A stretch of DNA of 64,000 nt from Catellatospora citrea (lineage in GTDB: Bacteria > Actinomycetota > Actinomycetes > Mycobacteriales > Micromonosporaceae). The stretch's first letter is position 1; every line of letters starts with the position of its first letter. A program made the position numbers and the translations under genes. Under the pieces are notes generated by a model that was not told the DNA's origin, made no database searches, and worked only from the letters and a program-made list of their open reading frames with translations. Positions 1 to 64,000 of this stretch are shown here, piece by piece. The DNA lies in NCBI RefSeq assembly GCF_003610235.1, contig NZ_RAPR01000001.1, forward strand, positions 2,976,001 to 3,040,000, in the 5' to 3' direction.

Positions 1-3000
1 TGCTCGCGGGTGTCCACGTTCTTCGCGGCGACGCTGACCCGGCGGTAGACCCGTTCCAGGTCCTCGCGGGCCGCCCGGCCGTCCAGGTCGCGGCCGTAGG
101 CGTAGCCGCCCCAGACCGCGTACACCTCGGCCAGGTCCTTGTCGTCGCGCCAGTTCCGGGCGTCGATGAGCGGGAGCAGCCCGGCCCCGTACGCCCCCGG
201 CTTGGAACCGAAGATGCGGGTGGTGGCCCGCCGCCGGTCGCCGTGCTCGGCCTCGTCGGCGCGGGCGTGCGCGCGCACGAAGTTGTCCTCGTCGGCCTCG
301 TCGAGGTCGGCCACCACCCGCACCGCGTCGTCGATCAACGCCACCGCGTGCGGGAACGCGTCGCGGAAGAAGCCGGAGATGCGCACCGTCACGTCCACCC
401 GCGGCCGGCCCAGCTCGGCCGGCGGCACCACCGCGAACCCGGTCACCCGCCGCGACGCGTCGTCCCAGGTCGGACGGCAGCCCAGCAGCGCCAGCACCTC
501 GGCGATGTCGTCGCCCTGGGTGCGCATCGCCGACGTGCCCCACACGGTCAGCCCGACCGTGCGCGGCCACTCGCCGGTCTCCTGCCGGTGCCGGGCCAGC
601 AGCGAATCGGCCAGCGCCACGCCCACGTCCCAGGCGTTGCGCGACGGGATCGCCTTCGGATCGACGGAGTAGAAGTTGCGGCCCGTCGGCAGCACGTTGA
701 CCAGCCCACGGGTCGGCGAGCCGGACGGGCCGGCCGGCACGTAGCGCCCGTCCAGCGCCTTGAGCACCGCGGTCACCTCGTCCACGGTGGCGTCCAGCCG
801 GGGCACCACCTCGGTCGCGGCGAAGCGCAGCACCGCCTCGACGGCGTCGTCCGGACCGCCCAGCACCTCGGCCACCACCGCCGGGACCTTCGACGGCTCC
901 CAGCCCAGCGTCTCGTTGCCGACCACCAGCCGCCGGGCCACGCCCTCGATCAGGTCGACAGCGTCCGCGCCGGTGCGGGCCGGGCCGTCGGCGATGTCGG
1001 TCAGATCGGCGGGCACGGCCACCGCCGCTCCGGGCTCGGCCAGCAGCGCGGCCTCGTCCAGGCCGTACCGGCGGCACAGCGCCGCCCGCAGGCCCGGCAG
1101 CGCCCCGCGCACGCCGCCCCACACCTGGTTCGCGCGCAGCACCGCGAGCACCAGGTTGATCCGCGCCTCGCCCTCGGGCGCGCCGCCGAGGATGTGCAGG
1201 CCGTCGCGGATCTGCGAGTCCTTGACCTCGCACAGGTAGCCGTCCACGTGCAGGATGAAGTCGTCGAAGTCGTCCGCGCCGGGCATGTCGGCCTGGTGCA
1301 GGTCGTGGTGCAGCTGAGCGGCCTGGATCAGGGTCCAGATCTGGGCGCGCACCGCGGGCAGCTTGGTCGGGTCGAGCGCCTGCACGGTGGCGTACTCGTC
1401 GAGCAGCTGCTCCAGCTTCGCCATCTCGCCGTACGTCTCCGCGCGGGCCATCGGCGGCACCAGGTGGTCCACGATCACCGCGTGCCCGCGCCGCTTGGCC
1501 TGGGTGCCCTCGCCCGGGTCGTTGACGATGAACGGGTACACCAGCGGCATGTCCCCGAGCACCGCGTCCGGCGCGCACTCGCGGGACAGGCCCAGCCCCT
1601 TGCCCGGCAGCCACTCCAGGGTGCCGTGCTTGCCCAGGTGCACCACCGCGTCCGCGCCGAACTCGGCGTCCAGCCAGCGGTACGCGGCCAGGTAGTGGTG
1701 GCTCGGCGCGAGATCCGGGTCGTGGTAGATGGCGACCGGGTTCTCCCCGAAGCCGCGCGGCGGCTGGATCATCAGCAGCACGTTGCCGAAGCGCAGCGCG
1801 GCCAGCACGATCTCGCCCCGGTCCACGTACAGCTCACCCGGCGGCTCGCCCCACGCCGCCACGATGCCGTCGCGCAGGCTCGCGGGCAGCGCCTCCAGCC
1901 AGCGGGTGTGCGCGCGCAGCGGCACCCGCGCCGGGGCCGCGGCCAGCTGCTCCTCGGTCAGCCACTCCACGTCGTGCCCACCCGCCGCGATCAGCGTGTG
2001 GATCAGCGCGTCGCCGTCCTCCGGGAAACCCTCGCCCAGGTCGTAGCCCGCCTCGCGTAGCGCCCGCAGCAGCACCACGGCACTGGCCGGGGTGTCCAGG
2101 CCGACCGCGTTGCCGACCCGCGAATGCCGGGTCGGGTAGCTGGACAGCACGATCGCGAGCCGCTTGTGCTCGTTGGGCACGTGCCGCAGCCGGGCCTGCC
2201 GCACCGCGATGCCCGCGACCCGGGCCGCCCGCTCCGGATCGGCGGCGTACACCGGGATGCCGTCCGGGCCCGGCTCCTTGAACGAGAACGGCACCGTGAT
2301 CAGGCGGCCGTCGAACTCGGGGATGGCCACCTGCATCGCCGCGTCCATCGGGCTCAGCGCGGCGTCCGAGTCCTGCCAGACCGCCCGGGACGAGGTCAGG
2401 CACAGCGCCTGCAGCACCGGCACGTCCAGCTCGGCCAGCGCCGCCACCGACCAGGCCTCGTCGTCCCCGCCGCCGCTCGCGTCCGCCGCGACGGTGCCGC
2501 CCGCGGCCAGCACCGTGACGATCAGCGCGTCGCAGCCGCGCAGCAGGTCGCGCAGCCCGTCCGGCACCCCGCGCAGCGAGCCGCAGTACACCGGCAGCGG
2601 GTTCGCGCCCGCGTCGTGCAGCGCCCCGGCGAGGGTGTCCACGAACGCGGTGTTGCCCGCCAGCTCGTGCGCCCGGTAGTAGACGATCCCGACGGTCGGC
2701 CGCCCGGCCTCGTGCGCGGGCCCGGGGCGTACGCCGTACTCGGGCGCGGTGCGCGGCGGGTCGAAGCCCTCGCCGGTCATCAGCAGCGTGTCCGACAGGA
2801 ACCGGTGCAGCTCGCGCAGGTTGTCCGCGCCGCCCTCGACCAGGTATGCCAGCGCCTCCCCGGCCACCCCGGCGGGCACCGTCGACTCGGCCTGCAGCGC
2901 GGCGTCGGGCAGCGCCTCCCCGCCCAGCACCACCACCGGCAGGCCCGCGGCGAGCACCGCGTCGAGCCCCTCCGGCCAGGTACGCCGCCCGCCGAGCAGG

Positions 3001-3155
3001 CGCACCACCGCGAAGGCGACGTCTCGCAGCAGCTCGGGGACGTCACCGGGGTCGAGCCGGGCGGGGTTGGCGATACGCCAGGGCGCGCCCGACGCGCGGG
3101 CGGCGAGCAGCTCGGTGTCCGCAGTGGACAGCAGCAGACCTTGCACAGCCGTCAT
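1..3155 (-). CDS. cobN: Cobaltochelatase subunit CobN (C-terminus beyond the left edge)
   Basis: Large subunit of the aerobic, ATP-dependent cobaltochelatase, which inserts cobalt into hydrogenobyrinic acid diamide during cobalamin synthesis, working with CobS/CobT-type AAA partners in the cytosol. The frame is open from the ATG at 3155 to position 1 (about 1051 codons) with no stop, so the gene runs off the window; CobN proteins are usually about 1200-1300 residues, so roughly the last 150-250 are missing. Recognisable family segments include HLGKHGTLEWLPGKG and YPFIVNDPGEGTQAKRR in the middle and KNVDTRE at the truncated end. The start is fixed by a strong AGGAGGT Shine-Dalgarno about 9 bases upstream. 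A cobalamin riboswitch precedes it, so B12 should repress it. High confidence in identity. Confidence 0.96.
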   Translation of the reverse strand, partial: MTAVQGLLLSTADTELLAARASGAPWRIANPARLDPGDVPELLRDVAFAVVRLLGGRRTWPEGLDAVLAAGLPVVVLGGEALPDAALQAESTVPAGVAGEALAYLVEGGADNLRELHRFLSDTLLMTGEGFDPPRTAPEYGVRPGPAHEAGRPTVGIVYYRAHELAGNTAFVDTLAGALHDAGANPLPVYCGSLRGVPDGLRDLLRGCDALIVTVLAAGGTVAADASGGGDDEAWSVAALAELDVPVLQALCLTSSRAVWQDSDAALSPMDAAMQVAIPEFDGRLITVPFSFKEPGPDGIPVYAADPERAARVAGIAVRQARLRHVPNEHKRLAIVLSSYPTRHSRVGNAVGLDTPASAVVLLRALREAGYDLGEGFPEDGDALIHTLIAAGGHDVEWLTEEQLAAAPARVPLRAHTRWLEALPASLRDGIVAAWGEPPGELYVDRGEIVLAALRFGNVLLMIQPPRGFGENPVAIYHDPDLAPSHHYLAAYRWLDAEFGADAVVHLGKHGTLEWLPGKGLGLSRECAPDAVLGDMPLVYPFIVNDPGEGTQAKRRGHAVIVDHLVPPMARAETYGEMAKLEQLLDEYATVQALDPTKLPAVRAQIWTLIQAAQLHHDLHQADMPGADDFDDFILHVDGYLCEVKDSQIRDGLHILGGAPEGEARINLVLAVLRANQVWGGVRGALPGLRAALCRRYGLDEAALLAEPGAAVAVPADLTDIADGPARTGADAVDLIEGVARRLVVGNETLGWEPSKVPAVVAEVLGGPDDAVEAVLRFAATEVVPRLDATVDEVTAVLKALDGRYVPAGPSGSPTRGLVNVLPTGRNFYSVDPKAIPSRNAWDVGVALADSLLARHRQETGEWPRTVGLTVWGTSAMRTQGDDIAEVLALLGCRPTWDDASRRVTGFAVVPPAELGRPRVDVTVRISGFFRDAFPHAVALIDDAVRVVADLDEADEDNFVRAHARADEAEHGDRRRATTRIFGSKPGAYGAGLLPLIDARNWRDDKDLAEVYAVWGGYAYGRDLDGRAAREDLERVYRRVSVAAKNVDTRE

Positions 3156-3194
3156 GGCCGCGTACCTCCTGTCGGGGTCCGCGCCCCGGTAGCA

Positions 3195-3368
3195 GAGTCG
3201 ATGCGGCGGCCGGAGTCTCCTGACTCCCGGATCTACGCCCGGCCCCGGGCCTTCCCTTGCGGTGGCCTCGGATCTCTCCGATGGGGTGGGGACGGGCTCC
3301 CCGGTCACAGTGGCGGGACCGTCTCGGCTCTTCCCCGAGTTCCTCCCTGCCGCCGAGTGCGATCCTAG
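3195..3368 (-). promoter_or_regulatory. Cobalamin (AdoCbl) riboswitch upstream of cobN
   Basis: On the minus strand the leader contains GGAACTCGGGGAAGAGCCGAG, then CCCGCCACTGTGACCGGGGAG (about 3300-3320), and further downstream GAGTCAGGAGACTCCGGCC (about 3208-3226). These match in order the conserved cobalamin riboswitch core: the CCCGCnACTGT B12-box region and the GnCAGGAnACC element. It ends about 40 bases before the cobN start, next to the Shine-Dalgarno, so control of translation initiation is likely; no clear U-tract terminator is seen. The outer boundary is approximate. Confidence 0.93.
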
Positions 3369-3373
3369 CGGCA

Positions 3374-3379
3374 GATAAT
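3374..3379 (+). promoter_or_regulatory. Probable -10 box of a leaderless promoter (DUF2784 gene)
   Basis: GATAAT lies 5 bases before the ATG at 3385, so transcription would begin at or next to the start codon. No Shine-Dalgarno is apparent. No convincing -35 was found. The promoter abuts the 5' end of the divergent cobN riboswitch leader. Confidence 0.45.
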
Positions 3380-3384
3380 GGAGC

Positions 3385-3750
3385 ATGGCCTATCAGTGGC
3401 TCGCCGCCGCCACCATGGTGGCGCACTTCGCGTTCCTCGCGTACGTCGTCGCGGGCGGTTTCCTGGCCTGGTGGCGGCCGTGCCTGATCTGGCCGCACGT
3501 GGTCGCCGTCGGCTGGGGTTTCGCCACGGTCGCCCTCGGCCTCGACTGCCCCCTGACGTACGTCGAGGACTGGGCCCGCCGCAAGGCCGGCGAGCAGGGC
3601 CTGAGCCGAGGATTCATCGACACCTACCTGACCGGCGTGGTCTACCCCGAGCGGTACACCCTGCTGTTGCAGGTCCTGGCGGGCCTGGTCGTGCTGACCT
3701 CGTGGGTCGGCTTCCTGCTCCGCCGCAGGGCCGCCCGCGACCGCGCCTGA
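3385..3750 (+). CDS. DUF2784 family membrane protein
   Basis: A 121-residue integral membrane protein of the DUF2784 family, function unknown. Family hallmarks are the central LDCPLTYVEDWARRKAG segment (about residues 52-68) and the GFIDTYLTGVVYPE segment (about 76-89). Three hydrophobic stretches (about 5-28, 33-52, 94-113) suggest three membrane segments, followed by an Arg-rich cytoplasmic tail. It is transcribed divergently from cobN across the riboswitch leader and is apparently leaderless. Length is normal for the family. It is probably monocistronic, since a tandem repeat and an independent riboswitch follow. Confidence 0.88.
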   Translation: MAYQWLAAATMVAHFAFLAYVVAGGFLAWWRPCLIWPHVVAVGWGFATVALGLDCPLTYVEDWARRKAGEQGLSRGFIDTYLTGVVYPERYTLLLQVLAGLVVLTSWVGFLLRRRAARDRA

Positions 3751-3798
3751 GGCCCCGGCGCGGCGGCCGCTGGGGCGCGGGTCACTGGGCGGGCCGCT

Positions 3799-3864
3799 CG
3801 GGGTGACGGTCACGGGGTGACGGTCACGGGGTGACGGTCACGAGGTGGCGGTCACGAGGTGGCA
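3799..3864. repeat. 14-bp tandem repeat, about 4.7 copies
   Basis: Three perfect copies of CGGGGTGACGGTCA (3799-3840) are followed by a diverged copy, CGAGGTGGCGGTCA (3841-3854), and a partial fifth. It lies between the DUF2784 stop and the guanidine riboswitch. The unit length is not a multiple of three and no ORF needs it. It looks like slippage-generated intergenic sequence; a binding-site array cannot be excluded. Confidence 0.9.
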
Positions 3865-3933
3865 ACGGCGGCGATATCGACAGGAAACCATTCGCCGATG
3901 TAATCCACGGTGACTCACCGAAGGTGAGGCGCG

Positions 3934-4052
3934 CCTAGGGTTCCGCCGTTCCGGCCCTGTCGTTTCGGGTCGCCGGACGGGCTGGTCCGAGAGGCGCAGG
4001 CGGCCCGCGTTGCGGCGTGGCCGTTCCACGGCGGGACAAAAGCCCGGGAGAC
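3934..4052 (+). promoter_or_regulatory. Guanidine-I (ykkC) riboswitch
   Basis: The leader carries in order CTAGGGTTCCG (3935-3945), CTGGTCCGAGAGGCGCAGG (about 3982-4000) and ACGGCGGGACAAAAGCCCGG (4028-4047, followed by GAGA), which are the characteristic conserved blocks of the ykkC subtype-1 guanidine aptamer. Immediately downstream CCTGGC (4062-4067) and GCCAGG (4077-4082) can pair, a likely part of the expression platform just before the GGAGGT Shine-Dalgarno at 4094-4099. In the known class guanidine binding turns expression on. Its position directly upstream of a ureohydrolase and an ABC importer fits guanidine uptake and degradation. Confidence 0.95.
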
Positions 4053-4104
4053 AGCCGAACACCTGGCTGTTTCACGGCCAGGCTCCTCGTTTCGGAGGTG
4101 CCCC

Positions 4105-5301
4105 ATGGGCTTCGCCCACCACCATCACGGCCAGCACCATCACGGCGACCACCGCCATGGCTCGCCGGAGGACAACGCGCTGCGCGAGCAGCACGGCCTG
4201 CACGAGCACTACGGCCCCGAGGCTGCGTACGCCGTCGCGCGCGAGGCCGAGCTGCCCACCACGAAGTGGGAGGAGGAGATCGCCCGCGGGCTGGAGTACG
4301 GCCTGCCCGGCGCGGACTCCATCGTCGACAGGCGGATCCCGACGTTCTCCCGCGGCGAGCTGCCGCACTTCGCCGGCATCAACACGTTCCTCAAGGCCCC
4401 GTACCTGGAGGACGTGCGCCGGTGCGGCGAGTACGACGTCGCCGTGCTGGGTGCCCCGTTCGACGGCGGCACGACCTACCGCCCCGGCACCCGGTTCGGC
4501 CCGCAGGGCATCCGGCGCATCTCCGCGCTGTACGGCCCGTACAGCTTCGAGCTGGGTGTGGACTTGCGGGAGTCGATCACGATCGCGGACCTGGGTGACG
4601 TGTTCACCATCCCCGCCAACATCGAGAAGACGTTCGACCAGATCTCCAAGGCCGTCGGCCACGTGTACGCCTCGGGCGCGTTCCCCGTGGTCCTCGGCGG
4701 CGACCACTCCATCGGCTACCCCACCGTGCGCGGCGTCGCCGAGCACCTGCAGGGCAACCTCGGCATCATCCACTTCGACCGCCACGTCGACACCCAGGAG
4801 ACCGACCTCGACGAGCGGATGCACACCACCCCGTGGTTCCACGCCACGGACATCCCCAACGTGCCCCCGAAGAACCTGGTGCAGATCGGCATCGGCGGCT
4901 GGCAGGCCCCGCGGCCCGGCGTCCAGGTCGGGCGGGAGCGCGGGACCACGATCATGACGGTCACCGACTGCGTCGAGATGGGCATCGAGGCCGCCGCCGA
5001 ACGGGCCCTGGAGGTCGCCTGGGACGGGGCCGAGGCGGTGTGGCTGTCCTTCGACGTGGACTGCCTGGACGCCGCGTTCGTGCCCGGCACCGGCTGGCCC
5101 GAGCCGGGCGGCTTCCTGCCCCGCGAGGTGCTCAAGTTCATCCAGCTCATCGCCGAGCGGCCGCTGGCGGGCATCGAGATCGTGGAGTGCTCGCCGCCGT
5201 ACGACAACGCCGACATCACGTCGCTCATCGCGACCCGCGTCATCTGCGACACGCTCGGCTGCCTGGTGCGCGCCGGCCACCTGCCCCGCCGCAACTCCTG
5301 A
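4105..5301 (+). CDS. gdmH: Guanidine hydrolase-like ureohydrolase (arginase superfamily, probably Ni-dependent)
   Basis: A 398-residue ureohydrolase predicted to hydrolyse guanidine to urea and ammonia. Arginase-fold metal motifs are visible: GGDHSIGYPT (about residues 199-208), HFDRHVDTQE (about 224-233) and SFDVDCLDAAFVPGTGWPEPGG (about 315-336, written here with its SFDVDCLD metal-binding start). The Arg in DRH, where arginases and agmatinases have Ala (DAH), and the DERMHTTPWFHA segment after it set it apart from the agmatinase at 56.4 kb and resemble the Ni-dependent guanidine hydrolase type (GdmH, Synechocystis Sll1077). The N terminus is unusual: about ten His in the first 18 residues. 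The start is set by GGAGGT 6 bases upstream. It is first gene of a guanidine-riboswitch operon. Substrate is inferred from riboswitch and neighbours; other guanidino compounds remain possible. No HypA/HypB-like maturation genes lie nearby. Confidence 0.82.
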   Translation: MGFAHHHHGQHHHGDHRHGSPEDNALREQHGLHEHYGPEAAYAVAREAELPTTKWEEEIARGLEYGLPGADSIVDRRIPTFSRGELPHFAGINTFLKAPYLEDVRRCGEYDVAVLGAPFDGGTTYRPGTRFGPQGIRRISALYGPYSFELGVDLRESITIADLGDVFTIPANIEKTFDQISKAVGHVYASGAFPVVLGGDHSIGYPTVRGVAEHLQGNLGIIHFDRHVDTQETDLDERMHTTPWFHATDIPNVPPKNLVQIGIGGWQAPRPGVQVGRERGTTIMTVTDCVEMGIEAAAERALEVAWDGAEAVWLSFDVDCLDAAFVPGTGWPEPGGFLPREVLKFIQLIAERPLAGIEIVECSPPYDNADITSLIATRVICDTLGCLVRAGHLPRRNS

Positions 5302-5327
5302 CCTCTCGACTGATCCAGGAGACATAC

Positions 5328-6338
5328 ATGAACCGACGTTCCCTCCACCGCCTCGCGGCCGTCACCGCCGTCGCCGCGCTGGTCCTGCCCGCCACGGCCT
5401 GCGGCGGCTCGGACGATCCCGCGCCGGGCGCGCCCGCCACCGTCGTGCTCGGCTTCAGCGCCTGGCCCGGCTGGTTCCCCTGGCAGGTCGCGCAGGAGCA
5501 GGGCCTGTTCGCCAAGAACGGCGTCACCGTCGAGCTGAAGTACTTCGACAGCTATACCGACAGCCTCACCGCGCTGGCCACCGGCAACCTCAGCGCCAAC
5601 AGCCAGACGCTGGGCGACACGCTGACCTCGATCAGCGGCGGCGCGCAGCAGACCATCGTGCTGGTCAACGACAACTCCACCGGCAACGACCAGATCATCG
5701 CCAAGCCCGGCATCAACACCGTCGCCGATCTCAAGGGCAAGCGGGTCGCCGTCGAGCAGGGCACCGTCGACCACTACCTGCTGCTGCTGGCGCTCAAGAC
5801 GGCCGGACTGACCGAGGCCGACATCGCGCTCAAGCCGATGCTGACCGACGCCGGCGCCGCCGCGTTCACCACCGGCGAGGTCGACGCGGTGGGCGCGTTC
5901 GCCCCGTTCACCACCACCGCGCTCGGGCTGGCCGGCAGCAAGGCCATCGCCACCAGCGCCGACTTCCCCGGCGCGATCCCCGACCACCTGGTCTTCACGG
6001 CCGCGTTCGTCAAGGACCACCCGACCGAGGTGCAGGCCGTGGTCAAGACCTGGTTCGACACCCTGGCCTGGATCAAGGCCAACCCGGACGCCGCGATCGA
6101 CATCATGGCGAAGAAGGCCGGGGTCAGCGCCGCCGACTACAAGTCGTACGACGCCGGCACGACGATCTTCACCCGGGAGCAGAACCTGGCCGCGTTCACG
6201 CCCGGCTCCACCCCCGCGAACCTCGACTTCCAGGCGAAGTCGATCGCCGAGTTCATGGTCTCGGCCAAGCTCGTCGATTCCGCACCGCCGCTGGACGGCC
6301 TGCTCGAACCCAAGTTCGTCCAGGCGGTGTCGCCATGA
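5328..6338 (+). CDS. ABC transporter substrate-binding lipoprotein (NMT1/SsuA-TauA type)
   Basis: A 336-residue extracytoplasmic solute-binding lipoprotein. It has an Arg-rich n-region, a hydrophobic core and a lipobox-like PATAC with the lipidated Cys at residue 25, followed by GGSDDP. The mature part begins with the NMT1/THI5-like pattern GFSAWPGWFPWQVAQEQGLF, and continues with the periplasmic binding type-2 fold (DLKGKRVAVEQGTVDHYLL near 135-155). AGGAGA lies 5 bases before the chosen ATG, 26 bases after the ureohydrolase stop. The permease start overlaps its stop by 4 bases. In this operon the likely ligand is guanidine or a close guanidino compound, by context only; the family otherwise binds nitrate, sulfonates, taurine or pyrimidines. 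Confidence 0.87.
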   Translation: MNRRSLHRLAAVTAVAALVLPATACGGSDDPAPGAPATVVLGFSAWPGWFPWQVAQEQGLFAKNGVTVELKYFDSYTDSLTALATGNLSANSQTLGDTLTSISGGAQQTIVLVNDNSTGNDQIIAKPGINTVADLKGKRVAVEQGTVDHYLLLLALKTAGLTEADIALKPMLTDAGAAAFTTGEVDAVGAFAPFTTTALGLAGSKAIATSADFPGAIPDHLVFTAAFVKDHPTEVQAVVKTWFDTLAWIKANPDAAIDIMAKKAGVSAADYKSYDAGTTIFTREQNLAAFTPGSTPANLDFQAKSIAEFMVSAKLVDSAPPLDGLLEPKFVQAVSP

Positions 6339-7471
6339 GCCTGCTCACCGAAGGGGGCCCGGAACCGGCCGGCAGCCCAGGGCAGGCGGACACGGCAGAC
6401 GTGCCGGTGGCCCACGGTGCCACCGGCCGTCCCGCAGCGGACGACTCCTTGACGCCCGCCTTGGTGCCCGGCTCCTCGGTGCCCGGCTCCTCGGTGCCCG
6501 GCTCCTCGGTGCCCGGCGTCCTCGTCGCCGGCGACGCCGCGTCGCCGGAGCGCGGCCCGGCCGGGGCACCCGAAGACCTGACCGGCAGTTCCGGACCGGC
6601 CGACGGCGCGGTCGGTCCGGAGCACGCCGGTCCGGGAGCCGGGGCGGCGGCGTTCGCGCCGCTGCCCCGGCGGCGGCCGCCGCGCCGCGTGCCGCGGGTC
6701 TTCGCCATCCGCGCCCCGATCCCCCGGCCGTCGCGGCTGGCGCTGACCGCGCTGTCGGTGCTCGTGCCACTCGCCTTGTGGCAGGTGCTCAGCGTGGCCA
6801 TCGACGGCCGTCCCGACTACCTGCCGTCCCCCGCGCAGGCCTGGGCGGCCGGGCTCGACCTGGCCCGCGACGGGCTGCTGCTCGGCGACACCCTCGCCAG
6901 CATCCGGCGGGTGCTGCTCGGCTTCGGGCTGGCCGTGGCGGTCTCGGTGCCGCTCGGCATCGCGATGGGCGCGTTCCAGGCCGGGCGGGCCGCCTTCGAG
7001 CCGGTCATCGGCCTGCTGCGCTACCTGCCGGCGAGCGCGTTCATCCCGCTGCTGGCCCTGTGGCTGGGCATCGACGAGATGTCGAAGGTGGCGCTGCTGT
7101 TCCTCGGCACCGTCTTCTTCAACACCCTGATGACCGCCGACGCGGTACGCCGGATACCCGACGCGCTCGTGGACGTGTCGTACACCCTCGGCGCGCGCCG
7201 CAGCGAGGTGCTGCGCAAGGTCGTCATCCCGCACTCGCTGCCCGGCATCCTCGACGCGATCCGGGTGAACGCGGCCGCGGCCTGGAACTTCGTGGTCGTC
7301 GCCGAACTGTTCGCGGCCGAGGAGGGCCTCGGCTACCGCATCGTGCGGTCGCAGCGCTTCAACCAGATCGACCGCATCTTCGCGGTCCTCGTGGTCATCG
7401 CGCTGATCGGCCTCACCATCGACATCGCGCTGCGCCTGCTGCGCGACCGGGTCGGCAGGTGGACCTCATGA
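6335..7471 (+). CDS. ABC transporter permease with long N-terminal extension (SsuC/TauC type)
   Basis: Membrane permease of the importer. The start ATGA overlaps the lipoprotein stop, indicating translational coupling. The core from about residue 125 to 375 is a standard binding-protein-dependent transport domain with five to six membrane segments and an EAA-type cytoplasmic loop (SEVLRKVVIPHSLPGILDAI, about 288-307) that docks on the ATPase. Family members are usually 250-280 residues; this one has 378 because of an extra N-terminal region of about 120 residues, rich in Gly, Pro, Ala and Ser, which contains four tandem VPGSS-type units encoded by a 15-bp repeat, then an Arg/Pro-rich stretch before the first membrane segment. 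An internal start near residue 110 is possible, but the ATGA overlap favours the long form. Confidence 0.87.
   Translation: MSLLTEGGPEPAGSPGQADTADVPVAHGATGRPAADDSLTPALVPGSSVPGSSVPGSSVPGVLVAGDAASPERGPAGAPEDLTGSSGPADGAVGPEHAGPGAGAAAFAPLPRRRPPRRVPRVFAIRAPIPRPSRLALTALSVLVPLALWQVLSVAIDGRPDYLPSPAQAWAAGLDLARDGLLLGDTLASIRRVLLGFGLAVAVSVPLGIAMGAFQAGRAAFEPVIGLLRYLPASAFIPLLALWLGIDEMSKVALLFLGTVFFNTLMTADAVRRIPDALVDVSYTLGARRSEVLRKVVIPHSLPGILDAIRVNAAAAWNFVVVAELFAAEEGLGYRIVRSQRFNQIDRIFAVLVVIALIGLTIDIALRLLRDRVGRWTS
6464..6523 (+). repeat. 15-bp in-frame tandem repeat in the permease N-terminus
   Basis: GTGCCCGGCTCCTCG is repeated perfectly three times (6464-6508) and followed by a partial fourth copy. It encodes successive VPGSS units in a disordered extension. 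Being in-frame and perfect, it should vary in copy number between strains. Confidence 0.9.
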
Positions 7472-7605
7472 CCCGAGCACCCCGACGACCGCACGCACAC
7501 CTGCAGGCGGCCGTGGCCGGAGCACCCCCGACGGCCGCACGTCGGCAGGTGAACCTCATGACCCGAGCACCGCGATGGCCGCACGCACGCCTGCAGGCGG
7601 CCGTG
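7451..7605 (+). repeat. 65-bp direct repeat spanning the permease 3' end
   Basis: Segment 7451-7515 recurs at 7541-7605 with 5 mismatches (60 of 65 identical), a 90-base period. The first copy includes the last codons and TGA of the permease, so the second is a decayed copy of that gene end. A partial third unit (GGAGCACCCCCGACGGCCGC, about 7519-7538) lies between them. It fills the 181-base gap before the ATPase gene, which otherwise would be expected to be tightly coupled. Confidence 0.9.
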
Positions 7606-7652
7606 ACCATAACGCCGAGGCAGCCGCCCGGCCGCACCGAAAGGCTGCCCTG

Positions 7653-8429
7653 ATGACCGGAACGCTGCGCCTTCGGGCCGTCGGCAAGGACTTCACCCGC
7701 GGCCGGGAGCAGGTGCGCGCGCTGGAGGACATCGACCTGGAGGTCGCCCGGGGCTCGTTCGTGTGCGTGGTCGGCGCGTCCGGCTCCGGCAAGTCGACCC
7801 TGCTCGCGCTGATCGCGGGCCTGTCCCGGCCCACCACGGGCGAGGTGCTGCTCGACGGGATTCCCGTCACCGGGCCCGGACCCGATCGCGGTCTGGTCTT
7901 CCAGACCGGCGCCGTCTACCCCTGGCGCACCGTGGCCCGCAACGTCGCGTTCGGACTGGAACTGCTTCCCCTCAGCCGCGGCGAACGCGCCGCCCGCGTC
8001 GACCACTACCTCGCCGCGACCGGCCTGACCAAGCTGCGCCACGCGCTGCCCCGGCAGTTGTCCGGCGGCCAGCGCCAGCGCGTCGCCATCGCCCGCGCGC
8101 TGGCCTGCGAACCCGAGGTGCTGCTGCTCGACGAGCCGTTCGGCGCGCTCGACGTGCAGACCAAGGAGGACATGCAACTGTTCATCCGCCGCCTGTGGCA
8201 GGAGTGCGGCACCACCGTCATCATGGTCACCCACGATGTGGAGGAGGCCGTCTTCCTCGGCGAACGCGTCATCACCCTGGCCAGCAACCCCGGCCGCGTC
8301 GCCGCCGACGTGACCGTGCCACTGCCCGGCGAACGCGACCTCACCGTCAAGCGCGACGCCGCCTTCCTGGGCGTACGCGCGCAGATCGAGGACCTGGTCC
8401 GGCTCTACCACCACGACCAGGCCGGCTGA
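7653..8429 (+). CDS. ABC transporter ATPase (SsuB/TauB type)
   Basis: A 258-residue nucleotide-binding subunit. Walker A GASGSGKST is at residues 41-49, the signature LSGGQRQRVAIARAL at about 136-150 and Walker B VLLLDEPFGALD at about 156-167, followed by the H-loop TVIMVTHDVEEAVF. Length and PFGALDVQTKE are typical of the nitrate/sulfonate/taurine importer ATPases. The ATG at 7653 was chosen because GAAAGG lies 8 bases upstream and the protein then starts just before the first beta strand; a start 78 bases upstream would add residues encoded by the 65-bp repeat. It is the last gene of the guanidine-riboswitch operon and should power the uptake system. Confidence 0.92.
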   Translation: MTGTLRLRAVGKDFTRGREQVRALEDIDLEVARGSFVCVVGASGSGKSTLLALIAGLSRPTTGEVLLDGIPVTGPGPDRGLVFQTGAVYPWRTVARNVAFGLELLPLSRGERAARVDHYLAATGLTKLRHALPRQLSGGQRQRVAIARALACEPEVLLLDEPFGALDVQTKEDMQLFIRRLWQECGTTVIMVTHDVEEAVFLGERVITLASNPGRVAADVTVPLPGERDLTVKRDAAFLGVRAQIEDLVRLYHHDQAG

Positions 8430-8433
8430 CCGA

Positions 8434-8635
8434 TCAGCCGGTCTGCGGTCGCAGCGGCTCACCGGCGTCGCCGAGATCGACGAGGGAAGGCACGTGCCGC
8501 TTCGGCACGACCACGATGTGCACCGGCCAGTACGGGCGGGTGTGGTGGAACGTCAGCACCTCGTCGGTCTCGGCGACCACCCGCACCGGCGTACGCCCGC
8601 TGAGCGCCTCGTCGCAGCAGAAGTCGGTCGGTCAT
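8434..8635 (-). pseudogene. HIT-family protein remnant (frameshifted, truncated)
   Basis: The minus strand reads TDFCCDEALSG, then RVVAETDEVLTFHHTRPYWP and HIVVVPKRHVPSL, the N-terminal half of a HIT-domain protein (nucleotide hydrolase or transferase family). An ATG at 8635 followed by ACCGAC is one base out of frame with this: removing one C in the ACCGACCGAC stretch would give MTDDFCCDEALSG. The frame then ends at 8434 after GEPLRPQTG, before any HxHxH triad, so even if the shift were repaired the catalytic motif would be missing. It therefore appears to be a decayed gene, not just a sequencing error. A C8-9 tract lies just upstream. Confidence 0.7.
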
Positions 8636-8717
8636 CGGCCCGCCCCCCCCGCCCTCGCCGCCCCGGCCCTGTCGTCCGGCCTGCGATCCGGGGCGCCCGG
8701 CGTCGACCGGGCCGCCA

Positions 8718-8723
8718 TAGAGT
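8718..8723 (+). promoter_or_regulatory. -10 box of a leaderless promoter (NUDIX gene)
   Basis: TAGAGT fits the actinobacterial TANNNT -10 consensus and lies exactly 6 bases before the ATG at 8730, so the transcript should start at the start codon. No Shine-Dalgarno is visible. Confidence 0.6.
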
Positions 8724-8729
8724 GCGTGG

Positions 8730-9203
8730 ATGATCGAACAGCTCACCCCCGGCGGGCGGCCCGCGTTCGTCGTCAACGTCGAGGTCCACCTGCATCGCGA
8801 CGGCCGCTGGCTGCTCATCAAGCGCAGCGAGCAGGAGGCGCACGCCGCAGGCCTGCTGTCCGGCGTGGGCGGCAAGGTCGACCTGCCGGCCGGGCCCGTC
8901 GTGCCCGACGTCCTGGAGCAGACCGCGCGGCGCGAGGTGGCCGAGGAGATCAACGTCGACCTCACCGGCGTCCCGCTGACGTACGTGGAGAGCAGCCTGT
9001 TCACCGCCGACGACGGCGACCTGGTGGTCAACGTGGTCTTCGCCGCCGCACTCCCGGCCGACGCCGAGCCCTTCCCCGCGTCACCGGACGAGGTCGCCGA
9101 AATTCTCCATCTGACCTTCGCCGAGGCCGACGCCGACCCGCACCTGCCGCCGTGGATCCGCCGCAGCCTGCGCCTGGCCGTGGCCGCTACCACTGCTCCC
9201 TGA
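8730..9203 (+). CDS. NUDIX hydrolase
   Basis: A 157-residue cytosolic pyrophosphohydrolase of the NUDIX superfamily; substrate not deducible. A beta-strand VVNVEVHLHRDGRWLLIKRS (13-32) leads to GGKVDLPAG (47-55) and the box core REVAEEINV (68-76), in which REVAEE supplies the metal-binding glutamates. The spacing from the first box glycine to REVAEE is longer than the usual GX5EX7RE, indicating a small insertion. Apparently leaderless from a TAGAGT box. It stands alone between a broken HIT gene and a frameshifted DUF222 gene. Confidence 0.88.
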   Translation: MIEQLTPGGRPAFVVNVEVHLHRDGRWLLIKRSEQEAHAAGLLSGVGGKVDLPAGPVVPDVLEQTARREVAEEINVDLTGVPLTYVESSLFTADDGDLVVNVVFAAALPADAEPFPASPDEVAEILHLTFAEADADPHLPPWIRRSLRLAVAATTAP

Positions 9204-9254
9204 CACCGGCTCATTGATCGATCATCTTCACCGCGGAATGTCGTACGTCAGTTC

Positions 9255-9260
9255 TAAAGT
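9255..9260 (+). promoter_or_regulatory. -10 box of a leaderless promoter (DUF222 gene)
   Basis: TAAAGT lies 6 bases before the ATG at 9267, the same geometry as the NUDIX gene promoter at 8718. No Shine-Dalgarno is seen. Confidence 0.6.
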
Positions 9261-9266
9261 GGAGCC

Positions 9267-10612
9267 ATGCGGGAAGCACTGGCGCAGGCAGAGCGGACAG
9301 TCGCCGCCTGCACCGACGCACCCGTGTGGCCGCTGGCCGACGCTGAGCTGATCACTGCACTCGATGCCGCGCACCGCTTGCGGGAACGCCTGTCCGGCGT
9401 GGAGCTGTCCCTCGTCCGCGAGCTCGACGCCCGTGCCGTCCCGACCGCCCACGGCGCGTCCAGCACAGCGGTCTGGCTGCGCGAGCACTGGCGCGTCGGC
9501 ATACGCACCGCCAAGCAGACCGTCGAGCTCGCCCGGTCGCTGGACCGCCTTCCCGCCACCGCCGAAGCCCTCACCGCCGGAGCCGTCAACACCGAGCAGG
9601 CCGCCGTCATCGCCCAGGCGCTCGCCGAACTTCCCGCCCTGGCAGGACTGGAGACCGCGGCCAAGGCCGAGGCCGCCCTGATCGGGTTCGCGGCCCAGTT
9701 CGAGCCGTCCGTCCTGCGTCGATTCGGGGAGCGCATCCTCACCCATGTCGCCCCCGATCTGGCCGAGGAGCACGAGCGCGAGGCACTGGCCGAGCACGAG
9801 GAACGTGCCCACGCGGCGCGCACACTCACCCTGACACCCGACCGCAGCGGGCGCGTGCGGCTGACCGGCTGGCTCGACACCGAAGCCGCCGCCGTCGTCA
9901 CCGCCGCCCTCGATCCGCTCACCCGCCCCGGGGTCGGTCCCGCCCGTCCTCCCGTCCTCACGGGTGACGGCATCCCGGACGACACGAGAACCGATGACGG
10001 TTCACGCACCGCCGGGCACTACGCGCCCGAAAAGACCCATGACATGCGCACCGCAGGTCAACGACGCGCCGACGCCCTCACCGAGATCTGCCGCCGCGTT
10101 CTCGCCTCGGGCGAACTGCCCGACAACGGCGGCGACCGCCCTCAGCTCGTCATCACCGTCGACTACGACGACCTCGCCCGACGCACCGGCGCGGGCCTGC
10201 TCGACAACGGCGCGACGCTCACTCCCGACACCGTCCGCCGCATCGCCTGCGACGCCCAGGTCATCCCGGCAGTACTCGGCGGCGACGGGCAGCTGCTCGA
10301 CCTCGGTCGGACCCGCCGCCTCATCACCGGGCCCTGCGCCGAGCGCTCGTCCTCCGCGACCGCGGGTGCGCCTTCCCTGGCTGCGACCGCCCGCCACGCT
10401 GGTGCCAGGGGCACCACATCCGGCACTGGGCGGACGGCGGCCCCACCGACCTCGACAACGCCGTCCTGCTCTGCGGGCACCACCATCGCGTCATCCACCA
10501 CGAAGACTGGCACGTCCGCCTCGGCCACGACCGACGACCGGAGTTCATCCCGCCGAGCTACGTGGACGCCACCCGGAGTCCGTGCCGCAACACCTACCAC
10601 CTGCGGCCCTAG
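9267..10612 (+). pseudogene. DUF222 / HNH endonuclease-domain protein, single-base frameshift
   Basis: An intact gene would encode about 447 residues of the 13E12-repeat family: an N-terminal helical DUF222 domain (about residues 20-350) and a C-terminal HNH nuclease domain. The frame from 9267 reads correctly to LDLGRTRRLITGP, then shifts at the GGGCCC at 10329-10334; one additional C would give GGGCCCCTGCGC and continue as LRRALVLRDRGCAFPGCD. The following frame holds a complete HNH module (CAFPGCDRPPRWCQGHHI, then LLCGHHHRVIHHEDWHV) to the TAG at 10610. Because both halves are well preserved, the break is recent, or is a sequencing error in a homopolymer. The biological role of this abundant actinobacterial family is not established. 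Confidence 0.88.
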
Positions 10613-10639
10613 CCCGTACCCGCGTATCGATCATCCACG

Positions 10640-10700
10640 GCCGAGCCGGAAGTCGGCCGTGACCTCGTTGCCGCGACGCCACACGGGCTTCCGGCTCGGC
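10640..10700. terminator. 13-bp inverted repeat between convergent genes
   Basis: GCCGAGCCGGAAG (10640-10652) and CTTCCGGCTCGGC (10688-10700) pair perfectly around a 35-base loop. It lies 28 bases after the DUF222/HNH stop and 9 bases before the end of the convergent transporter gene, so it may serve both. No T-tract follows, as is common in high-GC actinobacteria. Confidence 0.6.
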
Positions 10701-10708
10701 ACCTGCGG

Positions 10709-12340
10709 TCAGACCACCAGCGTCGCGGCGCGGGCGGCCAGTCCGACGCCGACGAGCAGCACCATCGCGCTCGCGGCGTACGGTCCGGCCAGGCGCAGCC
10801 GGCGGAATCGGTCGAACCGGCCCGCCCAGCGGTCGCGGACCTTGAGCAGCAGCAGCCCGGCCGCGGTGAGCGTGCCCGCCATGCCCAGGCCGTAGGCGAA
10901 CACCAGCAGGATCCCGAAACCGGTCCGGCCCAGCGCGATGGCCCCCAGCAGCACGACCAGCGCGGACGGACTCGGCACCAGTCCGGTCGCCACACCGATC
11001 GCCCCGAGCCCGAGCCGCCCGCGCACCGAGTGCTCATGTCTGTGGTCGCCGTCGTGGGAATGGGGGCGGCCGAACAGACCATGCCGATGCCCATGCGAGC
11101 CCTGCGCGTGCGGGCCGTGCGAGTGCGAGTCATGCGTGTGCGGGCCGTGCGAGTGCGAGCCGGACGCGTGCGAGCCGGACGCGTGCGAGCCGGGCATTCG
11201 TTGGTCCTGGCCGTCGGGGCCCTGATCGGACGTGGCACGGGTCGGGCGGCGGCGCAGGTTGGTCAGCAGCATGGCGAGGCCCACGGTGATCACGATGGTG
11301 CCGCTGGCCAGGCCGAGCCAGCCGAGGACGGTCTGGCCGGTCAGCCCGGAGACCGCGGTGAGCAGCAGACCGAGGGCGATCACGCCGCCGGTGTGGGTGG
11401 CGGTGACGGTCGCGCCGACGGTCACCGCGTCGCGGGGACGGCCCGCGCGGCCGGCCAGGTATACCGCCATCACGGTCTTGCCGTGTCCCGGGAGCAGCGC
11501 GTGGCCTGCGCCGAGCACCAGGGCGAGCAGGACGGCGAGCAGCCCGACCAGCGGGGTAAGCCGGTCGGCGCCGACGGTGTCGAGGACCTGCTGCTGCGCC
11601 CAGGCGGCCCAGCGCAGCGGTGCGGGGTCGTCAGGTCGTGCAGGTGCGCCCAGGTCAGGTGTGGTGCCGGGCGCGATGCCGTCCGTCGGCTCGCCCGCTG
11701 ACGCGGCAGCGGTGGCCGGACGGGCGGACAGGCGGGCGTCGCGCACGTCCAGCGGGGAGCCGAGCAGGTCGATGGGGTAGTTGCGCAGCTGGTTCGTGGT
11801 GCTGCGCGACGGGACGGGTGTGCCGGGCAGGTCGACGCCGATGCCGACGGCGGTGATCTCACGCCAGCCGACGTGGTCGGCTAGGTGGCCGTTGTGGACG
11901 GTGAGCGTCGCGGCGCGGTCCAGCCGGGCCGGGGCGCTCAGGGTGCAGGTGATCCGGCTGGTCGGCAAGCCTGCCGAGCCTGGTTCGAGCGTCATCGAGG
12001 TCGTGTCGACGGCCCAGCCCAGGGGGCGGTCGTCGATGCGTACCGCCAGGTCCCGGGCGAAGGCGTCGCACGTGGCCGCAGCGTGTCCGCGCAGCTCGGA
12101 CGCGTCGGCGACGCCGTCTCCGGAGGTGTCGACGAGGCTCCGCCGTTGCAGCGTGGGCAGTTCCGCGACGTCGAGGATCGTGGTGGCGTCGACGCGGTCG
12201 GGTCGCACGGTCAGCGCGACCGACTGGTTGATGGAGAGGTTGCCGAGCGGGTGCGCCGAGGCGGGGGCGGGCAGCAGCGCGAGCGCGGCGCCCACCAGCG
12301 CCGTCACCGGCAGCGTCCTTCTGATCAGCTTGCGGTTCAT
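10709..12340 (-). CDS. NicO/RcnA-type nickel-cobalt transporter with large extracytoplasmic N-domain
   Basis: A 543-residue membrane protein. A signal peptide (MNRKLIRRTLPVTALV... to about residue 28, ASA/HPLG) leads to an extracytoplasmic domain of about 230 residues that holds an EF-hand-like calcium loop, DTSGDGVADASE (about 69-80). The transport part (about 265-543) begins with GHALLPGHGKTVMAVYL, a HoxN/NicO signature containing the metal-binding His residues, and has six or so membrane segments. Between them, about residues 382-435, is a cytoplasmic loop very rich in His (repeated GSH, SHSHGPH, DHRHEH), as in RcnA exporters. Direction of transport is not settled by sequence; export or metal sensing is plausible. 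Its ATGA start overlaps the TPR gene stop, so it is coupled to it, as the last gene of the DUF4331-TPR-NicO operon. Confidence 0.85.
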   Translation of the reverse strand: MNRKLIRRTLPVTALVGAALALLPAPASAHPLGNLSINQSVALTVRPDRVDATTILDVAELPTLQRRSLVDTSGDGVADASELRGHAAATCDAFARDLAVRIDDRPLGWAVDTTSMTLEPGSAGLPTSRITCTLSAPARLDRAATLTVHNGHLADHVGWREITAVGIGVDLPGTPVPSRSTTNQLRNYPIDLLGSPLDVRDARLSARPATAAASAGEPTDGIAPGTTPDLGAPARPDDPAPLRWAAWAQQQVLDTVGADRLTPLVGLLAVLLALVLGAGHALLPGHGKTVMAVYLAGRAGRPRDAVTVGATVTATHTGGVIALGLLLTAVSGLTGQTVLGWLGLASGTIVITVGLAMLLTNLRRRPTRATSDQGPDGQDQRMPGSHASGSHASGSHSHGPHTHDSHSHGPHAQGSHGHRHGLFGRPHSHDGDHRHEHSVRGRLGLGAIGVATGLVPSPSALVVLLGAIALGRTGFGILLVFAYGLGMAGTLTAAGLLLLKVRDRWAGRFDRFRRLRLAGPYAASAMVLLVGVGLAARAATLVV

Positions 12341-13683
12341 CGGGCACCTGCCGAGGCCAGGGCGCGCGCCGCGGCGGGCGCGTCGACCGGGGAGAAGTGA
12401 GGGTTGAGGTCCAGGGCCCGCGCTAGATCGCGCCGGGCCGCGATCCGGTCGCCGAGGGCCAGTTCGATCATTCCCAGGTGGTACGCGTGAAGCGCGCTGC
12501 GCGCGCCGAGCGCCGTCGCGGCCTTCGCCAGGGGCAGCGCCTCGGCGGAACGCCCGGCCTGGTGCAGCGCCCAGGCGAGGGTGTCCGCGACATCGGTGTG
12601 CTTGCGCCGCCGCCACTCGGCCGTGGCCAGCCGCACCGCGGTGGCGTGGTCGCCGTGGGCCAGGGCCAGTTCGGCGGCGGCGAGATCGTCCCCGCCTCCC
12701 CCGGTCGCCAGCAGGTCGAGCGCGGCCTGTGCCAACGTCAGTTGCGCCTCGGCTTCGGCGGCGCGGCCGAGCGAGCGCAGCAGCAGCGCGTGCTCGACCA
12801 GCAGCGATGGTGTCGGCGAGGCGGCGGTCAGTGCGGCGTACCCGGCCAGCGCCTCGGGGGTGCGGCCGCTCGCCGCGTCGACGCGGGCGAGCCCGTGGCG
12901 CAGCGGCAGGTAGCCGGCGTCCGCGGCCAGCCCGGCCCGGTAGGCGGCGTGGGCCGCGTCGAGGTCGCCGCCGTGCCAGGCCAGGTCGCCGAGCTGGTGG
13001 TGCACGAAGGCGAGGTCGGCGGGTGCGATCGCGGTGGCGAGCGCCTGGGTCCACAGCGTGCGGGCCTCGTCGACCCGGCCGTGCTGTTCGAGGTCGTACG
13101 CGGCCCGGGACAGCGCGGGCAGTCCCGGCCGCAGGTCGAGCATGCGCTGCGCGGCGTCGGTCGCCTCAGCGGGTCGGCCGAGCTGGGTCAGCGCGTCGGT
13201 CAGCACGCCGTACGCGTCGGCGCTGAACGGGTTGACCGCGATCGCCTGCCGGGCCAGCCGCTCGGCCTGCGCGAAGTCGTGCCGCGCGTTGGCCAGTGCG
13301 CCCAGCCCGGTCAGCGCGCCGTGGTTGCCCGAGCCGGTGTCGGCGCCGGTCGCGGTGCCGTCGGCGGCCGGGCCTGCCGGGTGCAGGCGCAGCGACTCGC
13401 GCAGCGCGCCCTCGGCCCGGGTGTAGTAGCCGGGATCCCCGGTGATCCGGGCCCGCTCGACGTACGCGCCGCCCAGCGCCGCCCAGGTGGTCCAGTCGCC
13501 GGGCACGTCCCGCAGCCGCGTCTGGGCCTGCTCGATCGACCTGACCAGCGGATCGCCCTGCGCGTACGCGGGTTCGGCCTGCCACGCCCCGGGTGCGGCG
13601 CCGAACGCGCCCCCGAGGCCGAACAGCACCACGGCGGTGACGCCCACCGCGATGCTGCGTCGCCACATGCTCCGTCGCCACAT
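12337..13683 (-). CDS. TPR-repeat membrane-anchored protein
   Basis: A 448-residue protein with an N-terminal signal anchor (hydrophobic stretch about residues 11-30, after the duplicated MWRRSMWRRS) and then tandem tetratricopeptide-like helical pairs over most of its length, with repeated A-x-x-L-x-x-D-P-like spacing (for instance LARQAIAVNPFSADAYGVL and RDLARALDLNPHFSPVDAPA near the C terminus). No enzymatic motif is present; it should act as an extracytoplasmic or membrane scaffold. The start at 13683 is favoured by a GGGGAGGA Shine-Dalgarno directly upstream. It is second in the DUF4331-TPR-NicO operon and overlaps the transporter gene by 4 bases. The role in this conserved trio is unknown; scaffolding for metal handling is inference. 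Confidence 0.82.
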   Translation of the reverse strand: MWRRSMWRRSIAVGVTAVVLFGLGGAFGAAPGAWQAEPAYAQGDPLVRSIEQAQTRLRDVPGDWTTWAALGGAYVERARITGDPGYYTRAEGALRESLRLHPAGPAADGTATGADTGSGNHGALTGLGALANARHDFAQAERLARQAIAVNPFSADAYGVLTDALTQLGRPAEATDAAQRMLDLRPGLPALSRAAYDLEQHGRVDEARTLWTQALATAIAPADLAFVHHQLGDLAWHGGDLDAAHAAYRAGLAADAGYLPLRHGLARVDAASGRTPEALAGYAALTAASPTPSLLVEHALLLRSLGRAAEAEAQLTLAQAALDLLATGGGGDDLAAAELALAHGDHATAVRLATAEWRRRKHTDVADTLAWALHQAGRSAEALPLAKAATALGARSALHAYHLGMIELALGDRIAARRDLARALDLNPHFSPVDAPAAARALASAGAR

Positions 13684-13712
13684 GATTCCTCCCCTTTCGC
13701 GAATCGGCGATG

Positions 13713-13758
13713 GGAAGGGCACCTTCTACAACGGATTCCGATGTGAAGGTGCCCTTCC
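13713..13758. repeat. 46-nt hairpin repeat, copy 1 (inverted orientation)
   Basis: GGAAGGGCACCTTC (13713-13726) and GAAGGTGCCCTTCC (13745-13758) form a perfect 14-bp stem around an 18-base loop. Read on the minus strand the loop is ACATCGGAATCCGTTGTA, homologous to the loops of copies 2 and 3. It lies 5 bases downstream of the DUF4331 stop and 30 bases upstream of the TPR gene start, so it could attenuate transcription within the operon. Confidence 0.88.
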
Positions 13759-13762
13759 TTCC

Positions 13763-15430
13763 TCAGTGGGTGTGCGCGGGTTCGTCGGGGCTGTGGGTAT
13801 GGTCGGTGGTGCGGGTGCGGCGGCGCATCCACCAGCCGACGAAGAACAGCAGGCCCAGGCCGCCGGCGACGGACGAGCCGACCACCGTCATGGTCTCGCC
13901 GGGGGACATGCCCTCTTCGGTGGCGGAGGACGCGGCCGCCGGGGACGGGTCGGCCGAGGCCGGGGCGGCCGGGCCCGCGGCTGCCGCGCCGGCCGCGTTG
14001 ACCGCGGTCGCGTTGGGCAGGGCGACGTACGGGAAGGTGTCGCCGAAGGCGTTCTCGTTGGCGTCGACCGCGTCCCCGGCGGCCAGCGCGTCCACGATCT
14101 TGCCAGTCTGCGCCGCGCCGACCAGGGCCTGCAGCTCGATGTCGACGACGTCGTCGGCCAACCGCCGCCCGTTCGGGAAGCCCTGCAGGTCGCCGCCGAT
14201 GACGCCGAGGCGGTTCGGGTCGGCGGTGACCGGCACGGACAGGTTCAGCCGCAGCATCTCCGACGGGCGGAACTTCGCCGGGTTCACGTCGGCGTTGTTG
14301 AGCTGCGAGTTGAGGTCAGCCTTGATCGGGCCGTCGGCCTTGGTGGTGATCCCGGTCAGGAAGATCTCGACCAGGTCGTTGCGCGGGGTGGCCGGCGCGG
14401 GGATGTTGTAGATCGCCTCGATCAGCTTAGGCACCTCGGGTTCGGTGACCCGCTTGACCAGCTGCGGGATGTTCGCGTCGCCGTCGGGCCGGGAGGCGTT
14501 GAACGCGTCCTTGAGCCCGGCGGGCACGACGACCTCGTTGACCAGCGGGTTGCCCAGCCGCGAGACCTGCACCCGGTCACCGCCGCGCGGGTCGCCGGTG
14601 CGTCCGGTGATGCGCACCCGGGGCCGCTCGGTGGTGGTCCACACGCCGATCACGGGGTTGCGCGCGCCGTCGCCGCGCAGGGCGACGTCCTTGAACGGCA
14701 CCTCCAGCGCGATGGTGTTGACGTTGTACCCGGCGAGCGTGTCCTGCCCGGTCTCGCTGAGGTCGCCGCCGTAGAGCAGGTCGAACACCCGCAGGTCCAG
14801 GAAGAACGGGTCGTCGGCCTGCCCGGCGAAGATGCGCCAGCCGCCGGGCAGCTTGACGGTGGCCTGCTCGCGCAGCGCGTTGTAGTCCGGCATGGACGCC
14901 GGACCCACCCGCGACGGCGCGACCGCCACGTTGGTGGCGCGGGTGCGGAAGGCCTCGCCGTTGAACGAGGACTCCAGCGTGTACGTCTGCTTGAACAGCA
15001 GGTTCTCGTCGTCGAGCGAGGTCACCGGCCCGTTGTTGAGCAGGAAGGTCGAGTTGCCGCGCTTGTCGACGTTCTTGAACGTCCACCGGAAGCGGGCGTC
15101 GGGCCGCGCGTCCCCGTCGCTGTCCACATTGATCATGTACTGCGCGTCGGTGGCGAACGGGTAGAAGTTGGGGCCGCCGTTGGGCTCCTGGAACGGCACC
15201 CAGTTCGCCACGAACGTGACGTAGCCGGGGCGGTCCGGGCTGACGAACGCGTACAGGTCCGTCGCGTCCACGGCGGGGTCTTGCGCGATCAGGGGCGCCT
15301 CGCGGTGGCTGGACGCGCCGGCCGCACCGGGCCCGAGCGCGTACAGCCCGCCGGAGACGGCGATGCAGGCCGCCAGGGCGACCGCGACCGGGATGCCGCG
15401 GCGGCCCCGGGGGCGCAGGGTGATTTTCAT
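13763..15430 (-). CDS. DUF4331 family secreted, membrane-anchored protein
   Basis: A 555-residue DUF4331 protein, function unknown. A cleavable signal (about residues 1-38, ending near GAAGASSHREAPL) starts the mature protein at the family hallmark SSHREAPLIAQDPAVDATDL. Further DUF4331 blocks are YAFVSPDRPGYVTFVANWVP, INVDSDGDARPD with a calcium-like DSDGD loop, and a C-terminal half with FPNGRRLADDVVDIELQAL. Near the C terminus an Ala/Pro-rich linker precedes one membrane segment (about 510-530), WWMRRRTRT as a stop-transfer signal, and a His-containing tail (HTHSPDEPAHTH). The start has a GGGGAGGA Shine-Dalgarno. It heads a minus-strand operon with TPR and NicO genes and is divergent from the adaptor/ABC operon. 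Confidence 0.9.
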   Translation of the reverse strand: MKITLRPRGRRGIPVAVALAACIAVSGGLYALGPGAAGASSHREAPLIAQDPAVDATDLYAFVSPDRPGYVTFVANWVPFQEPNGGPNFYPFATDAQYMINVDSDGDARPDARFRWTFKNVDKRGNSTFLLNNGPVTSLDDENLLFKQTYTLESSFNGEAFRTRATNVAVAPSRVGPASMPDYNALREQATVKLPGGWRIFAGQADDPFFLDLRVFDLLYGGDLSETGQDTLAGYNVNTIALEVPFKDVALRGDGARNPVIGVWTTTERPRVRITGRTGDPRGGDRVQVSRLGNPLVNEVVVPAGLKDAFNASRPDGDANIPQLVKRVTEPEVPKLIEAIYNIPAPATPRNDLVEIFLTGITTKADGPIKADLNSQLNNADVNPAKFRPSEMLRLNLSVPVTADPNRLGVIGGDLQGFPNGRRLADDVVDIELQALVGAAQTGKIVDALAAGDAVDANENAFGDTFPYVALPNATAVNAAGAAAAGPAAPASADPSPAAASSATEEGMSPGETMTVVGSSVAGGLGLLFFVGWWMRRRTRTTDHTHSPDEPAHTH

Positions 15431-15679
15431 GATCCGTCCTCCCCAGTTCCTACTGAGTCGAGGGGCGGGACGCGCCTGCCGCGTCCGTCGTGGCTGCTTC
15501 GGACCGGCGGGAGGGCATAGATGGGTGCCTGTCCGGTTGCCGTCAACGGGCCATCCGCGACGGCCTCGGCACCGAAGCACCTCTTCGGCGTCGGCGAACG
15601 CGAGACATGACCTGGCCGTTAGGTGAAGGACTGCAGACACGTACCTATAGGGGCAAGATGGGCAATTTGGGACCATAGG

Positions 15680-17041
15680 ATGACCGCCGTGACACGTACC
15701 TTCACCACGCGCCATGCGGTCATCGGGCTCACCGCGGTCGCGATGCCGCTGACCCTCACCGCGGCGGCGGTGAAGGAGCCGATCGATCCGTCGATCCAGA
15801 TCGACGACGTCCGACGGGTCAGCGTGTCCGAGGTCATCGACGTGCCGGCGCAGGTCAACGCCCGCAACGCGGCCACCCTGCGCGCCGCCGCGCGGGGCGT
15901 GCTGGTCGATCTCGCGGTGGAACCCGGGCAGCTGGTGGAGGCCGGCGACGTGCTGGGCGTGATCGACTCTCCGATCGCGCAGCAGCGCCTGGCCCGCGCC
16001 CAGGCCGCCGCGGACACCGTGAAGGTGATCCACAAGATCACCCCGGCCAGCCTGGACGACCTGATCTGCGACATTCAGGAGCAGGGCAACAACCAGTACG
16101 ACGCCGCGAAGGACCGCGCCCGGCTGATCCCCGTCCCCACCCTGCGGGACAAGGTGCTCGACCAGATCGACGAAGAGCAGGACCAGTTCAACGACACCAT
16201 CGACGACCTGAACGACTACACCGACGACGTCGACAAGAACCTCAGCAAGATCTACAAGATCCTGGTCGGGCTCAACGGCGTGCTCCGCCTGCTCACCCAG
16301 TCGGCGCTGGACGCGGCGCAGAACACCGTGGACGCGCTCACCCTGCGCGCCCCCATCGCGGGAACGGTGCAGCTCGGCGGCTCCGAGAGCAACGCCGTCA
16401 TCAGTGAGCTGCTCGCGGACCGCCTGCCGCAGGGCCCGCTGGCCTCGCTGCTGCCCGGGCTGACCGGCATCGACATCGGCACCGGCGGCGCCGGCGACGC
16501 GGGCGTGGACGCCACACCCCAGGAGGGCGACCCGGTCACCGCCGGCAAGGCGATCGTGACCATCGTGGACGCCAGTGTGCTGACCGTCGTCGGCCAGCTC
16601 GACGAGACCGATGTGCTGCAGGTCAGGCAGGGCGACGAGGCCGAGGTGTCGCTCGAGGCGACGCCGGGCACCACGTACACCGCGACGGTCCTGTCGATCG
16701 ACACGCTGCCCACCTCGGCCGCCCGGGGCGGCGTCTCCTACCGCACCACGTTCAGCCTGGAGGGCCCGCTCGACCCGGCGCCGCTGCCCGGCATGACCGG
16801 CATCGCGCACCTGCCGCTCGGCGGGACGACCACCTCGCTGTCGGTGCCACTCAAGGCGGTCCTCCAGGAGGCCGGACAGCACTTCGTCTGGCTGGTCCGC
16901 GCCGGCAGGGCGGTCAAGCAGCTGGTCAAGGCGGGCAAGGCCGGACCGGACCGGCAGGAGATCCTGGAGGGCCTGGAGGACGGCGACCGCCTCGTCGTCA
17001 GCGGCCTGGAGAAGATCGTCGACGGGATGACCGTCGAGTGA
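15680..17041 (+). CDS. HlyD/MacA-type efflux adaptor (membrane fusion) protein
   Basis: A 453-residue extracytoplasmic adaptor. An N-terminal hydrophobic segment (about residues 9-30) anchors it. Residues about 55-97 form a lipoyl-like half (ALRAAARGVLVDLAVEPGQL then GDVLGVIDS), followed by a helical-hairpin region (about 98-205) in which the acidic DQIDEEQDQFNDTIDDLNDY stretch is probably coiled coil, the second lipoyl half (LRAPIAGTVQLGG), a beta-barrel (DASVLTVVGQLDETDVLQV), and a C-terminal membrane-proximal domain. The chosen ATG has no good Shine-Dalgarno; a GTG 9 bases later is possible. The ATPase GTG overlaps its stop, so adaptor, ATPase and permease are one operon, resembling MacA-MacB assemblies adapted to a Gram-positive envelope. 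Cargo is unknown. Confidence 0.87.
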   Translation: MTAVTRTFTTRHAVIGLTAVAMPLTLTAAAVKEPIDPSIQIDDVRRVSVSEVIDVPAQVNARNAATLRAAARGVLVDLAVEPGQLVEAGDVLGVIDSPIAQQRLARAQAAADTVKVIHKITPASLDDLICDIQEQGNNQYDAAKDRARLIPVPTLRDKVLDQIDEEQDQFNDTIDDLNDYTDDVDKNLSKIYKILVGLNGVLRLLTQSALDAAQNTVDALTLRAPIAGTVQLGGSESNAVISELLADRLPQGPLASLLPGLTGIDIGTGGAGDAGVDATPQEGDPVTAGKAIVTIVDASVLTVVGQLDETDVLQVRQGDEAEVSLEATPGTTYTATVLSIDTLPTSAARGGVSYRTTFSLEGPLDPAPLPGMTGIAHLPLGGTTTSLSVPLKAVLQEAGQHFVWLVRAGRAVKQLVKAGKAGPDRQEILEGLEDGDRLVVSGLEKIVDGMTVE

Positions 17042-17847
17042 GGCCCGCCATCGAGGTGCGCCAGGCAACCCGGGCATACCGGGTCGGCGAGACGGAGGTC
17101 GTGGCGCTGCGCGGGGTGAGCCTTACCCTGCACCGCGGCGAGCACCTGGCGGTGGTCGGGCCGTCGGGCTCGGGCAAGTCCACGCTGCTCCAGCTGCTCG
17201 GCGGGCTCGACCGGCCGACCGCGGGCAGCGTGCTCGTCGACGGGCGGGACACGGCCACCCTGCCGCAGGCCGAGCTGGCCCGCATCCGCAACCGCGTCAT
17301 CGGCTTCGTGTTCCAGGGCTTCCACCTGCAGCCGCGCGCCAGCGCCCTGGACAACGTGGCGCTGCCGCTGGTCTACCGGGGCGTACGCCGTGCCGAGCGC
17401 CACCGCCGCGCAGCGGAGATGCTGGCCCGCGTCGGCCTGGCCGACCGCGCCCGGCACCTGCCCGGCCAGCTGTCCGGCGGCGAGCAGCAGCGGGTGGCCG
17501 TGGCCCGCGCGCTGGTCACCGAACCGGCGGTGCTGCTGGCCGACGAGCCGACCGGCAACCTCGACTCCGCCACCGGCGCGCGCCTGCTCGACCTCCTGGC
17601 AGACCTCAACGCCGAGCACCGGGTCGCCCTGGCGGTCGTGACCCACGACCACGAGGTAGCCGCACGCGCGCGACGGCAGATCGTGATGCGCGACGGCCGC
17701 ATCGTCAGCGACAGCAGCACCGGCAGCGACAGCGACCGCCACAGCGACAGCGGCGGCGGCGGCGGCGACAGCGACAGCACCGTCAGCGACACCTCGCGGC
17801 ACGCGACGGCCGGCCCGGACCGCTCGGGACAGGGACGGCGGGCATGA
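17038..17847 (+). CDS. MacB/LolD-type ABC transporter ATPase
   Basis: A 269-residue ATPase of the MacB/LolD class. Walker A GPSGSGKST is at 41-49, the signature LSGGEQQRVAVARAL follows at about 144-158, Walker B is VLLADEPTGNLDSATGARLL (about 163-182) and the H-loop VTHDHEVA (about 200-207). The start is a GTG overlapping the adaptor TGA. After the catalytic domain, from about residue 221, the protein has an unusual low-complexity tail of about 48 residues dominated by Ser, Asp and Gly (repeated GDSDS-type units, DNA rich in AGCGAC), then ends in RSGQGRRA overlapping the permease start by 4 bases. The tail has no known counterpart in the family and may be disordered. Confidence 0.92.
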   Translation: MRPAIEVRQATRAYRVGETEVVALRGVSLTLHRGEHLAVVGPSGSGKSTLLQLLGGLDRPTAGSVLVDGRDTATLPQAELARIRNRVIGFVFQGFHLQPRASALDNVALPLVYRGVRRAERHRRAAEMLARVGLADRARHLPGQLSGGEQQRVAVARALVTEPAVLLADEPTGNLDSATGARLLDLLADLNAEHRVALAVVTHDHEVAARARRQIVMRDGRIVSDSSTGSDSDRHSDSGGGGGDSDSTVSDTSRHATAGPDRSGQGRRA

Positions 17848-19025
17848 GGATCGGCGAAGCGGTGCGGGTCGCGGTCGGCGCGCTGGTCGCGGCACGGCTG
17901 CGGACCGCGCTCACCATGCTGGGCGTGACGGTCGGGGTCGGCTCGGTGATGGTGCTGATCGCGATCGGCGACGGCACCCGCCAGGAGGTGGCCGGCCGGG
18001 TCGACGAGCTGGGCTCGAACCTGCTGCTGGTGGTGCCCGGCAAGATCGAGATCGGCATGCCGACGGTCTCCCGGATGCAGCTGTCCGACGTGGCGGCGGT
18101 GACCCGGATCGTCGGGGACCCCAGCCGGGTCGCGGCCTCGGTCGCCTCCGGCGAGATGGTGCAGGCGGGCACCGCCAAGACGTTCACCACGGTGGCCGGC
18201 GTGCTGGAGAACAACCGCTCGGTGCTGGTACGCGAGCTGGCCCGCGGCGCGTACCTCAGCCGGACCGATGTGGACAGCGCGCGCCGGGTGGCGGTGCTCG
18301 GGGCGAGCGTGGCCCGGGCGCTCTACGGCGGGACCGACCCGGTGGGCCGCCAGATCACCGTCGCGGGGGTGCGGTTCCGGGTCGCCGGGGTGTTCGCGCC
18401 GCTCGGGCAGAGCCTGGGCGTGGATCGCGACGACGAGGTGCACATCCCGCTCACCACGGCGCAGCGGTTGTTCGCCACGACCCGGGTGGACGGCCTCGCG
18501 GTGCGCGCCACCGACCCGGCGGGCATGTCCGCGCTCGGCGACCGGATCGTGGCCGAGCTGGGCAGACGCCACCCCGACAGCACCTTCAGCGTGGTCACCC
18601 AGGATCAGGTCCTCAGCGTGCTCGGCGACATCCTGGACGTGCTGACCGGCGTGCTCGGCGCGACAGCGGGCATCTCGCTGCTGGTCAGTGGGGTCGGCGT
18701 CGCCAACATCATGCTGGTGTCGGTGCGCGAGCGCACCCGCGAGATCGGCCTGCGCAAGGCCGTGGGCGCCCGCCCGGCCGACATCGGCGCCCAGTTCCTG
18801 GCCGAGGCGGTGCTGCTGACCAGCGCCGGCGGCGTGCTCGGCATCGCCCTGGGCGCGGCCGCCACCCTCGCCGTCGAGCGCTTCACTCCCCTGCCCACGC
18901 TGCTCACCGCCTGGTCCGTCGCCCTCTCCTTCGGCGTCGCCGCCACCGTCGGCCTGGCCTTCGGCACGCTGCCCGCCCTGCACGCCGCCCGCCTGGACCC
19001 CGTCCCCGCCCTGCGCACCGAGTGA
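17844..19025 (+). CDS. MacB-type ABC permease (FtsX domain)
   Basis: A 393-residue permease. A first membrane segment (about residues 15-40) is followed by an extracytoplasmic MacB periplasmic-core-like domain (about 45-260; it includes GREIEIGMPTVSR-like and RVAVLGASVARALYGGTDPV segments), then three C-terminal membrane segments (about 268-293, 320-345, 358-382) with the FtsX motif VRERTREIGLRKAVGARPAD (about 292-311). These are mechanotransmission rather than conventional pore permeases. ATGA overlap with the ATPase gene. Together with the adaptor it forms a tripartite export or envelope-remodelling machine. Divergent from DUF4331-TPR-NicO; co-function is inferred from the shared intergenic region. 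Confidence 0.92.
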   Translation: MRIGEAVRVAVGALVAARLRTALTMLGVTVGVGSVMVLIAIGDGTRQEVAGRVDELGSNLLLVVPGKIEIGMPTVSRMQLSDVAAVTRIVGDPSRVAASVASGEMVQAGTAKTFTTVAGVLENNRSVLVRELARGAYLSRTDVDSARRVAVLGASVARALYGGTDPVGRQITVAGVRFRVAGVFAPLGQSLGVDRDDEVHIPLTTAQRLFATTRVDGLAVRATDPAGMSALGDRIVAELGRRHPDSTFSVVTQDQVLSVLGDILDVLTGVLGATAGISLLVSGVGVANIMLVSVRERTREIGLRKAVGARPADIGAQFLAEAVLLTSAGGVLGIALGAAATLAVERFTPLPTLLTAWSVALSFGVAATVGLAFGTLPALHAARLDPVPALRTE

Positions 19026-19043
19026 CCCGCGCACCGAGTGAAA

Positions 19044-19089
19044 GGAAGGGCACCTTCACATCGCTATGCGTTGTGGAAGGTGCCCTTCC
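19044..19089. repeat. 46-nt hairpin repeat, copy 2; likely bidirectional terminator
   Basis: GGAAGGGCACCTTC (19044-19057) and GAAGGTGCCCTTCC (19076-19089) enclose the loop ACATCGCTATGCGTTGTG. Here flanking bases extend the pairing to 22 bp (19035-19056 with 19077-19098). It lies between the convergent permease and F420-type oxidoreductase genes, an ideal terminator position. Confidence 0.9.
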
Positions 19090-19121
19090 TTTCACTCGAC
19101 GGGCGGTGACCAGGGAAGCGG

Positions 19122-19514
19122 TCAGCCCTGGGCGAGCTTCACGGTGGGGGTGACCTTCACGATCACGCGTACCTCGTCGGCCTTGCGCCACGGGTAGCTG
19201 TCCTTGCCCAGGTACTTGTACGCGAGCTTGTCGATGTGCGCATCCGCGCCATCCTCGACGAACTCGACGGTCCCCTTGACCCACAGGGTGCGGTAGTTGT
19301 CGGCCTTGTCCACGATGGAGATGCCGACGCGCGGGTCGCGGACCATGCTGTTGTACTTCACCCGGCCCTTGGCGGTGTTGAAGAGGATGTGCTCGCCGTC
19401 GGTGTCGACCCAGACCGGGGTCACATGCGGCGAGCCGTCGAAGTCCACCACGCCGACATGGGCCAGCTGGGGCTCATTGAGCAGCGCGACGTCTTCAGCG
19501 GTCAAAATAGTCAT
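19122..19514 (-). CDS. PPOX-class F420/FMN-dependent oxidoreductase
   Basis: A 130-residue split-barrel flavin or F420-binding protein of the pyridoxamine-5'-phosphate-oxidase-like superfamily. Characteristic features are an N-terminal LNEPQLAHVGVVDFDGSPHV, then TPVWVDTDGEHILFNTAKGR and the basic KYNSMVRDPRVGISIVDKAD strand, with an Arg/Lys-rich cofactor pocket. Such proteins in actinobacteria commonly reduce with F420H2, but FMN or heme-degrading relatives exist. The ATG at 19514 (MTILTAEDV) was preferred to one nine bases upstream. No operon partner; the divergent or following genes are separated by 38 bases from the zinc-ribbon gene upstream, so read-through from that operon is possible. 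Confidence 0.87.
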   Translation of the reverse strand: MTILTAEDVALLNEPQLAHVGVVDFDGSPHVTPVWVDTDGEHILFNTAKGRVKYNSMVRDPRVGISIVDKADNYRTLWVKGTVEFVEDGADAHIDKLAYKYLGKDSYPWRKADEVRVIVKVTPTVKLAQG

Positions 19515-19552
19515 AGCACGCAATCTACCCGTTATCTCCGGGCCGGAAACGG

Positions 19553-19831
19553 CTACTCCGCGGGCATCGGAATGCGCAGCGACATGGTGCCGCGCAGGTC
19601 GAGCCAGGCGCTGCTCGGGCCACGGACCAGCCGCATCACCACCTCCTGGCAGGAGGGGCAGCGCGCGACCAGGCCGGGCGCGTGGGTGTACACCTTCATG
19701 CCCGCCACCGGCCCCTCGTCGCCGCAGCTGACGCAGCGCCCGGTGGCGCCGGTCATGTCCACCGCGAAGATCTCGCGCAGCGGCCCCGCCATCGCGTTGC
19801 CGTCGGTGAAGTCGTCGGAGAAGATCTCCAT
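19553..19831 (-). CDS. DUF6510-type small zinc-ribbon protein
   Basis: A 92-residue protein with two CxxC knuckles, CVSCGDEG and CPSC (about 21 residues apart), typical of a zinc ribbon, and an N terminus MEIFSDDFTDGNAMAGPL followed by LREIFAVDMTGA; this matches the DUF6510 family. The C terminus (LVRGPSSAWLDLRGTMSLRI) is also family-like. Start at 19831 has GGGAGG upstream; it follows the reductase gene by 29 bases. It is the last gene of a molybdo-oxidoreductase / flavin reductase / DUF6510 operon, where it may be an accessory or electron-transfer partner; function is unknown. Confidence 0.78.
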   Translation of the reverse strand: MEIFSDDFTDGNAMAGPLREIFAVDMTGATGRCVSCGDEGPVAGMKVYTHAPGLVARCPSCQEVVMRLVRGPSSAWLDLRGTMSLRIPMPAE

Positions 19832-19860
19832 TACGGTATGCCTCCCGTCAGGTGCCGCCC

Positions 19861-20625
19861 TCAGGTGCCACTCGGTCCGAAGCGCTCGGTCTTCACCCGG
19901 CGGGCGTCGTGGCCCAGGGCGATCAGGATGTCGGCGACCGCCTCGACGAAGCCGGTCGGCCCGCACACGAAGCAGGCCGGTTGGAAGTCCGGCGGCCAGC
20001 CGCCGTTGTTCACGTCCGCCACGCCCAGCCGGCGCGGCGGCAGCGGCCAGCCCTCGGGCGTCTTGCGGGTGTACACGTAGCTGACGTCCAGCCCGAAGTC
20101 GTCGCGGGCCCGTGTGCGCAGCTCGTCGGCGTAGTAGCGGTCCTCCGGCGTGCGCGACGAGTAGATCAGGCGGAACAGGGCCTTGCTGCCCGCCGCGCGC
20201 CGGGCGCGGATCATCGCCATCAGCGGCACGATGCCCGAGCCGCCGCCGATCAGCAGCACCGGCGCCGGGTCCGCCGACCGCCAGACGAACCAGCCGCCCA
20301 CGGGCCCCCGCAGCTCGATCACGTCACCGACGGACAACGTCTCGATGAGGTACGGCGACACCTCCCCGTCCTCGACCAGTTGCACGGTCAACGCCACGCG
20401 CGTGCCGTCGGCGGGCGTGGCGATGGAGTAGCTGCGCTCGGTGCTGTACCCGTCCTCGGCGGTCAGCCGCACGTCGACGTGCTGCCCCGGCAGGTGCCCC
20501 GGCCAGTCGGGCACGTCGAACACCAGGGTGCGCGCGCTGGGCGTCTCGTCCCGGAACTCGACCAGCCTGGCCGCCCGCCAGACCAGCCGCGGGCTCAGTC
20601 CCCCTGATACCGCTGCTCGCGCCAT
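19861..20625 (-). CDS. Ferredoxin reductase-like FAD/NAD(P)-binding oxidoreductase
   Basis: A 254-residue oxidoreductase of the ferredoxin-NADP reductase superfamily. The FAD-binding barrel has RSYSIATPADGT (RxYS flavin motif, about residues 65-76), and the NAD(P) part has GGGSGIVPLMAMIRAR (about 125-140), YSSRTPEDRYYADEL and the terminal CGPTGFVEAVADIL. No iron-sulfur domain, so it needs a partner. Its start overlaps the 3' end of the sulfite-oxidase-like gene by 31 bases, implying coupling, and it should pass electrons between NAD(P)H and the adjacent molybdoenzyme. Confidence 0.88.
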   Translation of the reverse strand: MARAAVSGGLSPRLVWRAARLVEFRDETPSARTLVFDVPDWPGHLPGQHVDVRLTAEDGYSTERSYSIATPADGTRVALTVQLVEDGEVSPYLIETLSVGDVIELRGPVGGWFVWRSADPAPVLLIGGGSGIVPLMAMIRARRAAGSKALFRLIYSSRTPEDRYYADELRTRARDDFGLDVSYVYTRKTPEGWPLPPRRLGVADVNNGGWPPDFQPACFVCGPTGFVEAVADILIALGHDARRVKTERFGPSGT

Positions 20626-21203
20626 GGGTCACCGTAGTCGTGGTAGCCGGCGCTCTCCCAGAAGCCCGGGGTGTCCTCGTCGCTCAGCGTGATGCCGCGC
20701 ACCCATTTCGCCGACTTCCACAGGTAGAGGTGCGGCACCAGCAACCGGGCCGGTCCGCCGTGCTCGGGCGTCAGGTCCTCGCCGTCGAACCGGTACACGA
20801 TCCAGGCCTGCCCGTTGCGCAGGTCCTCGAACGGCAGGTTCGTGGTGTAGCCGCCGTACGAGTGGACCAGCGCGTAGTCCGCGGCCGTGTCCACGCCCTC
20901 GAAGAGCACGTCCAGGCTGACGCCCTGCCAGTCCGTGTGCAGCTTCGACCACTTGGTCACGCAGTGCAGGTCGACCGTCGGCCGCTCGCTGGGCAGCGCC
21001 ATCAGCTGCTTCCAGTCCCACCGGTGCTTCTCGCCGGCCTCCGTGACGATCACGAACTCCCAGGTGTCCGTGGGCACCCGCAACGTCGGCCCCGCCGTCA
21101 GCACCGGGAAGTCCTCGGTCAGGTACTGCCCCGGCGGCAACGTGACCTCGCCACCCTCAGGCCCCCGCCGCCCCCGGAACCCCGGCGACACAATCCCACC
21201 CAT
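20595..21203 (-). CDS. Sulfite oxidase-like (YedY/MsrP-type) molybdopterin oxidoreductase
   Basis: A 202-residue molybdopterin-binding catalytic domain, without a heme or dimerisation domain. The Mo-ligating Cys is in VDLHCVTKWSKLHTDWQGV (about residues 79-97). Other conserved segments are SYGGYTTNLP and GGPARLLVPHLYLWKSAKWV near the C terminus. No twin-Arg signal is seen, so it is probably cytoplasmic, unlike YedY. The ATG at 21203 is used; a TTG nine bases upstream is in frame. First gene of an operon with the flavin reductase (31-base overlap) and the DUF6510 protein. Physiological substrate is unknown; S- or N-oxides are candidates. Confidence 0.88.
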   Translation of the reverse strand: MGGIVSPGFRGRRGPEGGEVTLPPGQYLTEDFPVLTAGPTLRVPTDTWEFVIVTEAGEKHRWDWKQLMALPSERPTVDLHCVTKWSKLHTDWQGVSLDVLFEGVDTAADYALVHSYGGYTTNLPFEDLRNGQAWIVYRFDGEDLTPEHGGPARLLVPHLYLWKSAKWVRGITLSDEDTPGFWESAGYHDYGDPWREQRYQGD

Positions 21204-21252
21204 CCCCCACAACTACCACCCACCCGGCAACCCCCCGCCCCCTTTCCCAAGT

Positions 21253-21309
21253 TGATCATGAACCTATGGCACGGGCCGACGGCGTGTCGCTGCCATAACT
21301 TCATGATCA
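21253..21309. repeat. Imperfect 19-bp inverted repeat (TGATCATGAA type)
   Basis: TGATCATGAACCTATGGCA (21253-21271) pairs with TGCCATAACTTCATGATCA (21291-21309) with 2 mismatches around a 19-base loop. It is in the non-coding stretch between the molybdo-oxidoreductase start and the citrate synthase stop, upstream of one and downstream of the other. AT-rich ends make it stand out from its GC-rich surroundings. Confidence 0.8.
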
Positions 21310-21359
21310 TCTAGGTGGGGGGGCGCGCTCCGCGTCGGGCGGGTGGGGGCCGGGGATGC

Positions 21360-21394
21360 GGAAAGGCGCGCCCGGACTCCGGGCGCGCCTTTCC
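21360..21394 (-). terminator. Terminator hairpin after citrate synthase gene
   Basis: GGAAAGGCGCGCCCGG (21360-21375) and CCGGGCGCGCCTTTCC (21379-21394) form a 16-bp perfect stem with the triloop ACT, 24 bases beyond the gltA stop. On the minus strand the stem is followed by CGCATCCCCGG rather than a U-run. Confidence 0.85.
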
Positions 21395-21417
21395 TATGGG
21401 TGAGCTGAGCTGTGGGG

Positions 21418-22701
<1,284 letters not shown>

Positions 22702-22898
22702 GACTTCCCTCGCTTTATCCGGGAGCTTCTTTTACCAAAGTTAAGTTTCAGGGTAAGCACTCGGCCGCGGCATCCGCCCCATCCGGGGCTGAGGGGAGAA
22801 TCACGGTCCGCGGCTCTTTTAAGCCGACTTACCCTCTTTTCTGTCGAATTAACAGGGGTTGTGTGTCCAGAGCGACTGCCCCGCGCGGGCCCTCGCCT

Positions 22899-22904
22899 TA
22901 GGCT
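22899..22904 (+). promoter_or_regulatory. -10 box of a leaderless promoter (deaminase gene)
   Basis: TAGGCT lies 6 bases before the GTG at 22911. The same hexamer with the same spacing precedes the LuxR gene at 29975, supporting a genuine leaderless promoter. Confidence 0.62.
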
Positions 22905-22910
22905 GGACCC

Positions 22911-23426
22911 GTGGCGACGGAGCCCCTGGCGAGCGTGGACATGCCGGGCGAGGAAGCCGAACGTTGGCTGGCCCTCGCGGTGAAGTTCGCTGTCGCGAAC
23001 GTGGAGTCGGGCGGCGGCGGACCGTTCGCGTCGATCATCGTGCGCAGCGGCGAGGTCATCGGCCGCGGCGTGAACCGGGTCATCCGCGACCTGGACCCCA
23101 CCGCGCACTCCGAGATCGTGGCCATCCGCGCCGCCTGCCGCCAGGCCCTGCACTTCCGGCTGCCCGGGGCCGTGCTGGTCTCCACGTGTGAGCCCTGCCC
23201 CATGTGCCTGACCGCCGCGCTGTGGGCCGAGGTCGGCCGCATCGTGTACGCCGTCGACCGCCACGAGGCCGCCGCCGCCGGATTCCCGCAGGTCGAGCTG
23301 TACGACCTGTTCGAGGACCCGCAGCACAAGTGGACCGTGCCCGTCGGCAAGATCTCCATCGCCCAGGCCCAGGACCCCTTCGAGGCATGGCAGCGCACCA
23401 AGCCCCAACGCCAGGCCCGCCCCTGA
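22911..23426 (+). CDS. Nucleoside deaminase (guanine deaminase-like CMP/dCMP-type)
   Basis: A 171-residue zinc-dependent deaminase of the cytidine deaminase-like superfamily. The HxE motif is HSEIVAIRAA (about residues 64-73) and the zinc Cys pair is in CEPCPMCLTAALWA (about 94-107). The long C-terminal part (FPQVELYDLFEDPQHKW) and HSE rather than HAE resemble the bacterial guanine deaminase / tRNA-adenosine deaminase-like clade; guanine to xanthine conversion is the best guess but not proven. GTG start, apparently leaderless from TAGGCT. No operon partners: gltA is divergent and the next gene convergent. Confidence 0.86.
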   Translation: MATEPLASVDMPGEEAERWLALAVKFAVANVESGGGGPFASIIVRSGEVIGRGVNRVIRDLDPTAHSEIVAIRAACRQALHFRLPGAVLVSTCEPCPMCLTAALWAEVGRIVYAVDRHEAAAAGFPQVELYDLFEDPQHKWTVPVGKISIAQAQDPFEAWQRTKPQRQARP

Positions 23427-23442
23427 TCCGCTGGAGCCGGGC

Positions 23443-23481
23443 GGTCAGGACGGGTGGTCAGGACGGGTGGTCAGGACGGGT
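23443..23481. repeat. 13-bp tandem repeat across a stop codon
   Basis: GGTCAGGACGGGT occurs three times in perfect tandem (23443-23481). The epimerase stop codon (TGA, minus strand, 23471-23473) falls inside the third copy, so the other copies are duplicated gene end in the gap between convergent genes. Confidence 0.92.
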
Positions 23482-24472
23482 GGTCGGTGTGCCAGGTCGT
23501 CAGGAGTCCGGTCTCGTCCTCGCGGGTGATGCCGGCCCAGGGCTTGCGGGGCGGGGCAGTGGCGAGCCAGGCCAGGGTGTCGCGGGCGGTGTCGGCCAGC
23601 GGGCGCAGCGAGAGGCCCGCGGCTAGCGCCGGGGAGACGTCGCGAGACAGGAATCCGGCGTACTCCGGCAGCGGCAGCCACATCGGCAGCGAGCGCTCCC
23701 CCATCCACGGCCCGACCCCCTGCGCCGCGAGGAAGTCCTGGTCGACCCAGGTCAGCCGGGGCTCGGCGGCCACCGCCGCGGCGATGTCGGCGAAGAACTC
23801 CGCCCGGGTCACCGGCGCGCCGATGCCGTCGTACGCCCCGGCCAGCCGCTGCTCGGCGGCCTGCACCAGCCAGGCGGCCAGGTCGCGGACGTCGATCCAC
23901 TGCACCGCCTCGGCGGGCGCGCCCGGGACGAGCACTTCGCCGCCCTCGGCGAGCCGGGCCACCCAGTAGTCGAACCGGTTCGTGGTGTCCTCGGGGCCGA
24001 CGATCAGACCGGCCCGGCACAGCAGCACGCGGTCCGGTCCCACGGCGTCGAGCAGCGCCTGCTCGCAGGCGACCTTGGCCGGGCCGTAGTTCTCGCCGGT
24101 GGCGTCGTCGGTCTCCAGGGGCAGCGGGGCGAGCAGCGGGGCGTCGGCCGCGCGCTGGCCGGGGGTGGCCTGGTCGGCGTAGACGGAGCAGCTGGACACG
24201 TAGACCCAGTGCGGGATGCGTGACCCGAGCACGGCGGCGGCGTGCCGGACGTGGCTCGGCCGCCGAGCCACGTCGATCACCGCGTCGAAGTCGCCGTCGA
24301 GCGCGGCCAGGCCGGCCGGGTCGTCACGGTCGGCGGTGACCAGCGTGGCCCCGGCCGGAACCGTGCCGGACGTGCCGCGGGCGACGCAGGTCACGTCGTG
24401 GCCCGCGGCCAGCGCATGCGCGGCCACCGCGCGCCCGAGGAACACTGTGCCGCCGAGTACCAGGAGTCGCAT
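23471..24472 (-). CDS. NAD-dependent epimerase/reductase (extended SDR)
   Basis: A 333-residue Rossmann-fold protein. The N terminus MRLLVLGGTVFLGRAVAAHA is a GxxGxxG dinucleotide motif; DRDDPAGLAALDGDFDAVID and HWVYVSSCSVYAD (SDR Ser), then ENYGPAKVACEQALL (YxxxK catalytic pair) identify an extended SDR. Motifs such as VQWIDVRDLAAWLV fit epimerase/reductase families acting on nucleotide sugars or isoflavone-like substrates; the substrate is unknown. The start at 24472 places the glycine motif at residue 8; starts at 24484 or 24508 are less likely. A 23-bp inverted repeat lies upstream, between it and recD2, suggesting separate transcription. Confidence 0.85.
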   Translation of the reverse strand: MRLLVLGGTVFLGRAVAAHALAAGHDVTCVARGTSGTVPAGATLVTADRDDPAGLAALDGDFDAVIDVARRPSHVRHAAAVLGSRIPHWVYVSSCSVYADQATPGQRAADAPLLAPLPLETDDATGENYGPAKVACEQALLDAVGPDRVLLCRAGLIVGPEDTTNRFDYWVARLAEGGEVLVPGAPAEAVQWIDVRDLAAWLVQAAEQRLAGAYDGIGAPVTRAEFFADIAAAVAAEPRLTWVDQDFLAAQGVGPWMGERSLPMWLPLPEYAGFLSRDVSPALAAGLSLRPLADTARDTLAWLATAPPRKPWAGITREDETGLLTTWHTDHPS

Positions 24473-24563
24473 GGCCGCAAGCATCGCCGAGCGGCCCGCG
24501 AATCGCACACCCGTTCGCCGTCGGCGTACCCCGCCGACGCGGCCCCACCGCCGCCAAGGTCAT

Positions 24564-24626
24564 CCGACTTGCCGGGCACCTGTGCGAAAGCGCGGCCAAG
24601 ATACGCACAGGTGCCCGGCAAGTCGG
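24564..24626. terminator. 23-bp perfect inverted repeat downstream of recD2
   Basis: The arm at 24564-24586 (CCGACTTGCCGGGCACCTGT and three more bases) is the exact reverse complement of 24604-24626, around a 17-base loop. It lies 38 bases after the RecD2 stop and upstream of the epimerase gene on the same strand. A terminator is likely; an interspersed repeat is the alternative. Confidence 0.75.
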
Positions 24627-24663
24627 GTGATCAAGCGCGGAGCGTGGGCCGTGGGGGTCGGGG

Positions 24664-26931
24664 TCAGGCGGGTGGGAGGAGGCGGTGGTCGAGGGCGGTG
24701 TGGCGGCGGCCCGCGCCGAGGGTGCGCACCGCGACCGCGAGCGCCCGGGTCGACCCGGCGAGCACGACCAGCTTCTTGGCCCGGGTGATCGCCGTGTAGA
24801 GCAGGTTGCGCTGCAGCATCATCCAGGCGCTGGTGGTCAGCGGCACGACCACGGCGGGATACTCCGAGCCCTGCGAGCGGTGGATGCTGATGGCGTACGC
24901 GTGGACCAGCTCGTCGAGCTCGTCGAAGCCGTACTCGACGTCCTCGTCCTCGTCGGTGCGCACGGTCAGCTTGTGGTCGTCGGGGGCCATGCCGGTGACC
25001 ACGCCGACGGTGCCGTTGAACACCCCGGCCGTGCCCTTGTCGTAGTTGTTGCGGATCTGGGTGACCTTGTCGCCGACCCGGTACACCCGCCCGCCGTAGC
25101 GGCGCTCGGGGCGGCCCTCGACCGCCGGGGTCAGCGCCTGCTGGAGCAGCTGGTTGAGGTTGCCCGCGCCGGCCGGGCCGCGGTGCATCGGGGTGAGCAC
25201 CTGGATGTCGCGGCGCGCATCGAGGCCGAACTTCCTCGGGATGCGCTGCGACACCAGGTCGACCACCAGCGGCGCGGTCGCCTCGCTGTCGTCGCACTCG
25301 AAGAAGAAGAAATCAGGAAAGCCTTTGAGCTGCGGGAACTCGCCCGCGTTGACGCGGTGCGCGTTGACCACGACGCCGGACTGCTGCGCCTGCCGGAAGA
25401 TCTGGGTCAGCCGTACGCGGGGCACGACGTCGGCGTTGAGCAGGTCCCGCAGCACCTCGCCCGCGCCGACCGAGGGCAGCTGGTCGACGTCGCCGACGAG
25501 CAGCAGGTGCGCCCCGGGCGCGACGGCCTTGACCAGCTTGTTCGCCAGGATCAGGTCGAGCATGGAGGCCTCGTCGACGACGACCAGGTCGGCGTCGAGC
25601 GGGTTGTCCCGGTCGTAGCTCGGGTCGCCGCCCGGCTGGAGCTTGAGCAGCCGGTGCACGGTGGTCGCCTCGTGGCCGGTCAGCTCGGCGAGCCGTTTGG
25701 CGGCCCGGCCGGTCGGCGCGGCCAGCACGATCTTCGCACGCTTGGCGCGGGCCAGTTCGACGATCGAGCGTACGGTGAAGCTCTTGCCGCAGCCCGGACC
25801 GCCGGTCAGCACCGCGACCTTCTCGGTCAGCGCGAGCCGCACCGCCTGCTCCTGCTCGGGGGCCAGTTCGTGGCCGGTGCGGGCCTTCAGCCAGACCAGG
25901 GCCTTGGCCCAGTCGACGCCGTCGAACGCGGACAGCCGGTCGCGCGAGGTGTTGAGCAGGCTCAGCAGACTCCCGGCGAGGCCGCGCTCGGCGCGGTGGA
26001 ACGGCACCAGGTAGATGGCGGGCACCAAACCGTCCGCGCCCGGCACGTCCTCGCGGACCACACCCTCCTCGTCGATCAGCTCACGCAGGCAGTTCGTGAT
26101 GAGCTCGGCGGGCACGCTCAGGTCCGCCCCGTCGGAGTCGGTGACGGCGAGGATCTTCGCGGCGGCGGTGGTGAGGTTCGGGGCGGGCAGGAAGCAGTGG
26201 CCGTTGTCGGCGGCCTCGCTGAGCGTGTGCTGCAGGCCGGCCTTGACCCGCTGCGGGCTGTCGTAGGCGATGCCGACCGCGCGGGCGATGGTGTCGGCGG
26301 TGCGGAACCCGATCCCCCACACGTCGGCGGCCAGCCGGTACGGCTCCTCGCGCACGACGGTGATGGAGCCGTCGCCGTACTGCTTGTAGATGCGCACGGC
26401 GAGCGAGGTGGTCACCCCCACACCCTGCAGGAAGATCATGACTTCCTTGATCGCCTGCTGCTCCAGCCAGGCCGCGGCGATCAGCTTGGTGCGCTTCGGG
26501 CCGAGTTTCGGCACCTCGATCAGCCGCTGCGGCTCGGACTCGATCACCCGCAATGTGTCCACGCCGAAATGCCCGACGATGCGCTCGGCGAGCTTCGGGC
26601 CGATGCCCTTGACCAGGCCGGAGCCGAGATAGCGCTCGATGCCGACGATCGTCGCCGGCAGCACGGTGGTGTAGTTCCACACCTCGAACTGGCGGCCGTA
26701 GCGCGGGTGCGAACCCCAGCGCCCGGTCAGCCGCAGGCTCTCCCCCGGCTGCGCGCCGAGCAGCGCGCCGACCACGGTGAGCAGGTCGTTGCCGGACTTC
26801 TCGGTCGCCACCCGGGCGATCGTGTAGCCGGTCTCCTCATTGGCGTAGGTGATGCGTTCGAGCACCGCCTCCAGCACGACACCCGGCGGGCGGTCCGGCG
26901 CGGCGGCCGGGGGCGAGGACAACGCGGTCAC
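24664..26931 (-). CDS. recD2: RecD2/RecD-TraA family ATP-dependent DNA helicase
   Basis: A 755-residue 5'-3' superfamily 1B helicase. The N-terminal region (about 1-310) has an OB-like segment and helix-hairpin-helix units (GSGLVKGIGPKLAERIVGHF, IEVPKLGPKRTKLIAAAW), typical of RecD2, which lacks RecB/RecC partners. Motif I GGPGCGKSFTV is near residue 377, followed by AAPTGRAAKRLAELTG (Ia), VVDEASMLD (II), LLLVGDVDQLPSVGAGEVL (III) and, at the C terminus, HRSQGSEYPAVVVPL (V) and LYTAITRAKKLVVLAG (VI). The GTG at 26931 is chosen (VTALSSPPAA); a TTG 18 bases upstream is in frame, and neither has a clear Shine-Dalgarno. Roles in replication-fork or repair processes are inferred from the family. 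Confidence 0.93.
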   Translation of the reverse strand: MTALSSPPAAAPDRPPGVVLEAVLERITYANEETGYTIARVATEKSGNDLLTVVGALLGAQPGESLRLTGRWGSHPRYGRQFEVWNYTTVLPATIVGIERYLGSGLVKGIGPKLAERIVGHFGVDTLRVIESEPQRLIEVPKLGPKRTKLIAAAWLEQQAIKEVMIFLQGVGVTTSLAVRIYKQYGDGSITVVREEPYRLAADVWGIGFRTADTIARAVGIAYDSPQRVKAGLQHTLSEAADNGHCFLPAPNLTTAAAKILAVTDSDGADLSVPAELITNCLRELIDEEGVVREDVPGADGLVPAIYLVPFHRAERGLAGSLLSLLNTSRDRLSAFDGVDWAKALVWLKARTGHELAPEQEQAVRLALTEKVAVLTGGPGCGKSFTVRSIVELARAKRAKIVLAAPTGRAAKRLAELTGHEATTVHRLLKLQPGGDPSYDRDNPLDADLVVVDEASMLDLILANKLVKAVAPGAHLLLVGDVDQLPSVGAGEVLRDLLNADVVPRVRLTQIFRQAQQSGVVVNAHRVNAGEFPQLKGFPDFFFFECDDSEATAPLVVDLVSQRIPRKFGLDARRDIQVLTPMHRGPAGAGNLNQLLQQALTPAVEGRPERRYGGRVYRVGDKVTQIRNNYDKGTAGVFNGTVGVVTGMAPDDHKLTVRTDEDEDVEYGFDELDELVHAYAISIHRSQGSEYPAVVVPLTTSAWMMLQRNLLYTAITRAKKLVVLAGSTRALAVAVRTLGAGRRHTALDHRLLPPA

Positions 26932-26962
26932 CCCGACATGGTGCCGCAACGGTATGTCGAAT

Positions 26963-28342
26963 TCAGCGCTCGGGGCGGATGTTCGGGTTCAGGTGGAAGG
27001 TGTTGTCGGGGTCGTAGGCGGCTTTGATGCGGGCCAGGCGGCGGTAGTTGTCGAGGCCGTAGCCGGCGACCACGCGTTCCTGGCCCTCCTGTCCGATGAA
27101 GTTGCTGTAGACCGCGCCGGTGGACCACGTCTTGACGTCGGCGCGCAGGTCACGGGCCCAGCGCACGGCGCGCTCGTCGTCCTGCGGCGCGGACCACAGG
27201 CCGAGCGGGTGCACCACCCACGGGGCGCGCCGCCACGGCACCGGGTAGCCGGTCGGGCCCGCGGCGACCGCGCCGCCGTACGGGAAGAGGACGTGCTGCG
27301 ACGGGGACGGGACGACCATGTCGTGGGCCCGCGCGCAGAACAGGTCGATCGCCCTGTCCGGCAGCGCGTCCAGGTGCTCGGCGGACCAGTAGTTGCGGTA
27401 GCCGGGCGGGTCGTCGAACATGCACTGCAGCTCGGCGTAGGGCACCTCGGCGATCAGCTCGCCCTCGTGGCCCAGCTTCAGCAGCGGGCCGACCACCTTG
27501 CGCGCCTGCGCCAGGTCACCGGCGTAAGTGACGAGCATGGCGCAGGTCAGCTTGCCGACCAGGGGCGCGGGCGTGAACGGCTCGGCGGGCCCGGTCAGGT
27601 AGATCACGCCCCCGCCGACCTCCTCCGGCGCGTTCTCCATGAAGTCGCGGTAGGCCCGGGTCACCTCGGGTCCCGCCTCCGGCCGCCACAGCAGCAGCGC
27701 CACCGAAGCCGTCGGCAGGGGGTAGAGGCGCAGCGTCAGCGAGGTGACGACGCCGAAGTTGCCGCCGCCGCCGTGCAGCGCCCAGAACAGGTCCGGATGG
27801 GTCTCCTCGCTGGCCACCACGGTGTTGCCGTCGGCGGTGATCAGTTCGGCGGCGAGCAGGTTGTCGCAGGCCAGGCCGAACTTGCGCTCCAACCAGCCGG
27901 AGCCGCCGCCGAGCGTGAAGCCGCCGACGCCGGTCGTGGACACCCGGCCGCCGGTGGTGGCCAGGTCGAAGGGCTGGGTGGCGCGGTCCAGGTCGCTCAT
28001 CGTCGCGCCGCCGCCGATGCGTACGGTCCGCCGCTGCGGGTCGACCACCGCCTGGTTCATCCGGCGCAGGTCGATGACGAGTCCGCCGTCGGTCGAGGCG
28101 CTGCCCGCCACGCCGTGCCCGCCGCCGCGCACCGCGATCTCCAGGCCCTGCTCGCGCGCGAACTCGATGGCCCGGGACACGTCGGCGCCGGTGGCGCACT
28201 GGGCGATCACGCTCGGCCGCTTCGTGATCATCGCGTTGAACAGGGTCCGCGCGTCGTCGTACGCCGCGTCCGACGGCCCGAGCACCGCACCGGTGAAGCC
28301 GGCCCGCAGGTCGGCCACCGCCGTCTCACTGAGGACTGTCAT
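26963..28342 (-). CDS. Berberine-bridge-type FAD-linked oxidoreductase
   Basis: A 459-residue FAD-binding PCMH-type flavoenzyme with a C-terminal BBE domain. RGGGHGVAGSA (residues 72-82) holds His76, the usual site of covalent 8-alpha-histidyl FAD attachment. The second attachment Cys of bicovalent members (GxCPxVG) is absent: the corresponding segment reads TGGRVSTTGVGGFTLGGGSG. The BBE end is IKAAYDPDNTFHLNPNIRP. Such enzymes oxidise sugars or alcohols, or close rings in natural-product pathways; no pathway genes are adjacent. Start at 28342 (MTVLSETAV). The gene starts 158 bases from the divergent membrane-protein gene. Confidence 0.9.
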   Translation of the reverse strand: MTVLSETAVADLRAGFTGAVLGPSDAAYDDARTLFNAMITKRPSVIAQCATGADVSRAIEFAREQGLEIAVRGGGHGVAGSASTDGGLVIDLRRMNQAVVDPQRRTVRIGGGATMSDLDRATQPFDLATTGGRVSTTGVGGFTLGGGSGWLERKFGLACDNLLAAELITADGNTVVASEETHPDLFWALHGGGGNFGVVTSLTLRLYPLPTASVALLLWRPEAGPEVTRAYRDFMENAPEEVGGGVIYLTGPAEPFTPAPLVGKLTCAMLVTYAGDLAQARKVVGPLLKLGHEGELIAEVPYAELQCMFDDPPGYRNYWSAEHLDALPDRAIDLFCARAHDMVVPSPSQHVLFPYGGAVAAGPTGYPVPWRRAPWVVHPLGLWSAPQDDERAVRWARDLRADVKTWSTGAVYSNFIGQEGQERVVAGYGLDNYRRLARIKAAYDPDNTFHLNPNIRPER

Positions 28343-28500
28343 GAGAACTCCCCCCGCAGGCGCACGACCGGGCCAGTGCGGACCGGCCCGCCGGGATCCG
28401 CAGTTCAGCCTAGTCAGACCGGGGACAGGCCATCACGAAAAGCACTTTCTTCTCACATCCGCACGACACGCCTGGGAAAGTCGGTGATCAGGGGTGGGGC

Positions 28501-29199
28501 ATGGCAGCGGTCGGCACGAGCCCGCGACGCCGAGCGGCGTACCTGGCCACGGCGATGGGCGTGGTGCATTCCGTGCTGGCCCTGGTGTCGTTCTGGCTGC
28601 TGCACGACGCGCCCAAGCCCGGCTCGCCGGACAGCGCCGTGATCGCGTTCTACAGCGGCGGGCAGGGCCGCACGGTGCTGACCGTCGGCATCTACCTGCT
28701 GCCGCTGTCGGCCATCGCGTTCATCTGGTTCACCGTCGCCCTGCGCATGTGGATCTCCGAGCACGGACATCCCGAGCATTTCCTCTTCTCGAACCTGCAG
28801 CTGGTCGCGGGCATCGTGTACGCGGCGCTGCTGCTGGTCGCGGGAGCGGCGTTCAGCGTGGACGCGGCGGGGGCCGCGCTCGGCGACGGCCCGGTAGACC
28901 CGCAGAGCGCCCGCGCCTTCCCGCAGTTCGGCCGGATGCTGGCGGTCATGCTGGACTCCCGCATGGCGGCCATCTTCGTGATGACCACGGCCGGTATCGG
29001 CCGGTCCACCAAGGTGCTGCCGGCCTGGTTCGTCTGGCTGAGCTACCCGCTGGGACTGCTGCTGCTGTTCGGAGCCACCCTGCAGACCCGGTTCGCGCTG
29101 ATCTTCCCCGCCTGGGTCCTGACTCTCGCGGTGCTGCTCACCCTGCGGGTGCACCACACCGCCGAGCCACGCCCCGGCGACCTGGTCACCGGGGCGTGA
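28501..29199 (+). CDS. Multi-pass membrane protein, unknown function
   Basis: A 232-residue integral membrane protein that I could not place in a family. Hydrophobic segments are at about 12-34, 60-84, 98-120, 152-170, 176-196 and 200-218, giving about six membrane spans with short loops and a soluble C-terminal tail (RVHHTAEPRPGDLVTG). No transporter or enzyme motif is visible. A GGGGTGGGG Shine-Dalgarno-like stretch precedes the ATG. It is divergent from the flavoenzyme and convergent with the secreted SH3-like genes. Confidence 0.72.
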   Translation: MAAVGTSPRRRAAYLATAMGVVHSVLALVSFWLLHDAPKPGSPDSAVIAFYSGGQGRTVLTVGIYLLPLSAIAFIWFTVALRMWISEHGHPEHFLFSNLQLVAGIVYAALLLVAGAAFSVDAAGAALGDGPVDPQSARAFPQFGRMLAVMLDSRMAAIFVMTTAGIGRSTKVLPAWFVWLSYPLGLLLLFGATLQTRFALIFPAWVLTLAVLLTLRVHHTAEPRPGDLVTGA

Positions 29200-29235
29200 C
29201 GCCGCGCGTGCGCAGAACGCGCCGGCAGAACCGCG

Positions 29236-29535
29236 TCAGCAGAACCAGCCGTCCTGCACCCAGCCGTTGCGGTTGACGTGGCCGTAGGCGAAACCGTAGA
29301 CGTAGCCGCCCTGCTTCGGGCCCTTGACCAGGAACGTCTGGCCCGCGTACAGCGTGCCCATCCAGGCGCCGAGCGGCTCGGTGCGCACGAACAGCGAATC
29401 GGCGCACACCGTCTCCCGCACCCCGACGGTGCCGTTGGCCGCCTCTGCCGCGGACGGCACGGCGAGCAGGGCGAGACCGGTCACGACGGCGGCCACCGTC
29501 CGCAGGGTCGCCGTCCGCAGGGTTCCGGTCACCAT
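29236..29535 (-). CDS. Small secreted SH3-like protein
   Basis: A 99-residue exported protein. A long signal peptide (MVTGTLRTATLRTVAAVVTG... cleaved near SAAEA/ANG, about residue 34) precedes a mature domain of about 65 residues in which LFVRTEPLGAWMGTLYAGQTF and GFAYGHVNRNGWVQDGWFC look like a bacterial SH3/SH3b fold. Two Cys (ETVCADS and terminal WFC) can form a disulfide. Bacterial SH3 domains usually bind cell wall or peptides. It overlaps the upstream gene by 7 bases, so both are co-transcribed. Start chosen at 29535; ATG at 29556 would extend the signal. Confidence 0.72.
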   Translation of the reverse strand: MVTGTLRTATLRTVAAVVTGLALLAVPSAAEAANGTVGVRETVCADSLFVRTEPLGAWMGTLYAGQTFLVKGPKQGGYVYGFAYGHVNRNGWVQDGWFC

Positions 29536-29837
29536 GAGTCGTACCCTCCGATGCACTCGATCCGCATGTAGCCCCAGTCGTTGGGCCCGAAGTCGAAGGT
29601 CGCCGCCCAGCCGTTGTAGACCGGGTGCGCCCCCGGGGTGTGGCCGACCTTGTTGCCGTACTCGAGCACCCGCTTGAGCCCGTGCGGCCCGGACGCCGAG
29701 TCGTAGTTGTCGTAGAAGCTGGCGCTCTGGCAGACGTTGATCGCGTGCCGGGGCACGACGACGGCCTGGGCCGGGCTCGCGGTGGCGAGCGCACCCACGA
29801 CGACCAGGGACGCGACGATTCTCGTGGAGATTCGCAT
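29529..29837 (-). CDS. Small secreted protein, unknown function
   Basis: A 102-residue exported protein: MRISTRIVASLVVVGALATA with cleavage near SPAQA/VVVP (about residue 26), then a mature domain with two Cys (INVCQSASFYDNYD and RIECIGGYDSW), probably forming one disulfide. Aromatic and Gly-rich segments (YNGWAATFDFGPNDWGYMRI) suggest a small beta-rich fold similar to its neighbour. Paired, overlapping with the SH3-like gene. Upstream is an AT-richer stretch (29838-29960) that probably carries the promoter. Function not recognised. Confidence 0.68.
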   Translation of the reverse strand: MRISTRIVASLVVVGALATASPAQAVVVPRHAINVCQSASFYDNYDSASGPHGLKRVLEYGNKVGHTPGAHPVYNGWAATFDFGPNDWGYMRIECIGGYDSW

Positions 29838-29962
29838 ATCCACCCTCTTCACTTGATGTGATCGCGCCAAGCTATCAGGACTGTAGTTTCTGCACAAGAA
29901 TCACGAGAGCTGTGAAACTTTCCTTTGCGCGGACTTCCCGGCCGTCAGGCACGCCCGCTCAC

Positions 29963-29968
29963 TAGGCT
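29963..29968 (+). promoter_or_regulatory. -10 box of a leaderless promoter (LAL regulator)
   Basis: TAGGCT is 6 bases before the ATG at 29975, identical in sequence and spacing to the box before the deaminase gene at 22911. Confidence 0.62.
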
Positions 29969-29974
29969 CGGAGC

Positions 29975-32788
29975 ATGAGGCCGGTCTCTCCGGTTTTCGT
30001 GGGCCGACAGGCTGAGACGGACCGGCTGCGCGCGCTCGCGCGGCAGGCGGTGGCCGGCCACGGCGTGGCGGTCCTCGTCGAGGGCGAACCCGGCATCGGC
30101 AAGACCTCGCTGCTGGACCGGATCGCCGCGGACTGCGCCGACCTCGGCATGCGACTGCTCACCGGCGCCGCCGAGGACCTGGAACAGCAGCTGCCGTTCT
30201 CGGCGATCGCCAACTGCCTCGGCATCGGCGCCGCCACCACGGATCCCGAGCTGGCCCGCGTCTCCGGGCTGCTGCGCGGCGAGCAGGCGTTCGCGCAGAG
30301 CCTGGCCGCCGCCAACCACGACTTCGTCATCACCGAGGCGATCCTCGACCTGTTCGACGAGTGGTTCGCGCAGGGCCCGGTCGCGCTGCTGCTGGACGAC
30401 GCGCAGTGGGCGGATCCGCAGAGCCTCGTCGTGACGCACCGGCTCGGCCGCGGCATCGACCAGCAGCCGATGCTCCTGGTGGTGGCCACCCGCTCCGCGC
30501 CCCGGGCCGAAGCGGTCGACGCGCTCGAACGCAGCCTCGTGGCCCGCGGCGGGCACGTGGTCGAGCTGGCGCCGCTGCCGCCGGGCGAGGTCTCCACGCT
30601 CGCCCACGACCTGCTCCACGCCGACACCGGGCCCCGGCTGAGCCGGTTGCTGGCCACCGCCGGCGGCAACCCGATGTACGTCACCGAGCTGCTGGCCGAG
30701 CTGGCCGACGAGGGTGCGCTGGCCGACCGGGACGGCCGGGTCGAGCTGGTCTGGGGCACCGACGAACTGGCCGAGGGCTGGGTCCCGCCGCCGCTGGCGG
30801 AGGTGATCCTGCACCGCCTCGCCTGCCTGCCCCCCGCCGTACGCGACGTGCTGCAGACCGCCGCGGTGTTCGGGCGGGCCGTCGATCTGACCGAACTGTC
30901 GCAGGTGCAGGGGCGGCCGGTGGCCGAGCTGGCCGCCGTCGCCGCCAGCGCGGTCGAGGCGGGCATCCTCACCGACACCGGCACCCGGCTGGAGTTCCGG
31001 CAACCGCTCATCCGGGAGGCGCTCGCCGCCCGGGTGCCGCCCTCGGCCCGGGCCGCGCTGCACCGGCGCGCGGCGCAGTCGCTCGACACCGGCGGGACCG
31101 GCGTGGAACGCATCGCCGAGCACGTGATGGCGGGTGAGGACGTCGACGAGCGGACGACGCGGTGGCTGATCGGCGTGGCCGACACGCTGACCGCCCGCGC
31201 CCCCGAACTCGCGGTGGAGCTGCTGCAACGGGCGCTGCCGACGGCGACCCGGCGGCAGGCGGCCAGGCTGCGGCCGCAGCTGATCCGGGCGCTGCTCTGG
31301 CGGGGCGCGCCTGCCGAGGCGGAACGGCTGGCCCGCGACGCCCTCGCCGCGGGCGACGATCCCGCCTGCGACGGCGAGCTGCGCTGGCTGCTCGCACAGA
31401 CCAGCTACCGCCGCGGGCACCTGCGCGAGTCGCTGGACGCCATCCAGCAGGCCCTGGCGCTGCCCGGACTGAGCGAGCCCGAGCGCGGGCGCTTCCACGG
31501 CTTCGCGGCCGTCTGCCTGTTCTTCCTGACCCGGTTCGACGAGGCGCGGGCCGCCGCCCGGCAGGCGGTGCTGGCCGGCGAGGCGACCGGCGACGCGCGC
31601 TGCCGCGGCATCGGCGACTTCGCCCTGGCCATGACGCTGGCGATGGACGGCGACCTGGCGCAGGCGCTGGCCGTCAACGACCGGGCGATCGCCACGCTGA
31701 CCGAGGGGGTGCAGCCGGACCTGCAGGTCGACCCGTACACCCTGCGTGGCATGTGCCTACTGGAGCTGGACCGGCCGGCCGAGGCGGAACAGGCGCTGGC
31801 CACCGCGATCGCCGCCAACCGGGAGTCCGGCGGGGCCTACCTGCCGATGGCCCACACCCTGCGGGCGCGCCTGCTGTTCCTGGCCGGACGGTGGGACGAC
31901 GCGCTGGTCGAGATCGAGGCCGGGGCCGACCTGCCGGACCTGCTCGGCAGCGCGGTGCGGCTGCGCGGCATGGCCGATCTGATCGCGGTGCACCGCGGCG
32001 CGACGGTCGACCCGCCCACGGGCACGGGCACGTCCTATCCGCACCACTTCAGCCGGTGGGCGCGGGCGCTGTGCGTGGAGTCCCAGCAGGGTTCCGCGGC
32101 CGCCCTGGAGCTGCTGTCCCCGGCCTGGGAGAAGGCGCACGGGCTGGAGCCGCGGCGGCTGGTCTATCGCGTCTGCGCCGACCTGGCCCGGCTGGCCGTC
32201 GCCGCAGGTGACCGGGACCAGGCCCGCGTGCTGGCCCGGGAGGTGGACGAGCTGCTCACCCCGCAGGCGCAGCCGAGCCTCACCGCGACCGCGAAGCTGT
32301 GCCACGGGCTGGCCGACGACGACCCGGACCTGCTGCTCGCGGCGGCCGAGGACTACCGCGCGGCGGGCTGGCCGCTCTACGAGGGCAACGCCTTCGAGAA
32401 CGCGGCCGAGGTGCTGGCCCGCCGGGACCGCCCGGCTCAGGCCCGGCAAGCGCTGGACCGGGCGCTGGAGCGGTACGGCGCGCTGGAGGCGACCGCCGAC
32501 GCCGACCGCGCCGAGGCACGGCTGCGGGCGGTCGGCGTGCGCCGGGGCGTACGCGGCCCGCGCAAGCGCCCCAAGCACGGCTGGGCGGCGCTCACCACGA
32601 CCGAGCAGCGCGTCGCGGCGCTGGTGGCGGAAGGCATGTCCAACCCGGAGGTCGCCGCGCAGATGTACCTGTCCCGGCGCACCGTGCAGTCGCACGTGTC
32701 GAGCATCCTCGCCAAGCTGGAACTCAACTCACGGGTCGAGCTGGCGGTGCGGGCGGCCGAGCGCACCGCGGTGCGGGCCGGCGGTTAG
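29975..32788 (+). CDS. Large ATP-binding LuxR (LAL) family transcriptional regulator
   Basis: A 937-residue regulator. It starts with an AAA/STAND-type ATPase: FVGRQAETDRLRALARQAV, Walker A GEPGIGKTS (residues 37-45) and Walker B VALLLDDAQWADPQSLV (about 132-148). A long helical TPR-like sensor region follows (about 400-860). The C-terminal GerE/LuxR helix-turn-helix is TTTEQRVAALVAEGMSNPEV then SRRTVQSHVSSILAKL (about 870-920). LAL regulators often activate secondary metabolism or sugar use. No target cluster is adjacent, apart from the divergent small secreted proteins. Leaderless from a TAGGCT box. Confidence 0.93.
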   Translation: MRPVSPVFVGRQAETDRLRALARQAVAGHGVAVLVEGEPGIGKTSLLDRIAADCADLGMRLLTGAAEDLEQQLPFSAIANCLGIGAATTDPELARVSGLLRGEQAFAQSLAAANHDFVITEAILDLFDEWFAQGPVALLLDDAQWADPQSLVVTHRLGRGIDQQPMLLVVATRSAPRAEAVDALERSLVARGGHVVELAPLPPGEVSTLAHDLLHADTGPRLSRLLATAGGNPMYVTELLAELADEGALADRDGRVELVWGTDELAEGWVPPPLAEVILHRLACLPPAVRDVLQTAAVFGRAVDLTELSQVQGRPVAELAAVAASAVEAGILTDTGTRLEFRQPLIREALAARVPPSARAALHRRAAQSLDTGGTGVERIAEHVMAGEDVDERTTRWLIGVADTLTARAPELAVELLQRALPTATRRQAARLRPQLIRALLWRGAPAEAERLARDALAAGDDPACDGELRWLLAQTSYRRGHLRESLDAIQQALALPGLSEPERGRFHGFAAVCLFFLTRFDEARAAARQAVLAGEATGDARCRGIGDFALAMTLAMDGDLAQALAVNDRAIATLTEGVQPDLQVDPYTLRGMCLLELDRPAEAEQALATAIAANRESGGAYLPMAHTLRARLLFLAGRWDDALVEIEAGADLPDLLGSAVRLRGMADLIAVHRGATVDPPTGTGTSYPHHFSRWARALCVESQQGSAAALELLSPAWEKAHGLEPRRLVYRVCADLARLAVAAGDRDQARVLAREVDELLTPQAQPSLTATAKLCHGLADDDPDLLLAAAEDYRAAGWPLYEGNAFENAAEVLARRDRPAQARQALDRALERYGALEATADADRAEARLRAVGVRRGVRGPRKRPKHGWAALTTTEQRVAALVAEGMSNPEVAAQMYLSRRTVQSHVSSILAKLELNSRVELAVRAAERTAVRAGG

Positions 32789-32818
32789 CCCGCTGCACGA
32801 AGACCCGGGCGCGATGGT

Positions 32819-34015
32819 TCACCGCCGGTTCGCGGCCGCCGGGCTGTCGACCGGAGGCTCGGCGTCCGCCGCGTCGCCGATGACGGACTCGGGGTGGAGC
32901 GCGACGTACTCGTCGAGCGTGCCGCTCGCGGCCGCCTGGAACATCAGCAGCGTCTGCGGGCTGATCGCCTGGGTGCCCTTGACCTTGGCCCGGTTGTACA
33001 TGCCGTTGTTGGTCTTGAGCATGACCAGGTCGGTGGTGGACAGGCCGCGCAGCGTCCAGATGTAGTCGAACAGGTCGGCGTGGCCGGTGTCGAGCTTCAG
33101 CGTGCTGCCCGCGGCCTTGAGCAGGGAATTGATCTTGATGGGGTTGGTGATGATCCCGGCCGAGGTGACCTTGTCGCCGACCGCCTTCAGCAGCTGCTGC
33201 TGGTGGCGCTGCCGGTCGTAGTCGCCGTACGGGCCGCTCTTGCGCTGGCGCACGTAGTCCAGCGCCTCCCAGCCTGCCATGTCGCGGCAGCCGACGTGGT
33301 GCACGTAGGTGTTGGGCAGGAACACCCCGGACTTCTTGCCGTAGGCGTACTGCGGCTTGCCGTCCACCACGACGAAGTGGTCGGACCGGGTCTCGTGGTC
33401 GACGCACATGTGCACGCCGTCCAGCTCGTCGACCACGTTCTTGAACGCGTCGAAGTCGACGACCGCCACGCCGTCGAACTTCAGCCCGGTCAGCTCGTGC
33501 ACCATGTTCGCGGTCAGCGCGGCCCCGCCCTGCCAGCCCTGCCCGTTGCGCGAGCCGTAGGTGTAGGCGGCGTTGGCCCTGGTCCGTGCCCCGTAGAAGT
33601 TGGCCGGCGGATACGCCGGGATGTGCACCAGGGCGTCGCGCGGGATCGACATCAGGTAGGCCCGCTCGTGCCCGGCGGGCACGTGCAGCACGATGATGGT
33701 GTCGGCGCGGCCGCTGCCCTCGACCCAGCCGTCACGGGTGTCCAGCCCCAGCAGCAGCAGGTCGATCGCACCGCGCAGGGTGCGCCCCTCGACCGTCGGC
33801 TCCTTGCGCGCCTCCCCCTCCAGCACCGAGCCGGTCTCCACCGCACCGGTCAGGCTGTGCAGGTAGGACTGGGTGACCAGCGCGCCGCCGAACCCCAGCG
33901 CCAGCACGAGCACCATCATCCCGAGCATCAGCACCGCCCACACCGGCAGCCTCCGCCGGCGGGGTCGGAGCGGGGGGATGTCGGGCAGGCCGCGGGGGCT
34001 CTCGAGCGGGGTCAT
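32819..34015 (-). CDS. LCP (LytR-CpsA-Psr) family cell-wall ligase
   Basis: A 398-residue membrane-anchored protein. A basic N terminus (LRPRRRRLPV) precedes one membrane segment (about 25-47). The extracellular LCP domain has the polyprenyl-phosphate-binding residues: LLLLGLDTRDG, RADTIIVLHVPAG, MSIPRDALVHIPAYP, and the C-terminal DYVRQRKSGPYGDYDRQRHQ segment. These enzymes attach glycopolymers such as teichoic-acid-like polymers or arabinogalactan to peptidoglycan from lipid carriers. The ATG at 34015 follows GGAGAG; a start 39 bases upstream is possible. Transcribed away from csbD across a shared intergenic region. Confidence 0.93.
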   Translation of the reverse strand: MTPLESPRGLPDIPPLRPRRRRLPVWAVLMLGMMVLVLALGFGGALVTQSYLHSLTGAVETGSVLEGEARKEPTVEGRTLRGAIDLLLLGLDTRDGWVEGSGRADTIIVLHVPAGHERAYLMSIPRDALVHIPAYPPANFYGARTRANAAYTYGSRNGQGWQGGAALTANMVHELTGLKFDGVAVVDFDAFKNVVDELDGVHMCVDHETRSDHFVVVDGKPQYAYGKKSGVFLPNTYVHHVGCRDMAGWEALDYVRQRKSGPYGDYDRQRHQQQLLKAVGDKVTSAGIITNPIKINSLLKAAGSTLKLDTGHADLFDYIWTLRGLSTTDLVMLKTNNGMYNRAKVKGTQAISPQTLLMFQAAASGTLDEYVALHPESVIGDAADAEPPVDSPAAANRR

Positions 34016-34108
34016 CAGTCTCTCCGTGCCGGGGGTCTCCTGGCGAAGGACCATACCAGCCGAAAACTGGCCATTGGCGTGTTTTGTCTCGTTCCCCCGA
34101 CTCGGGAG

Positions 34109-34133
34109 GTTTCAGGAGATCCGCACCGGGTAC
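34109..34133 (+). promoter_or_regulatory. SigB/SigF-type promoter upstream of csbD
   Basis: GTTT (34109-34112), 15 bases, then GGGTAC (34128-34133) fits the general-stress sigma (SigB/SigF) consensus GTTT-N14/17-GGGTA. Transcription would start near 34141, some 30 bases before the csbD ATG. CsbD is a SigB regulon member in Bacillus, which supports this. Confidence 0.72.
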
Positions 34134-34172
34134 TCGGAGGTCAGAGATATCCGCTATCTCGAAGGAGTGGAC

Positions 34173-34376
34173 ATGGGCATCACTGACAAGGTCAGCAACA
34201 CCGCCGAGAACGTCAAGGGCAAGGCCAAAGAGGCCACCGGCAAGATGACCGACAACGAGCGCCTCGAGGCCGAGGGCAAGATGGACCAGGCCTCGGCGAA
34301 GGCCAAGCAGGTCGGCGAGAAGGCCAAGGACGCCATGGGCGACGCCAAGGACGCGGCCAAGGACGCGCTGCGCTAG
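34173..34376 (+). CDS. CsbD family stress protein
   Basis: A 67-residue, highly charged, Lys/Ala/Glu-rich hydrophilic protein. The start (MGITDKVSNTAENVKGKAKE) and the repeated AKEATGKMTDNERLEAEGK pattern are the CsbD family signature; such proteins accumulate under general stress, and their biochemical role is not known. The ATG follows AAGGAG by 7 bases. A SigB-type promoter lies upstream and a 12-bp terminator hairpin downstream, so it is monocistronic. Confidence 0.93.
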   Translation: MGITDKVSNTAENVKGKAKEATGKMTDNERLEAEGKMDQASAKAKQVGEKAKDAMGDAKDAAKDALR

Positions 34377-34411
34377 ACGCTCCGAGTTGCCGATCAGAGT
34401 TGCCGATAGGA

Positions 34412-34440
34412 AAGGAGCCGCCCAGCCGGGGCGGCTCCTT
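34412..34440 (+). terminator. Terminator hairpin after csbD
   Basis: AAGGAGCCGCCC (34412-34423) pairs with GGGCGGCTCCTT (34429-34440) over a 5-base loop, ending in CCTT. A short imperfect direct repeat, GAGTTGCCGAT, occurs twice just before it (34384 and 34397). Confidence 0.85.
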
Positions 34441-34491
34441 CGCTGTCGCGTGCTGCCGTCCGCACGCCGTTGTCGGCTGGCCCGGCAGTGC

Positions 34492-34686
34492 TCAGTGCTC
34501 GGAGCCGGAGAACGGCTCGGGCGGGTTGCGCGGGTCGTGGCGTTCCTCGGTCAGGCGCTCGGTGTCCTCCTGCCGGCGCTGCTCGTCGCGGTGCGCCTCG
34601 TCCCGGACGTGCTCCAGGTCGGAACCACCCGTCGGCTCGATCGGCTCGTACTCCTCCGGGCTGTGATCGGTCATGTCCGACTGCAT
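34492..34686 (-). CDS. Small acidic hydrophilic protein
   Basis: A 64-residue protein very rich in Glu, Asp, His and Arg (MTDHSPEEYEPIEPTGGSDL, then EHVRDEAHRDEQRRQEDTER), without hydrophobic segments and probably largely disordered. A second in-frame ATG at residue 5 (MTDHSP) is an alternative start. No good Shine-Dalgarno. Its frame has typical G/C-rich third positions, and it sits in a cluster of small stress-type genes, which supports it being real. Function not recognised. Confidence 0.5.
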   Translation of the reverse strand: MQSDMTDHSPEEYEPIEPTGGSDLEHVRDEAHRDEQRRQEDTERLTEERHDPRNPPEPFSGSEH

Positions 34687-34791
34687 ACCCGCGCCACGGC
34701 CTGCACAAACGCTTGCGAGGGGGGTGCCGGGTGTATCCTGATCATCTCGGCGACATCCCGTGTTGTGCCCGCCGCAGGCCCGTGGTGACCC

Positions 34792-34797
34792 TATGAT
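34792..34797 (+). promoter_or_regulatory. -10 box close to start codon (129-residue protein gene)
   Basis: TATGAT, a near-perfect -10 hexamer, ends 8 bases before the ATG at 34806, so the transcript should be leaderless or have a leader of one or two bases. Confidence 0.58.
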
Positions 34798-34805
34798 CTG
34801 TTGAC

Positions 34806-35195
34806 ATGACAGTCAGTGAACAGCTCATCACGGCGAGCGACGAGGAGCGGGCGGACCTTCGCGCCGAGCTGATCACTCTGCTCGACCGCTGGCAGGCCTG
34901 GCGCAACGATCCGGCGTACCCGGGCACCGGCCGGGTGGGACCGGCCTGGCAGGCGGGCCTCGACCGGGCCATCGCCGCCACCCGGCAGTCCGTGTACGCA
35001 CTGCCGCCCGATCACGACCCCAGCGCGCTGGCCGACCTGACCCAGCCCCTGCTGAGCACCTTCTGGGCGCACCGACCGGGTCCGATGGCCGAGGTCGTCA
35101 CCCAGGTGGCACTGCTGCGGCTGCGCGCCGTCGCGATGCACGGCCGGGTCGCCCGGCAGCTCGCGCAGGAGCCCGTGGGCACCACCGCCAATTGA
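34806..35195 (+). CDS. Conserved-looking helical protein, unknown function
   Basis: A 129-residue soluble, mainly alpha-helical protein with several Trp (LLDRWQAWRNDPAYPG, GPAWQAGLDRAI, STFWAHRPG). No signal peptide, membrane segment or recognised catalytic motif. A TATGAT promoter box just upstream and clean codon usage support expression. It lies between csbD and the DUF6131 gene, both of which have stress-type promoters. No function is proposed. Confidence 0.72.
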   Translation: MTVSEQLITASDEERADLRAELITLLDRWQAWRNDPAYPGTGRVGPAWQAGLDRAIAATRQSVYALPPDHDPSALADLTQPLLSTFWAHRPGPMAEVVTQVALLRLRAVAMHGRVARQLAQEPVGTTAN

Positions 35196-35217
35196 TCGTC
35201 AGCCAATTGATCGTCCG

Positions 35218-35243
35218 GTTTAGCCCCGCCGGGAGACGGGTAC
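35218..35243 (+). promoter_or_regulatory. SigB/SigF-type promoter upstream of DUF6131 gene
   Basis: GTTT (35218-35221), 16 bases, then GGGTAC (35238-35243), matching the csbD and MEDS-gene promoters. Start of transcription would be near 35251, about 35 bases before the GTG. The direct repeat CAATTGATCGTC (35189 and 35204) flanks it upstream. Confidence 0.7.
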
Positions 35244-35285
35244 CTCATCGGCGATGGGGAGTGTTCCTCGAGTGGGGAGATCGAA

Positions 35286-35441
35286 GTGCTTGTTCTAGGC
35301 CTGATTCTGTTGCTGCTGGGGTATTTCCTCCACATCAGCATCCTCTGGACCATCGGCCTGATCCTGCTGATCGTGGGAGCGATCCTCTGGATCCTGGGCG
35401 CGGTGGGCCGCCCCGTGGGCGGACGACGGCATTATTGGTGA
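35286..35441 (+). CDS. DUF6131 small membrane protein
   Basis: A 51-residue protein with two hydrophobic segments, MLVLGLILLLLGYFLHI and WTIGLILLIVGAILWILGAV, ending in GRPVGGRRHYW. This pattern is typical of DUF6131, an actinobacterial family of tiny membrane proteins of unknown function, often found in stress-gene contexts. The GTG start is preceded by GGGGAG 7 bases upstream. It has its own SigB-type promoter and a 20-bp terminator hairpin, so it is a complete small transcription unit. Confidence 0.85.
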   Translation: MLVLGLILLLLGYFLHISILWTIGLILLIVGAILWILGAVGRPVGGRRHYW

Positions 35442-35450
35442 CAGGATCTG

Positions 35451-35492
35451 AACGACGGAAAGGGCGCCCCGTGGGGCGCCCTTTCCGTCGTT
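35451..35492. terminator. Strong bidirectional terminator hairpin
   Basis: The 20-base arm 35451-35470 (AACGACGGAAAGGGCGCCCC) is the exact reverse complement of 35473-35492, with only GT between. It lies between the convergent DUF6131 and membrane-protein genes, 10 bases from each stop. Confidence 0.9.
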
Positions 35493-35501
35493 CCCGCAGC
35501 G

Positions 35502-36605
35502 CTACCGCCGCTCGGCGGCCGGTCGTGCCGAGGCGGCCAGCACGACCGCGACCAGCAGTCCGGCCAGCGCCTGCACGACCGGAATGCCGGTGTAGAGCTC
35601 GGGCAGCGCCTGCGCCGTGAGGCCGCCCGACGGGTCGACCAGCGGCGGCGTGAAGAGGAAGCCGATCGCCAGGTATACCGACCAGGTGAACAGGCCGGCC
35701 AGCGCGGCCACCGCCCACAGCCCGCGGCGGTTGCCCGGCGACGGCCGCAGCCACAGCACGGCCAGGTCGGTGAGCACGCCGGCGACCAGCAGCCCGCCGA
35801 TGAGTTCGAGGTTGCCGAAGCCGGTGATCGCGGCACAGAGCGCGCCGATGACCGCGTAGACGACCGTGACGCTGCCCGGCGGCAGGGTCCAGCGCCGGGC
35901 CAGGGTCAGGATCGGCAGGATCAGCACCAGGTTGGTGACCAGGATCGAGGTCGCCATGTCGGAGCTGAGCCGCTCGTCGATGTTGGTCAGCGCCATCATG
36001 ATCCGGCCCGGGGTGTACACGAGCGCGTTGGCGTACTGCAGGAACAGCAGCACCAGCGTGGCCCCCAGGGCGATGGACAGCACCGCCGGGAGCAGCCCCA
36101 GCAGGCCGGGAGCCGGATCGGTGCGGCGCGCCCACGCCGTGCGCAGGGGCGTGGTCACAATGATCATCATCGCGGTGACCAGGCCCAGGTGGGTGGGGCT
36201 GAACAGGATGTCGATGGTCTGCTCGACACCGAACACGACGTGCCAGAGCATGTCACCGAGGCCCGCCAGGGCGAACCCGCCGATCGCCAGCACCGCCGCC
36301 GGATAGCCGGCCGGCATGGCGCGCAGGTCCGGCAGCCGCCCGCCGCGGAACGCGGCCCGGCAGGTCCACAGGATCCAGCCCGCGGTCACGATGAAGCCCC
36401 AGTAGAACACCGCGTGCCACGGCGTGAAGAAGGTCTCCAGCTCGGGCACGTTGTTGTGCGCCCACGCGTCGACCATCAGGCCGATGGTGAACCACGTGCC
36501 CAGCAGCACGGTCACCAGGTCGGTGCGATAGGACGTCACCGGCCGGTCGGGATCGGACGCCGGGGCGACCTGTTCGGGTGCGGTGCTGACCATGTGGAAC
36601 CCCAT
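35502..36605 (-). CDS. Multi-pass membrane protein, unknown function
   Basis: A 367-residue integral membrane protein with about nine or ten hydrophobic segments. Residues in or near membranes include DAWAHNNVPELETFFTPWHA and GDMLWHVVFGVEQTIDILFS, with several conserved-looking His, Asp and Glu, which could bind metal or heme; this is speculative. Segment TPWHAVFYWGFIVTAGWIL resembles no transporter that I know. Start chosen at 36605 (MGFHMVSTAPEQ), with an internal ATG 12 bases later also possible. It is convergent with DUF6131 and preceded by a separate anchored-protein gene. Confidence 0.72.
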   Translation of the reverse strand: MGFHMVSTAPEQVAPASDPDRPVTSYRTDLVTVLLGTWFTIGLMVDAWAHNNVPELETFFTPWHAVFYWGFIVTAGWILWTCRAAFRGGRLPDLRAMPAGYPAAVLAIGGFALAGLGDMLWHVVFGVEQTIDILFSPTHLGLVTAMMIIVTTPLRTAWARRTDPAPGLLGLLPAVLSIALGATLVLLFLQYANALVYTPGRIMMALTNIDERLSSDMATSILVTNLVLILPILTLARRWTLPPGSVTVVYAVIGALCAAITGFGNLELIGGLLVAGVLTDLAVLWLRPSPGNRRGLWAVAALAGLFTWSVYLAIGFLFTPPLVDPSGGLTAQALPELYTGIPVVQALAGLLVAVVLAASARPAAERR

Positions 36606-36679
36606 CCTGCCGTGAGCCGAGTCCGTGGCGCGACAAAGGATATCGCCGTCGATCACCGCGCGCCGACCGCCGGGCAGGA

Positions 36680-37162
36680 TCAGGGGGTCGCCGTGGGCGC
36701 GGCGGGCGAGGCCGCTGCGGTGGGCGCGACCGGCGGCACGGGCACCGGCACACCGCCGTCGGGCAGCGTGTTCGGCGGGAACGGCCAGGGCATCGGCTGG
36801 CCCTCGAAGCCCCGCTGGCGCAGCCGCTCCAGCAGCTGGCGCTTCAGCTCCTGGTCGCGCAGCCGCTGCTCGGGCCGCACCCGCTCGTCACGGTCGAGGC
36901 CGCCGCCCCAGGGGCCGCGCTCGTGCCGGTCGAAGTCGTGCCGGCCGAAATCGTGGTGGCCGCGGTGATGACCCGCCATCAGGCCGGCCGCGAGACCGAG
37001 GCCGCCGCAGACCAGGCCGCCCAGCAGGAACGCGATCAGCAGCGCGGCCAGCGTGCCCGCGGACGGCCGGGACCAGGTGCGGGCGGGCGGCGCGGGCTGC
37101 GGGTCCGGAGCCGGCTCGGCGGTGGTGTCGTCGTCGACCGGCTGCTGCGGCTCGGTGGTCAT
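36680..37162 (-). CDS. Single-span membrane protein with His-rich segment
   Basis: A 160-residue protein of unknown function. An acidic, Pro-rich cytosolic N terminus (residues 1-32) is followed by a Gly/Leu membrane segment (about 36-64), then a His/Arg-rich stretch (GHHRGHHDFGRHDFDRHERG, about 65-84), a charged helix with repeated RLRDQELKRQLLERLRQRG, and a Pro/Ala-rich C terminus. The His cluster could bind metals. GGGAG precedes the ATG at 37162. Divergent from the TetR gene, which could regulate it. Confidence 0.68.
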   Translation of the reverse strand: MTTEPQQPVDDDTTAEPAPDPQPAPPARTWSRPSAGTLAALLIAFLLGGLVCGGLGLAAGLMAGHHRGHHDFGRHDFDRHERGPWGGGLDRDERVRPEQRLRDQELKRQLLERLRQRGFEGQPMPWPFPPNTLPDGGVPVPVPPVAPTAAASPAAPTATP

Positions 37163-37276
37163 ACGGGCTCCCAGGCTGAGGGGGTACGGCAGGAAGCCGG
37201 CGCTGCCGCGCGGGCCGGGTACCACTGTGACACCGTGCGCCGCTGCGCGGAAGCCGGGCGTGGTACACATGGGCCG

Positions 37277-37900
37277 GTGGACGCTGAGGAGGAGCCGGGC
37301 GGACGGCGCGTGGAGGACCTCGTGCTCGACGCCGCCCGTGACTGCGTGCTCGCGTACGGGGTGCGCCGGACGACGGTGACGGACGTGGCGCGCCGGGCCG
37401 GGGTGTCCCGGATGTCGGTGTACCGCCGCTGGCCCGACGTGCAGAGCCTGGTCGGCGACCTGATGAGCCGCGAGTGGCACCGCGTGATCGTGGACGCGGC
37501 GCGGCAGGCCGCGGCTGCGGACGGGCCGCTGCGCTCCCGGCTCGTGGCCCAGTCGGTGGCCGCCGCGGCGACGCTGCGCACGCATCCGCTGCTCCGCAAG
37601 ATCCTGGAAGTGGACCCCGAGATCCTGCTGCCGTACATGCTGGACCGGCGCGGCGCCGGGCAGGAGGAGATGCTCGGCTTCCTGGTCGAGATGATCGCGG
37701 CGGGGCAGGCCGAGGGCTCGGTGCGCGCCGGCGACCCGGCCCGGCTGGCCCGCGCCGTGCTGCTGACCGCACAGTCGTTCGTGCTCTCCGTGGCCACGGT
37801 CGCCGACGGGCACACCCCGGCCGAGTTCGACGAGGAACTGACCCTCCTCCTCGACCGCTACCTGTCCCCCAGCGCGCCGTCAGTGCGGGGCGAGGACTGA
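37277..37900 (+). CDS. TetR family transcriptional regulator
   Basis: A 207-residue repressor-type regulator. The N-terminal helix-turn-helix is TTVTDVARRAGVSRMSVYRR (about residues 31-50), followed by WPDVQSLVGDLMSREW and a variable helical ligand-binding domain. GTG at 37277 is chosen, with no strong Shine-Dalgarno. The last 21 bases overlap the convergent diacylglycerol kinase gene. Its neighbours (kinase, AGPS-like flavoenzyme, GlpD) match those around the M. tuberculosis TetR gene Rv2250c, so regulation of glycerolipid genes is plausible. Confidence 0.9.
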   Translation: MDAEEEPGGRRVEDLVLDAARDCVLAYGVRRTTVTDVARRAGVSRMSVYRRWPDVQSLVGDLMSREWHRVIVDAARQAAAADGPLRSRLVAQSVAAAATLRTHPLLRKILEVDPEILLPYMLDRRGAGQEEMLGFLVEMIAAGQAEGSVRAGDPARLARAVLLTAQSFVLSVATVADGHTPAEFDEELTLLLDRYLSPSAPSVRGED

Positions 37901-38755
37901 CAGGGCGGCGGGAAGCACGCGTACCGGCAGGTCGCCGAGGGTGGTGAGCGGGTCGCCGTCGGCGTAGGCGGGCACCGGACGGTCGGCGGACAGCCGCACG
38001 GACCTGCCGCGCAGCACGGTCACCTCGGGGCGGCGCACGTGCGCGCCGGTCCGCATCTCGCGCAGGACCAGCGGGAACAGCAGTTTGGACGCGTCGCCGA
38101 GCACGACCACGTCGAGCAGCCCGTCGTCGACGGCCGCGTCGGGCGCGACGTGCAGCCCGCCGCCGTAGTAGCCGGAGTTCGCCACCACCACCGAGTACGC
38201 CCGCACGGGCGGAAGCTCCTGCCCGTCCACGGCGAGCCGGTAGACCGTGGGCCGCCAGCCGAGCAGCGCACGCGCCCCGGCCAGCGGGTAGACCAGCCCG
38301 GCCGGGGTGAACCGGGCCCGGTTGGCCCGCTCGTTGGCGGCCGCGTCGACCCCGGCGTACACGCTGCCGAGCACGATCTCGCCACCCGCGTCGAGCACGT
38401 CGATCCGGCGCGGCTCGCCGTGCAGCAGCAGCGACGCGACGTCCTCGGGACGGCTCGGCAGGTCGAGCTGCCGGGCCAGGTCGTTGCCCCGCCCGGCGGG
38501 GACGACGCCGAGCACGCCGTCCGTGCCCGCCAGCGCCGCGCCGAGGCAGCGCAGCGTGCCGTCGCCCCCGGCGGCCAGCACCGTCTCACCGTCGGCCGCG
38601 CAGCGCCGGGCGACCTCGCGGGCCTGCCCGACACCACCGGTGTACTCGACGCGCACCCGGGCCCCGCCCGCGCGCAGCAGCTGCGCGACCGGCATCAACC
38701 GGGCCAGCCCGCGGCGTGCGGCCGGGCCCACCACGGCCGTGAACGACCTGGTCAT
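37880..38755 (-). CDS. Diacylglycerol kinase-like lipid kinase
   Basis: A 291-residue DAGK catalytic-domain protein, phosphorylating diacylglycerol or a related lipid with ATP. The nucleotide-binding loop is AAGGDGTLRCLGAALAG (GGDGT at 63-67), followed by LGVVPAGRGNDLARQLDLP (GxxNDxAR motif, about 82-100) and the C-terminal GLLDVVVLGDASKLLFPL and PAYADGDPL segments. No membrane span. Its ATG overlaps the last base of the upstream flavoenzyme stop (TGATG), so translation is coupled. The 3' end overlaps the convergent TetR gene. Equivalent to M. tuberculosis Rv2252 by context. Confidence 0.9.
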   Translation of the reverse strand: MTRSFTAVVGPAARRGLARLMPVAQLLRAGGARVRVEYTGGVGQAREVARRCAADGETVLAAGGDGTLRCLGAALAGTDGVLGVVPAGRGNDLARQLDLPSRPEDVASLLLHGEPRRIDVLDAGGEIVLGSVYAGVDAAANERANRARFTPAGLVYPLAGARALLGWRPTVYRLAVDGQELPPVRAYSVVVANSGYYGGGLHVAPDAAVDDGLLDVVVLGDASKLLFPLVLREMRTGAHVRRPEVTVLRGRSVRLSADRPVPAYADGDPLTTLGDLPVRVLPAALSVLAPH

Positions 38756-40332
38756 CAGGGCACCGGGTGGGGCGCGACGAGAATGCCCGGGTTCAGCACC
38801 CCCGCCGGGTCGAGTTCGCGCTTGACGGCGCGCAGCACGTCGACGCCCAGCGGGCCGACCTCCTGGGCGAACCAGTCGCGGTGCTCGGTGCCGACGCCGT
38901 GGTGGTGGCTGATGGTGCCGCCCGCCGCGATGATCGCGTCGTTCGCCGCCGCCTTGGCCCGCTGCCAGCGCGCCACCGGCTCGTCGCCGAACGCGGTGAC
39001 CACGGTGAAGTAGAGGGAGGCCCCGGTCTCGTACACGTGGGAGACGTGGCACAGCACCATCGACGGCACGGGCAGCGCCGCGAACAGCGCCTCACGGACG
39101 GCGTCGTACAGGCCGGGCAGCGCGGACCAGAACGCCGCGGTCTCCAGCGTCTCCGCGAACGCGCCCGCGTCGAGCAGCGCGTCGCGCAGGTAGGGCGCGT
39201 CGAACCGGTGCGCGGCCCACTGCTCCCCCGGCTCCATGCCCAGCGCTTCCCCGCCGCACTCGCGCAGCACGTCGGCGGTCTCCGCCGCGACCCGGTCGAC
39301 CGACGCGCCCTCGTGGCCGACGACGAGCAGGCAGCCGCCGTCGCCGCGGCCCCGGCCGGTCGCCCCGAGCATGGTCTCGACCTCGTCGGACAGCCGCAGC
39401 ACGGTCGGCCGCGGCCCGTCCTGGGCCAGCCGCCGGGCCGCCGCGACGCCGTCCGCGAACGACGGGAACCGCCAGCCTTCGTAACGGCGCTGGGCGGCGA
39501 GCGGGCGGACCCGCACGGTGACGTCGGTGATGACGCCGAACGCGCCCTCGGAGCCGAGGAACAGGCGGCGCAGGTCGGGCCCGGCCGACGAGGCGGGCGC
39601 GCGGCCGGTGGTGAGCGTGCCGCGCGGGGTGGCCACGGTCAGCCCGACGACCATGTCGTCGAAGCGGCCGTAGCCTGCGGAGGCCTGGCCGGAGGAGCGG
39701 GTGGCGGCGAAGCCGCCGATGGTGGCGTACTCGTACGACTGCGGGACGTGGCCGAGGGTGAAGCCGTGCGCGGCCAGCAGTTCGTCGGCGCGCGGCGCGG
39801 GCAGCCCGGCCTGCAGCACCGCGGTGCGCGACACCGGGTCGACCGCGACGAGCCGGTCGAGCCGGCGCAGGTCGAGCGTGACGTGGCCGCCGGTCTCGGG
39901 GCTGAGCCCGCCGACGACCGAGGTGCCGCCGCCGAACGGCACCACCGCGAGCCGGTGCTCGGCGCAGACCGCCAGCACCGCCAGCACCTGCTCGTGGTCG
40001 GCGGGGGCGACCACGGCGGCCGGGAGCGCGAGCAGCTCGCCCGCGCGCTGGTGGAACAGGTCGGGAGTGGACTTGCCGGAGGCGTGCAGCGCGCGCTCGG
40101 CGGCGTCGGTGCCGACATGCTCCGCGCCGACCACGGCGGTGAGCGCGGCGAGCGCCGCACCGGCCAGCGCGGCCGGGGCCGCCACGGCGTCCAGTGCGAC
40201 GGGCGCGGCCGGCGGCGTCACCTCGAAGACCTGCTTGAGCAGTCCCGCCACGGCCTCGGGCAGCGGCTTCGCGTGCTCCGGTGTGCCCCAGCGCGCCCAG
40301 CCCGCGCGCCGCTCTTCCCGCATCGCATCCAT
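38755..40332 (-). CDS. AGPS-like FAD-binding oxidase (alkyl-DHAP synthase family), first paralogue
   Basis: A 525-residue flavoenzyme of the PCMH/FAD_binding_4 family, most like alkyldihydroxyacetonephosphate synthase-type proteins. The FAD pyrophosphate loop is VVPFGGGTSVVGGLSPETGG; VDPVSRTAVLQAGLPAP, HVPQSYEYATIGGFAATRSS and LFLGSEGAFGVITDVTVRVR are further FAD-domain blocks. The C-terminal ISHHHGVGTEHRDWF contains the triple His of the AGPS active site, and it ends ELDPAGVLNPGIL. ATG at 40332 (MDAMREERR). Divergent from glpD across only 48 bases, and coupled to the lipid-kinase gene. Whether it makes ether lipids is not known; it could instead oxidise a hydroxy acid or glycerol derivative. 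Confidence 0.88.
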   Translation of the reverse strand: MDAMREERRAGWARWGTPEHAKPLPEAVAGLLKQVFEVTPPAAPVALDAVAAPAALAGAALAALTAVVGAEHVGTDAAERALHASGKSTPDLFHQRAGELLALPAAVVAPADHEQVLAVLAVCAEHRLAVVPFGGGTSVVGGLSPETGGHVTLDLRRLDRLVAVDPVSRTAVLQAGLPAPRADELLAAHGFTLGHVPQSYEYATIGGFAATRSSGQASAGYGRFDDMVVGLTVATPRGTLTTGRAPASSAGPDLRRLFLGSEGAFGVITDVTVRVRPLAAQRRYEGWRFPSFADGVAAARRLAQDGPRPTVLRLSDEVETMLGATGRGRGDGGCLLVVGHEGASVDRVAAETADVLRECGGEALGMEPGEQWAAHRFDAPYLRDALLDAGAFAETLETAAFWSALPGLYDAVREALFAALPVPSMVLCHVSHVYETGASLYFTVVTAFGDEPVARWQRAKAAANDAIIAAGGTISHHHGVGTEHRDWFAQEVGPLGVDVLRAVKRELDPAGVLNPGILVAPHPVP

Positions 40333-40334
40333 GT

Positions 40335-40359
40335 GTGACAGAGTTACATCAAGTGTCAC
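40335..40359. promoter_or_regulatory. Candidate operator between AGPS-like and glpD genes
   Basis: GTGACA (40335-40340) and TGTCAC (40354-40359) form an inverted repeat with a 13-base spacer in the 48-base divergent intergenic region. A factor bound here would control both the flavoenzyme-kinase operon and glpD. Promoter hexamers are not clear. Confidence 0.5.
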
Positions 40360-40380
40360 TTCGGCGCAAGGAGGAGACCC

Positions 40381-41904
40381 GTGTCGACCTCTCTCACCGC
40401 GGCGCGCCGGGCGCGCGAGCTGGCCGCGCTGGCCGCCGGCGAGGTGGTGGACGTGCTGGTGGTCGGGCTCGGCGTGACCGGCGCGGGAGTCGCGCTGGAC
40501 GCGGCCACCCGGGGCCTGTCCGTCGCCGCGATCGACGCCCACGACCTCGCCTTCGGCACCTCCCGGTGGAGCTCCAAACTGGTCCACGGCGGGCTGCGCT
40601 ACCTGGCCAAGGGCGAGATCGGGGTGGCGTACGAGAGCGCGGTGGAGCGCGGCACGCTGCTGGCCCGCACCGCGCCGCACCTGACCCGGGCGCTGGCGAT
40701 GGTGCTGCCCGCCACGGCGTACACCGCGCCACTGACCGTCGGCCTGGCCGGGGCGGGCCTGCGCGCGGGCGACCTGCTGCGCGCGGCGGCGGGCACCCGG
40801 CGCGCGATCCTGCCCGGCGTGCGGTCGCTGTCCGCCGCCGAGGCGCGGGGCATGGTGCCCGCGCTGCGCCCGGCCGGGCTGCGCGGGGCGCGGCTGTCCT
40901 GGGACGGGCAGCTGTGCGACGACGCCCGGCTGGTGACCGGGCTGGCCCGCGCGGCGGCCGGGGCGGGCGCGAAGGTGCTGACCCGCTGCCGGGCCACCGA
41001 GCTGACCGGCGACGCGGCCGCGGTGGTCGACACGCTCACCGGGGCCCGGCACACCCTGCGGGCCCGCGCGGTGGTCAACGCGACCGGCGTCTGGGCCGGG
41101 CAGCTCGCCCCCGACATCACCCTGCGGCCGTCCCGCGGCACGCACCTGGTGCTGCCGTCGGCGCTGCTCGGCGGGCTGTGGGCGGGGCTGACCATCCCGG
41201 TGCCCGGCGAGCTGTCCCGCTTCGTGATCGTGCTCCCGCAGGCCGACGGCCTGGTGTACGTCGGGCTCACCGACGAGCCCGTGGACGGCCCCGTGCCGGA
41301 CGTGCCCGAGGTCCCCGAGTCGGATGTGGACTTCCTGCTCGACGTGCTCAACTCGGCGCTGGAGACGCCGGTGCGCCGGGCCGACGTGCTCGGCGCGTTC
41401 GCCGGGCTCCGGCCGCTGATGGCAGGCCCGCAGGCGCGAAGCGGGCGCACCGCCGACATCTCCCGGCGGCACGCCGTCGTGCAGGGCCGCGACGGCGTGG
41501 TCACCGTGGTCGGCGGGAAGCTGACCACGTACCGGCGGATGGCACAGGACACCGTGGACGTGCTGGCCGCGCGGCGGGGCGTGCAGGCCGGCCCCTGCCG
41601 GACCCGCGACCTGCCGCTGCCCGGTGCGGCCCCGCGCGAGCTGCTGACCCGGGTGCCCGCACCCGCCCGCCTGATCGCCCGTTACGGCACCGAGGCGTCC
41701 GCCGTGCTGGCCGAGGCCCCGCCGGAACTGCACGCCCCGATCACGCCCGGCAGCCCGGTGACCGGCGCCGAGCTGCTGTGGGCGATCCGCCACGAGGGCG
41801 CGCTGACCGCCGACGACCTGCTCGACCGGCGTACCCGCCTGGGGCTGGTGCCGCAGCACCGCGCCGCCGCCCTCCCCCTGGCCGAACGCCTCCTCACCCC
41901 CTGA
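40381..41904 (+). CDS. glpD: Glycerol-3-phosphate dehydrogenase (GlpD type)
   Basis: A 507-residue FAD-dependent glycerol-3-phosphate dehydrogenase that oxidises G3P to DHAP, passing electrons to quinone at the membrane surface. The FAD Rossmann motif is VLVVGLGVTGAGVALDAATR (about residues 25-44); SSKLVHGGLRYLAKGEIGVA (about 64-83) is the strongly conserved GlpD block, and TVVGGKLTTYRRMAQ a second one. The GTG start follows AAGGAGGA. Length matches actinobacterial GlpD1 proteins. Divergent from the AGPS-like flavoenzyme and followed by a second AGPS-like gene, so glycerol-phosphate and glyceryl-ether metabolism are linked here. A 46-nt hairpin repeat lies just after the stop. Confidence 0.95.
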   Translation: MSTSLTAARRARELAALAAGEVVDVLVVGLGVTGAGVALDAATRGLSVAAIDAHDLAFGTSRWSSKLVHGGLRYLAKGEIGVAYESAVERGTLLARTAPHLTRALAMVLPATAYTAPLTVGLAGAGLRAGDLLRAAAGTRRAILPGVRSLSAAEARGMVPALRPAGLRGARLSWDGQLCDDARLVTGLARAAAGAGAKVLTRCRATELTGDAAAVVDTLTGARHTLRARAVVNATGVWAGQLAPDITLRPSRGTHLVLPSALLGGLWAGLTIPVPGELSRFVIVLPQADGLVYVGLTDEPVDGPVPDVPEVPESDVDFLLDVLNSALETPVRRADVLGAFAGLRPLMAGPQARSGRTADISRRHAVVQGRDGVVTVVGGKLTTYRRMAQDTVDVLAARRGVQAGPCRTRDLPLPGAAPRELLTRVPAPARLIARYGTEASAVLAEAPPELHAPITPGSPVTGAELLWAIRHEGALTADDLLDRRTRLGLVPQHRAAALPLAERLLTP

Positions 41905-41910
41905 GACAAA

Positions 41911-41956
41911 GGAAGGGCACCTTCTTATCGCTATGCGTTGTAGAAGGTGCCCTTCC
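41911..41956. repeat. 46-nt hairpin repeat, copy 3
   Basis: GGAAGGGCACCTTC (41911-41924) and GAAGGTGCCCTTCC (41943-41956) enclose TTATCGCTATGCGTTGTA, close to the loop of copy 2. It is 6 bases after the glpD stop and 56 bases before the next gene on the same strand. Confidence 0.9.
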
Positions 41957-42012
41957 CATCCACCGTCCGCACGGGCGGTGTGCTGAGCAGCGACTATGCG
42001 AGTGGAGGCGGC

Positions 42013-43572
42013 ATGCATGGCGGGCGGGAACGGTCCTGGTGGGGCTGGGGCTGGGCGGATCAGGCGGTGGACGCCGAGGGCTGCGCGAAGCTGGCCCGGC
42101 GGGTCGGCCCGTTCCTGCCGCTGGACGGTGAGCTGAGTCCGGTGCCGCAGGTGCCTGAGCTGCCGGCGTCACGGCTGCGGCCGCCCGCGAGCGTCGCCGC
42201 GCTGTGCCGTGACGACGCGCGGACGCGGGCCGCGCACGCCTACGGACGGGCCTACCGCGACGTGGTCCGGCTGCTGGACGGGGTGCTGGACAACCCGCCG
42301 GACCTCGTCGCCTTTCCGCGAGACGAGCCCGACGTGATCGCGGTGCTGGACTGGGCCTGCGACGCGGCCGTCCCGGTGGTCCCGTTCGGCGGCGGCACCA
42401 GCGTCGTCGGCGGCGTCGAGTTCCGCGGCGGGGGCCCGTGGCTGTCGCTGGACCTGACCGGCCTGTCCGGCGTGGTCGAGGTCGACGAGGTCAGCCGGGC
42501 CGCGCTGATCCGGGGCGGCACGTTCGGCCCGGACCTGGAGGACGCGCTGCGCCCCTACGGCCTCACCCTGCGGCACTTCCCGCAGAGCTTCGAGTTCTCC
42601 ACCTTCGGCGGCTGGCTGGCCACCCGCGCGGGCGGGCACTACGCCACCGGGTACACGCACATCGACGACCTGGTCGAGTCGATGCGGGTGGTGACCCCGG
42701 CCGGCGTCGCGCAGTCGCTGCGGGTGCCCGCCTCGGGCGCGGGCCCGTCGCCGGACCGGTTCTGGCTCGGCTCCGAGGGCGCCCTCGGCGTCATCACCGA
42801 AGGCTGGGCCCGGGTGCAGCAGCGCCCGACGTTCCGCGCCGGGGCCGCGCTGCGCTTCGACGAGTACGCCGACGCGGTGCACGCCGTACGCACCGTCGCC
42901 CAGTCGGGGCTGCGCCCGGCGAACTGCCGCCTGCTCGACCCGCTCGAAGCGATGCTCGGCGCGGCGGCCGCCGACGGGTCCAGCCGGCTGCTGCTCGGCT
43001 TCGAATCGGCCGACCACCCGGTCGACGCGCAGCTCGCGCGGGCCGTCGAGCTGTGCCGTGAGCACGGCGGGGCGGTCGAACCGGCGGCGCAGGACACCAC
43101 CGGGCGCTGGCGGGACACCTTCGTCGGCGCGCCCTACCTGCGTGACGGGCTGGCCCGGCTCGGCGTGGTGGTGGAGACGTTCGAGACCGCGTGCACGTGG
43201 GCCGCGTTCGACGCGCTGCACGCCGCGGTGGTCGAGGCGGCCGCGGCGGCGGGCCTGGCCGAGACGGGCAGCCCGGCGCTGGTCACCTGCCGGTTCACGC
43301 ACGTGTACCCGGACGGCCCGGCGCCCTACTTCACCGTGTACGCAGCCGGCCGGCGCGGCGCGCAGGCGCAGATCTGGGACGCGCTCAAGCGGGCGGCGGG
43401 TGACGCGATCGCCGCGCACGGCGGCACCATCACCCATCACCACGCCGTCGGCCGCGACCACCTGCCCTGGTACACCCGGCAGCGGCCGGAGCCGTTCGCG
43501 CTGGCGCTGCGGGCCGCGAAGTCCGCCGTGGACCCGGCGGGCGTGCTCAATCCGGGGGTGTTGCTGCCCTGA
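42013..43572 (+). CDS. AGPS-like FAD-binding oxidase, second paralogue
   Basis: A 519-residue flavoenzyme paralogous to the one at 38.8-40.3 kb. Shared blocks are the FAD loop VVPFGGGTSVVGGVEFRGGG, RHFPQSFEFSTFGGWLATRA and FWLGSEGALGVITEGWARVQ. The active-site triple His is in ITHHHAVGRDHLPWY and the end is AVDPAGVLNPGVLLP. The N terminus (RERSWWGWGWADQAVDAEG) is the Trp-rich start typical of actinobacterial AGPS-like proteins, unlike the first paralogue. Start at 42013 follows GGAGG. It may be co-transcribed with glpD except for the hairpin between them. A terminator follows. Confidence 0.9.
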   Translation: MHGGRERSWWGWGWADQAVDAEGCAKLARRVGPFLPLDGELSPVPQVPELPASRLRPPASVAALCRDDARTRAAHAYGRAYRDVVRLLDGVLDNPPDLVAFPRDEPDVIAVLDWACDAAVPVVPFGGGTSVVGGVEFRGGGPWLSLDLTGLSGVVEVDEVSRAALIRGGTFGPDLEDALRPYGLTLRHFPQSFEFSTFGGWLATRAGGHYATGYTHIDDLVESMRVVTPAGVAQSLRVPASGAGPSPDRFWLGSEGALGVITEGWARVQQRPTFRAGAALRFDEYADAVHAVRTVAQSGLRPANCRLLDPLEAMLGAAAADGSSRLLLGFESADHPVDAQLARAVELCREHGGAVEPAAQDTTGRWRDTFVGAPYLRDGLARLGVVVETFETACTWAAFDALHAAVVEAAAAAGLAETGSPALVTCRFTHVYPDGPAPYFTVYAAGRRGAQAQIWDALKRAAGDAIAAHGGTITHHHAVGRDHLPWYTRQRPEPFALALRAAKSAVDPAGVLNPGVLLP

Positions 43573-43585
43573 TCCGGGCAGTAAG

Positions 43586-43629
43586 AAGCCCGCTTCGGCG
43601 ATCACGGGGGGAACCGTCGAAGCGGGCTT
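43586..43629 (+). terminator. Terminator hairpin after second AGPS-like gene
   Basis: AAGCCCGCTTCG (43586-43597) and CGAAGCGGGCTT (43618-43629) pair perfectly around a 20-base loop, 13 bases after the stop codon. Confidence 0.85.
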
Positions 43630-43728
43630 GCAAGCGAAGGTACCTCGTTTTCCCGCCCGACGCCATCCCTGTCCTCAGGGAATTTCCGACCCCGCGGCTG
43701 TCGGTCGCGGGTGGCACAATCCCGCGTC

Positions 43729-44607
43729 GTGAACGGGGAGACGGAACCGGGCTGGCTGCCCGCGGGCGCGGGCTATCAGGTGGCGCTGCACGGTGGGCGG
43801 GTCGTGGCCCGCAACGCGTCGGGCGTACGGCTCAAGGGCCTGCCCGCCGCCCTGAAGGACGATCCGGCGGTGCTCGACCTGCGGCAACTGCGCGAGTGGC
43901 TGGCCCGCCACGAGGCGGAGTGCCTGGCCGAGGTCGAGCGCTGGATGGTGCGCGGGCTGCCGGTGACCGCCCCCGTGCTGGCCCGGATCTGGGCCGACGA
44001 GGCCTGGCGGGCGGCCCTGCGCGACCTGGTCGTGGTGCCGTACGGCGAGCACGGGCCGGACCTCGGGCGGGCCGGGTTCCTGCGCGACGTCGACGCGGCG
44101 CGCGGCGCGGGCGTGGTCGGGCTCGACGGCGAGTCGGCGTGGCTCGGCCCCGGCCCGTACGCCGTCCCGCACCCCGTGCTGCTCGACGACATCGGCGAGC
44201 TGCGCGAGTTCGCGGCCGAGCTGGACGTGCGGCAGGGCGTGGCACAGCTGTTCCGGGAGGCGTACCGCCGCCCCGCAGGGCGCGCCGAGCAGGCCGCCCA
44301 GCTGCACGGCTACGCCGGAGCGCACTACGCGCAGCTGCGGCACGCGACGTCGCGCGCGATCACGCTCGGCTACGCGGTGCGTGGCGGCGTCGCCCGCTGC
44401 CGGATCGTCGAGCACGGCCGGGCGATCGACGCCGTCGTCTGGCTCGGCGACGGCGACCCGGGCTACGAGACCCGGCTCGGCCACCTCCAGTTCGTCGACC
44501 CGGCCGGCCGGGACGTGGCCGGGGCTCAGGTCGGGCCCATCACCTGGTCGGAGGGCGTGCGCCTGGCCGCCGCCCTGCACGCCGGCCGCACCGGGACCAG
44601 CGAGTGA
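43729..44607 (+). CDS. DUF4132-type protein
   Basis: A 292-residue soluble protein. The C-terminal half has FREAYRRPAGRAEQAAQLHG followed by YAGAHYAQLRHATSRAITLG, matching the conserved part of DUF4132 (YehI/MolR-related; REVY, then a (R/Y)AG helix and a QLxxL(A)xxRG(W/Y) run). Standard DUF4132 proteins are around 1000 residues, so this is a short form. Start uncertain: the GTG at 43729 follows CACAAT by 9 bases and may be leaderless; a GTG at 43711 is in frame. The next gene begins 11 bases after the stop, so the two form an operon. Function unknown; DUF4132 proteins occur in MoxR/vWA-linked and other conflict-like loci, but no such partner is visible here. Confidence 0.72.
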   Translation: MNGETEPGWLPAGAGYQVALHGGRVVARNASGVRLKGLPAALKDDPAVLDLRQLREWLARHEAECLAEVERWMVRGLPVTAPVLARIWADEAWRAALRDLVVVPYGEHGPDLGRAGFLRDVDAARGAGVVGLDGESAWLGPGPYAVPHPVLLDDIGELREFAAELDVRQGVAQLFREAYRRPAGRAEQAAQLHGYAGAHYAQLRHATSRAITLGYAVRGGVARCRIVEHGRAIDAVVWLGDGDPGYETRLGHLQFVDPAGRDVAGAQVGPITWSEGVRLAAALHAGRTGTSE

Positions 44608-44618
44608 GGGAGCAGGCG

Positions 44619-47600
44619 ATGACTTCGACGGCCCACTCGTCCACCGTGGACGGGCTGCTCGACGCGGGTGCGGTGCTCGCCGGCCCCGGACCGGACGATC
44701 CGGCCGTGGCGGTGGTGAGCGGCCGGGCGTACGCCCACCCGGCGCTGCCCGACCGCACCGTGGTGCGCCTGGTCGGCGAGCCGGTCGGCGCGGCCGAGGA
44801 CCTGAGCATGGAGTTCCTCGGCTTCACCGCGGCCGGGGCGGTGCCGGTCGGGCACGGACGGGTGCGCCCGCTGGGCTTCCCCGCCTCGGCGCTGGTGCAG
44901 GATCCGGCCCACGGCCGCGAGGCGCTGGCCCTGGTCAAGGAGATGGAGAAGCTGGCCCGGCTGGCCCGGTCGAAGCCCGGCAACGCCCGCGACGGCTACC
45001 TCGCCGTGGCGGGCCGCCTCGCCGGCACCGTCCCGCACTTCCTGCCCGGCTTCTGGGAGCAGGCGGGGCGGGCGTTCCTCGAGGCGGAGAACCTGCGCCA
45101 GGCCGCGATCTGCTTCGGTGACGCGCGGCGCGCCGAGCAGACGTACGCCCTGCCCGTCGACGAGACCCGGCTGCGCGATGCGCACCTGGAGTTCGCCCTG
45201 GCGGGGGCGCTGACCGCCAAGTCGTTCCGCGACTACGCGCGCGACGCGCTCACCCGGGCCCCGGCCGCGCAGGCGTACCCGCTGGTCAGGTCGGTTGCGG
45301 TGCGGCGGGTCGCGGGCGGGCTGCCACCCGGCCCGGGGCTGGCCGCCGACCTGCGCCGGCTGGCCAAGGCCGCGGGGCTCGACGCCGCGGCCGAGGACGA
45401 GTCGGTCGTCGCCGAGCTGCTGATGCTGCCCGCGGTGGTGCGCGCGGAGGCGAGTTTCTGGACGGCGTACCGCAAGCCGCTGCAACGGCTGGTCCGGCGC
45501 GAGCCGGTGGTGGCGGCGCGGCTGCGCGAGCTGCTGCCGGAGCCGCCCGGCTGGCAGGTCGACGTGTCCGAGCAGTGGCTCGGCCTCATCCTCGACGCGG
45601 GCGTGCTGGACGCGCCGGACGCCGACGTCGCCGACTGGCTGGAGCGCTTCGCCTGGTATCGGGCCAACCACCGGTGGGCCGTGGGCACGATCAGCCCCCG
45701 GCTGCTCGACCTGGTCGCCCGGCTCGCGCCGCGGCTGCGGGCGGGGCGGCCGCTGCGGCTGCGCCCGGCCGACGGGTCCGGCCCGGTCGACCTCAATCTC
45801 GTCGACGACTGCCTGGCCCACGGCGTGCCGGTGTCGGTCGAGCCGACGTCCGACGGGCTGCCCGTGACCCGCTGGCACGACCATGCCGGTGCGGGACGCC
45901 GGGACCTGAGCGCGATCGCCGCCGACCCCGACCTGCTGCCCGACCTCGTCCGTGGCCTGTGGCGGCTGCTGGACCGCGCCACGCAGCTCGACCCCGAAGG
46001 CCCCCGCGCGGCCGGCCTGATCACGACGCTGACGGCGACGCCCGGACTGCTGGCCGCGCTCCGGCACGGCATCGGGCAGCTGCGCACCGACGGGCTCACC
46101 GTCGCCGGGCTGGAGGCCGTCCTGCGCGAGCTGTATCCACTGTGGTCGGCGGCCGGGGTCCGGCTCGCGCCCGGCGAGCTGCGCCGGATCGCCGCGCTCG
46201 ACGCCGCCGAGGTGCTGGCGGGGTCGCTGCGCGCGGGGCTGGTCGACGAGCTGGGCTGGCCCGCGTACGAGACGGCGGTCGCCGAACTCAAGCGGCTGGG
46301 CCTGTCCCCGAGCTGGCCGACGCTGGCCGCGAGCGACGTCACCCGGGCGGTGACCGTCTCCCCCGACGGCACATCCACCCAGCACGTGGTGCGTGCGCCG
46401 GCGAACAGCTGGCACACCGAGGCCGCCTGTCACGAGCTCGGCGGTCGAGTGCTGGTGACCGGGAGTTCGCCCTACAGCGACGGCTGGGCCTACTGGTCCG
46501 ACCGCCCGGACCAGGTGTTCAAGCTGCCGCACGATCCGTCGGCCCGAACGGAGCGGACGGGGCACGCCGGACCGCTCATGCCCTACCTGCCGCTGCCCGG
46601 TGGCGGGCTCACCGCCGGTGGCCGGCCCTGGCTGCCCGGCGAGCACACGCCGCCCCCGCCCGGCCTGGTGAGCAGCGACGGCGTCACGTACTGGCGCTGC
46701 GAGCAGCAGGCCGGCGGGCCACGCTGGCGGGAGTACGACCCGCACACCGGCGAGCCGGGGCGGCACAGCCTGCCCTCGTTCTTCACCGACGGCACCCCGG
46801 ACGGGGCACGCCTGCTGTCCGAGTGGTCCTGGCTGCGACCTGGTCCGGAGGCGTTCGCGGGTTCGCCGCTGGGCGGCACGGACGGCCTGCTCGGCTGGCG
46901 CGTGCACGAGCTGCCCGACGGCACCCAGGTCGGCGGGTCGGTCGACGGCCGCACGGTCCGGTGGCAGCCGACCGTGCCCGGCGAAGTGCTGGTCGGCGCG
47001 CTGCGGCTGCCCGGTGACGACCGGCTCCGCCCGGTCACCACCCGTCCCGGCGACCGTCCGCACCCGTACGACCTCGCCGTCACGGTCTGGTCGCCCGACG
47101 GCGGCGGCCCGCTGCAGGAGTGCCTGGCCACCCACACCCGCCCGCCGTTCCCGCACTGGCACGCGCTGCGGCCGCGCGACGCGGCAGGGTCGGCGGCACT
47201 GCGCGCGGTGACGACGCCGCTGGCCGGCGCGCTGCTGGCCGACCTGCGCGGCAACGCCACGCTGGACCACTCGGTCGACGAGGCGATCGCCCGGCACCTG
47301 CCGGAGGTCACCGACCCGACGCTGCGGCGGGCCCTGCGCGCCGTCGTACGCACCGCGCTGCGGCTGGAGACCCGGCTCGCGAAGCTGTCCGAACTGCTCG
47401 CCGGGATCGAGGCGGAGCAGGCTTCGGCGGCTCCGTCCGGTCTGGACGCCACGACGTCCGCCGGGCCGCGGCAGCGGCGCTCCGACCGGAAACCGCCCGA
47501 GACGTCCGACGGCGAGCTGTCCCAGGCGCTGGGCGCGCTGGTGGTGTGGCGGGGGCGGTACTACGGCGCCAAGGACCACCGCACCGCCGTGATGGACCAG

Positions 47601-49364
47601 GTCACCGCCGTGTCGCGGGCGTTCGCCGACCCGCCGGAGGGCGCGGTGCCGCCGAACGCCGAGTCGGCCTGGCCGTGGCTGCTGCCCGGGCTCGGCGCGG
47701 TGCTGATGGTCGCCGCCTCCCCCACCAGCACGCCCGAGGCCCGGTCGGTGCTGGCCCGGCTGCTGCGGGCGTTCGCCGCCTCGCCGTTCGCCGCCGCGGA
47801 CCCGCACATCCGCTTCGCCGAACTCGCGGTCACCGCCGAGCACACCATCCCCGAGGTGGGCGAGGGCGGCCGCCGCATCGTCTTCCTGTCCGGCAGCGGG
47901 CACGGCCTGTCCGGCAGCGACCCGAGGTTCCTGCGGTACGCCGTGGACCGCTGCGCCGACGCGCGGTTCGCGCCGATCGCGGGCATCGACGTGCGCACCG
48001 AGATCCGCCGCGGCGGCTGGGGTGACGCCGCCCGGCTGAACGCCGCCGCCGACCTGCTCGATCGCGAGGGCGCCCGGCCGTGGCAGGCCGACGGGGCGCG
48101 GCGGCTGGCCGAGCAGACCGGGCTGACCCGGGCCGAAGCCGTGCTGCTGCTCGCCGGGCTGCCCATCGGCGGCTGGAGCCGGCACTCGCTCAGCGCCGCC
48201 CAGCGCAAGGCCGTCGGCCTGTCCGCGGCCGAGGCGGACCTCGCCGCCCAGCAGTGGCACCTGATCCCGCACGAGCGCCGCATCGCGCTGCTCGACGCGG
48301 CGGTGCCGGAGGACCCTGCCGACCTGTGGCGGCACGGGCCCGACGTGGACGCGCTGGCGGCCCGGTGGCTCGACCTGTTCGGACGGCGTACGCCGCTGCC
48401 GGAGGAGCTGCTGATCGAGGCGAAGCGGGTGGTCCCCGGCGGGACGGGGCAGGAGGTGCTGCGCGTCATCGCCGAGCCGGGGTCGCGTACCTGGCTGTGC
48501 ACCGACGGGGTGACCGAGGCGGGCCCCTGGGCACTGGAGACCCGCGCGAGCCGCGGCGACGCGTTCGACGAAGGCTGGCTGAAGGCGGCCGCGGCGGGGC
48601 TGGCCTGGCTGGCGTACCGGCTGCCCGCGGGCGACCCGCTGCGGGCGGCGCTGCCACGCGCGATGGACCTGGTGCGGCAGCGGCTGGACAACCCGAAACT
48701 GGCCGTGGGGACCATGTACCTGCGGCTCGGCCTGGTGCCCGACGGGCTGCCCGGGGTGTGGCGCAGCGACGACGACGGCACCCGCGGCACGTACCACCTG
48801 CTGCCCGCCGCGATCACGACCCCGGACGACCCGGCGCTGCCACTGGGCGAACCCGGTGTCTCCCACGCCCTGCGGCTGCTGCGTGACCCGGCGCTGGCCG
48901 CGGCGCTCGCCGAGGCGGACGCGCTGCCCGCGGGGGCCTGGCCGCAGGATCCCCGGCACACCGTGCCCGACCTGGTCGCGGCGACGGCCGCGGCACACGG
49001 GCTGACGCCGGAGGCAGCCGCCTACCACCTGCAACTGCTGGCACTGCCCGACCCGACCGACGCCAACGCGGCCCGCTGGCTGGGCGTCACCACGGCGCAG
49101 CTGAAACCGCTGCGGGCGGCGTTGATCGCGGCGGGGCTGGTCGTCGAGGCGCGACGCGAGCGGTCCGGCCGCACGGTGTTCCTGCCGGGCGGCTGGCTGA
49201 GCCTGAAGGCCCCCGCGCTGCCGGTCGAGTCGTGGAAGGCCCCGCTGCTGGGACTGCGTGCCGGCACCGCACCGCCGCTGGGCACGGCCCTGCCCGGCCG
49301 CCCGGTCGCCGACCTGTTCCGCGCCGCGTGGGCCCGGGTCACGGCAGGAGACCGCCCGGCATGA
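44619..49364 (+). CDS. 1581-residue protein of unknown function, partner of DUF4132-type protein
   Basis: A very large soluble protein I do not recognise with certainty. Approximate organisation: an N-terminal 100 residues; a helical, HEAT/TPR-like region (about 105-480); a further alpha-rich region to 580; a beta-rich region (about 590-830) with repeated short WxYWxD/YWR-type strands (DGWAYWSDRPDQVFKLPHDP, SSDGVTYWRCEQQ, GLLGWRVHELPDGTQVGGSV), suggestive of a propeller-like fold; a helical segment (900-1250); and a C-terminal 150 residues with a probable winged helix (LGVTTAQLKPLRAALIAAGL, then VVEARRERSGRTVFLP). No signal, membrane segment, Walker or protease motif was seen. Start at 44619 follows GAGGGAG. 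The stop overlaps the ATGA of a 26-codon remnant. Confidence 0.75.
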   Translation: MTSTAHSSTVDGLLDAGAVLAGPGPDDPAVAVVSGRAYAHPALPDRTVVRLVGEPVGAAEDLSMEFLGFTAAGAVPVGHGRVRPLGFPASALVQDPAHGREALALVKEMEKLARLARSKPGNARDGYLAVAGRLAGTVPHFLPGFWEQAGRAFLEAENLRQAAICFGDARRAEQTYALPVDETRLRDAHLEFALAGALTAKSFRDYARDALTRAPAAQAYPLVRSVAVRRVAGGLPPGPGLAADLRRLAKAAGLDAAAEDESVVAELLMLPAVVRAEASFWTAYRKPLQRLVRREPVVAARLRELLPEPPGWQVDVSEQWLGLILDAGVLDAPDADVADWLERFAWYRANHRWAVGTISPRLLDLVARLAPRLRAGRPLRLRPADGSGPVDLNLVDDCLAHGVPVSVEPTSDGLPVTRWHDHAGAGRRDLSAIAADPDLLPDLVRGLWRLLDRATQLDPEGPRAAGLITTLTATPGLLAALRHGIGQLRTDGLTVAGLEAVLRELYPLWSAAGVRLAPGELRRIAALDAAEVLAGSLRAGLVDELGWPAYETAVAELKRLGLSPSWPTLAASDVTRAVTVSPDGTSTQHVVRAPANSWHTEAACHELGGRVLVTGSSPYSDGWAYWSDRPDQVFKLPHDPSARTERTGHAGPLMPYLPLPGGGLTAGGRPWLPGEHTPPPPGLVSSDGVTYWRCEQQAGGPRWREYDPHTGEPGRHSLPSFFTDGTPDGARLLSEWSWLRPGPEAFAGSPLGGTDGLLGWRVHELPDGTQVGGSVDGRTVRWQPTVPGEVLVGALRLPGDDRLRPVTTRPGDRPHPYDLAVTVWSPDGGGPLQECLATHTRPPFPHWHALRPRDAAGSAALRAVTTPLAGALLADLRGNATLDHSVDEAIARHLPEVTDPTLRRALRAVVRTALRLETRLAKLSELLAGIEAEQASAAPSGLDATTSAGPRQRRSDRKPPETSDGELSQALGALVVWRGRYYGAKDHRTAVMDQVTAVSRAFADPPEGAVPPNAESAWPWLLPGLGAVLMVAASPTSTPEARSVLARLLRAFAASPFAAADPHIRFAELAVTAEHTIPEVGEGGRRIVFLSGSGHGLSGSDPRFLRYAVDRCADARFAPIAGIDVRTEIRRGGWGDAARLNAAADLLDREGARPWQADGARRLAEQTGLTRAEAVLLLAGLPIGGWSRHSLSAAQRKAVGLSAAEADLAAQQWHLIPHERRIALLDAAVPEDPADLWRHGPDVDALAARWLDLFGRRTPLPEELLIEAKRVVPGGTGQEVLRVIAEPGSRTWLCTDGVTEAGPWALETRASRGDAFDEGWLKAAAAGLAWLAYRLPAGDPLRAALPRAMDLVRQRLDNPKLAVGTMYLRLGLVPDGLPGVWRSDDDGTRGTYHLLPAAITTPDDPALPLGEPGVSHALRLLRDPALAAALAEADALPAGAWPQDPRHTVPDLVAATAAAHGLTPEAAAYHLQLLALPDPTDANAARWLGVTTAQLKPLRAALIAAGLVVEARRERSGRTVFLPGGWLSLKAPALPVESWKAPLLGLRAGTAPPLGTALPGRPVADLFRAAWARVTAGDRPA

Positions 49365-49441
49365 CCGACCTGTCCCCGCGCCGCGGACGAGCGCCCGGCG
49401 TGGCCACCGTGTTCCGCGCCGCCGGGGAGCGTCCGGCGTGA
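49361..49441 (+). pseudogene. 26-codon ORF, possible remnant of a deleted third operon gene
   Basis: ATGA overlaps the stop of the 1581-residue protein, the arrangement expected of a translationally coupled next gene. The frame reads MTDLSPRRGRAPGVATVFRA, then AGERPA and a stop. A 38-bp duplication covers the stop region, so the rest of the gene may have been lost and replaced by duplicated sequence. Alternatively it is a tiny coupled ORF without function. Confidence 0.35.
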
Positions 49442-49484
49442 TCACTGTGTTCCGCGCCGCCGGGGAGCGTCCGGCGTGATCACT
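49409..49484 (+). repeat. 38-bp perfect tandem duplication
   Basis: 49409-49446 and 49447-49484 are identical (each starts GTGTTCCGCGCCGCCGGGGA). A diverged third unit is recognisable upstream (GAGCGCCCGGCGTGGCCACC, about 49389-49408). Each copy ends with GTGATCACT. Confidence 0.95.
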
Positions 49485-49490
49485 GTTTCG

Positions 49491-49525
49491 GGTCGGGAAG
49501 TGCGGTCGGACCGCACTTCCCGACC
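49491..49525. terminator. 17-bp near-perfect palindrome, likely terminator
   Basis: The 17 bases at 49491-49507 (GGTCGGGAAGTGCGGTC) are the exact reverse complement of 49509-49525, with a single central base. It follows the DUF4132 / large-protein operon and precedes the glutaminase gene. A cruciform or protein-binding palindrome is an alternative. Confidence 0.7.
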
Positions 49526-49630
49526 GGAAACGGCGATCTTCGCGGCGCCGCCGCGGCGGAGCGGCGGAATCGCGGGTGGGCGGGGTGCGGGTCACCTACG
49601 CTGGCGTCGGAGGACGACGGGTGGTGGGCC

Positions 49631-50974
49631 GTGGCGGCGGTGGGGGCGGTCTCGCGGGCGCTGGCCGAGCTGCACGCGCGGCTGGCCGTCGTGGACGACG
49701 GCGCGGTCGCCGACTACATCCCGCAGCTGGCGCTCGCCGATCCGGCCGCCTTCGGGCTGGCCCTGGTGAGTATGGACGGCCACCGGTACACCGCGGGCGA
49801 CGCCCTGGCCCCGCTCACCATCCAGTCCGTCTCCAAACCTTTCGTGTACGCCCTCGCGCTGGCCGAACTCGGCCTCGACGCGGTGACGGCCCGCGTCGGC
49901 GCGGAACCCAGCGGCGAGGGCTTCAACGCGATCAGCCTGGAGCCCGGCACCGGCCGCCCGGCCAACCCGATGATCAACGCGGGCGCGCTCGTCATCACCT
50001 CGCTGATCCCGGCCACCGGCCCGGCCGAGCGCTTCGAACGCATCCTGGCCTGCCTGTCCGCGTTCGCGGGCCGCCCCCTCGACGTCGACGAAGCCGTGTA
50101 CGCCTCCGAGTCGCGCACCGGCGACCGCAACCGGGCGCTGGCGTACCTGATGCGCGGCGCGGGGTCGCTGACCGTGGCCGTCGAGGAGGCGGTGGACGTC
50201 TACTTCCGGCAGTGCGCGGTGCGGGTGACCGCGGCCGACCTGGCGGTGATGGCGGCGACGCTGGCCGGCGGCGGGGTGAACCCGGTGACCGGCGAGCCGG
50301 TGGTGCCGGAGCTGACGGCCGAGCGGGTGCTGGCGGTGATGGCGACGTGCGGCATGTACGACGCGGCCGGGGACTGGCTGCTGCGGGTGGGCCTGCCCGC
50401 CAAGGGCGGCGTGTCCGGGGCGCTGATCGCGTGCAGCCCCGCCCGGTTCGGCATCGCCGCGTACAGCCCGCCGCTGGACGCGGTCGGCAACCCCGTGCGC
50501 GGCGTGCTGGCGCTGCGGGAACTGTCCGAACGCTACGCCCTGCACCTGATGCACCACCCCGGCGCGGCGCCGGCGACCGTCACCCGGGACGTGCACGGCG
50601 ACGGCGTGGCGCTGGTGATCGCGCAGGGGCCGCTGGAGTTCACCACGACCGAGCGGCTGCTGTCCACGCTGGCGGAAGCGGTCGCGCCGCTGCCCGCGGC
50701 CGGTGGCGTGGTGCTGGACCTCGACCGGGTGAGCCGCGTCGACCGGCCCTCGGCGGCGATGGTGCGCGAGGAGCTGACCGCGCTGCGCCGCCGCGGGCTC
50801 ACCATCGCCGCCGTGGGCGAGGCCGGGGCGTCCGTGCTCGACGATCCCGACCACGTGTTCGGCACCCGCGAGCGCGCCGTGGCCTGGTGCGAGCACCAGG
50901 TCGGCGCCGCCGAGCCGCCGGAGGAGCGGCGGCGGACCGGCACGGCGGAACCACCCGAACAACAGCACTGGTAG
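49631..50974 (+). CDS. glsA: Glutaminase with C-terminal STAS domain
   Basis: A 447-residue glutaminase A, hydrolysing L-glutamine to glutamate and ammonia. The Ser-dependent beta-lactamase-like fold is shown by the SxxK motif SVSK (66-69) in TIQSVSKPFVYALAL, then SGEGFNAISLEP, NPMINAGALVITSL, YASESRTGDRNRALAYLM and GLPAKGGVSGALIA. After the enzyme domain (about 1-305) a C-terminal STAS domain (about 320-425; GGVVLDLDRVSRVDRPSAAM) is present, seen in a subset of bacterial GlsA proteins and possibly regulatory. The GTG start at 49631 is one of several GTGs in a row, so a few residues are uncertain. Extra hydrophilic tail of 25 residues. Confidence 0.94.
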   Translation: MAAVGAVSRALAELHARLAVVDDGAVADYIPQLALADPAAFGLALVSMDGHRYTAGDALAPLTIQSVSKPFVYALALAELGLDAVTARVGAEPSGEGFNAISLEPGTGRPANPMINAGALVITSLIPATGPAERFERILACLSAFAGRPLDVDEAVYASESRTGDRNRALAYLMRGAGSLTVAVEEAVDVYFRQCAVRVTAADLAVMAATLAGGGVNPVTGEPVVPELTAERVLAVMATCGMYDAAGDWLLRVGLPAKGGVSGALIACSPARFGIAAYSPPLDAVGNPVRGVLALRELSERYALHLMHHPGAAPATVTRDVHGDGVALVIAQGPLEFTTTERLLSTLAEAVAPLPAAGGVVLDLDRVSRVDRPSAAMVREELTALRRRGLTIAAVGEAGASVLDDPDHVFGTRERAVAWCEHQVGAAEPPEERRRTGTAEPPEQQHW

Positions 50975-51044
50975 CGGCCCGGAACGGCAGACCGTTCGAA
51001 CGGCGTCACCGGGCACGGACCGCGCCCGGAGAGCATCAGCCACG

Positions 51045-51092
51045 GCGACCGGTGTCAGAGGCGACCGGCGTCGGAGGCAACGGGCGTCAGAA
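51045..51092. repeat. 16-bp tandem repeat across a stop codon
   Basis: GCGACCGGTGTCAGAG (51045-51060), GCGACCGGCGTCGGAG (51061-51076) and a diverged GCAACGGGCGTCAGAA (51077-51092). The minus-strand stop of the SLC13 gene (51087-51089) is in the third unit. The palindrome CCGTTCGAACGG lies nearby at 50990-51003. Confidence 0.78.
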
Positions 51093-52958
51093 CCGCCAGA
51101 ACAGCGGGACCAGCAGCACGGCGACGACGCCGAACCAGGCCAGCATCACCGAGCCGAGCCGCCAGTAGTCGCCGAAGCGGTAGCCGCCGGGTCCGAGCAC
51201 CATCATGTTCGCGGGCGTGGCCACCGGGGTCAGGAACGCCGCGGCGGCGGCCACCGTCACGCACATGATCACGGGTCGCACCGATACGCCCAGCTCCGCG
51301 GCGGCCGACAGCGCGATCGGGATGACGATCAGCGCCGTCGCGGTGTTGCTGATCAGCTGCCCGAGCACCGCGGTGACCAGGAACAACCCCAGCAGCAGGG
51401 CGTACGGCCCGGCGTCGCCGACCGCCGCGACGAGCGCGTGCGCGACCAGCCCCGCCGCGCCGGAGCGCTGGATGGCGACCGACAGCGGGATCATCGCACC
51501 GATGATGACGATCGTCGTCCACGAGACGGCTCGGTAGGCCTGCGCGACGGTGACCACCCGCAGCACGACCATCGCCCCGGCGGCCAGCACCCCGGCCACC
51601 GCCGCCGGGACGATGCCGGTGGCCAGCAGCAGCACCATCGCGGCCAGCACCGCGACGGCCCGGTACGCCCCCGGACCCAGCGGCACCGCTTGGCGGCGCA
51701 CCAGCGCGGGCGAGTCCACCACGAGCACGTCGGGATCGCGGTCGACGTTGCGCTCCAGCGCGGCCCAGTCGCCCTGCACCAGCAGCGTGTCCCCGGCGGC
51801 CAGCGCCGTCCGGCCGGGCCCCTGGTGGTGGCCCTTGCGCTGTACGGCGAGCACGACCAGGTCGCCGCTGTCGGTGACCATGCCGGGGAACGCCGTGGCG
51901 CCGACCAGCCCGGAGCGCGGGCTGACCACGACCTCGGCGACGCCGAACTCCCGGTTGAGCAGCGCGCCCGCCACGTGCTCGGCGGCCGCGCCGGGCAAGA
52001 TCTCCAATGCGTGCTCGGCCGCGAACCGGGCGGCGGTGTCCGCGTCGCCGCTGAGCACCAGCACGTCGCCGGGCCCGGCCGGACCGCCGACGCGCGGCAC
52101 GCCGTCCGCGCTCTGCACCCCGAGCAGCACCAGCCCCGGGTAGCGCTCCGGATCGGGTGGCGCCACGGCGGTGGCGCGTCCACCACCCGCTCGGGGACCC
52201 GGCCCGGTGCCGGCCGAGCCTGGCACGGTGTCCGGACCCGTGGCCGCGGGCGGTGGGACCAGCAGGCGGTGCGCGTCCCGGTCGAGGCGGTACTGCTTGG
52301 CCAGGGTGCGGGCGTGGCGGCTGAGGTCGCGCGGCATCGTGCCGGCGGTGCGCCGGGGCAGCAGCCGGTGCCCGGCCAGCACCGCGATGGTGATCACGCC
52401 GACGACCAGCGGCACCCCGGCCATCGCGAACTCGAAATATCCGAAGCCGCGGCCGCTCGCCTCCTGGGCCGCCTCCGACGCGATCACGTTGATCGGTGTG
52501 CCGGTCAGCGCCAGCATCGACCCGGCGTGCGCGCCGAAGGCCAGCGGCATGGCCAGTTCCGACGGCGCGTGTCCGGTGCGGACGGCGAGGATGACCACCA
52601 TCGGCAGCAGCGCGGCCACCGCACCGTTGACGGTGATCAGCGCGGTGAGGCCCGCGACCAGCAGCATGACCAGCACCAGCAGCCGGGTGCGCCCGGTGCC
52701 CGCATGCGCCATGAGGGTCTGCCCGGCCCACGTGGTGACGCCGGTGGCGTCCAGGCCTTCGCTGACCACGAAGAGACTCGCCACGAAGATCACCACAGGG
52801 TCGCCGAACCCGGCGAAGATCTCCGCGGGTCCGAGCAGTCCGGTGAAGTAGAGGCTCAGCGCCGCGCCGAGCGCCACCACCTCGACGGGCAGCCGGTTCC
52901 AGGCGAACAGGACGACGACCGCACCGAGGATCGCGAACGCGAGCGCCGCCTGGCTCAC
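51087..52958 (-). CDS. SLC13/DASS family transporter with TrkA-C domain insert
   Basis: A 623-residue membrane protein with about ten to twelve spans in two halves. The two DASS motifs are ALTGTPINVIASEAA (about residues 150-164) and SNTATALIVIPIALS (about 545-559), with TPVATPANMMVLGPGGYRFG as the second-half sodium motif. Between the halves (about 270-430) is a cytosolic region with one or two TrkA-C/RCK-C-like domains (GLVLLGVQSADGVPRVGGPA and VVVSPRSGLVGATAFPGMV). Such proteins import sulfate, dicarboxylates or other anions; the substrate is not deducible. Upstream lies an AbgT-family gene on the same strand, 13 bases away, so the two may share a transcript. Confidence 0.9.
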   Translation of the reverse strand: MSQAALAFAILGAVVVLFAWNRLPVEVVALGAALSLYFTGLLGPAEIFAGFGDPVVIFVASLFVVSEGLDATGVTTWAGQTLMAHAGTGRTRLLVLVMLLVAGLTALITVNGAVAALLPMVVILAVRTGHAPSELAMPLAFGAHAGSMLALTGTPINVIASEAAQEASGRGFGYFEFAMAGVPLVVGVITIAVLAGHRLLPRRTAGTMPRDLSRHARTLAKQYRLDRDAHRLLVPPPAATGPDTVPGSAGTGPGPRAGGGRATAVAPPDPERYPGLVLLGVQSADGVPRVGGPAGPGDVLVLSGDADTAARFAAEHALEILPGAAAEHVAGALLNREFGVAEVVVSPRSGLVGATAFPGMVTDSGDLVVLAVQRKGHHQGPGRTALAAGDTLLVQGDWAALERNVDRDPDVLVVDSPALVRRQAVPLGPGAYRAVAVLAAMVLLLATGIVPAAVAGVLAAGAMVVLRVVTVAQAYRAVSWTTIVIIGAMIPLSVAIQRSGAAGLVAHALVAAVGDAGPYALLLGLFLVTAVLGQLISNTATALIVIPIALSAAAELGVSVRPVIMCVTVAAAAAFLTPVATPANMMVLGPGGYRFGDYWRLGSVMLAWFGVVAVLLVPLFWRF

Positions 52959-52971
52959 CGGCGGGCTCCGG

Positions 52972-54651
52972 CTACCCCAGCTCGACCGGCGCGCCCGGAC
53001 CGAGCGGGATGCCCAGCAGATACCAGACCACGAAGAACAGGGTCCAGGCCACCGCGATGATCAGCATGTACGGGATCATCAGCGAGATGACCGTGCCGAC
53101 GCCGGCCTCCTTCTTGTACTTCTGCGCCAGCAGCACGATGAACGGCAGATACACCATCAGCGGGGTGACCACGTTCATCGGCGAGTCGGCCACCCGGTAG
53201 GCGGCCAGCACGGTCTGCGGCGCGACGCCCAGGCGCAGGAACAGCGGCACGAAGATGGGCGCGAAGATGGCCCACTTCGGGATGACGCCCGGGATGATGA
53301 TGTCCAGCAGCAGCACCACCAGGATGAAGCCGATGAGCAGCCACAACGGCCCGATGTTGGCGCGCTCCAGCCCGTCGGCCATCTTCACCGCGGCGACGGT
53401 GGCCATGTTCGTGTAGTTGAAGTACGCGATGAACTGGGCGATCACCAGCAGCATGAAGATCAGGCCGCCCAGCCCGGCGAACGTCTTCGTGATCGCGTCC
53501 ATCGCCGCCGCGGTGCCCTTGAGGGTGCCCGCGCCAGTCCCGTAGCACAGGCCGCAGACCAGGAAGACCAGCATGATGATGAAGATCAGGCTGTCCATCA
53601 GCGGTGAATCCTCGACCAGGCTGCCGGTGACCGGGTTGCGCAGGATGCCCCATGGTTTTGGCGGCAGCGACAGCAACAACAGCACGGCCAGCACGGCCAG
53701 CAGGCCCCAGCAGGCGTAGCGCAGCCCGCGGGCCTGCGCGGCCGGGGGCGCGTCGCCCTCCACCGGCGCGGCCTCGGGCACGTCGGTGGCCTCGTGCGAC
53801 ACGGCTCCCGTGTACTTGCCCAACCGCGGCTCGATGATCTTCTCGGTGATGAAGGTGATCAGGAAGGCCAGGAAGATGGTCGAGCCGATGGCGAAGAACA
53901 TGTTCGCGGTGAGACTGATCTTCCGGGCCGGGTCCGCCAGCGCGACCGCCTCGTTGGTGATCTCGGTGATGATGCCGTCGGTCGGCGTGATCAGCACGTT
54001 CACCATGAACGTGCCGCCCACCGCGCCGAACGCGGCCGCGAGCCCGGCCAGCGGATGCCGGCCGACACTCATGAACGCGACCGCCCCGAGCGGGATCAGC
54101 ACCAGGTATCCGGCGTCGGAGGCGATCGACGACAGGATGCCGACCAGCACGATGATGAAGGTCAGCGACCAGGGCGGGGCGACCGCGACCAGCTTGCGGA
54201 TCAGTGCGCCGATGAGCCCGGCCCGCTCGGCCAGGCCCACACCGATCATGGCGACGAGGATGACGCCGACCACGCCGAAGTTGGTGAAGTTGGTGACCGC
54301 CGAGGTGAAGATGAACCGGATGCCGTCCGCGGTGAGCAGGCTCTTGATCGCGGTGGTCTCGGTGTGGGTCTTCACCTCGGGGTGGTAGAACTCCTCGGGC
54401 GGGATGTCCAGCGAGGGCTGCTGGGTGCCGCCGGGATACGTCTCCTCCGCCACCACCGGCGCGGGGGCGGCCGACTCGTAGGTGACCTGCACGCCGATCG
54501 CGGCGAAGATCGCCGAGAGCACGATGATCAGACCGATCAGGATCAGGAAGATCATCACCGGGTGCGGCACCTTGTTGCCGACCTTCTCGACCCCGTCCAG
54601 CAGACGCTGGGTGAACGGACGCTTCCCGGCGGACGCGGTCGCTGCGGTCAT
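52972..54651 (-). CDS. AbgT family transporter (p-aminobenzoyl-glutamate type)
   Basis: A 559-residue membrane protein with about eleven spans. AbgT family blocks are VGNKVPHPVMIFLILIGLII (about 23-42), SIASDAGYLVLIPLGAVAFM, AAFGAVGGTFMVNVLITPTD and NYTNMATVAAVKMADGLE, with NVVTPLMVYLPFIVLLAQKY near the end. AbgT members import p-aminobenzoyl-glutamate (folate breakdown product) or export sulfonamides. The neighbouring upstream gene encodes a leucyl aminopeptidase; release of glutamate from the imported conjugate or peptide salvage is possible, by inference. Followed by SLC13 on the same strand. Confidence 0.93.
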   Translation of the reverse strand: MTAATASAGKRPFTQRLLDGVEKVGNKVPHPVMIFLILIGLIIVLSAIFAAIGVQVTYESAAPAPVVAEETYPGGTQQPSLDIPPEEFYHPEVKTHTETTAIKSLLTADGIRFIFTSAVTNFTNFGVVGVILVAMIGVGLAERAGLIGALIRKLVAVAPPWSLTFIIVLVGILSSIASDAGYLVLIPLGAVAFMSVGRHPLAGLAAAFGAVGGTFMVNVLITPTDGIITEITNEAVALADPARKISLTANMFFAIGSTIFLAFLITFITEKIIEPRLGKYTGAVSHEATDVPEAAPVEGDAPPAAQARGLRYACWGLLAVLAVLLLLSLPPKPWGILRNPVTGSLVEDSPLMDSLIFIIMLVFLVCGLCYGTGAGTLKGTAAAMDAITKTFAGLGGLIFMLLVIAQFIAYFNYTNMATVAAVKMADGLERANIGPLWLLIGFILVVLLLDIIIPGVIPKWAIFAPIFVPLFLRLGVAPQTVLAAYRVADSPMNVVTPLMVYLPFIVLLAQKYKKEAGVGTVISLMIPYMLIIAVAWTLFFVVWYLLGIPLGPGAPVELG

Positions 54652-54766
54652 GCCTGCTCCTCGCTGCGCTCGTCGTCGGCCCGCGGTGGCGCCGACAGGT
54701 TTCGCTCGCCGCGATCAGCCGCGGCCCGCCGGCTTGCGGGCAGGTGCCGCCATTGCCGTCGCTCGC

Positions 54767-56302
54767 TCATGCGCGGCCCTTCCTCGCCAGTGGCGCGGGC
54801 TGCGGGCGCTGGAAGGCCAGCGCGAGGTCGAGCAGCAGTCGCGCGCCGAATCCGGTGCAGCCCTGCGGGATCCAGGTGCGCGCCGTGTCGTTCTGTGCCG
54901 TGCCGGCGATGTCGATGTGCGCCCACGGGGTGCCCGCGACGAACTCCTCCAGGAACAGCGCGGCGTGGATCGCCGCGGCGTTCGCGCCGCCCATGTTCTT
55001 GATGTCGGCGACGTCGGAGTTCATCTCGCCGCGGTAGCGGTGCGCCACGGGCAGCTGCCAGACCTGCTCGTCGACCCGCGCGGCCGCGGCCCGCACCTGG
55101 TCCACCAGGCCCTGGTCGTTGCCGAACACCCCGGCGATCTGCGCGCCGAGGGCGCGCAGACAGGCCCCGGTCAGCGTGGCGATGTCCACGATCGCGTCCA
55201 CCGGCTCCTCGGTGGCCAGCACCAGCGCGTCGGCCATCACCAGGCGGCCCTCGGCGTCGGCGTTGACCACCTCGACCGTCGTGCCGCCGCGGATGGTGAG
55301 CACGTCGCCGAGCTTGACGGCGGTGCCCGAGGGCATGTTGTCGGTGCACATCAGGTAGCCGGTGACCGCCACGGGGCAGTCCAGCTCGCCCAGCATGGCC
55401 ATCGCGGCGAGGATCGCGCCCGCGCCGGACATGTCGTTCTTCATGGTCGCGTGGACCGCGTCGGCGGGCTTGAGGCTGATCCCGCCGGAGTCGTACATGA
55501 TGCCCTTGCCCACCAGCGTCAACCGGGGCACGTCGGGGTCGCCCTCCGGGCGGTAGCGCAGCTTGATCATGCGCGGCTCGTCGGCGCTGCCCGCGTTCAC
55601 CCCGAGCAGGCCGCCGCAGCCCAGTTCGAGCAGCGCGTCCCGGTCGTACACCTCGACGGACAGCCCGCTGTCCGCGCCGAGCTGCGCGGCCACCCCGCCG
55701 AGCCGCTCCGCGGTGAGCATGCTCGGCGGCGAGTTGGCCAGATCGCGGGCCAGCGCGGCGGCCCTGGCGTACACGAGCCCGCGATGCGCCCCGCGCCGCA
55801 CCGCCTGCACGTCGTCCGGCGCGGCCACCACGGTCAGCGCGGTGACCGGCGGCGCGCTCTCCTTCTTCAGCACCTCGAAGCGATACCGGGCCAGCAGCAC
55901 CCCCTCGACCGCGGCCTGCCCGGCGGTCTCCGGTGGCACCCCGGTCGCCCCCTCCAGCGCCATCACCAGGCGTCCGGCAGAACCGGCCGCGCACGCGAAC
56001 GCGGCGGCCGCGTCGCGCAGCCGGTCGCCGTCGAGTTCCGCCGGGTCGCCGGCGCCGACCGCGATCAGCGCAGGGCCGCCCGGCTGCGGCAGGGCCAGCG
56101 TCTGGCCGATCTTTCCGGTGAACTCGGCCTCGGCCAGGTCGCCCCGGTCCACGCCCAGCACCGGCGGCACCGCGCCCGAGGCGGCCACCAGCACGCCCAT
56201 CGGCGCGTTGCCGACGTAGAGGTCCCCGGCCGCGACGACGGCGACGTCGGGAACACGCGTCCAGGAGGGAACGGGCTCGAAGCCTGTCGCCGTCGCTGTC
56301 AT
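54767..56302 (-). CDS. pepA: Leucyl aminopeptidase (M17, PepA)
   Basis: A 511-residue cytosolic M17 metallo-aminopeptidase. The catalytic Lys/Asp region is VGKGIMYDSGGISLKPADAV (about residues 263-282), MKNDMSGAGAILAAMAMLGE follows, and the signature is VVNADAEGRLVMADAL (about 340-355; NADAEGR rather than the commonest NTDAEGR), then ADIKNMGGANAAAIHAALFL. An N-terminal regulatory domain of about 180 residues is present. It is 116 bases upstream of the AbgT transporter gene on the same strand, so probably in an operon. Divergent from the agmatinase-family gene. Confidence 0.95.
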   Translation of the reverse strand: MTATATGFEPVPSWTRVPDVAVVAAGDLYVGNAPMGVLVAASGAVPPVLGVDRGDLAEAEFTGKIGQTLALPQPGGPALIAVGAGDPAELDGDRLRDAAAAFACAAGSAGRLVMALEGATGVPPETAGQAAVEGVLLARYRFEVLKKESAPPVTALTVVAAPDDVQAVRRGAHRGLVYARAAALARDLANSPPSMLTAERLGGVAAQLGADSGLSVEVYDRDALLELGCGGLLGVNAGSADEPRMIKLRYRPEGDPDVPRLTLVGKGIMYDSGGISLKPADAVHATMKNDMSGAGAILAAMAMLGELDCPVAVTGYLMCTDNMPSGTAVKLGDVLTIRGGTTVEVVNADAEGRLVMADALVLATEEPVDAIVDIATLTGACLRALGAQIAGVFGNDQGLVDQVRAAAARVDEQVWQLPVAHRYRGEMNSDVADIKNMGGANAAAIHAALFLEEFVAGTPWAHIDIAGTAQNDTARTWIPQGCTGFGARLLLDLALAFQRPQPAPLARKGRA

Positions 56303-56437
56303 TCCACCGCTCCCTCATGCCGACGGCACACCACCGGTTCGTGCAGCCCTGAAGCACAGCATCACGGCTCTGGAGTGAATTTGAGGACGTTTTGCGAGGA
56401 TTGGTCGTTCGGCCCGGCCTCCGGTGAGAATGGAGGC

Positions 56438-57472
56438 GTGACCCGCTACGGCGCGCAGTACGGCCCGGACTTCACGTTCCTCGGGGTGCCTCGCTGCGAC
56501 TGGGCCGACCCGGTGACCTATGCCGACGCCGACGTGGTGATCCTGGGCGCGCCGTTCGACGGCGGCACCTCGCACCGCCCCGGCACCCGGTTCGGGCCCG
56601 GCGCCATCCGCGGCACCGACTACCTGCCACACGACGGCTCCCGGCCGCACCTGGCGCTGCGGGTCGACCCGCTCGGCCCCGACCTGGCCGTACGCGACGC
56701 GGGCGACCTGGAGCTCTACAGCGGCGAGGTGCTACGCAGCTGCCAGAGCATCGAGGACGCGGTGGCGTTCCTCGCCGAGCACGGCGTGATCCCGCTGATC
56801 CTGGGCGGCGACCACACCGTGACCTGGCCGGACGTCACCGGAGTGGCCCGGCGGCACGGATACGGCCGGGTCTCGGTGATCCACTTCGACGCGCACGCCG
56901 ACACCGGTGACATCAACTTCGGCTCGCTCTACGGCCACGGCCAGCCGATGCGCCGGCTGATCGAGTCCGGCGCGGTGCGCGGCGACCGCTTCCTGCAGCT
57001 CGGACTGCGCGGCTACTGGCCCGAGCCGGCGACCCTCGACTGGATGGCCGACCAGGGCATGCGGTCGTACCACATGGGCGAGATCGGTGCCCGGGGGCTG
57101 GACGCGGTGCTCGACGAGGCGTTCGCGATCGCCCTGGACGGCTGCGACGCGGTCTTCCTCTCCGTCGACATCGACGTGTGCGACCCGGCGCACGCGCCCG
57201 GCACCGGCACGCCCGAGCCCGGCGGCCTCACCGCCCGCCAGCTGCTCGACGCGGTGTCGCGCATCTGCCGCACGCTGCCCGTGGCGGGCATGGACGTGGT
57301 CGAGGTCTCCCCGCCGTACGACCATGCCGAGATCACCGCGATGCTCGGCAACCGCGTCGTGCTGGAGGCGCTGTCCGGTATGGCCCGCCGCCGCCGCGAC
57401 ACCCGCGACGGCGCCCCCTGGGACCCCACCACCCCCCTGCTCGACGGCCGCGGCGCGACCTCGTCGGACTGA
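56438..57472 (+). CDS. Agmatinase/guanidinobutyrase-family ureohydrolase
   Basis: A 344-residue member of the arginase superfamily that hydrolyses a guanidino compound to urea and an amine. Metal-binding motifs are GGDHTVTWPDV (about 122-132), VIHFDAHADTGDINFG (about 146-161; canonical DAHAD) and SVDIDVCDPAHAPGTGTPEP (about 241-260). Length and motif order fit agmatinase or 4-guanidinobutyrase. It differs from the guanidine hydrolase-like enzyme at 4.1 kb, which has DRHVD and a longer His-rich N terminus. GTG start at 56438 with GGAGG almost adjacent, or leaderless. No riboswitch is seen upstream. Confidence 0.9.
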   Translation: MTRYGAQYGPDFTFLGVPRCDWADPVTYADADVVILGAPFDGGTSHRPGTRFGPGAIRGTDYLPHDGSRPHLALRVDPLGPDLAVRDAGDLELYSGEVLRSCQSIEDAVAFLAEHGVIPLILGGDHTVTWPDVTGVARRHGYGRVSVIHFDAHADTGDINFGSLYGHGQPMRRLIESGAVRGDRFLQLGLRGYWPEPATLDWMADQGMRSYHMGEIGARGLDAVLDEAFAIALDGCDAVFLSVDIDVCDPAHAPGTGTPEPGGLTARQLLDAVSRICRTLPVAGMDVVEVSPPYDHAEITAMLGNRVVLEALSGMARRRRDTRDGAPWDPTTPLLDGRGATSSD

Positions 57473-57537
57473 CGCCCGGCAGGCGGGGCCGGTGGGCGAG
57501 TCCGGCGATCATGCGTCGGGCGGGCGGCCCGGGGCGG

Positions 57538-57543
57538 TAGGGT
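57538..57543 (+). promoter_or_regulatory. -10 box close to start codon (methyltransferase gene)
   Basis: TAGGGT fits TANNNT and ends 8 bases before the ATG at 57552, giving a leaderless or nearly leaderless transcript. Confidence 0.5.
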
Positions 57544-57551
57544 CGGCGGCG

Positions 57552-58169
57552 ATGGACGCCGAGGACTGGAACCGCCGCTACGCCGCCGCCGACCTGGTGT
57601 GGAGCGCCGAACCCAACCGCTTCGTGGCGGCCGCGCTCGACGGGCTGCCGCCGGGCCGGGCGCTCGACCTTGCCTCGGGCGAGGGGCGCAACGCGCTGTG
57701 GCTGGCCGGCAAGGGCTGGCAGGTGACCGCGATCGACTACGCGCAGGTCGCGGTCGACAAGGGACGCGAGCGGGCCCGGCGCGACGGGCTGGACGTGGAG
57801 TGGACGGTCGGCGACGTGCTGGCGTACCGGCCGCCCGCGGAGGGCTTCGATCTGGTCCTGATCGCCTACCTGCAGCTGCCACCGGACCAGATGGCCCAGG
57901 TGTGGGCGCTGGCGTCGCGGGCGGTCGCGCCCGGCGGCACGCTGTTCGCGATCGGCCACGACCGGACCAACCTGACCCACGGCACCGGCGGTCCGCAGGA
58001 CCCGGACCTGCTCTGGGTGCCCGAGGAGCTGACCCGGACCCTGGTCGCGGACGGGCTCACCGTGGACCGGGCCGAGCGGGTGCAGCGCGAGGTCGCCACC
58101 GACGAGGGCGTCCGCCAGGCCGTGGACACCCTGCTGCAAGCCCACGCCCCGGTGCCCGACCTGCCCTGA
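57552..58169 (+). CDS. SAM-dependent methyltransferase (class I)
   Basis: A 205-residue Rossmann-fold methyltransferase. Motif I is ALDLASGEGRNALWLAGKGW (about residues 38-57), the acidic motif II AIDYAQVAVDKGRERAR, motif III DVEWTVGDVLAYRPP and FDLVLIAYLQLPPDQMAQVW motif IV. The opening MDAEDWNRRYAAADLVWSAE is shared with the TehB-like subfamily, whose members methylate tellurite, thiols or small molecules; substrate not determined. Follows the agmatinase gene by 79 bases on the same strand with its own apparent promoter. Confidence 0.9.
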   Translation: MDAEDWNRRYAAADLVWSAEPNRFVAAALDGLPPGRALDLASGEGRNALWLAGKGWQVTAIDYAQVAVDKGRERARRDGLDVEWTVGDVLAYRPPAEGFDLVLIAYLQLPPDQMAQVWALASRAVAPGGTLFAIGHDRTNLTHGTGGPQDPDLLWVPEELTRTLVADGLTVDRAERVQREVATDEGVRQAVDTLLQAHAPVPDLP

Positions 58170-58509
58170 GCACGACGCCCGCCGGAACAGCGTCGGACGG
58201 ATCATGCCAGGTCATCATACGTCTTAGTTGTACGACCCGACTTTGTGCCAAATCCATCGACGCACGTTGCGGTCCTGTTGCGACGGTGTGAAACTTCCAT
58301 CACGCGCGCAGGGAGCCAGACCGCGCGACACGGCACCGAGGGCCCCGGCTCGCCGGGAGGTGCCGCGCACCGCCGCAACAGCCTGTCCGGGCTGTCCATT
58401 CCTTCCTGCGCCCGAACGCGCCGCCCGCCCGGTGGCCGCGTCCCCGCGCAGGCCCCGCACCGGTCCCGAGGCAAGTCGGACCGGTCCGGCCTGGCTCAAG
58501 GAGTACCCA
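58170..58509 (+). other. Non-coding region upstream of the GH6 gene
   Basis: No gene seen in these 340 bases. An imperfect AT-rich dyad, TCATACGTCTTAGTTGTACGA (58215-58234), is the only obvious element and may be part of an operator or promoter. No CebR-type TGGGAGCGCTCCCA box occurs here. AAGGAG just before 58510 is the GH6 gene Shine-Dalgarno. Confidence 0.4.
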
Positions 58510-61203
58510 GTGAGGATTCCGATCAGATCCACCTTGCGACGCCGATTGACGGCGCTGCTCGGCGTGAGCGCGCTGGCCACCATGGGGTTGGTCGCCGTGG
58601 CCACGCCCGCACAGGCCGCCGTGTCCTGCCAGGTGACCTACACCAAGGCCTGGGACAACGGCAGCGGCTTCGGCGCCAACATCAACATCACCAACACCGG
58701 CGACCCGCTGACCAGCTGGTCGCTGACCTGGACCTGGCCCGGCAACCAGGGCAGCATCCAGGGCTGGTCGGCCAACTACGCGCAGTCGGGCCAGAACGTC
58801 ACCGCCACCAGCCTGTCCTACAACGGCAGCCTGGCCACGGGCGCGTCCACCGGCATCGGCTTCAACGCCTCGTACACCGGCACGAACACCAACCCGTCCA
58901 ACTTCGCGATCAACGGGGTCTCCTGCGGCGGGACCACGCCGACGGTGAGCCTGGTCGTGTCGCCGACGTCGGTGAGCGTGCCCGAGGGCGGCACCGCGAC
59001 CTACGCGGTACGCCTGTCGGCGCAGCCCACGGGCAACGTCACGGTCGCCACGACCGCGGGCTCCGGTGACACCAACCTCACCGTGTCGTCGGGCGCCAGC
59101 CTGACGTTCACGACGAGCAACTGGAACACCAACCAGATCGTCACCCTGGCCGCGGCCGAGGACTCCGACACCGCCAACGGCACCAGGCCGTTCACGGTGG
59201 CGGCGTCCGGGCTGAGCTCGGTGACGGTCAACGCGACCGAGGCCGACAACGACAGCACCACGACCCAGTCGCTGGTGGTCTCGGCGACCGGCGTGACCGT
59301 GCCGGAGGGCGGCACGGCCACCTACACGGTGCGCCTGGCCGCGCAGCCGACCGGCAACGTGACGGTGACGAACACGGCCGGCTCCGGTGACACCAACATC
59401 ACCGTCTCGTCCGGCGGCAGCCTGACGTTCACCACCGGCAACTGGAGCACCCCGCAGACGGTGACCCTGGCCGCCGCCGAGGACTCCGACACCACCAACG
59501 GCACGCGCCCGATCACGGTCGCCTCCAGCGGCCTGACCTCGGTCACCGTCAACGCGACCGAAGCCGACAACGACAGCACCACGACCCAGTCGCTGGTGGT
59601 CTCGTCGACGAGCGTCAGCGTGCCGGAGGGTGGCACGGCGACCTACACGGTGCGCCTGGCCGCGCAGCCCACGGGCAACGTGACGGTCACCAACACCGCC
59701 GGCTCCGGTGACACCAACATCACCGTCTCGTCCGGCGGCAGCCTGACGTTCACCACCGGCAACTGGAGCACCCCGCAGACGGTGACCCTGGCCGCCGCCG
59801 AGGACTCCGACACCACCGCCGGCACCCGCCCGATCACGGTCGCCTCCAGCGGCCTGACCTCGGTGACGGTGACCGCGACCGAGGCCGACAACGACGGCGG
59901 CACCGGCGGCCCGCGGGCCGACAACCCGTACTCGGGTGCGGGCGTCTACGTGAACCCGCAGTGGCGGGCCGCGGCGCTGGCCGAGCCCGGCGGCAGCCGG
60001 ATCGCCAACCAGCCCACCGGTGTCTGGTTCGACCGGATCAGCGCGCTGACCGGCAACGGCAGCCCGACCACGGGCAGCATGGGCCTGGCCGACCACCTCG
60101 ACCAGGCGGTCATCCAGGACGCCGCCAACGGCTCCGCGCCGATGGTGATCCAGATCGTCGTCTACAACCTGCCCGGCCGTGACTGTGCCGCGCTGGCCTC
60201 CAACGGCGAGCTCGGCCCGACCGAGCTGCCCCGCTACAAGTCCGAGTACATCGACCCGATGGCGGCGATCCTGGCCCGCCCGGCGTACGCGAACCTGCGC
60301 ATCGTGGCGATCATCGAGATCGACTCGCTGCCGAACCTGGTGACCAACGTCGGCGGCCGCGCCACCGCGACCGCGATGTGCGACACCATGCTCGCCAACC
60401 GCGGCTACGTCGAGGGTGTCGGCTACGCGCTGGCCAAGCTCGGCGCGGTCCCGAACGTCTACAACTACATCGACGCGGCGCACCACGGCTGGGTCGGCTG
60501 GGACGACAACTTCGGGGCGACCGCGAACATGATGTTCTCGGCCGCGACCGCGTCCGGCAGCACCGCTGCCAACGTGCACGGCTTCATCACCAACACGGCG
60601 AACACCTCGGCGCTGACCGAGCCGTACGTCGGCACGGTGACCGAGCAGCTGCGCCAGACCACCTGGATCGACTGGAACCGGTACAACGACGAGCTGACGT
60701 TCGCGCAGGCGTTCCGGTCGCGGCTCGTCCAGTCCGGCTTCTCGTCGAGCATCGGCATGCTGATCGACACCTCGCGCAACGGCTGGGGCAACTGCGTGCA
60801 GACGCCCTGCCAGCCGACGCAGGCCACCCGGCCCACGGCGGCGAGCACGTCGACCGATCCGAACACGTTCGTGAACCAGTCCCGGATCGACCGTCGTATC
60901 CACAAGGGCAACTGGTGCAACCAGGCCGGCGCCGGCCTCGGCGAGCGCCCGCGGGCCGCGCCCGCGACGGGCATCGACGCGTACGTCTGGATCAAGCCGC
61001 CGGGCGAGTCCGACGGCTCCAGCAGCCTGATCCCGAACGACGAGGGCAAGGGCTTCGACCGGATGTGCGACCCGACCTACACGGGCAACGCCCGTAACGG
61101 CAACAGCATGTCCGGCGCGCTGCCCAACGCCCCCGTGTCGGGGCACTGGTTCTCCGCTCAGTTCCAGCAGCTGATGGCGAACGCGTACCCGCCGTTGAGC
61201 TGA
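58510..61203 (+). CDS. Secreted GH6 cellulase with CBM2 and three Calx-beta domains
   Basis: An 897-residue exported cellulose-degrading enzyme. Signal peptide: MRIPIRSTLRRRLTALLGVS... cleaved near AQA/AVSC (about residue 37). A CBM2 follows (about 38-138; CQVTYTKAWDNGSGFGANIN, WTWPGNQ), then three Calx-beta modules (about 143-247, 251-354, 358-461), then a GH6 catalytic domain (about 470-897). GH6 evidence: NPYSGAGVYVNPQW, VIQIVVYNLPGRDCAALASN (general acid Asp region), YIDPMAAILA and IEIDSLPNLV, and HHGWVGWDDN. This is the cellobiohydrolase/endoglucanase II (CelA/CbhA-type) layout; exo or endo mode cannot be told. The GTG start follows AAGGAG. Calx-beta instead of Pro/Thr linkers is unusual. 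Regulation not evident. Confidence 0.93.
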   Translation: MRIPIRSTLRRRLTALLGVSALATMGLVAVATPAQAAVSCQVTYTKAWDNGSGFGANINITNTGDPLTSWSLTWTWPGNQGSIQGWSANYAQSGQNVTATSLSYNGSLATGASTGIGFNASYTGTNTNPSNFAINGVSCGGTTPTVSLVVSPTSVSVPEGGTATYAVRLSAQPTGNVTVATTAGSGDTNLTVSSGASLTFTTSNWNTNQIVTLAAAEDSDTANGTRPFTVAASGLSSVTVNATEADNDSTTTQSLVVSATGVTVPEGGTATYTVRLAAQPTGNVTVTNTAGSGDTNITVSSGGSLTFTTGNWSTPQTVTLAAAEDSDTTNGTRPITVASSGLTSVTVNATEADNDSTTTQSLVVSSTSVSVPEGGTATYTVRLAAQPTGNVTVTNTAGSGDTNITVSSGGSLTFTTGNWSTPQTVTLAAAEDSDTTAGTRPITVASSGLTSVTVTATEADNDGGTGGPRADNPYSGAGVYVNPQWRAAALAEPGGSRIANQPTGVWFDRISALTGNGSPTTGSMGLADHLDQAVIQDAANGSAPMVIQIVVYNLPGRDCAALASNGELGPTELPRYKSEYIDPMAAILARPAYANLRIVAIIEIDSLPNLVTNVGGRATATAMCDTMLANRGYVEGVGYALAKLGAVPNVYNYIDAAHHGWVGWDDNFGATANMMFSAATASGSTAANVHGFITNTANTSALTEPYVGTVTEQLRQTTWIDWNRYNDELTFAQAFRSRLVQSGFSSSIGMLIDTSRNGWGNCVQTPCQPTQATRPTAASTSTDPNTFVNQSRIDRRIHKGNWCNQAGAGLGERPRAAPATGIDAYVWIKPPGESDGSSSLIPNDEGKGFDRMCDPTYTGNARNGNSMSGALPNAPVSGHWFSAQFQQLMANAYPPLS
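58936..59895 (+). repeat. Three tandem Calx-beta coding units, two nearly identical
   Basis: Three units of about 105-107 codons within the GH6 gene. Units 2 and 3 (offset 321 bases, e.g. 59251 and 59572) are nearly identical at DNA level, including an uninterrupted stretch of about 140 identical bases from GGCTCCGGTGACACCAACAT. Unit 1 is more diverged. Confidence 0.92.
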
Positions 61204-61306
61204 CCCGCTACCGAGTGACGGTCCCGCATCCGCGTGGGTGCTCAGGATCGGGGCCGTCCTCGCGCCGTCCGGGCATCGCCGTCATGGCGGCCCGGGCGGC
61301 GGGAAC

Positions 61307-61336
61307 CCCGCCGGCCGGGCGCACCGGCCCGGCGGG
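61307..61336 (+). terminator. Weak candidate terminator after the GH6 gene
   Basis: CCCGCCGG (61307-61314) and CCGGCGGG (61329-61336) form an 8-bp GC stem around 14 bases, about 100 bases after the GH6 stop. Not clearly better than background in such GC-rich DNA. The rest of 61204-61482 shows no gene. Confidence 0.35.
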
Positions 61337-61482
61337 TCTGTAGGGAGTGCCGCCAGGGCGGAAACTTGGGCCCCGCCGGCAGCGGCACGGCCGCCGGCGT
61401 CGTGAGAGCGACGCCGGCGGTCCGCCGTTGCGCAGGGCGTACGCCAGTCGCGGCGTTGGCGAATCTTTTTCTCCGCAGCGGT

Positions 61483-61508
61483 GTTTAACCGCTCGCCCGA
61501 TCGGGTAC
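61483..61508 (+). promoter_or_regulatory. SigB/SigF-type promoter upstream of the MEDS/ATPase gene
   Basis: GTTTAA (GTTT at 61483-61486), 16 bases after GTTT, then GGGTAC (61503-61508). It matches the csbD and DUF6131 promoters. The transcript would begin near 61516, about 80 bases before the start codon. Regulation of an anti-sigma-like gene by a stress sigma factor would be a feedback arrangement. Confidence 0.72.
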
Positions 61509-61596
61509 CGCCCCCGCTATGGCATGGCAACAGGTGCCCTCATGGCTCGTGCCCCGCGAAGGCGCCGCCGCACCACCGCTCCCGGCCGCGTGACGC

Positions 61597-62529
61597 ATGT
61601 CCGAACCTGCACCACGCGCACATGTCGGCTTCCCGTACCGCGGGGTCGCCGAGTACGTCAGCGGCACCCTGGCCTTCCTCCACACCGCCCTCGACGCCGG
61701 AAACCCGGTGCTGGTCGCCGTGCCCAGCGCGAAGCTGGAGATCCTGCGGGACTGTCTCGGCTCGTACGCCGAGCGGGTGCGGTTCACCGATCTGACCGTC
61801 GCCGGCCGCAACCCCGGCCGCATCCTGCCCGGCGTGCTGCTGGCCTTCGCCGACGAGTTCCCGGGCCGCGGCACGGCGATCGTCGTCGAGCCGCTGTGGC
61901 CGGGCCGCAGCCCGCTGGAGTATCCGGCGTGCGTCGCGCACGAGGCGCTGGTCAACCTCGCCTTCGCCGACCGCGACGTGACCCTGCTGTGTCCCTGCGA
62001 CGCCGCCAACCTGGACCCCCACATGGTGTCCGACGCCCACCGCACCCACCCCGAGCTGCTGCTGCGCGGCGAGCGCCGACCGAGCCCCGCGTACGGCGAC
62101 CCGCGCCAGACCGCGGCCTCGTTCCACCCGCCGCTGCCCGCTCCCCCACCGCATGCGGCGACGATGCGCTACGACGCGGTGCACGACCTGGCCGGGCTGC
62201 GCTCGTTCGTGACCGGCCACGCGGCCACCGCCGGGCTGAAGCCGGAGCGCTGCGACACGCTCGCCGACGTGGTGTCGGAGCTGGCCGGCGGCACCCTGGC
62301 GCACACCGACCGCCCCGGTGCGGTCAGCGTGTGGCCGGAACGCGACCTGGTGGTCTGCCAGCTGCGCGACTCGGGCCAGTTCACCGACCCGCTGGCCGGG
62401 CTGGTCCCGCCCGCCGTGCGGCGCGGCACGGACGCCCTGCTGGCCGCCCACCTGCAATGCGATCTGGTACGCGTGCACGCGCGCCCCGGCGCGACCACCG
62501 TCCGCCTGCACATGGCCGTGCCAGACTGA
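61597..62529 (+). CDS. MEDS-domain protein with anti-sigma-type HATPase domain
   Basis: A 310-residue soluble protein. The N-terminal half is a MEDS (MEthanogen/methylotroph, DcmR Sensory) domain, opening HVGFPYRGVAEYVSGTLAFL and continuing with VLVAVPSAKLEILRD and NPGRILPGVLLAFADE. The C-terminal part (about 195-310) is a HATPase_c/RsbW-like domain, LADVVSELAGGTLAHTDRPG (N-box-like) and LRDSGQFTDPLAGL (G1-like); anti-sigma factor kinases have this fold. This MEDS + ATPase combination is frequent in actinobacteria and is probably involved in stress or partner-switching signalling. ATG at 61597 (MSEPAPR). It is preceded by a SigB-type promoter. Confidence 0.9.
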   Translation: MSEPAPRAHVGFPYRGVAEYVSGTLAFLHTALDAGNPVLVAVPSAKLEILRDCLGSYAERVRFTDLTVAGRNPGRILPGVLLAFADEFPGRGTAIVVEPLWPGRSPLEYPACVAHEALVNLAFADRDVTLLCPCDAANLDPHMVSDAHRTHPELLLRGERRPSPAYGDPRQTAASFHPPLPAPPPHAATMRYDAVHDLAGLRSFVTGHAATAGLKPERCDTLADVVSELAGGTLAHTDRPGAVSVWPERDLVVCQLRDSGQFTDPLAGLVPPAVRRGTDALLAAHLQCDLVRVHARPGATTVRLHMAVPD

Positions 62530-62552
62530 CCGCCCCGCGCCGCGCCGGCGGC

Positions 62553-63599
62553 TCAGGCCGAGTCGCGGACGACGAGCTCGGTCGGCAGGATGGTGGCGTA
62601 CTCGCGCGGCGCCTCCCCGGCCGCAGCCGCGAGCAGGCCCTGCACGGCCGTCGCGCCCATCAGCTCCACGGGCTGGCGCACCGTGGTCAGCGCCGGACGC
62701 ACCTGGGCCGCCAGCGCGTGATCGTCGAATCCGACCACGGCCACGTCGTCGGGGATGCGCCGGCCGGCCTGGCGCAGGTAGCGCACCGCACCGGCGGCCA
62801 TCACGTCGGACGCGGCGAACACCGCGTCGAGCTGCGGGCGCTGGTCGAGCAGGCGCTGCATGGCGTGCGCGGCGGACGCCTGGCTCCAGTCGCCGTACGC
62901 GACCGGCAGGTCGGTCCGTCCCGACGCCTGGATCGCGTCGCGGTAACCGGCGAGCCGGTCGGCGCCCGGCCCGGTGTCCGGCGGCGCGGCGATGTGGCCG
63001 ATCGTCCGGTAACCCTTGCCCAGCAGGTATTCCACCGCCGCACGCGCACCGCCGCGGTTGTCGGCGTCCACATAGGGCAACTGGTACGGATGCAGCGGCC
63101 GGCCGACCACGGTGATCGGCAGCCCGAGCGCGGCCAGCGAGCCGGACAGCGGCAGCGGGCCGTGATCCGACACGATGATCACCCCGGCCACGTTGCCGGC
63201 CCGCAGGTAGCGGCCCACGGTCTCGGCCAGCGTGCCGGACACGTTGGTCACCAGCAGCGGCAGGTCGTAGCGGGCCAGCTCGGTCTCCGCCGCGCCGAGG
63301 AAACGGGCGAAGAACGGCTCGGTGAAGACCAGCCGGTGCCCGGCGTGCACCACGGCGGCGACGGCCCGCGCCCCGGCCGACGAGCGCCCCCAGGCCGCGC
63401 GCCGCCGCCGGTAGCCGAGCCGGCTCGCCGCGTCGCAGACTCGCTGGTATGCCTCGGCGCTGACCTGGCTGGAGTTGTTGAGCACGCGCGAGGCGGTCGC
63501 GATCGAGACACCGGCCGCGCGGGCCACCTCCGCCAGCGTGGCCGGGGAGGCCGCCCCGGCGGGTCCCGGGTGCTGCGTGGAAGCGCTCCCGTACGTCAT
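62553..63599 (-). CDS. LacI family transcriptional regulator (CebR-like candidate)
   Basis: A 348-residue repressor: N-terminal HTH TLAEVARAAGVSIATASRVL with NNSSQVS hinge (about residues 21-47), GYRRRR linker, then a periplasmic-binding-like sugar-sensing core (VIIVSDHGPLPLSG, VGFDDHALAAQVRPALTTVR at the C terminus). Start at 63599 (MTYGSASTQ) is favoured because the palindrome CGGGAGCGCTTCCA overlaps codons 3-8 and matches the CebR operator in 12 of 14 positions, suggesting autoregulation. The nearby GH6 cellulase 1.3 kb away makes a cellooligosaccharide sensor plausible. Confidence 0.92.
   Translation of the reverse strand: MTYGSASTQHPGPAGAASPATLAEVARAAGVSIATASRVLNNSSQVSAEAYQRVCDAASRLGYRRRRAAWGRSSAGARAVAAVVHAGHRLVFTEPFFARFLGAAETELARYDLPLLVTNVSGTLAETVGRYLRAGNVAGVIIVSDHGPLPLSGSLAALGLPITVVGRPLHPYQLPYVDADNRGGARAAVEYLLGKGYRTIGHIAAPPDTGPGADRLAGYRDAIQASGRTDLPVAYGDWSQASAAHAMQRLLDQRPQLDAVFAASDVMAAGAVRYLRQAGRRIPDDVAVVGFDDHALAAQVRPALTTVRQPVELMGATAVQGLLAAAAGEAPREYATILPTELVVRDSA
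63578..63591. promoter_or_regulatory. CebR-like operator within the LacI gene start
   Basis: TGGAAGCGCTCCCG on the plus strand matches TGGGAGCGCTCCCA, the cellulose-utilisation repressor CebR box, in 12 of 14 positions. It covers the third to eighth codons of the LacI gene, a typical autoregulatory position. The GH6 gene upstream region has no such box. Confidence 0.55.
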
Positions 63600-63679
63600 T
63601 GGTGCACCATAGCCCGCTGTTCCGGGGCGGCGGTAGGGTTCGCGCACGCCATCGTCCGCAGTGGCCGGACGGCACCGGC

Positions 63680-64000
63680 TCAGCCTGCGTAGACCAGGTC
63701 CATCGTGTCGGTGTGGCCCGGCCAGCTCAGCTCCAGCCGCCAGCAGCCCGCCCCCGGCAGGTCGATGATGGACGGACCGGGCCCGCCCTTGACCTCGCGG
63801 AGCACCGGCTCGCCCGTGCCGTCCCGCCGTGCCGTGATGGTCAGCGTGCCCGGCTCCGTCGTCTCCCGCGACACCCACAGGATCTTGTTGCTGACGCCGT
63901 CCTTGCGGTCGTAGGTCAGCGGGTGCCCGAACAGCACCGCGGCGATCTCACCCCGCACCCCGATCACGTGCGTGGCGACCGCGTCCCCGCTGAACCCGGC
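63680..64000 (-). CDS. Unrecognised protein, 5' end beyond the right edge
   Basis: The minus strand is open from the window edge to a stop at 63680. The visible 106 residues include FSGDAVATHVIGVRGEIAAV and LFGHPLTYDRKDGVSNKILW, then VSRETTEPGTLTITARRDGT and WRLELSWPGHTDTMDLVYAG at the end. The pattern suggests a small secreted or lipid-anchored beta-sandwich protein; no family is known to me. A GTG at 63967 could be a start, but the frame continues upstream without a stop, and the reading is more consistent with a truncated gene. Confidence 0.7.
   Translation of the reverse strand, partial: AGFSGDAVATHVIGVRGEIAAVLFGHPLTYDRKDGVSNKILWVSRETTEPGTLTITARRDGTGEPVLREVKGGPGPSIIDLPGAGCWRLELSWPGHTDTMDLVYAG

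What the first reader, a model, noticed from the sequence alone, without database searches (positions are those of the whole stretch)
3934..8429. Complete guanidine regulon: ykkC riboswitch, GdmH-like hydrolase and a dedicated ABC importer
Seen: the conserved guanidine-I aptamer blocks, immediately followed by a DRHVD-type ureohydrolase and an NMT1-type lipoprotein, permease and ATPase. Known: Ni-dependent guanidine hydrolases of this type are riboswitch-controlled in cyanobacteria. Inferred: this actinobacterium imports and degrades free guanidine, and the lipoprotein is a guanidine-binding one. The usual urea carboxylase-based guanidine genes are not here, so this is an alternative, hydrolytic route.
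Basis: partly seen in the sequence, partly recalled or inferred. Interest (0 to 1): 0.72.

Follow-up and report, generated by a model that had tools for sequence, protein, structure and literature searches.

The report
Riboswitch-controlled guanidine import and hydrolysis operon
An actinobacterium carries a small gene set that appears to sense free guanidine with an RNA switch, import it and split it into urea and ammonia; the same kind of operon is already known from cyanobacteria, but here the usual nickel-loading helper genes are missing and the enzyme carries an unusual histidine-rich tail.

Summary
A guanidine-I aptamer lies at 3924-4052 (66.1 bits, gathering 63), 52 nt before a ureohydrolase gene (4105-5301). 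The enzyme is closest to two characterised guanidinases (9fek, 7esr/7oi1) and has the three published specificity residues (T124, H240, W331). A lipoprotein, permease and ATPase follow, of the families published for the Synechocystis operon. The same order stands in 35 of 60 actinomycete loci. The genome has urease, no carboxylase over the TIGR02712 cut-off, and a second guanidine switch (class III), so 'complete regulon' is too strong.

So it is a new member of a known kind. What differs: no HypA/HypB-type nickel chaperone gene was found in the operon or in 80 related loci (up to 9 kb each side; 48 of 80 complete). The window's enzyme has 12 His in the 34 residues after Met. Tails of its nearest homologs are 17.1% His (119 proteins), of cyanobacterial-type homologs 0.8% (115). 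A self-carried nickel-loading tail is possible but untested; most relatives have few tail His, and comammox enzymes lack both tail His and nearby chaperones. The leader shows two competing pairings in 33 of 50 leaders. Guanidine binding by the lipoprotein is inferred.

The parts
3924..4052 (+). Guanidine-I (ykkC) riboswitch aptamer
   Evidence: RF00442, 66.1 bits, gathering 63, E 1.6e-9; only site found in the genome
4051..4082 (+). Putative expression platform: A (4051-4057) pairs with B (4064-4070), or B (4062-4070) pairs with C (4074-4082)
   Evidence: both helices found in 33 of 50 leaders (15% of shuffled leaders); 28 of 50 with p<=0.05 against their own 100 shuffles; 17 of 50 lack it. 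The mechanism is inferred
4081..4102 (+). Local hairpin that pairs the GGAGG ribosome-binding site (4094-4098)
   Evidence: RNA folding of window stretches; not tested by covariation
4105..5301 (+). gdmH: guanidine hydrolase of the ureohydrolase (arginase) family
   Evidence: PF00491; 9fek 722 bits, 7esr/7oi1 581 bits; T124, H240, W331 invariant in a 14-sequence alignment that includes the window
4105..4209 (+). His-rich N-terminal tail of GdmH (residues 1-35; 12 His in the 34 residues after Met)
   Evidence: ATG supported by GGAGG 6 nt upstream
5328..6338 (+). Lipoprotein substrate-binding protein (SsuA/TauA family), presumed guanidine binder
   Evidence: TIGR01728 214.3 bits over cut-off; AlphaFold mean pLDDT 91.5, nearest solved folds TauA and SsuA
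6335..7471 (+). ABC permease with a low-complexity N-terminal extension
   Evidence: PF00528 97 bits
7653..8429 (+). ABC ATPase (NrtD/SsuB/TauB type)
   Evidence: PF00005 111.5 bits; TauB- and NtrCD-type models 236 and 223 bits, under their cut-offs

Best explanation
This is a guanidine-assimilation operon of an actinobacterium (nearest relatives found are Catellatospora). Free guanidine binds the guanidine-I aptamer in the leader and turns expression on. The lipoprotein, permease and ATPase import guanidinium. The GdmH enzyme, probably with nickel, hydrolyses it to urea and ammonia, and the chromosomal urease elsewhere finishes the breakdown. SHOWN by sequence: the aptamer, gene order, family membership, the three specificity residues, metal-ligand positions, synteny in relatives, presence of urease, and no chaperone genes found near gdmH. 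INFERRED: ligand binding, ON direction of the switch, metal identity, hydrolysis, and transporter substrate.
For: RF00442 over gathering. GdmH is 722 bits to the comammox guanidinase structure 9fek and 581 bits to Synechocystis GdmH, against 190 bits to the next solved ureohydrolase (the PDB labels read 'agmatinase 2', the identities come from passages). T124/H240/W331 match the residues that PMC11410670 required for calling a guanidinase (T105, H222, W313; passage); I mapped them through the alignment, with a constant offset of 2. The second ureohydrolase in the same window (56408-57472) differs: T to S, W to T, DAH not DRH; it passes the agmatinase model (186.8 over 174.3), GdmH does not (157.1). 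The order gdmH-SBP-permease-ATPase is in 35 of 60 actinomycete loci; ureC or ureG in 15 of 60. Urease in the own genome. Same importer families in the Synechocystis operon (passage of PMC8390497).
Against: No assay was possible. The SBP is nearest in fold to taurine and sulfonate binders. Some gdmH loci show no guanidine-I switch: no Rfam match in 7 loci searched, 3 of them Lentzea; 39 of 54 genomes have a match at E<=0.001, 34 over the cut-off (with stricter filters that lose weak matches). The operon lacks the hypA/hypB genes of the cyanobacterial operon, so nickel loading is unexplained.
Confidence: 0.9

Rival explanations
1. The enzyme mainly hydrolyses another guanidino compound (agmatine, guanidinobutyrate, methylguanidine), guanidine being a side substrate.
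For: It is in the ureohydrolase family, and many of its homologs carry the label agmatinase in databases.
Against: TIGR01230 agmatinase 157.1 bits, under the cut-off 174.3; all three guanidinase residues present; the switch class is described as not recognising metabolites with a guanidino group (passage of PMC11410670).
Confidence: 0.05
2. The ABC importer carries something other than guanidine (taurine, sulfonate, urea) and is in the operon for nitrogen scavenging in general.
For: Fold and sequence nearest to TauA/SsuA.
Against: The three genes are near gdmH in 38 of 80 loci. Residues conserved in 95% or more of 40 gdmH-linked SBPs include 8 Asp, 2 Glu, 4 Trp and no Lys or Arg, which suits a cation better than an anion; no control set of sulfonate binders was run, so this is weak.
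Confidence: 0.12
3. Nickel reaches GdmH by itself or through the urease UreG or hydrogenase HypA of the same cell, and the His-rich N-tail has no function in metal loading.
For: A UreG-like protein lies by the urease; HypA is in a hydrogenase-type hyp cluster. Comammox guanidinase has no His-rich tail (0 or 1 tail His in 18 Nitrospirota loci) and no chaperone genes near it, yet took up nickel when expressed in E. coli (passages of PMC11410670). 69 of 81 loci have fewer than 3 His in the variable tail.
Against: His in tails is far above body, cyanobacterial-type tails and control ORFs, and the His-rich state needs 9 changes on a quick tree.
Confidence: 0.6

Closest known systems
Synechocystis sp. 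PCC 6803 gdmH (sll1077) operon with hypA, hypB and sll1080-1082
   Same: Guanidine-I control, GdmH, SsuA-family SBP, permease and NrtD/SsuB-type ATPase (passage of PMC8390497; passage of PMC12186494)
   Different: No hypA/hypB found here; His-rich N-tail on the enzyme (cyanobacterial-type tails 0.8% His)
Comammox Nitrospira inopinata guanidinase operon (PDB 9fek)
   Same: Closest solved enzyme (722 bits); guanidine-I switch; no nickel chaperones near (passage of PMC11410670)
   Different: APC-superfamily permease in place of the ABC importer (passage); N-terminal extension without a His cluster (comammox-type tails)
Actinomycete gdmH loci (Catellatospora, Dactylosporangium, Plantactinospora, Nonomuraea and others)
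   Same: Same gene order gdmH-SBP-permease-ATPase in 35 of 60 loci
   Different: Some have urease genes near gdmH (15 of 60), a distant APC-type permease (7 of 60, 27-31% identity) or short tails
Metformin hydrolase operons with hypA, hypB, hupE
   Same: Nickel ureohydrolases related to GdmH (passages of PMC11399263)
   Different: Two-subunit enzyme, chaperones and a nickel transporter in the operon, another substrate

Membership tests
Guanidine-I riboswitch (RF00442) | Covariance-model score over the gathering score, full-length | tested here: met
   66.1 bits against 63, model 1-107 of 107
Guanidine-I riboswitch (RF00442) | Binds guanidine | not testable with these tools
   Needs in-line probing or ITC
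Guanidinase GdmH | Thr, His, Trp at the positions of N. inopinata T105, H222, W313 | tested here: met
   T124, H240, W331 by the alignment; invariant in a 14-sequence alignment; criterion from a PMC11410670 passage
Guanidinase GdmH | Ureohydrolase metal ligands (H, DxHxD, DxD; ligand set recalled) | tested here: met
   H201, D225, H227, D229, D317, D319 invariant
Guanidinase GdmH | Ni-dependent hydrolysis of guanidine to urea and ammonia | not testable with these tools
   Enzyme assay needed
Cyanobacterial-type gdmH operon | SsuA-family SBP, permease and NrtD/SsuB-type ATPase in the operon | tested here: met
   described for Synechocystis in a PMC8390497 passage
Cyanobacterial-type gdmH operon | hypA and hypB nickel chaperone genes in the operon | tested here: not met
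   None found in the window's operon or in 80 loci; weak HypB hits in 8 of 80 all lie on UreG. The same queries found HypB in 11 and HypA in 10 of 11 true HypB loci (L109-L119)
Guanidine carboxylase pathway | Urea/guanidine carboxylase over the TIGR02712 cut-off | tested here: not met
   Best own-genome match 520.1 bits against cut-off 1303.85, over model 2-443 of 1201 only, as expected of other biotin carboxylases
Agmatinase (TIGR01230) | Score over the equivalog cut-off | tested here: not met
   157.1 against 174.3

The most novel reading that the evidence does not exclude
In actinobacteria whose gdmH operons lack nickel chaperone genes, guanidinase carries its own nickel-gathering device: a fast-changing, His-rich N-terminal tail on each subunit of the presumed hexamer, doing in cis part of what HypA/HypB do in trans in cyanobacteria. 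The tail has arisen or been lost several times, most markedly in Micromonosporaceae.
Probability: 0.2. Interest if true: 0.55.

Novelty: new member of a known kind. Interest (0 to 1): 0.36.

Why it matters
It shows that hydrolytic guanidine use, with its own switch and ABC importer genes, is found in many actinomycetes and sometimes sits beside urease. It also makes an open question testable: how a nickel-dependent ureohydrolase gets its metal when the HypA/HypB-type chaperones of the cyanobacterial operon are absent.

Tried and rejected
Rejected: agmatinase reading (below the agmatinase cut-off, guanidinase residues present). Rejected: a hidden guanidine carboxylase route. Rejected: HypB near gdmH; weak HypB matches in 8 of 80 loci lie on UreG; 11 of 54 genomes have a HypB over the cut-off, none of them found in the fetched gdmH loci. 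Rejected as a general rule: the A/B versus B/C leader pairing; 17 of 50 leaders lack it, 11 of these from Microbispora, Acrocarpospora, Sphaerisporangium and Herbidospora. There my rule for the end of the leader shortened at least two of them (L034, L039), and one further locus (L024) was dropped because its aptamer end was not found. Rejected: that all actinobacterial gdmH have His-rich tails; 12 of 81 (80 loci plus the window) have 3 or more His before the conserved LHxxY site. Starts there were picked by my own ribosome-site score. The tree is a quick one, 31 of 86 inner branches were drawn open, and no shuffle control was run, so '9 changes' is rough.

Limits of the tail counts: 1 of 120 and 5 of 120 proteins were dropped for lack of the anchor motif; most of the 120 nearest homologs are unnamed, those named are Actinomycetota or Dehalococcoidia; they were found with the His-tailed protein as query. 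The 835 control ORFs were picked mechanically and may include false ones; 54 of them have 3 or more and 6 have 5 or more His in 25 residues. My ORF picker missed true genes, so gene counts come from tblastn. The list of conserved SBP residues used wrongly started ORFs and is replaced. The SBP model gave the fold class only. The lowest-energy fold of the whole leader did not keep the aptamer fold, and A/B or B/C appeared by the stretch folded.

Papers: PMC12186494, PMC11410670, PMC8390497, PMC11399263 and PMC10119275 were seen as passages; all others as search listings. The Nature 2022 GdmH paper is not held and is only recalled. A search for 'guanidinase' with 'histidine-rich' gave 0 papers in the held open library; other searches.

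Full report
WHAT IS THERE. Reading the + strand from 3924: a guanidine-I aptamer (3924-4052, RF00442, 66.1 bits, gathering 63), a short leader, then gdmH (4105-5301), a lipoprotein SBP (5328-6338), a permease (6335-7471, start overlapping the SBP stop) and an ATPase (7653-8429; 7575 is an open alternative start). Upstream on the - strand is an ORF that I read as CobN (no family search was run on it) with a cobalamin riboswitch match at 3345-3213; a DUF2784 gene (3385-3750) lies between. The aptamer is the only RF00442 site found in the 9.3 Mb genome. The nearest enzymes are those of two Catellatospora species, 97% identical.

THE ENZYME. The protein scores 722 bits to 9fek (comammox guanidinase) and 581 bits to 7esr/7oi1 (Synechocystis guanidinase), against 190 bits to the next solved ureohydrolase. 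PMC11410670 (passage) required Thr, His and Trp at N. inopinata 105, 222 and 313; these correspond to T124, H240 and W331 here (alignment, constant offset of 2 to the chain numbering), and all are invariant in a 14-sequence alignment that includes the window. The metal ligands of the family (set recalled), H201, D225, H227, D229, D317 and D319, are invariant too. A second ureohydrolase in the same window (in the open frame 54482-57472, compared as 56408-57472; its true start was not settled) is 36% identical over 307 columns, has T to S, W to T and DAH for DRH, and passes the agmatinase model. It serves as an internal contrast.

THE IMPORTER. The SBP is over the SsuA-family cut-off (214.3 against 163.5); a lipobox cysteine can be read in its N-terminus. 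Its predicted structure (mean pLDDT 91.5, 25 sequences) is closest to TauA and SsuA. Among 40 gdmH-linked SBPs the positions conserved at 95% or more contain 8 Asp, 2 Glu, 4 Trp, 3 Tyr and 12 Phe but no Lys or Arg. That would suit a cationic ligand, but no control family was run. The Synechocystis operon has the same three families, sll1080-1082 (passage of PMC8390497). Guanidine as the substrate is therefore likely, not shown.

SPREAD. By record title 60 are Actinomycetota, 18 Nitrospirota and 2 Chloroflexota. All three importer genes are in the locus in 36, 0 and 2 of them. In 35 of the 60 actinomycete loci they follow gdmH in the window's order and strand within 5 kb; in L058, L033 and L052 the arrangement differs. 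ureC or ureG is in 15 of 60, 0 of 18 and 1 of 2 loci. An APC-type permease like the comammox one is in 14 of 18 Nitrospirota loci; distant relatives (27-31%) are in 7 of 60 actinomycete loci. Only 48 of 80 loci hold 9 kb on both sides, so these counts are lower bounds. In an even draw of 396 genomes of the phylum, 14 have a match at E<=1e-100, the own genome included. On plasmids 11 records hold a relative; two Rhodobacterales plasmids have SBP-permease-ATPase-gdmH, and a Rubrobacter plasmid has gdmH with a symporter and urease genes.

NICKEL LOADING. The published cyanobacterial operon has hypA and hypB (passages). In the 80 loci no HypA match was found, and the weak HypB matches (8 loci) all lie on UreG. 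As a positive control the same queries found HypB in 11 and HypA in 10 of the 11 true HypB loci fetched. In 54 genomes searched whole, 11 have a HypB over the cut-off. In the own genome the best HypB match is 63.9 bits against a cut-off of 121.2 and lies beside the urease, so it is probably UreG. HypA is present once, beside ORFs that I read as HypC, HypD and HypE. Comammox likewise lacks chaperone genes near its guanidinase (passage).

THE TAIL. The window's GdmH begins MGFAHHHHGQHHHGDHRHGSPEDNALREQHGLHEH. Tails of 119 of the 120 listed nearest homologs are 17.1% His (body 2.6%), and 25 of 119 have 5 or more His. Tails of 115 of 120 cyanobacterial-type homologs are 0.8% His (body 2.9%), and 0 of 115 have 3 or more. 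Residues 2-26 of 835 mechanically picked ORFs of the same loci are 2.8% His, 6 of 835 with 5 or more. Leaving out the last residues, which hold a conserved His, the figures are 13.1% against 1.0%, and 32 of 119 against 0 of 115 with three or more His. Among 80 loci plus the window, 12 of 81 have three or more; the 18 Nitrospirota tails have 0 or 1. On a quick tree of 91 rows this label needs 9 changes. A Rubrobacter tail begins MGAGHHHP. The tail is thus His-rich and lineage-specific, but most relatives have few His there. I hold a nickel-gathering role possible (0.2), not shown.

THE SWITCH. Behind the aptamer, segment B can pair with A (next to the aptamer) or with C. Both pairings were found in 33 of 50 leaders (15% of shuffled ones), 28 of 50 with p<=0.05 against their own shuffles; in L040, L053 and L054 the sequences are quite different but the design is the same. 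The remaining 17 of 50 lack it, and the search was designed after seeing the pattern in these leaders. C overlaps by 2 nt a hairpin that pairs the window's ribosome-binding site. No run of T follows C, so termination and ribosome access are both open. A review passage describes guanidine-I as regulating transcription.

SECOND GUANIDINE SWITCH. The genome also has a guanidine-III aptamer (40.1 bits, gathering 36) 12 nt before an 86-aa ORF rich in hydrophobic stretches, without a Pfam match. No guanidine-II match was found. One SMR-family gene lies elsewhere. Hence 'complete regulon' is not exact.

VERDICT. The operon is a new actinobacterial member of a known kind; how its enzyme gets nickel without operon-borne chaperones is the open point.

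Noticed in passing
L150:9025-9092 (-), own genome C1:5465024-5465091: A guanidine-III riboswitch 12 nt before an 86-aa hydrophobic ORF (L150:8752-9012 -), between ORFs that I read as FtsK and RimO; no Pfam match. Possibly a second guanidine-controlled gene.
   Followed up: partly
window 3213-3345 (-): Cobalamin riboswitch match (53.2 bits) at the 5' part of a long - strand ORF that I read as CobN and that runs off the window start, divergent from the guanidine operon.
   Followed up: no
window 10709-13054 (-): NicO nickel/cobalt transporter domain with a long His-rich stretch, a few kb from gdmH; among the 80 loci a match was found only in the two Catellatospora loci L002 and L003.
   Followed up: partly
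window 7451-7608: A 68-nt direct repeat (91%) at 90-nt spacing, from the end of the permease gene into the gap before the ATPase.
   Followed up: no
window 6459-6533: 15-nt tandem units coding VPGSS repeats in the N-terminal extension of the permease; relatives L002 and L003 have extensions of different sequence.
   Followed up: no
window 56408-57472 (+): A second, agmatinase-like ureohydrolase in the same window, without the guanidinase residues.
   Followed up: yes
own genome C1:1469163-1469486 (L121): Hydrogenase-type hyp cluster (my reading of the ORFs) with HypA, while no HypB over the model cut-off was found in the genome.
   Followed up: partly
L004, L005, L009, L014, L032, L040, L051, L053, L054 and others: Urease genes near gdmH (15 of 60 actinomycete loci), which would give a guanidine-to-ammonia gene set in one place.
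   Followed up: partly
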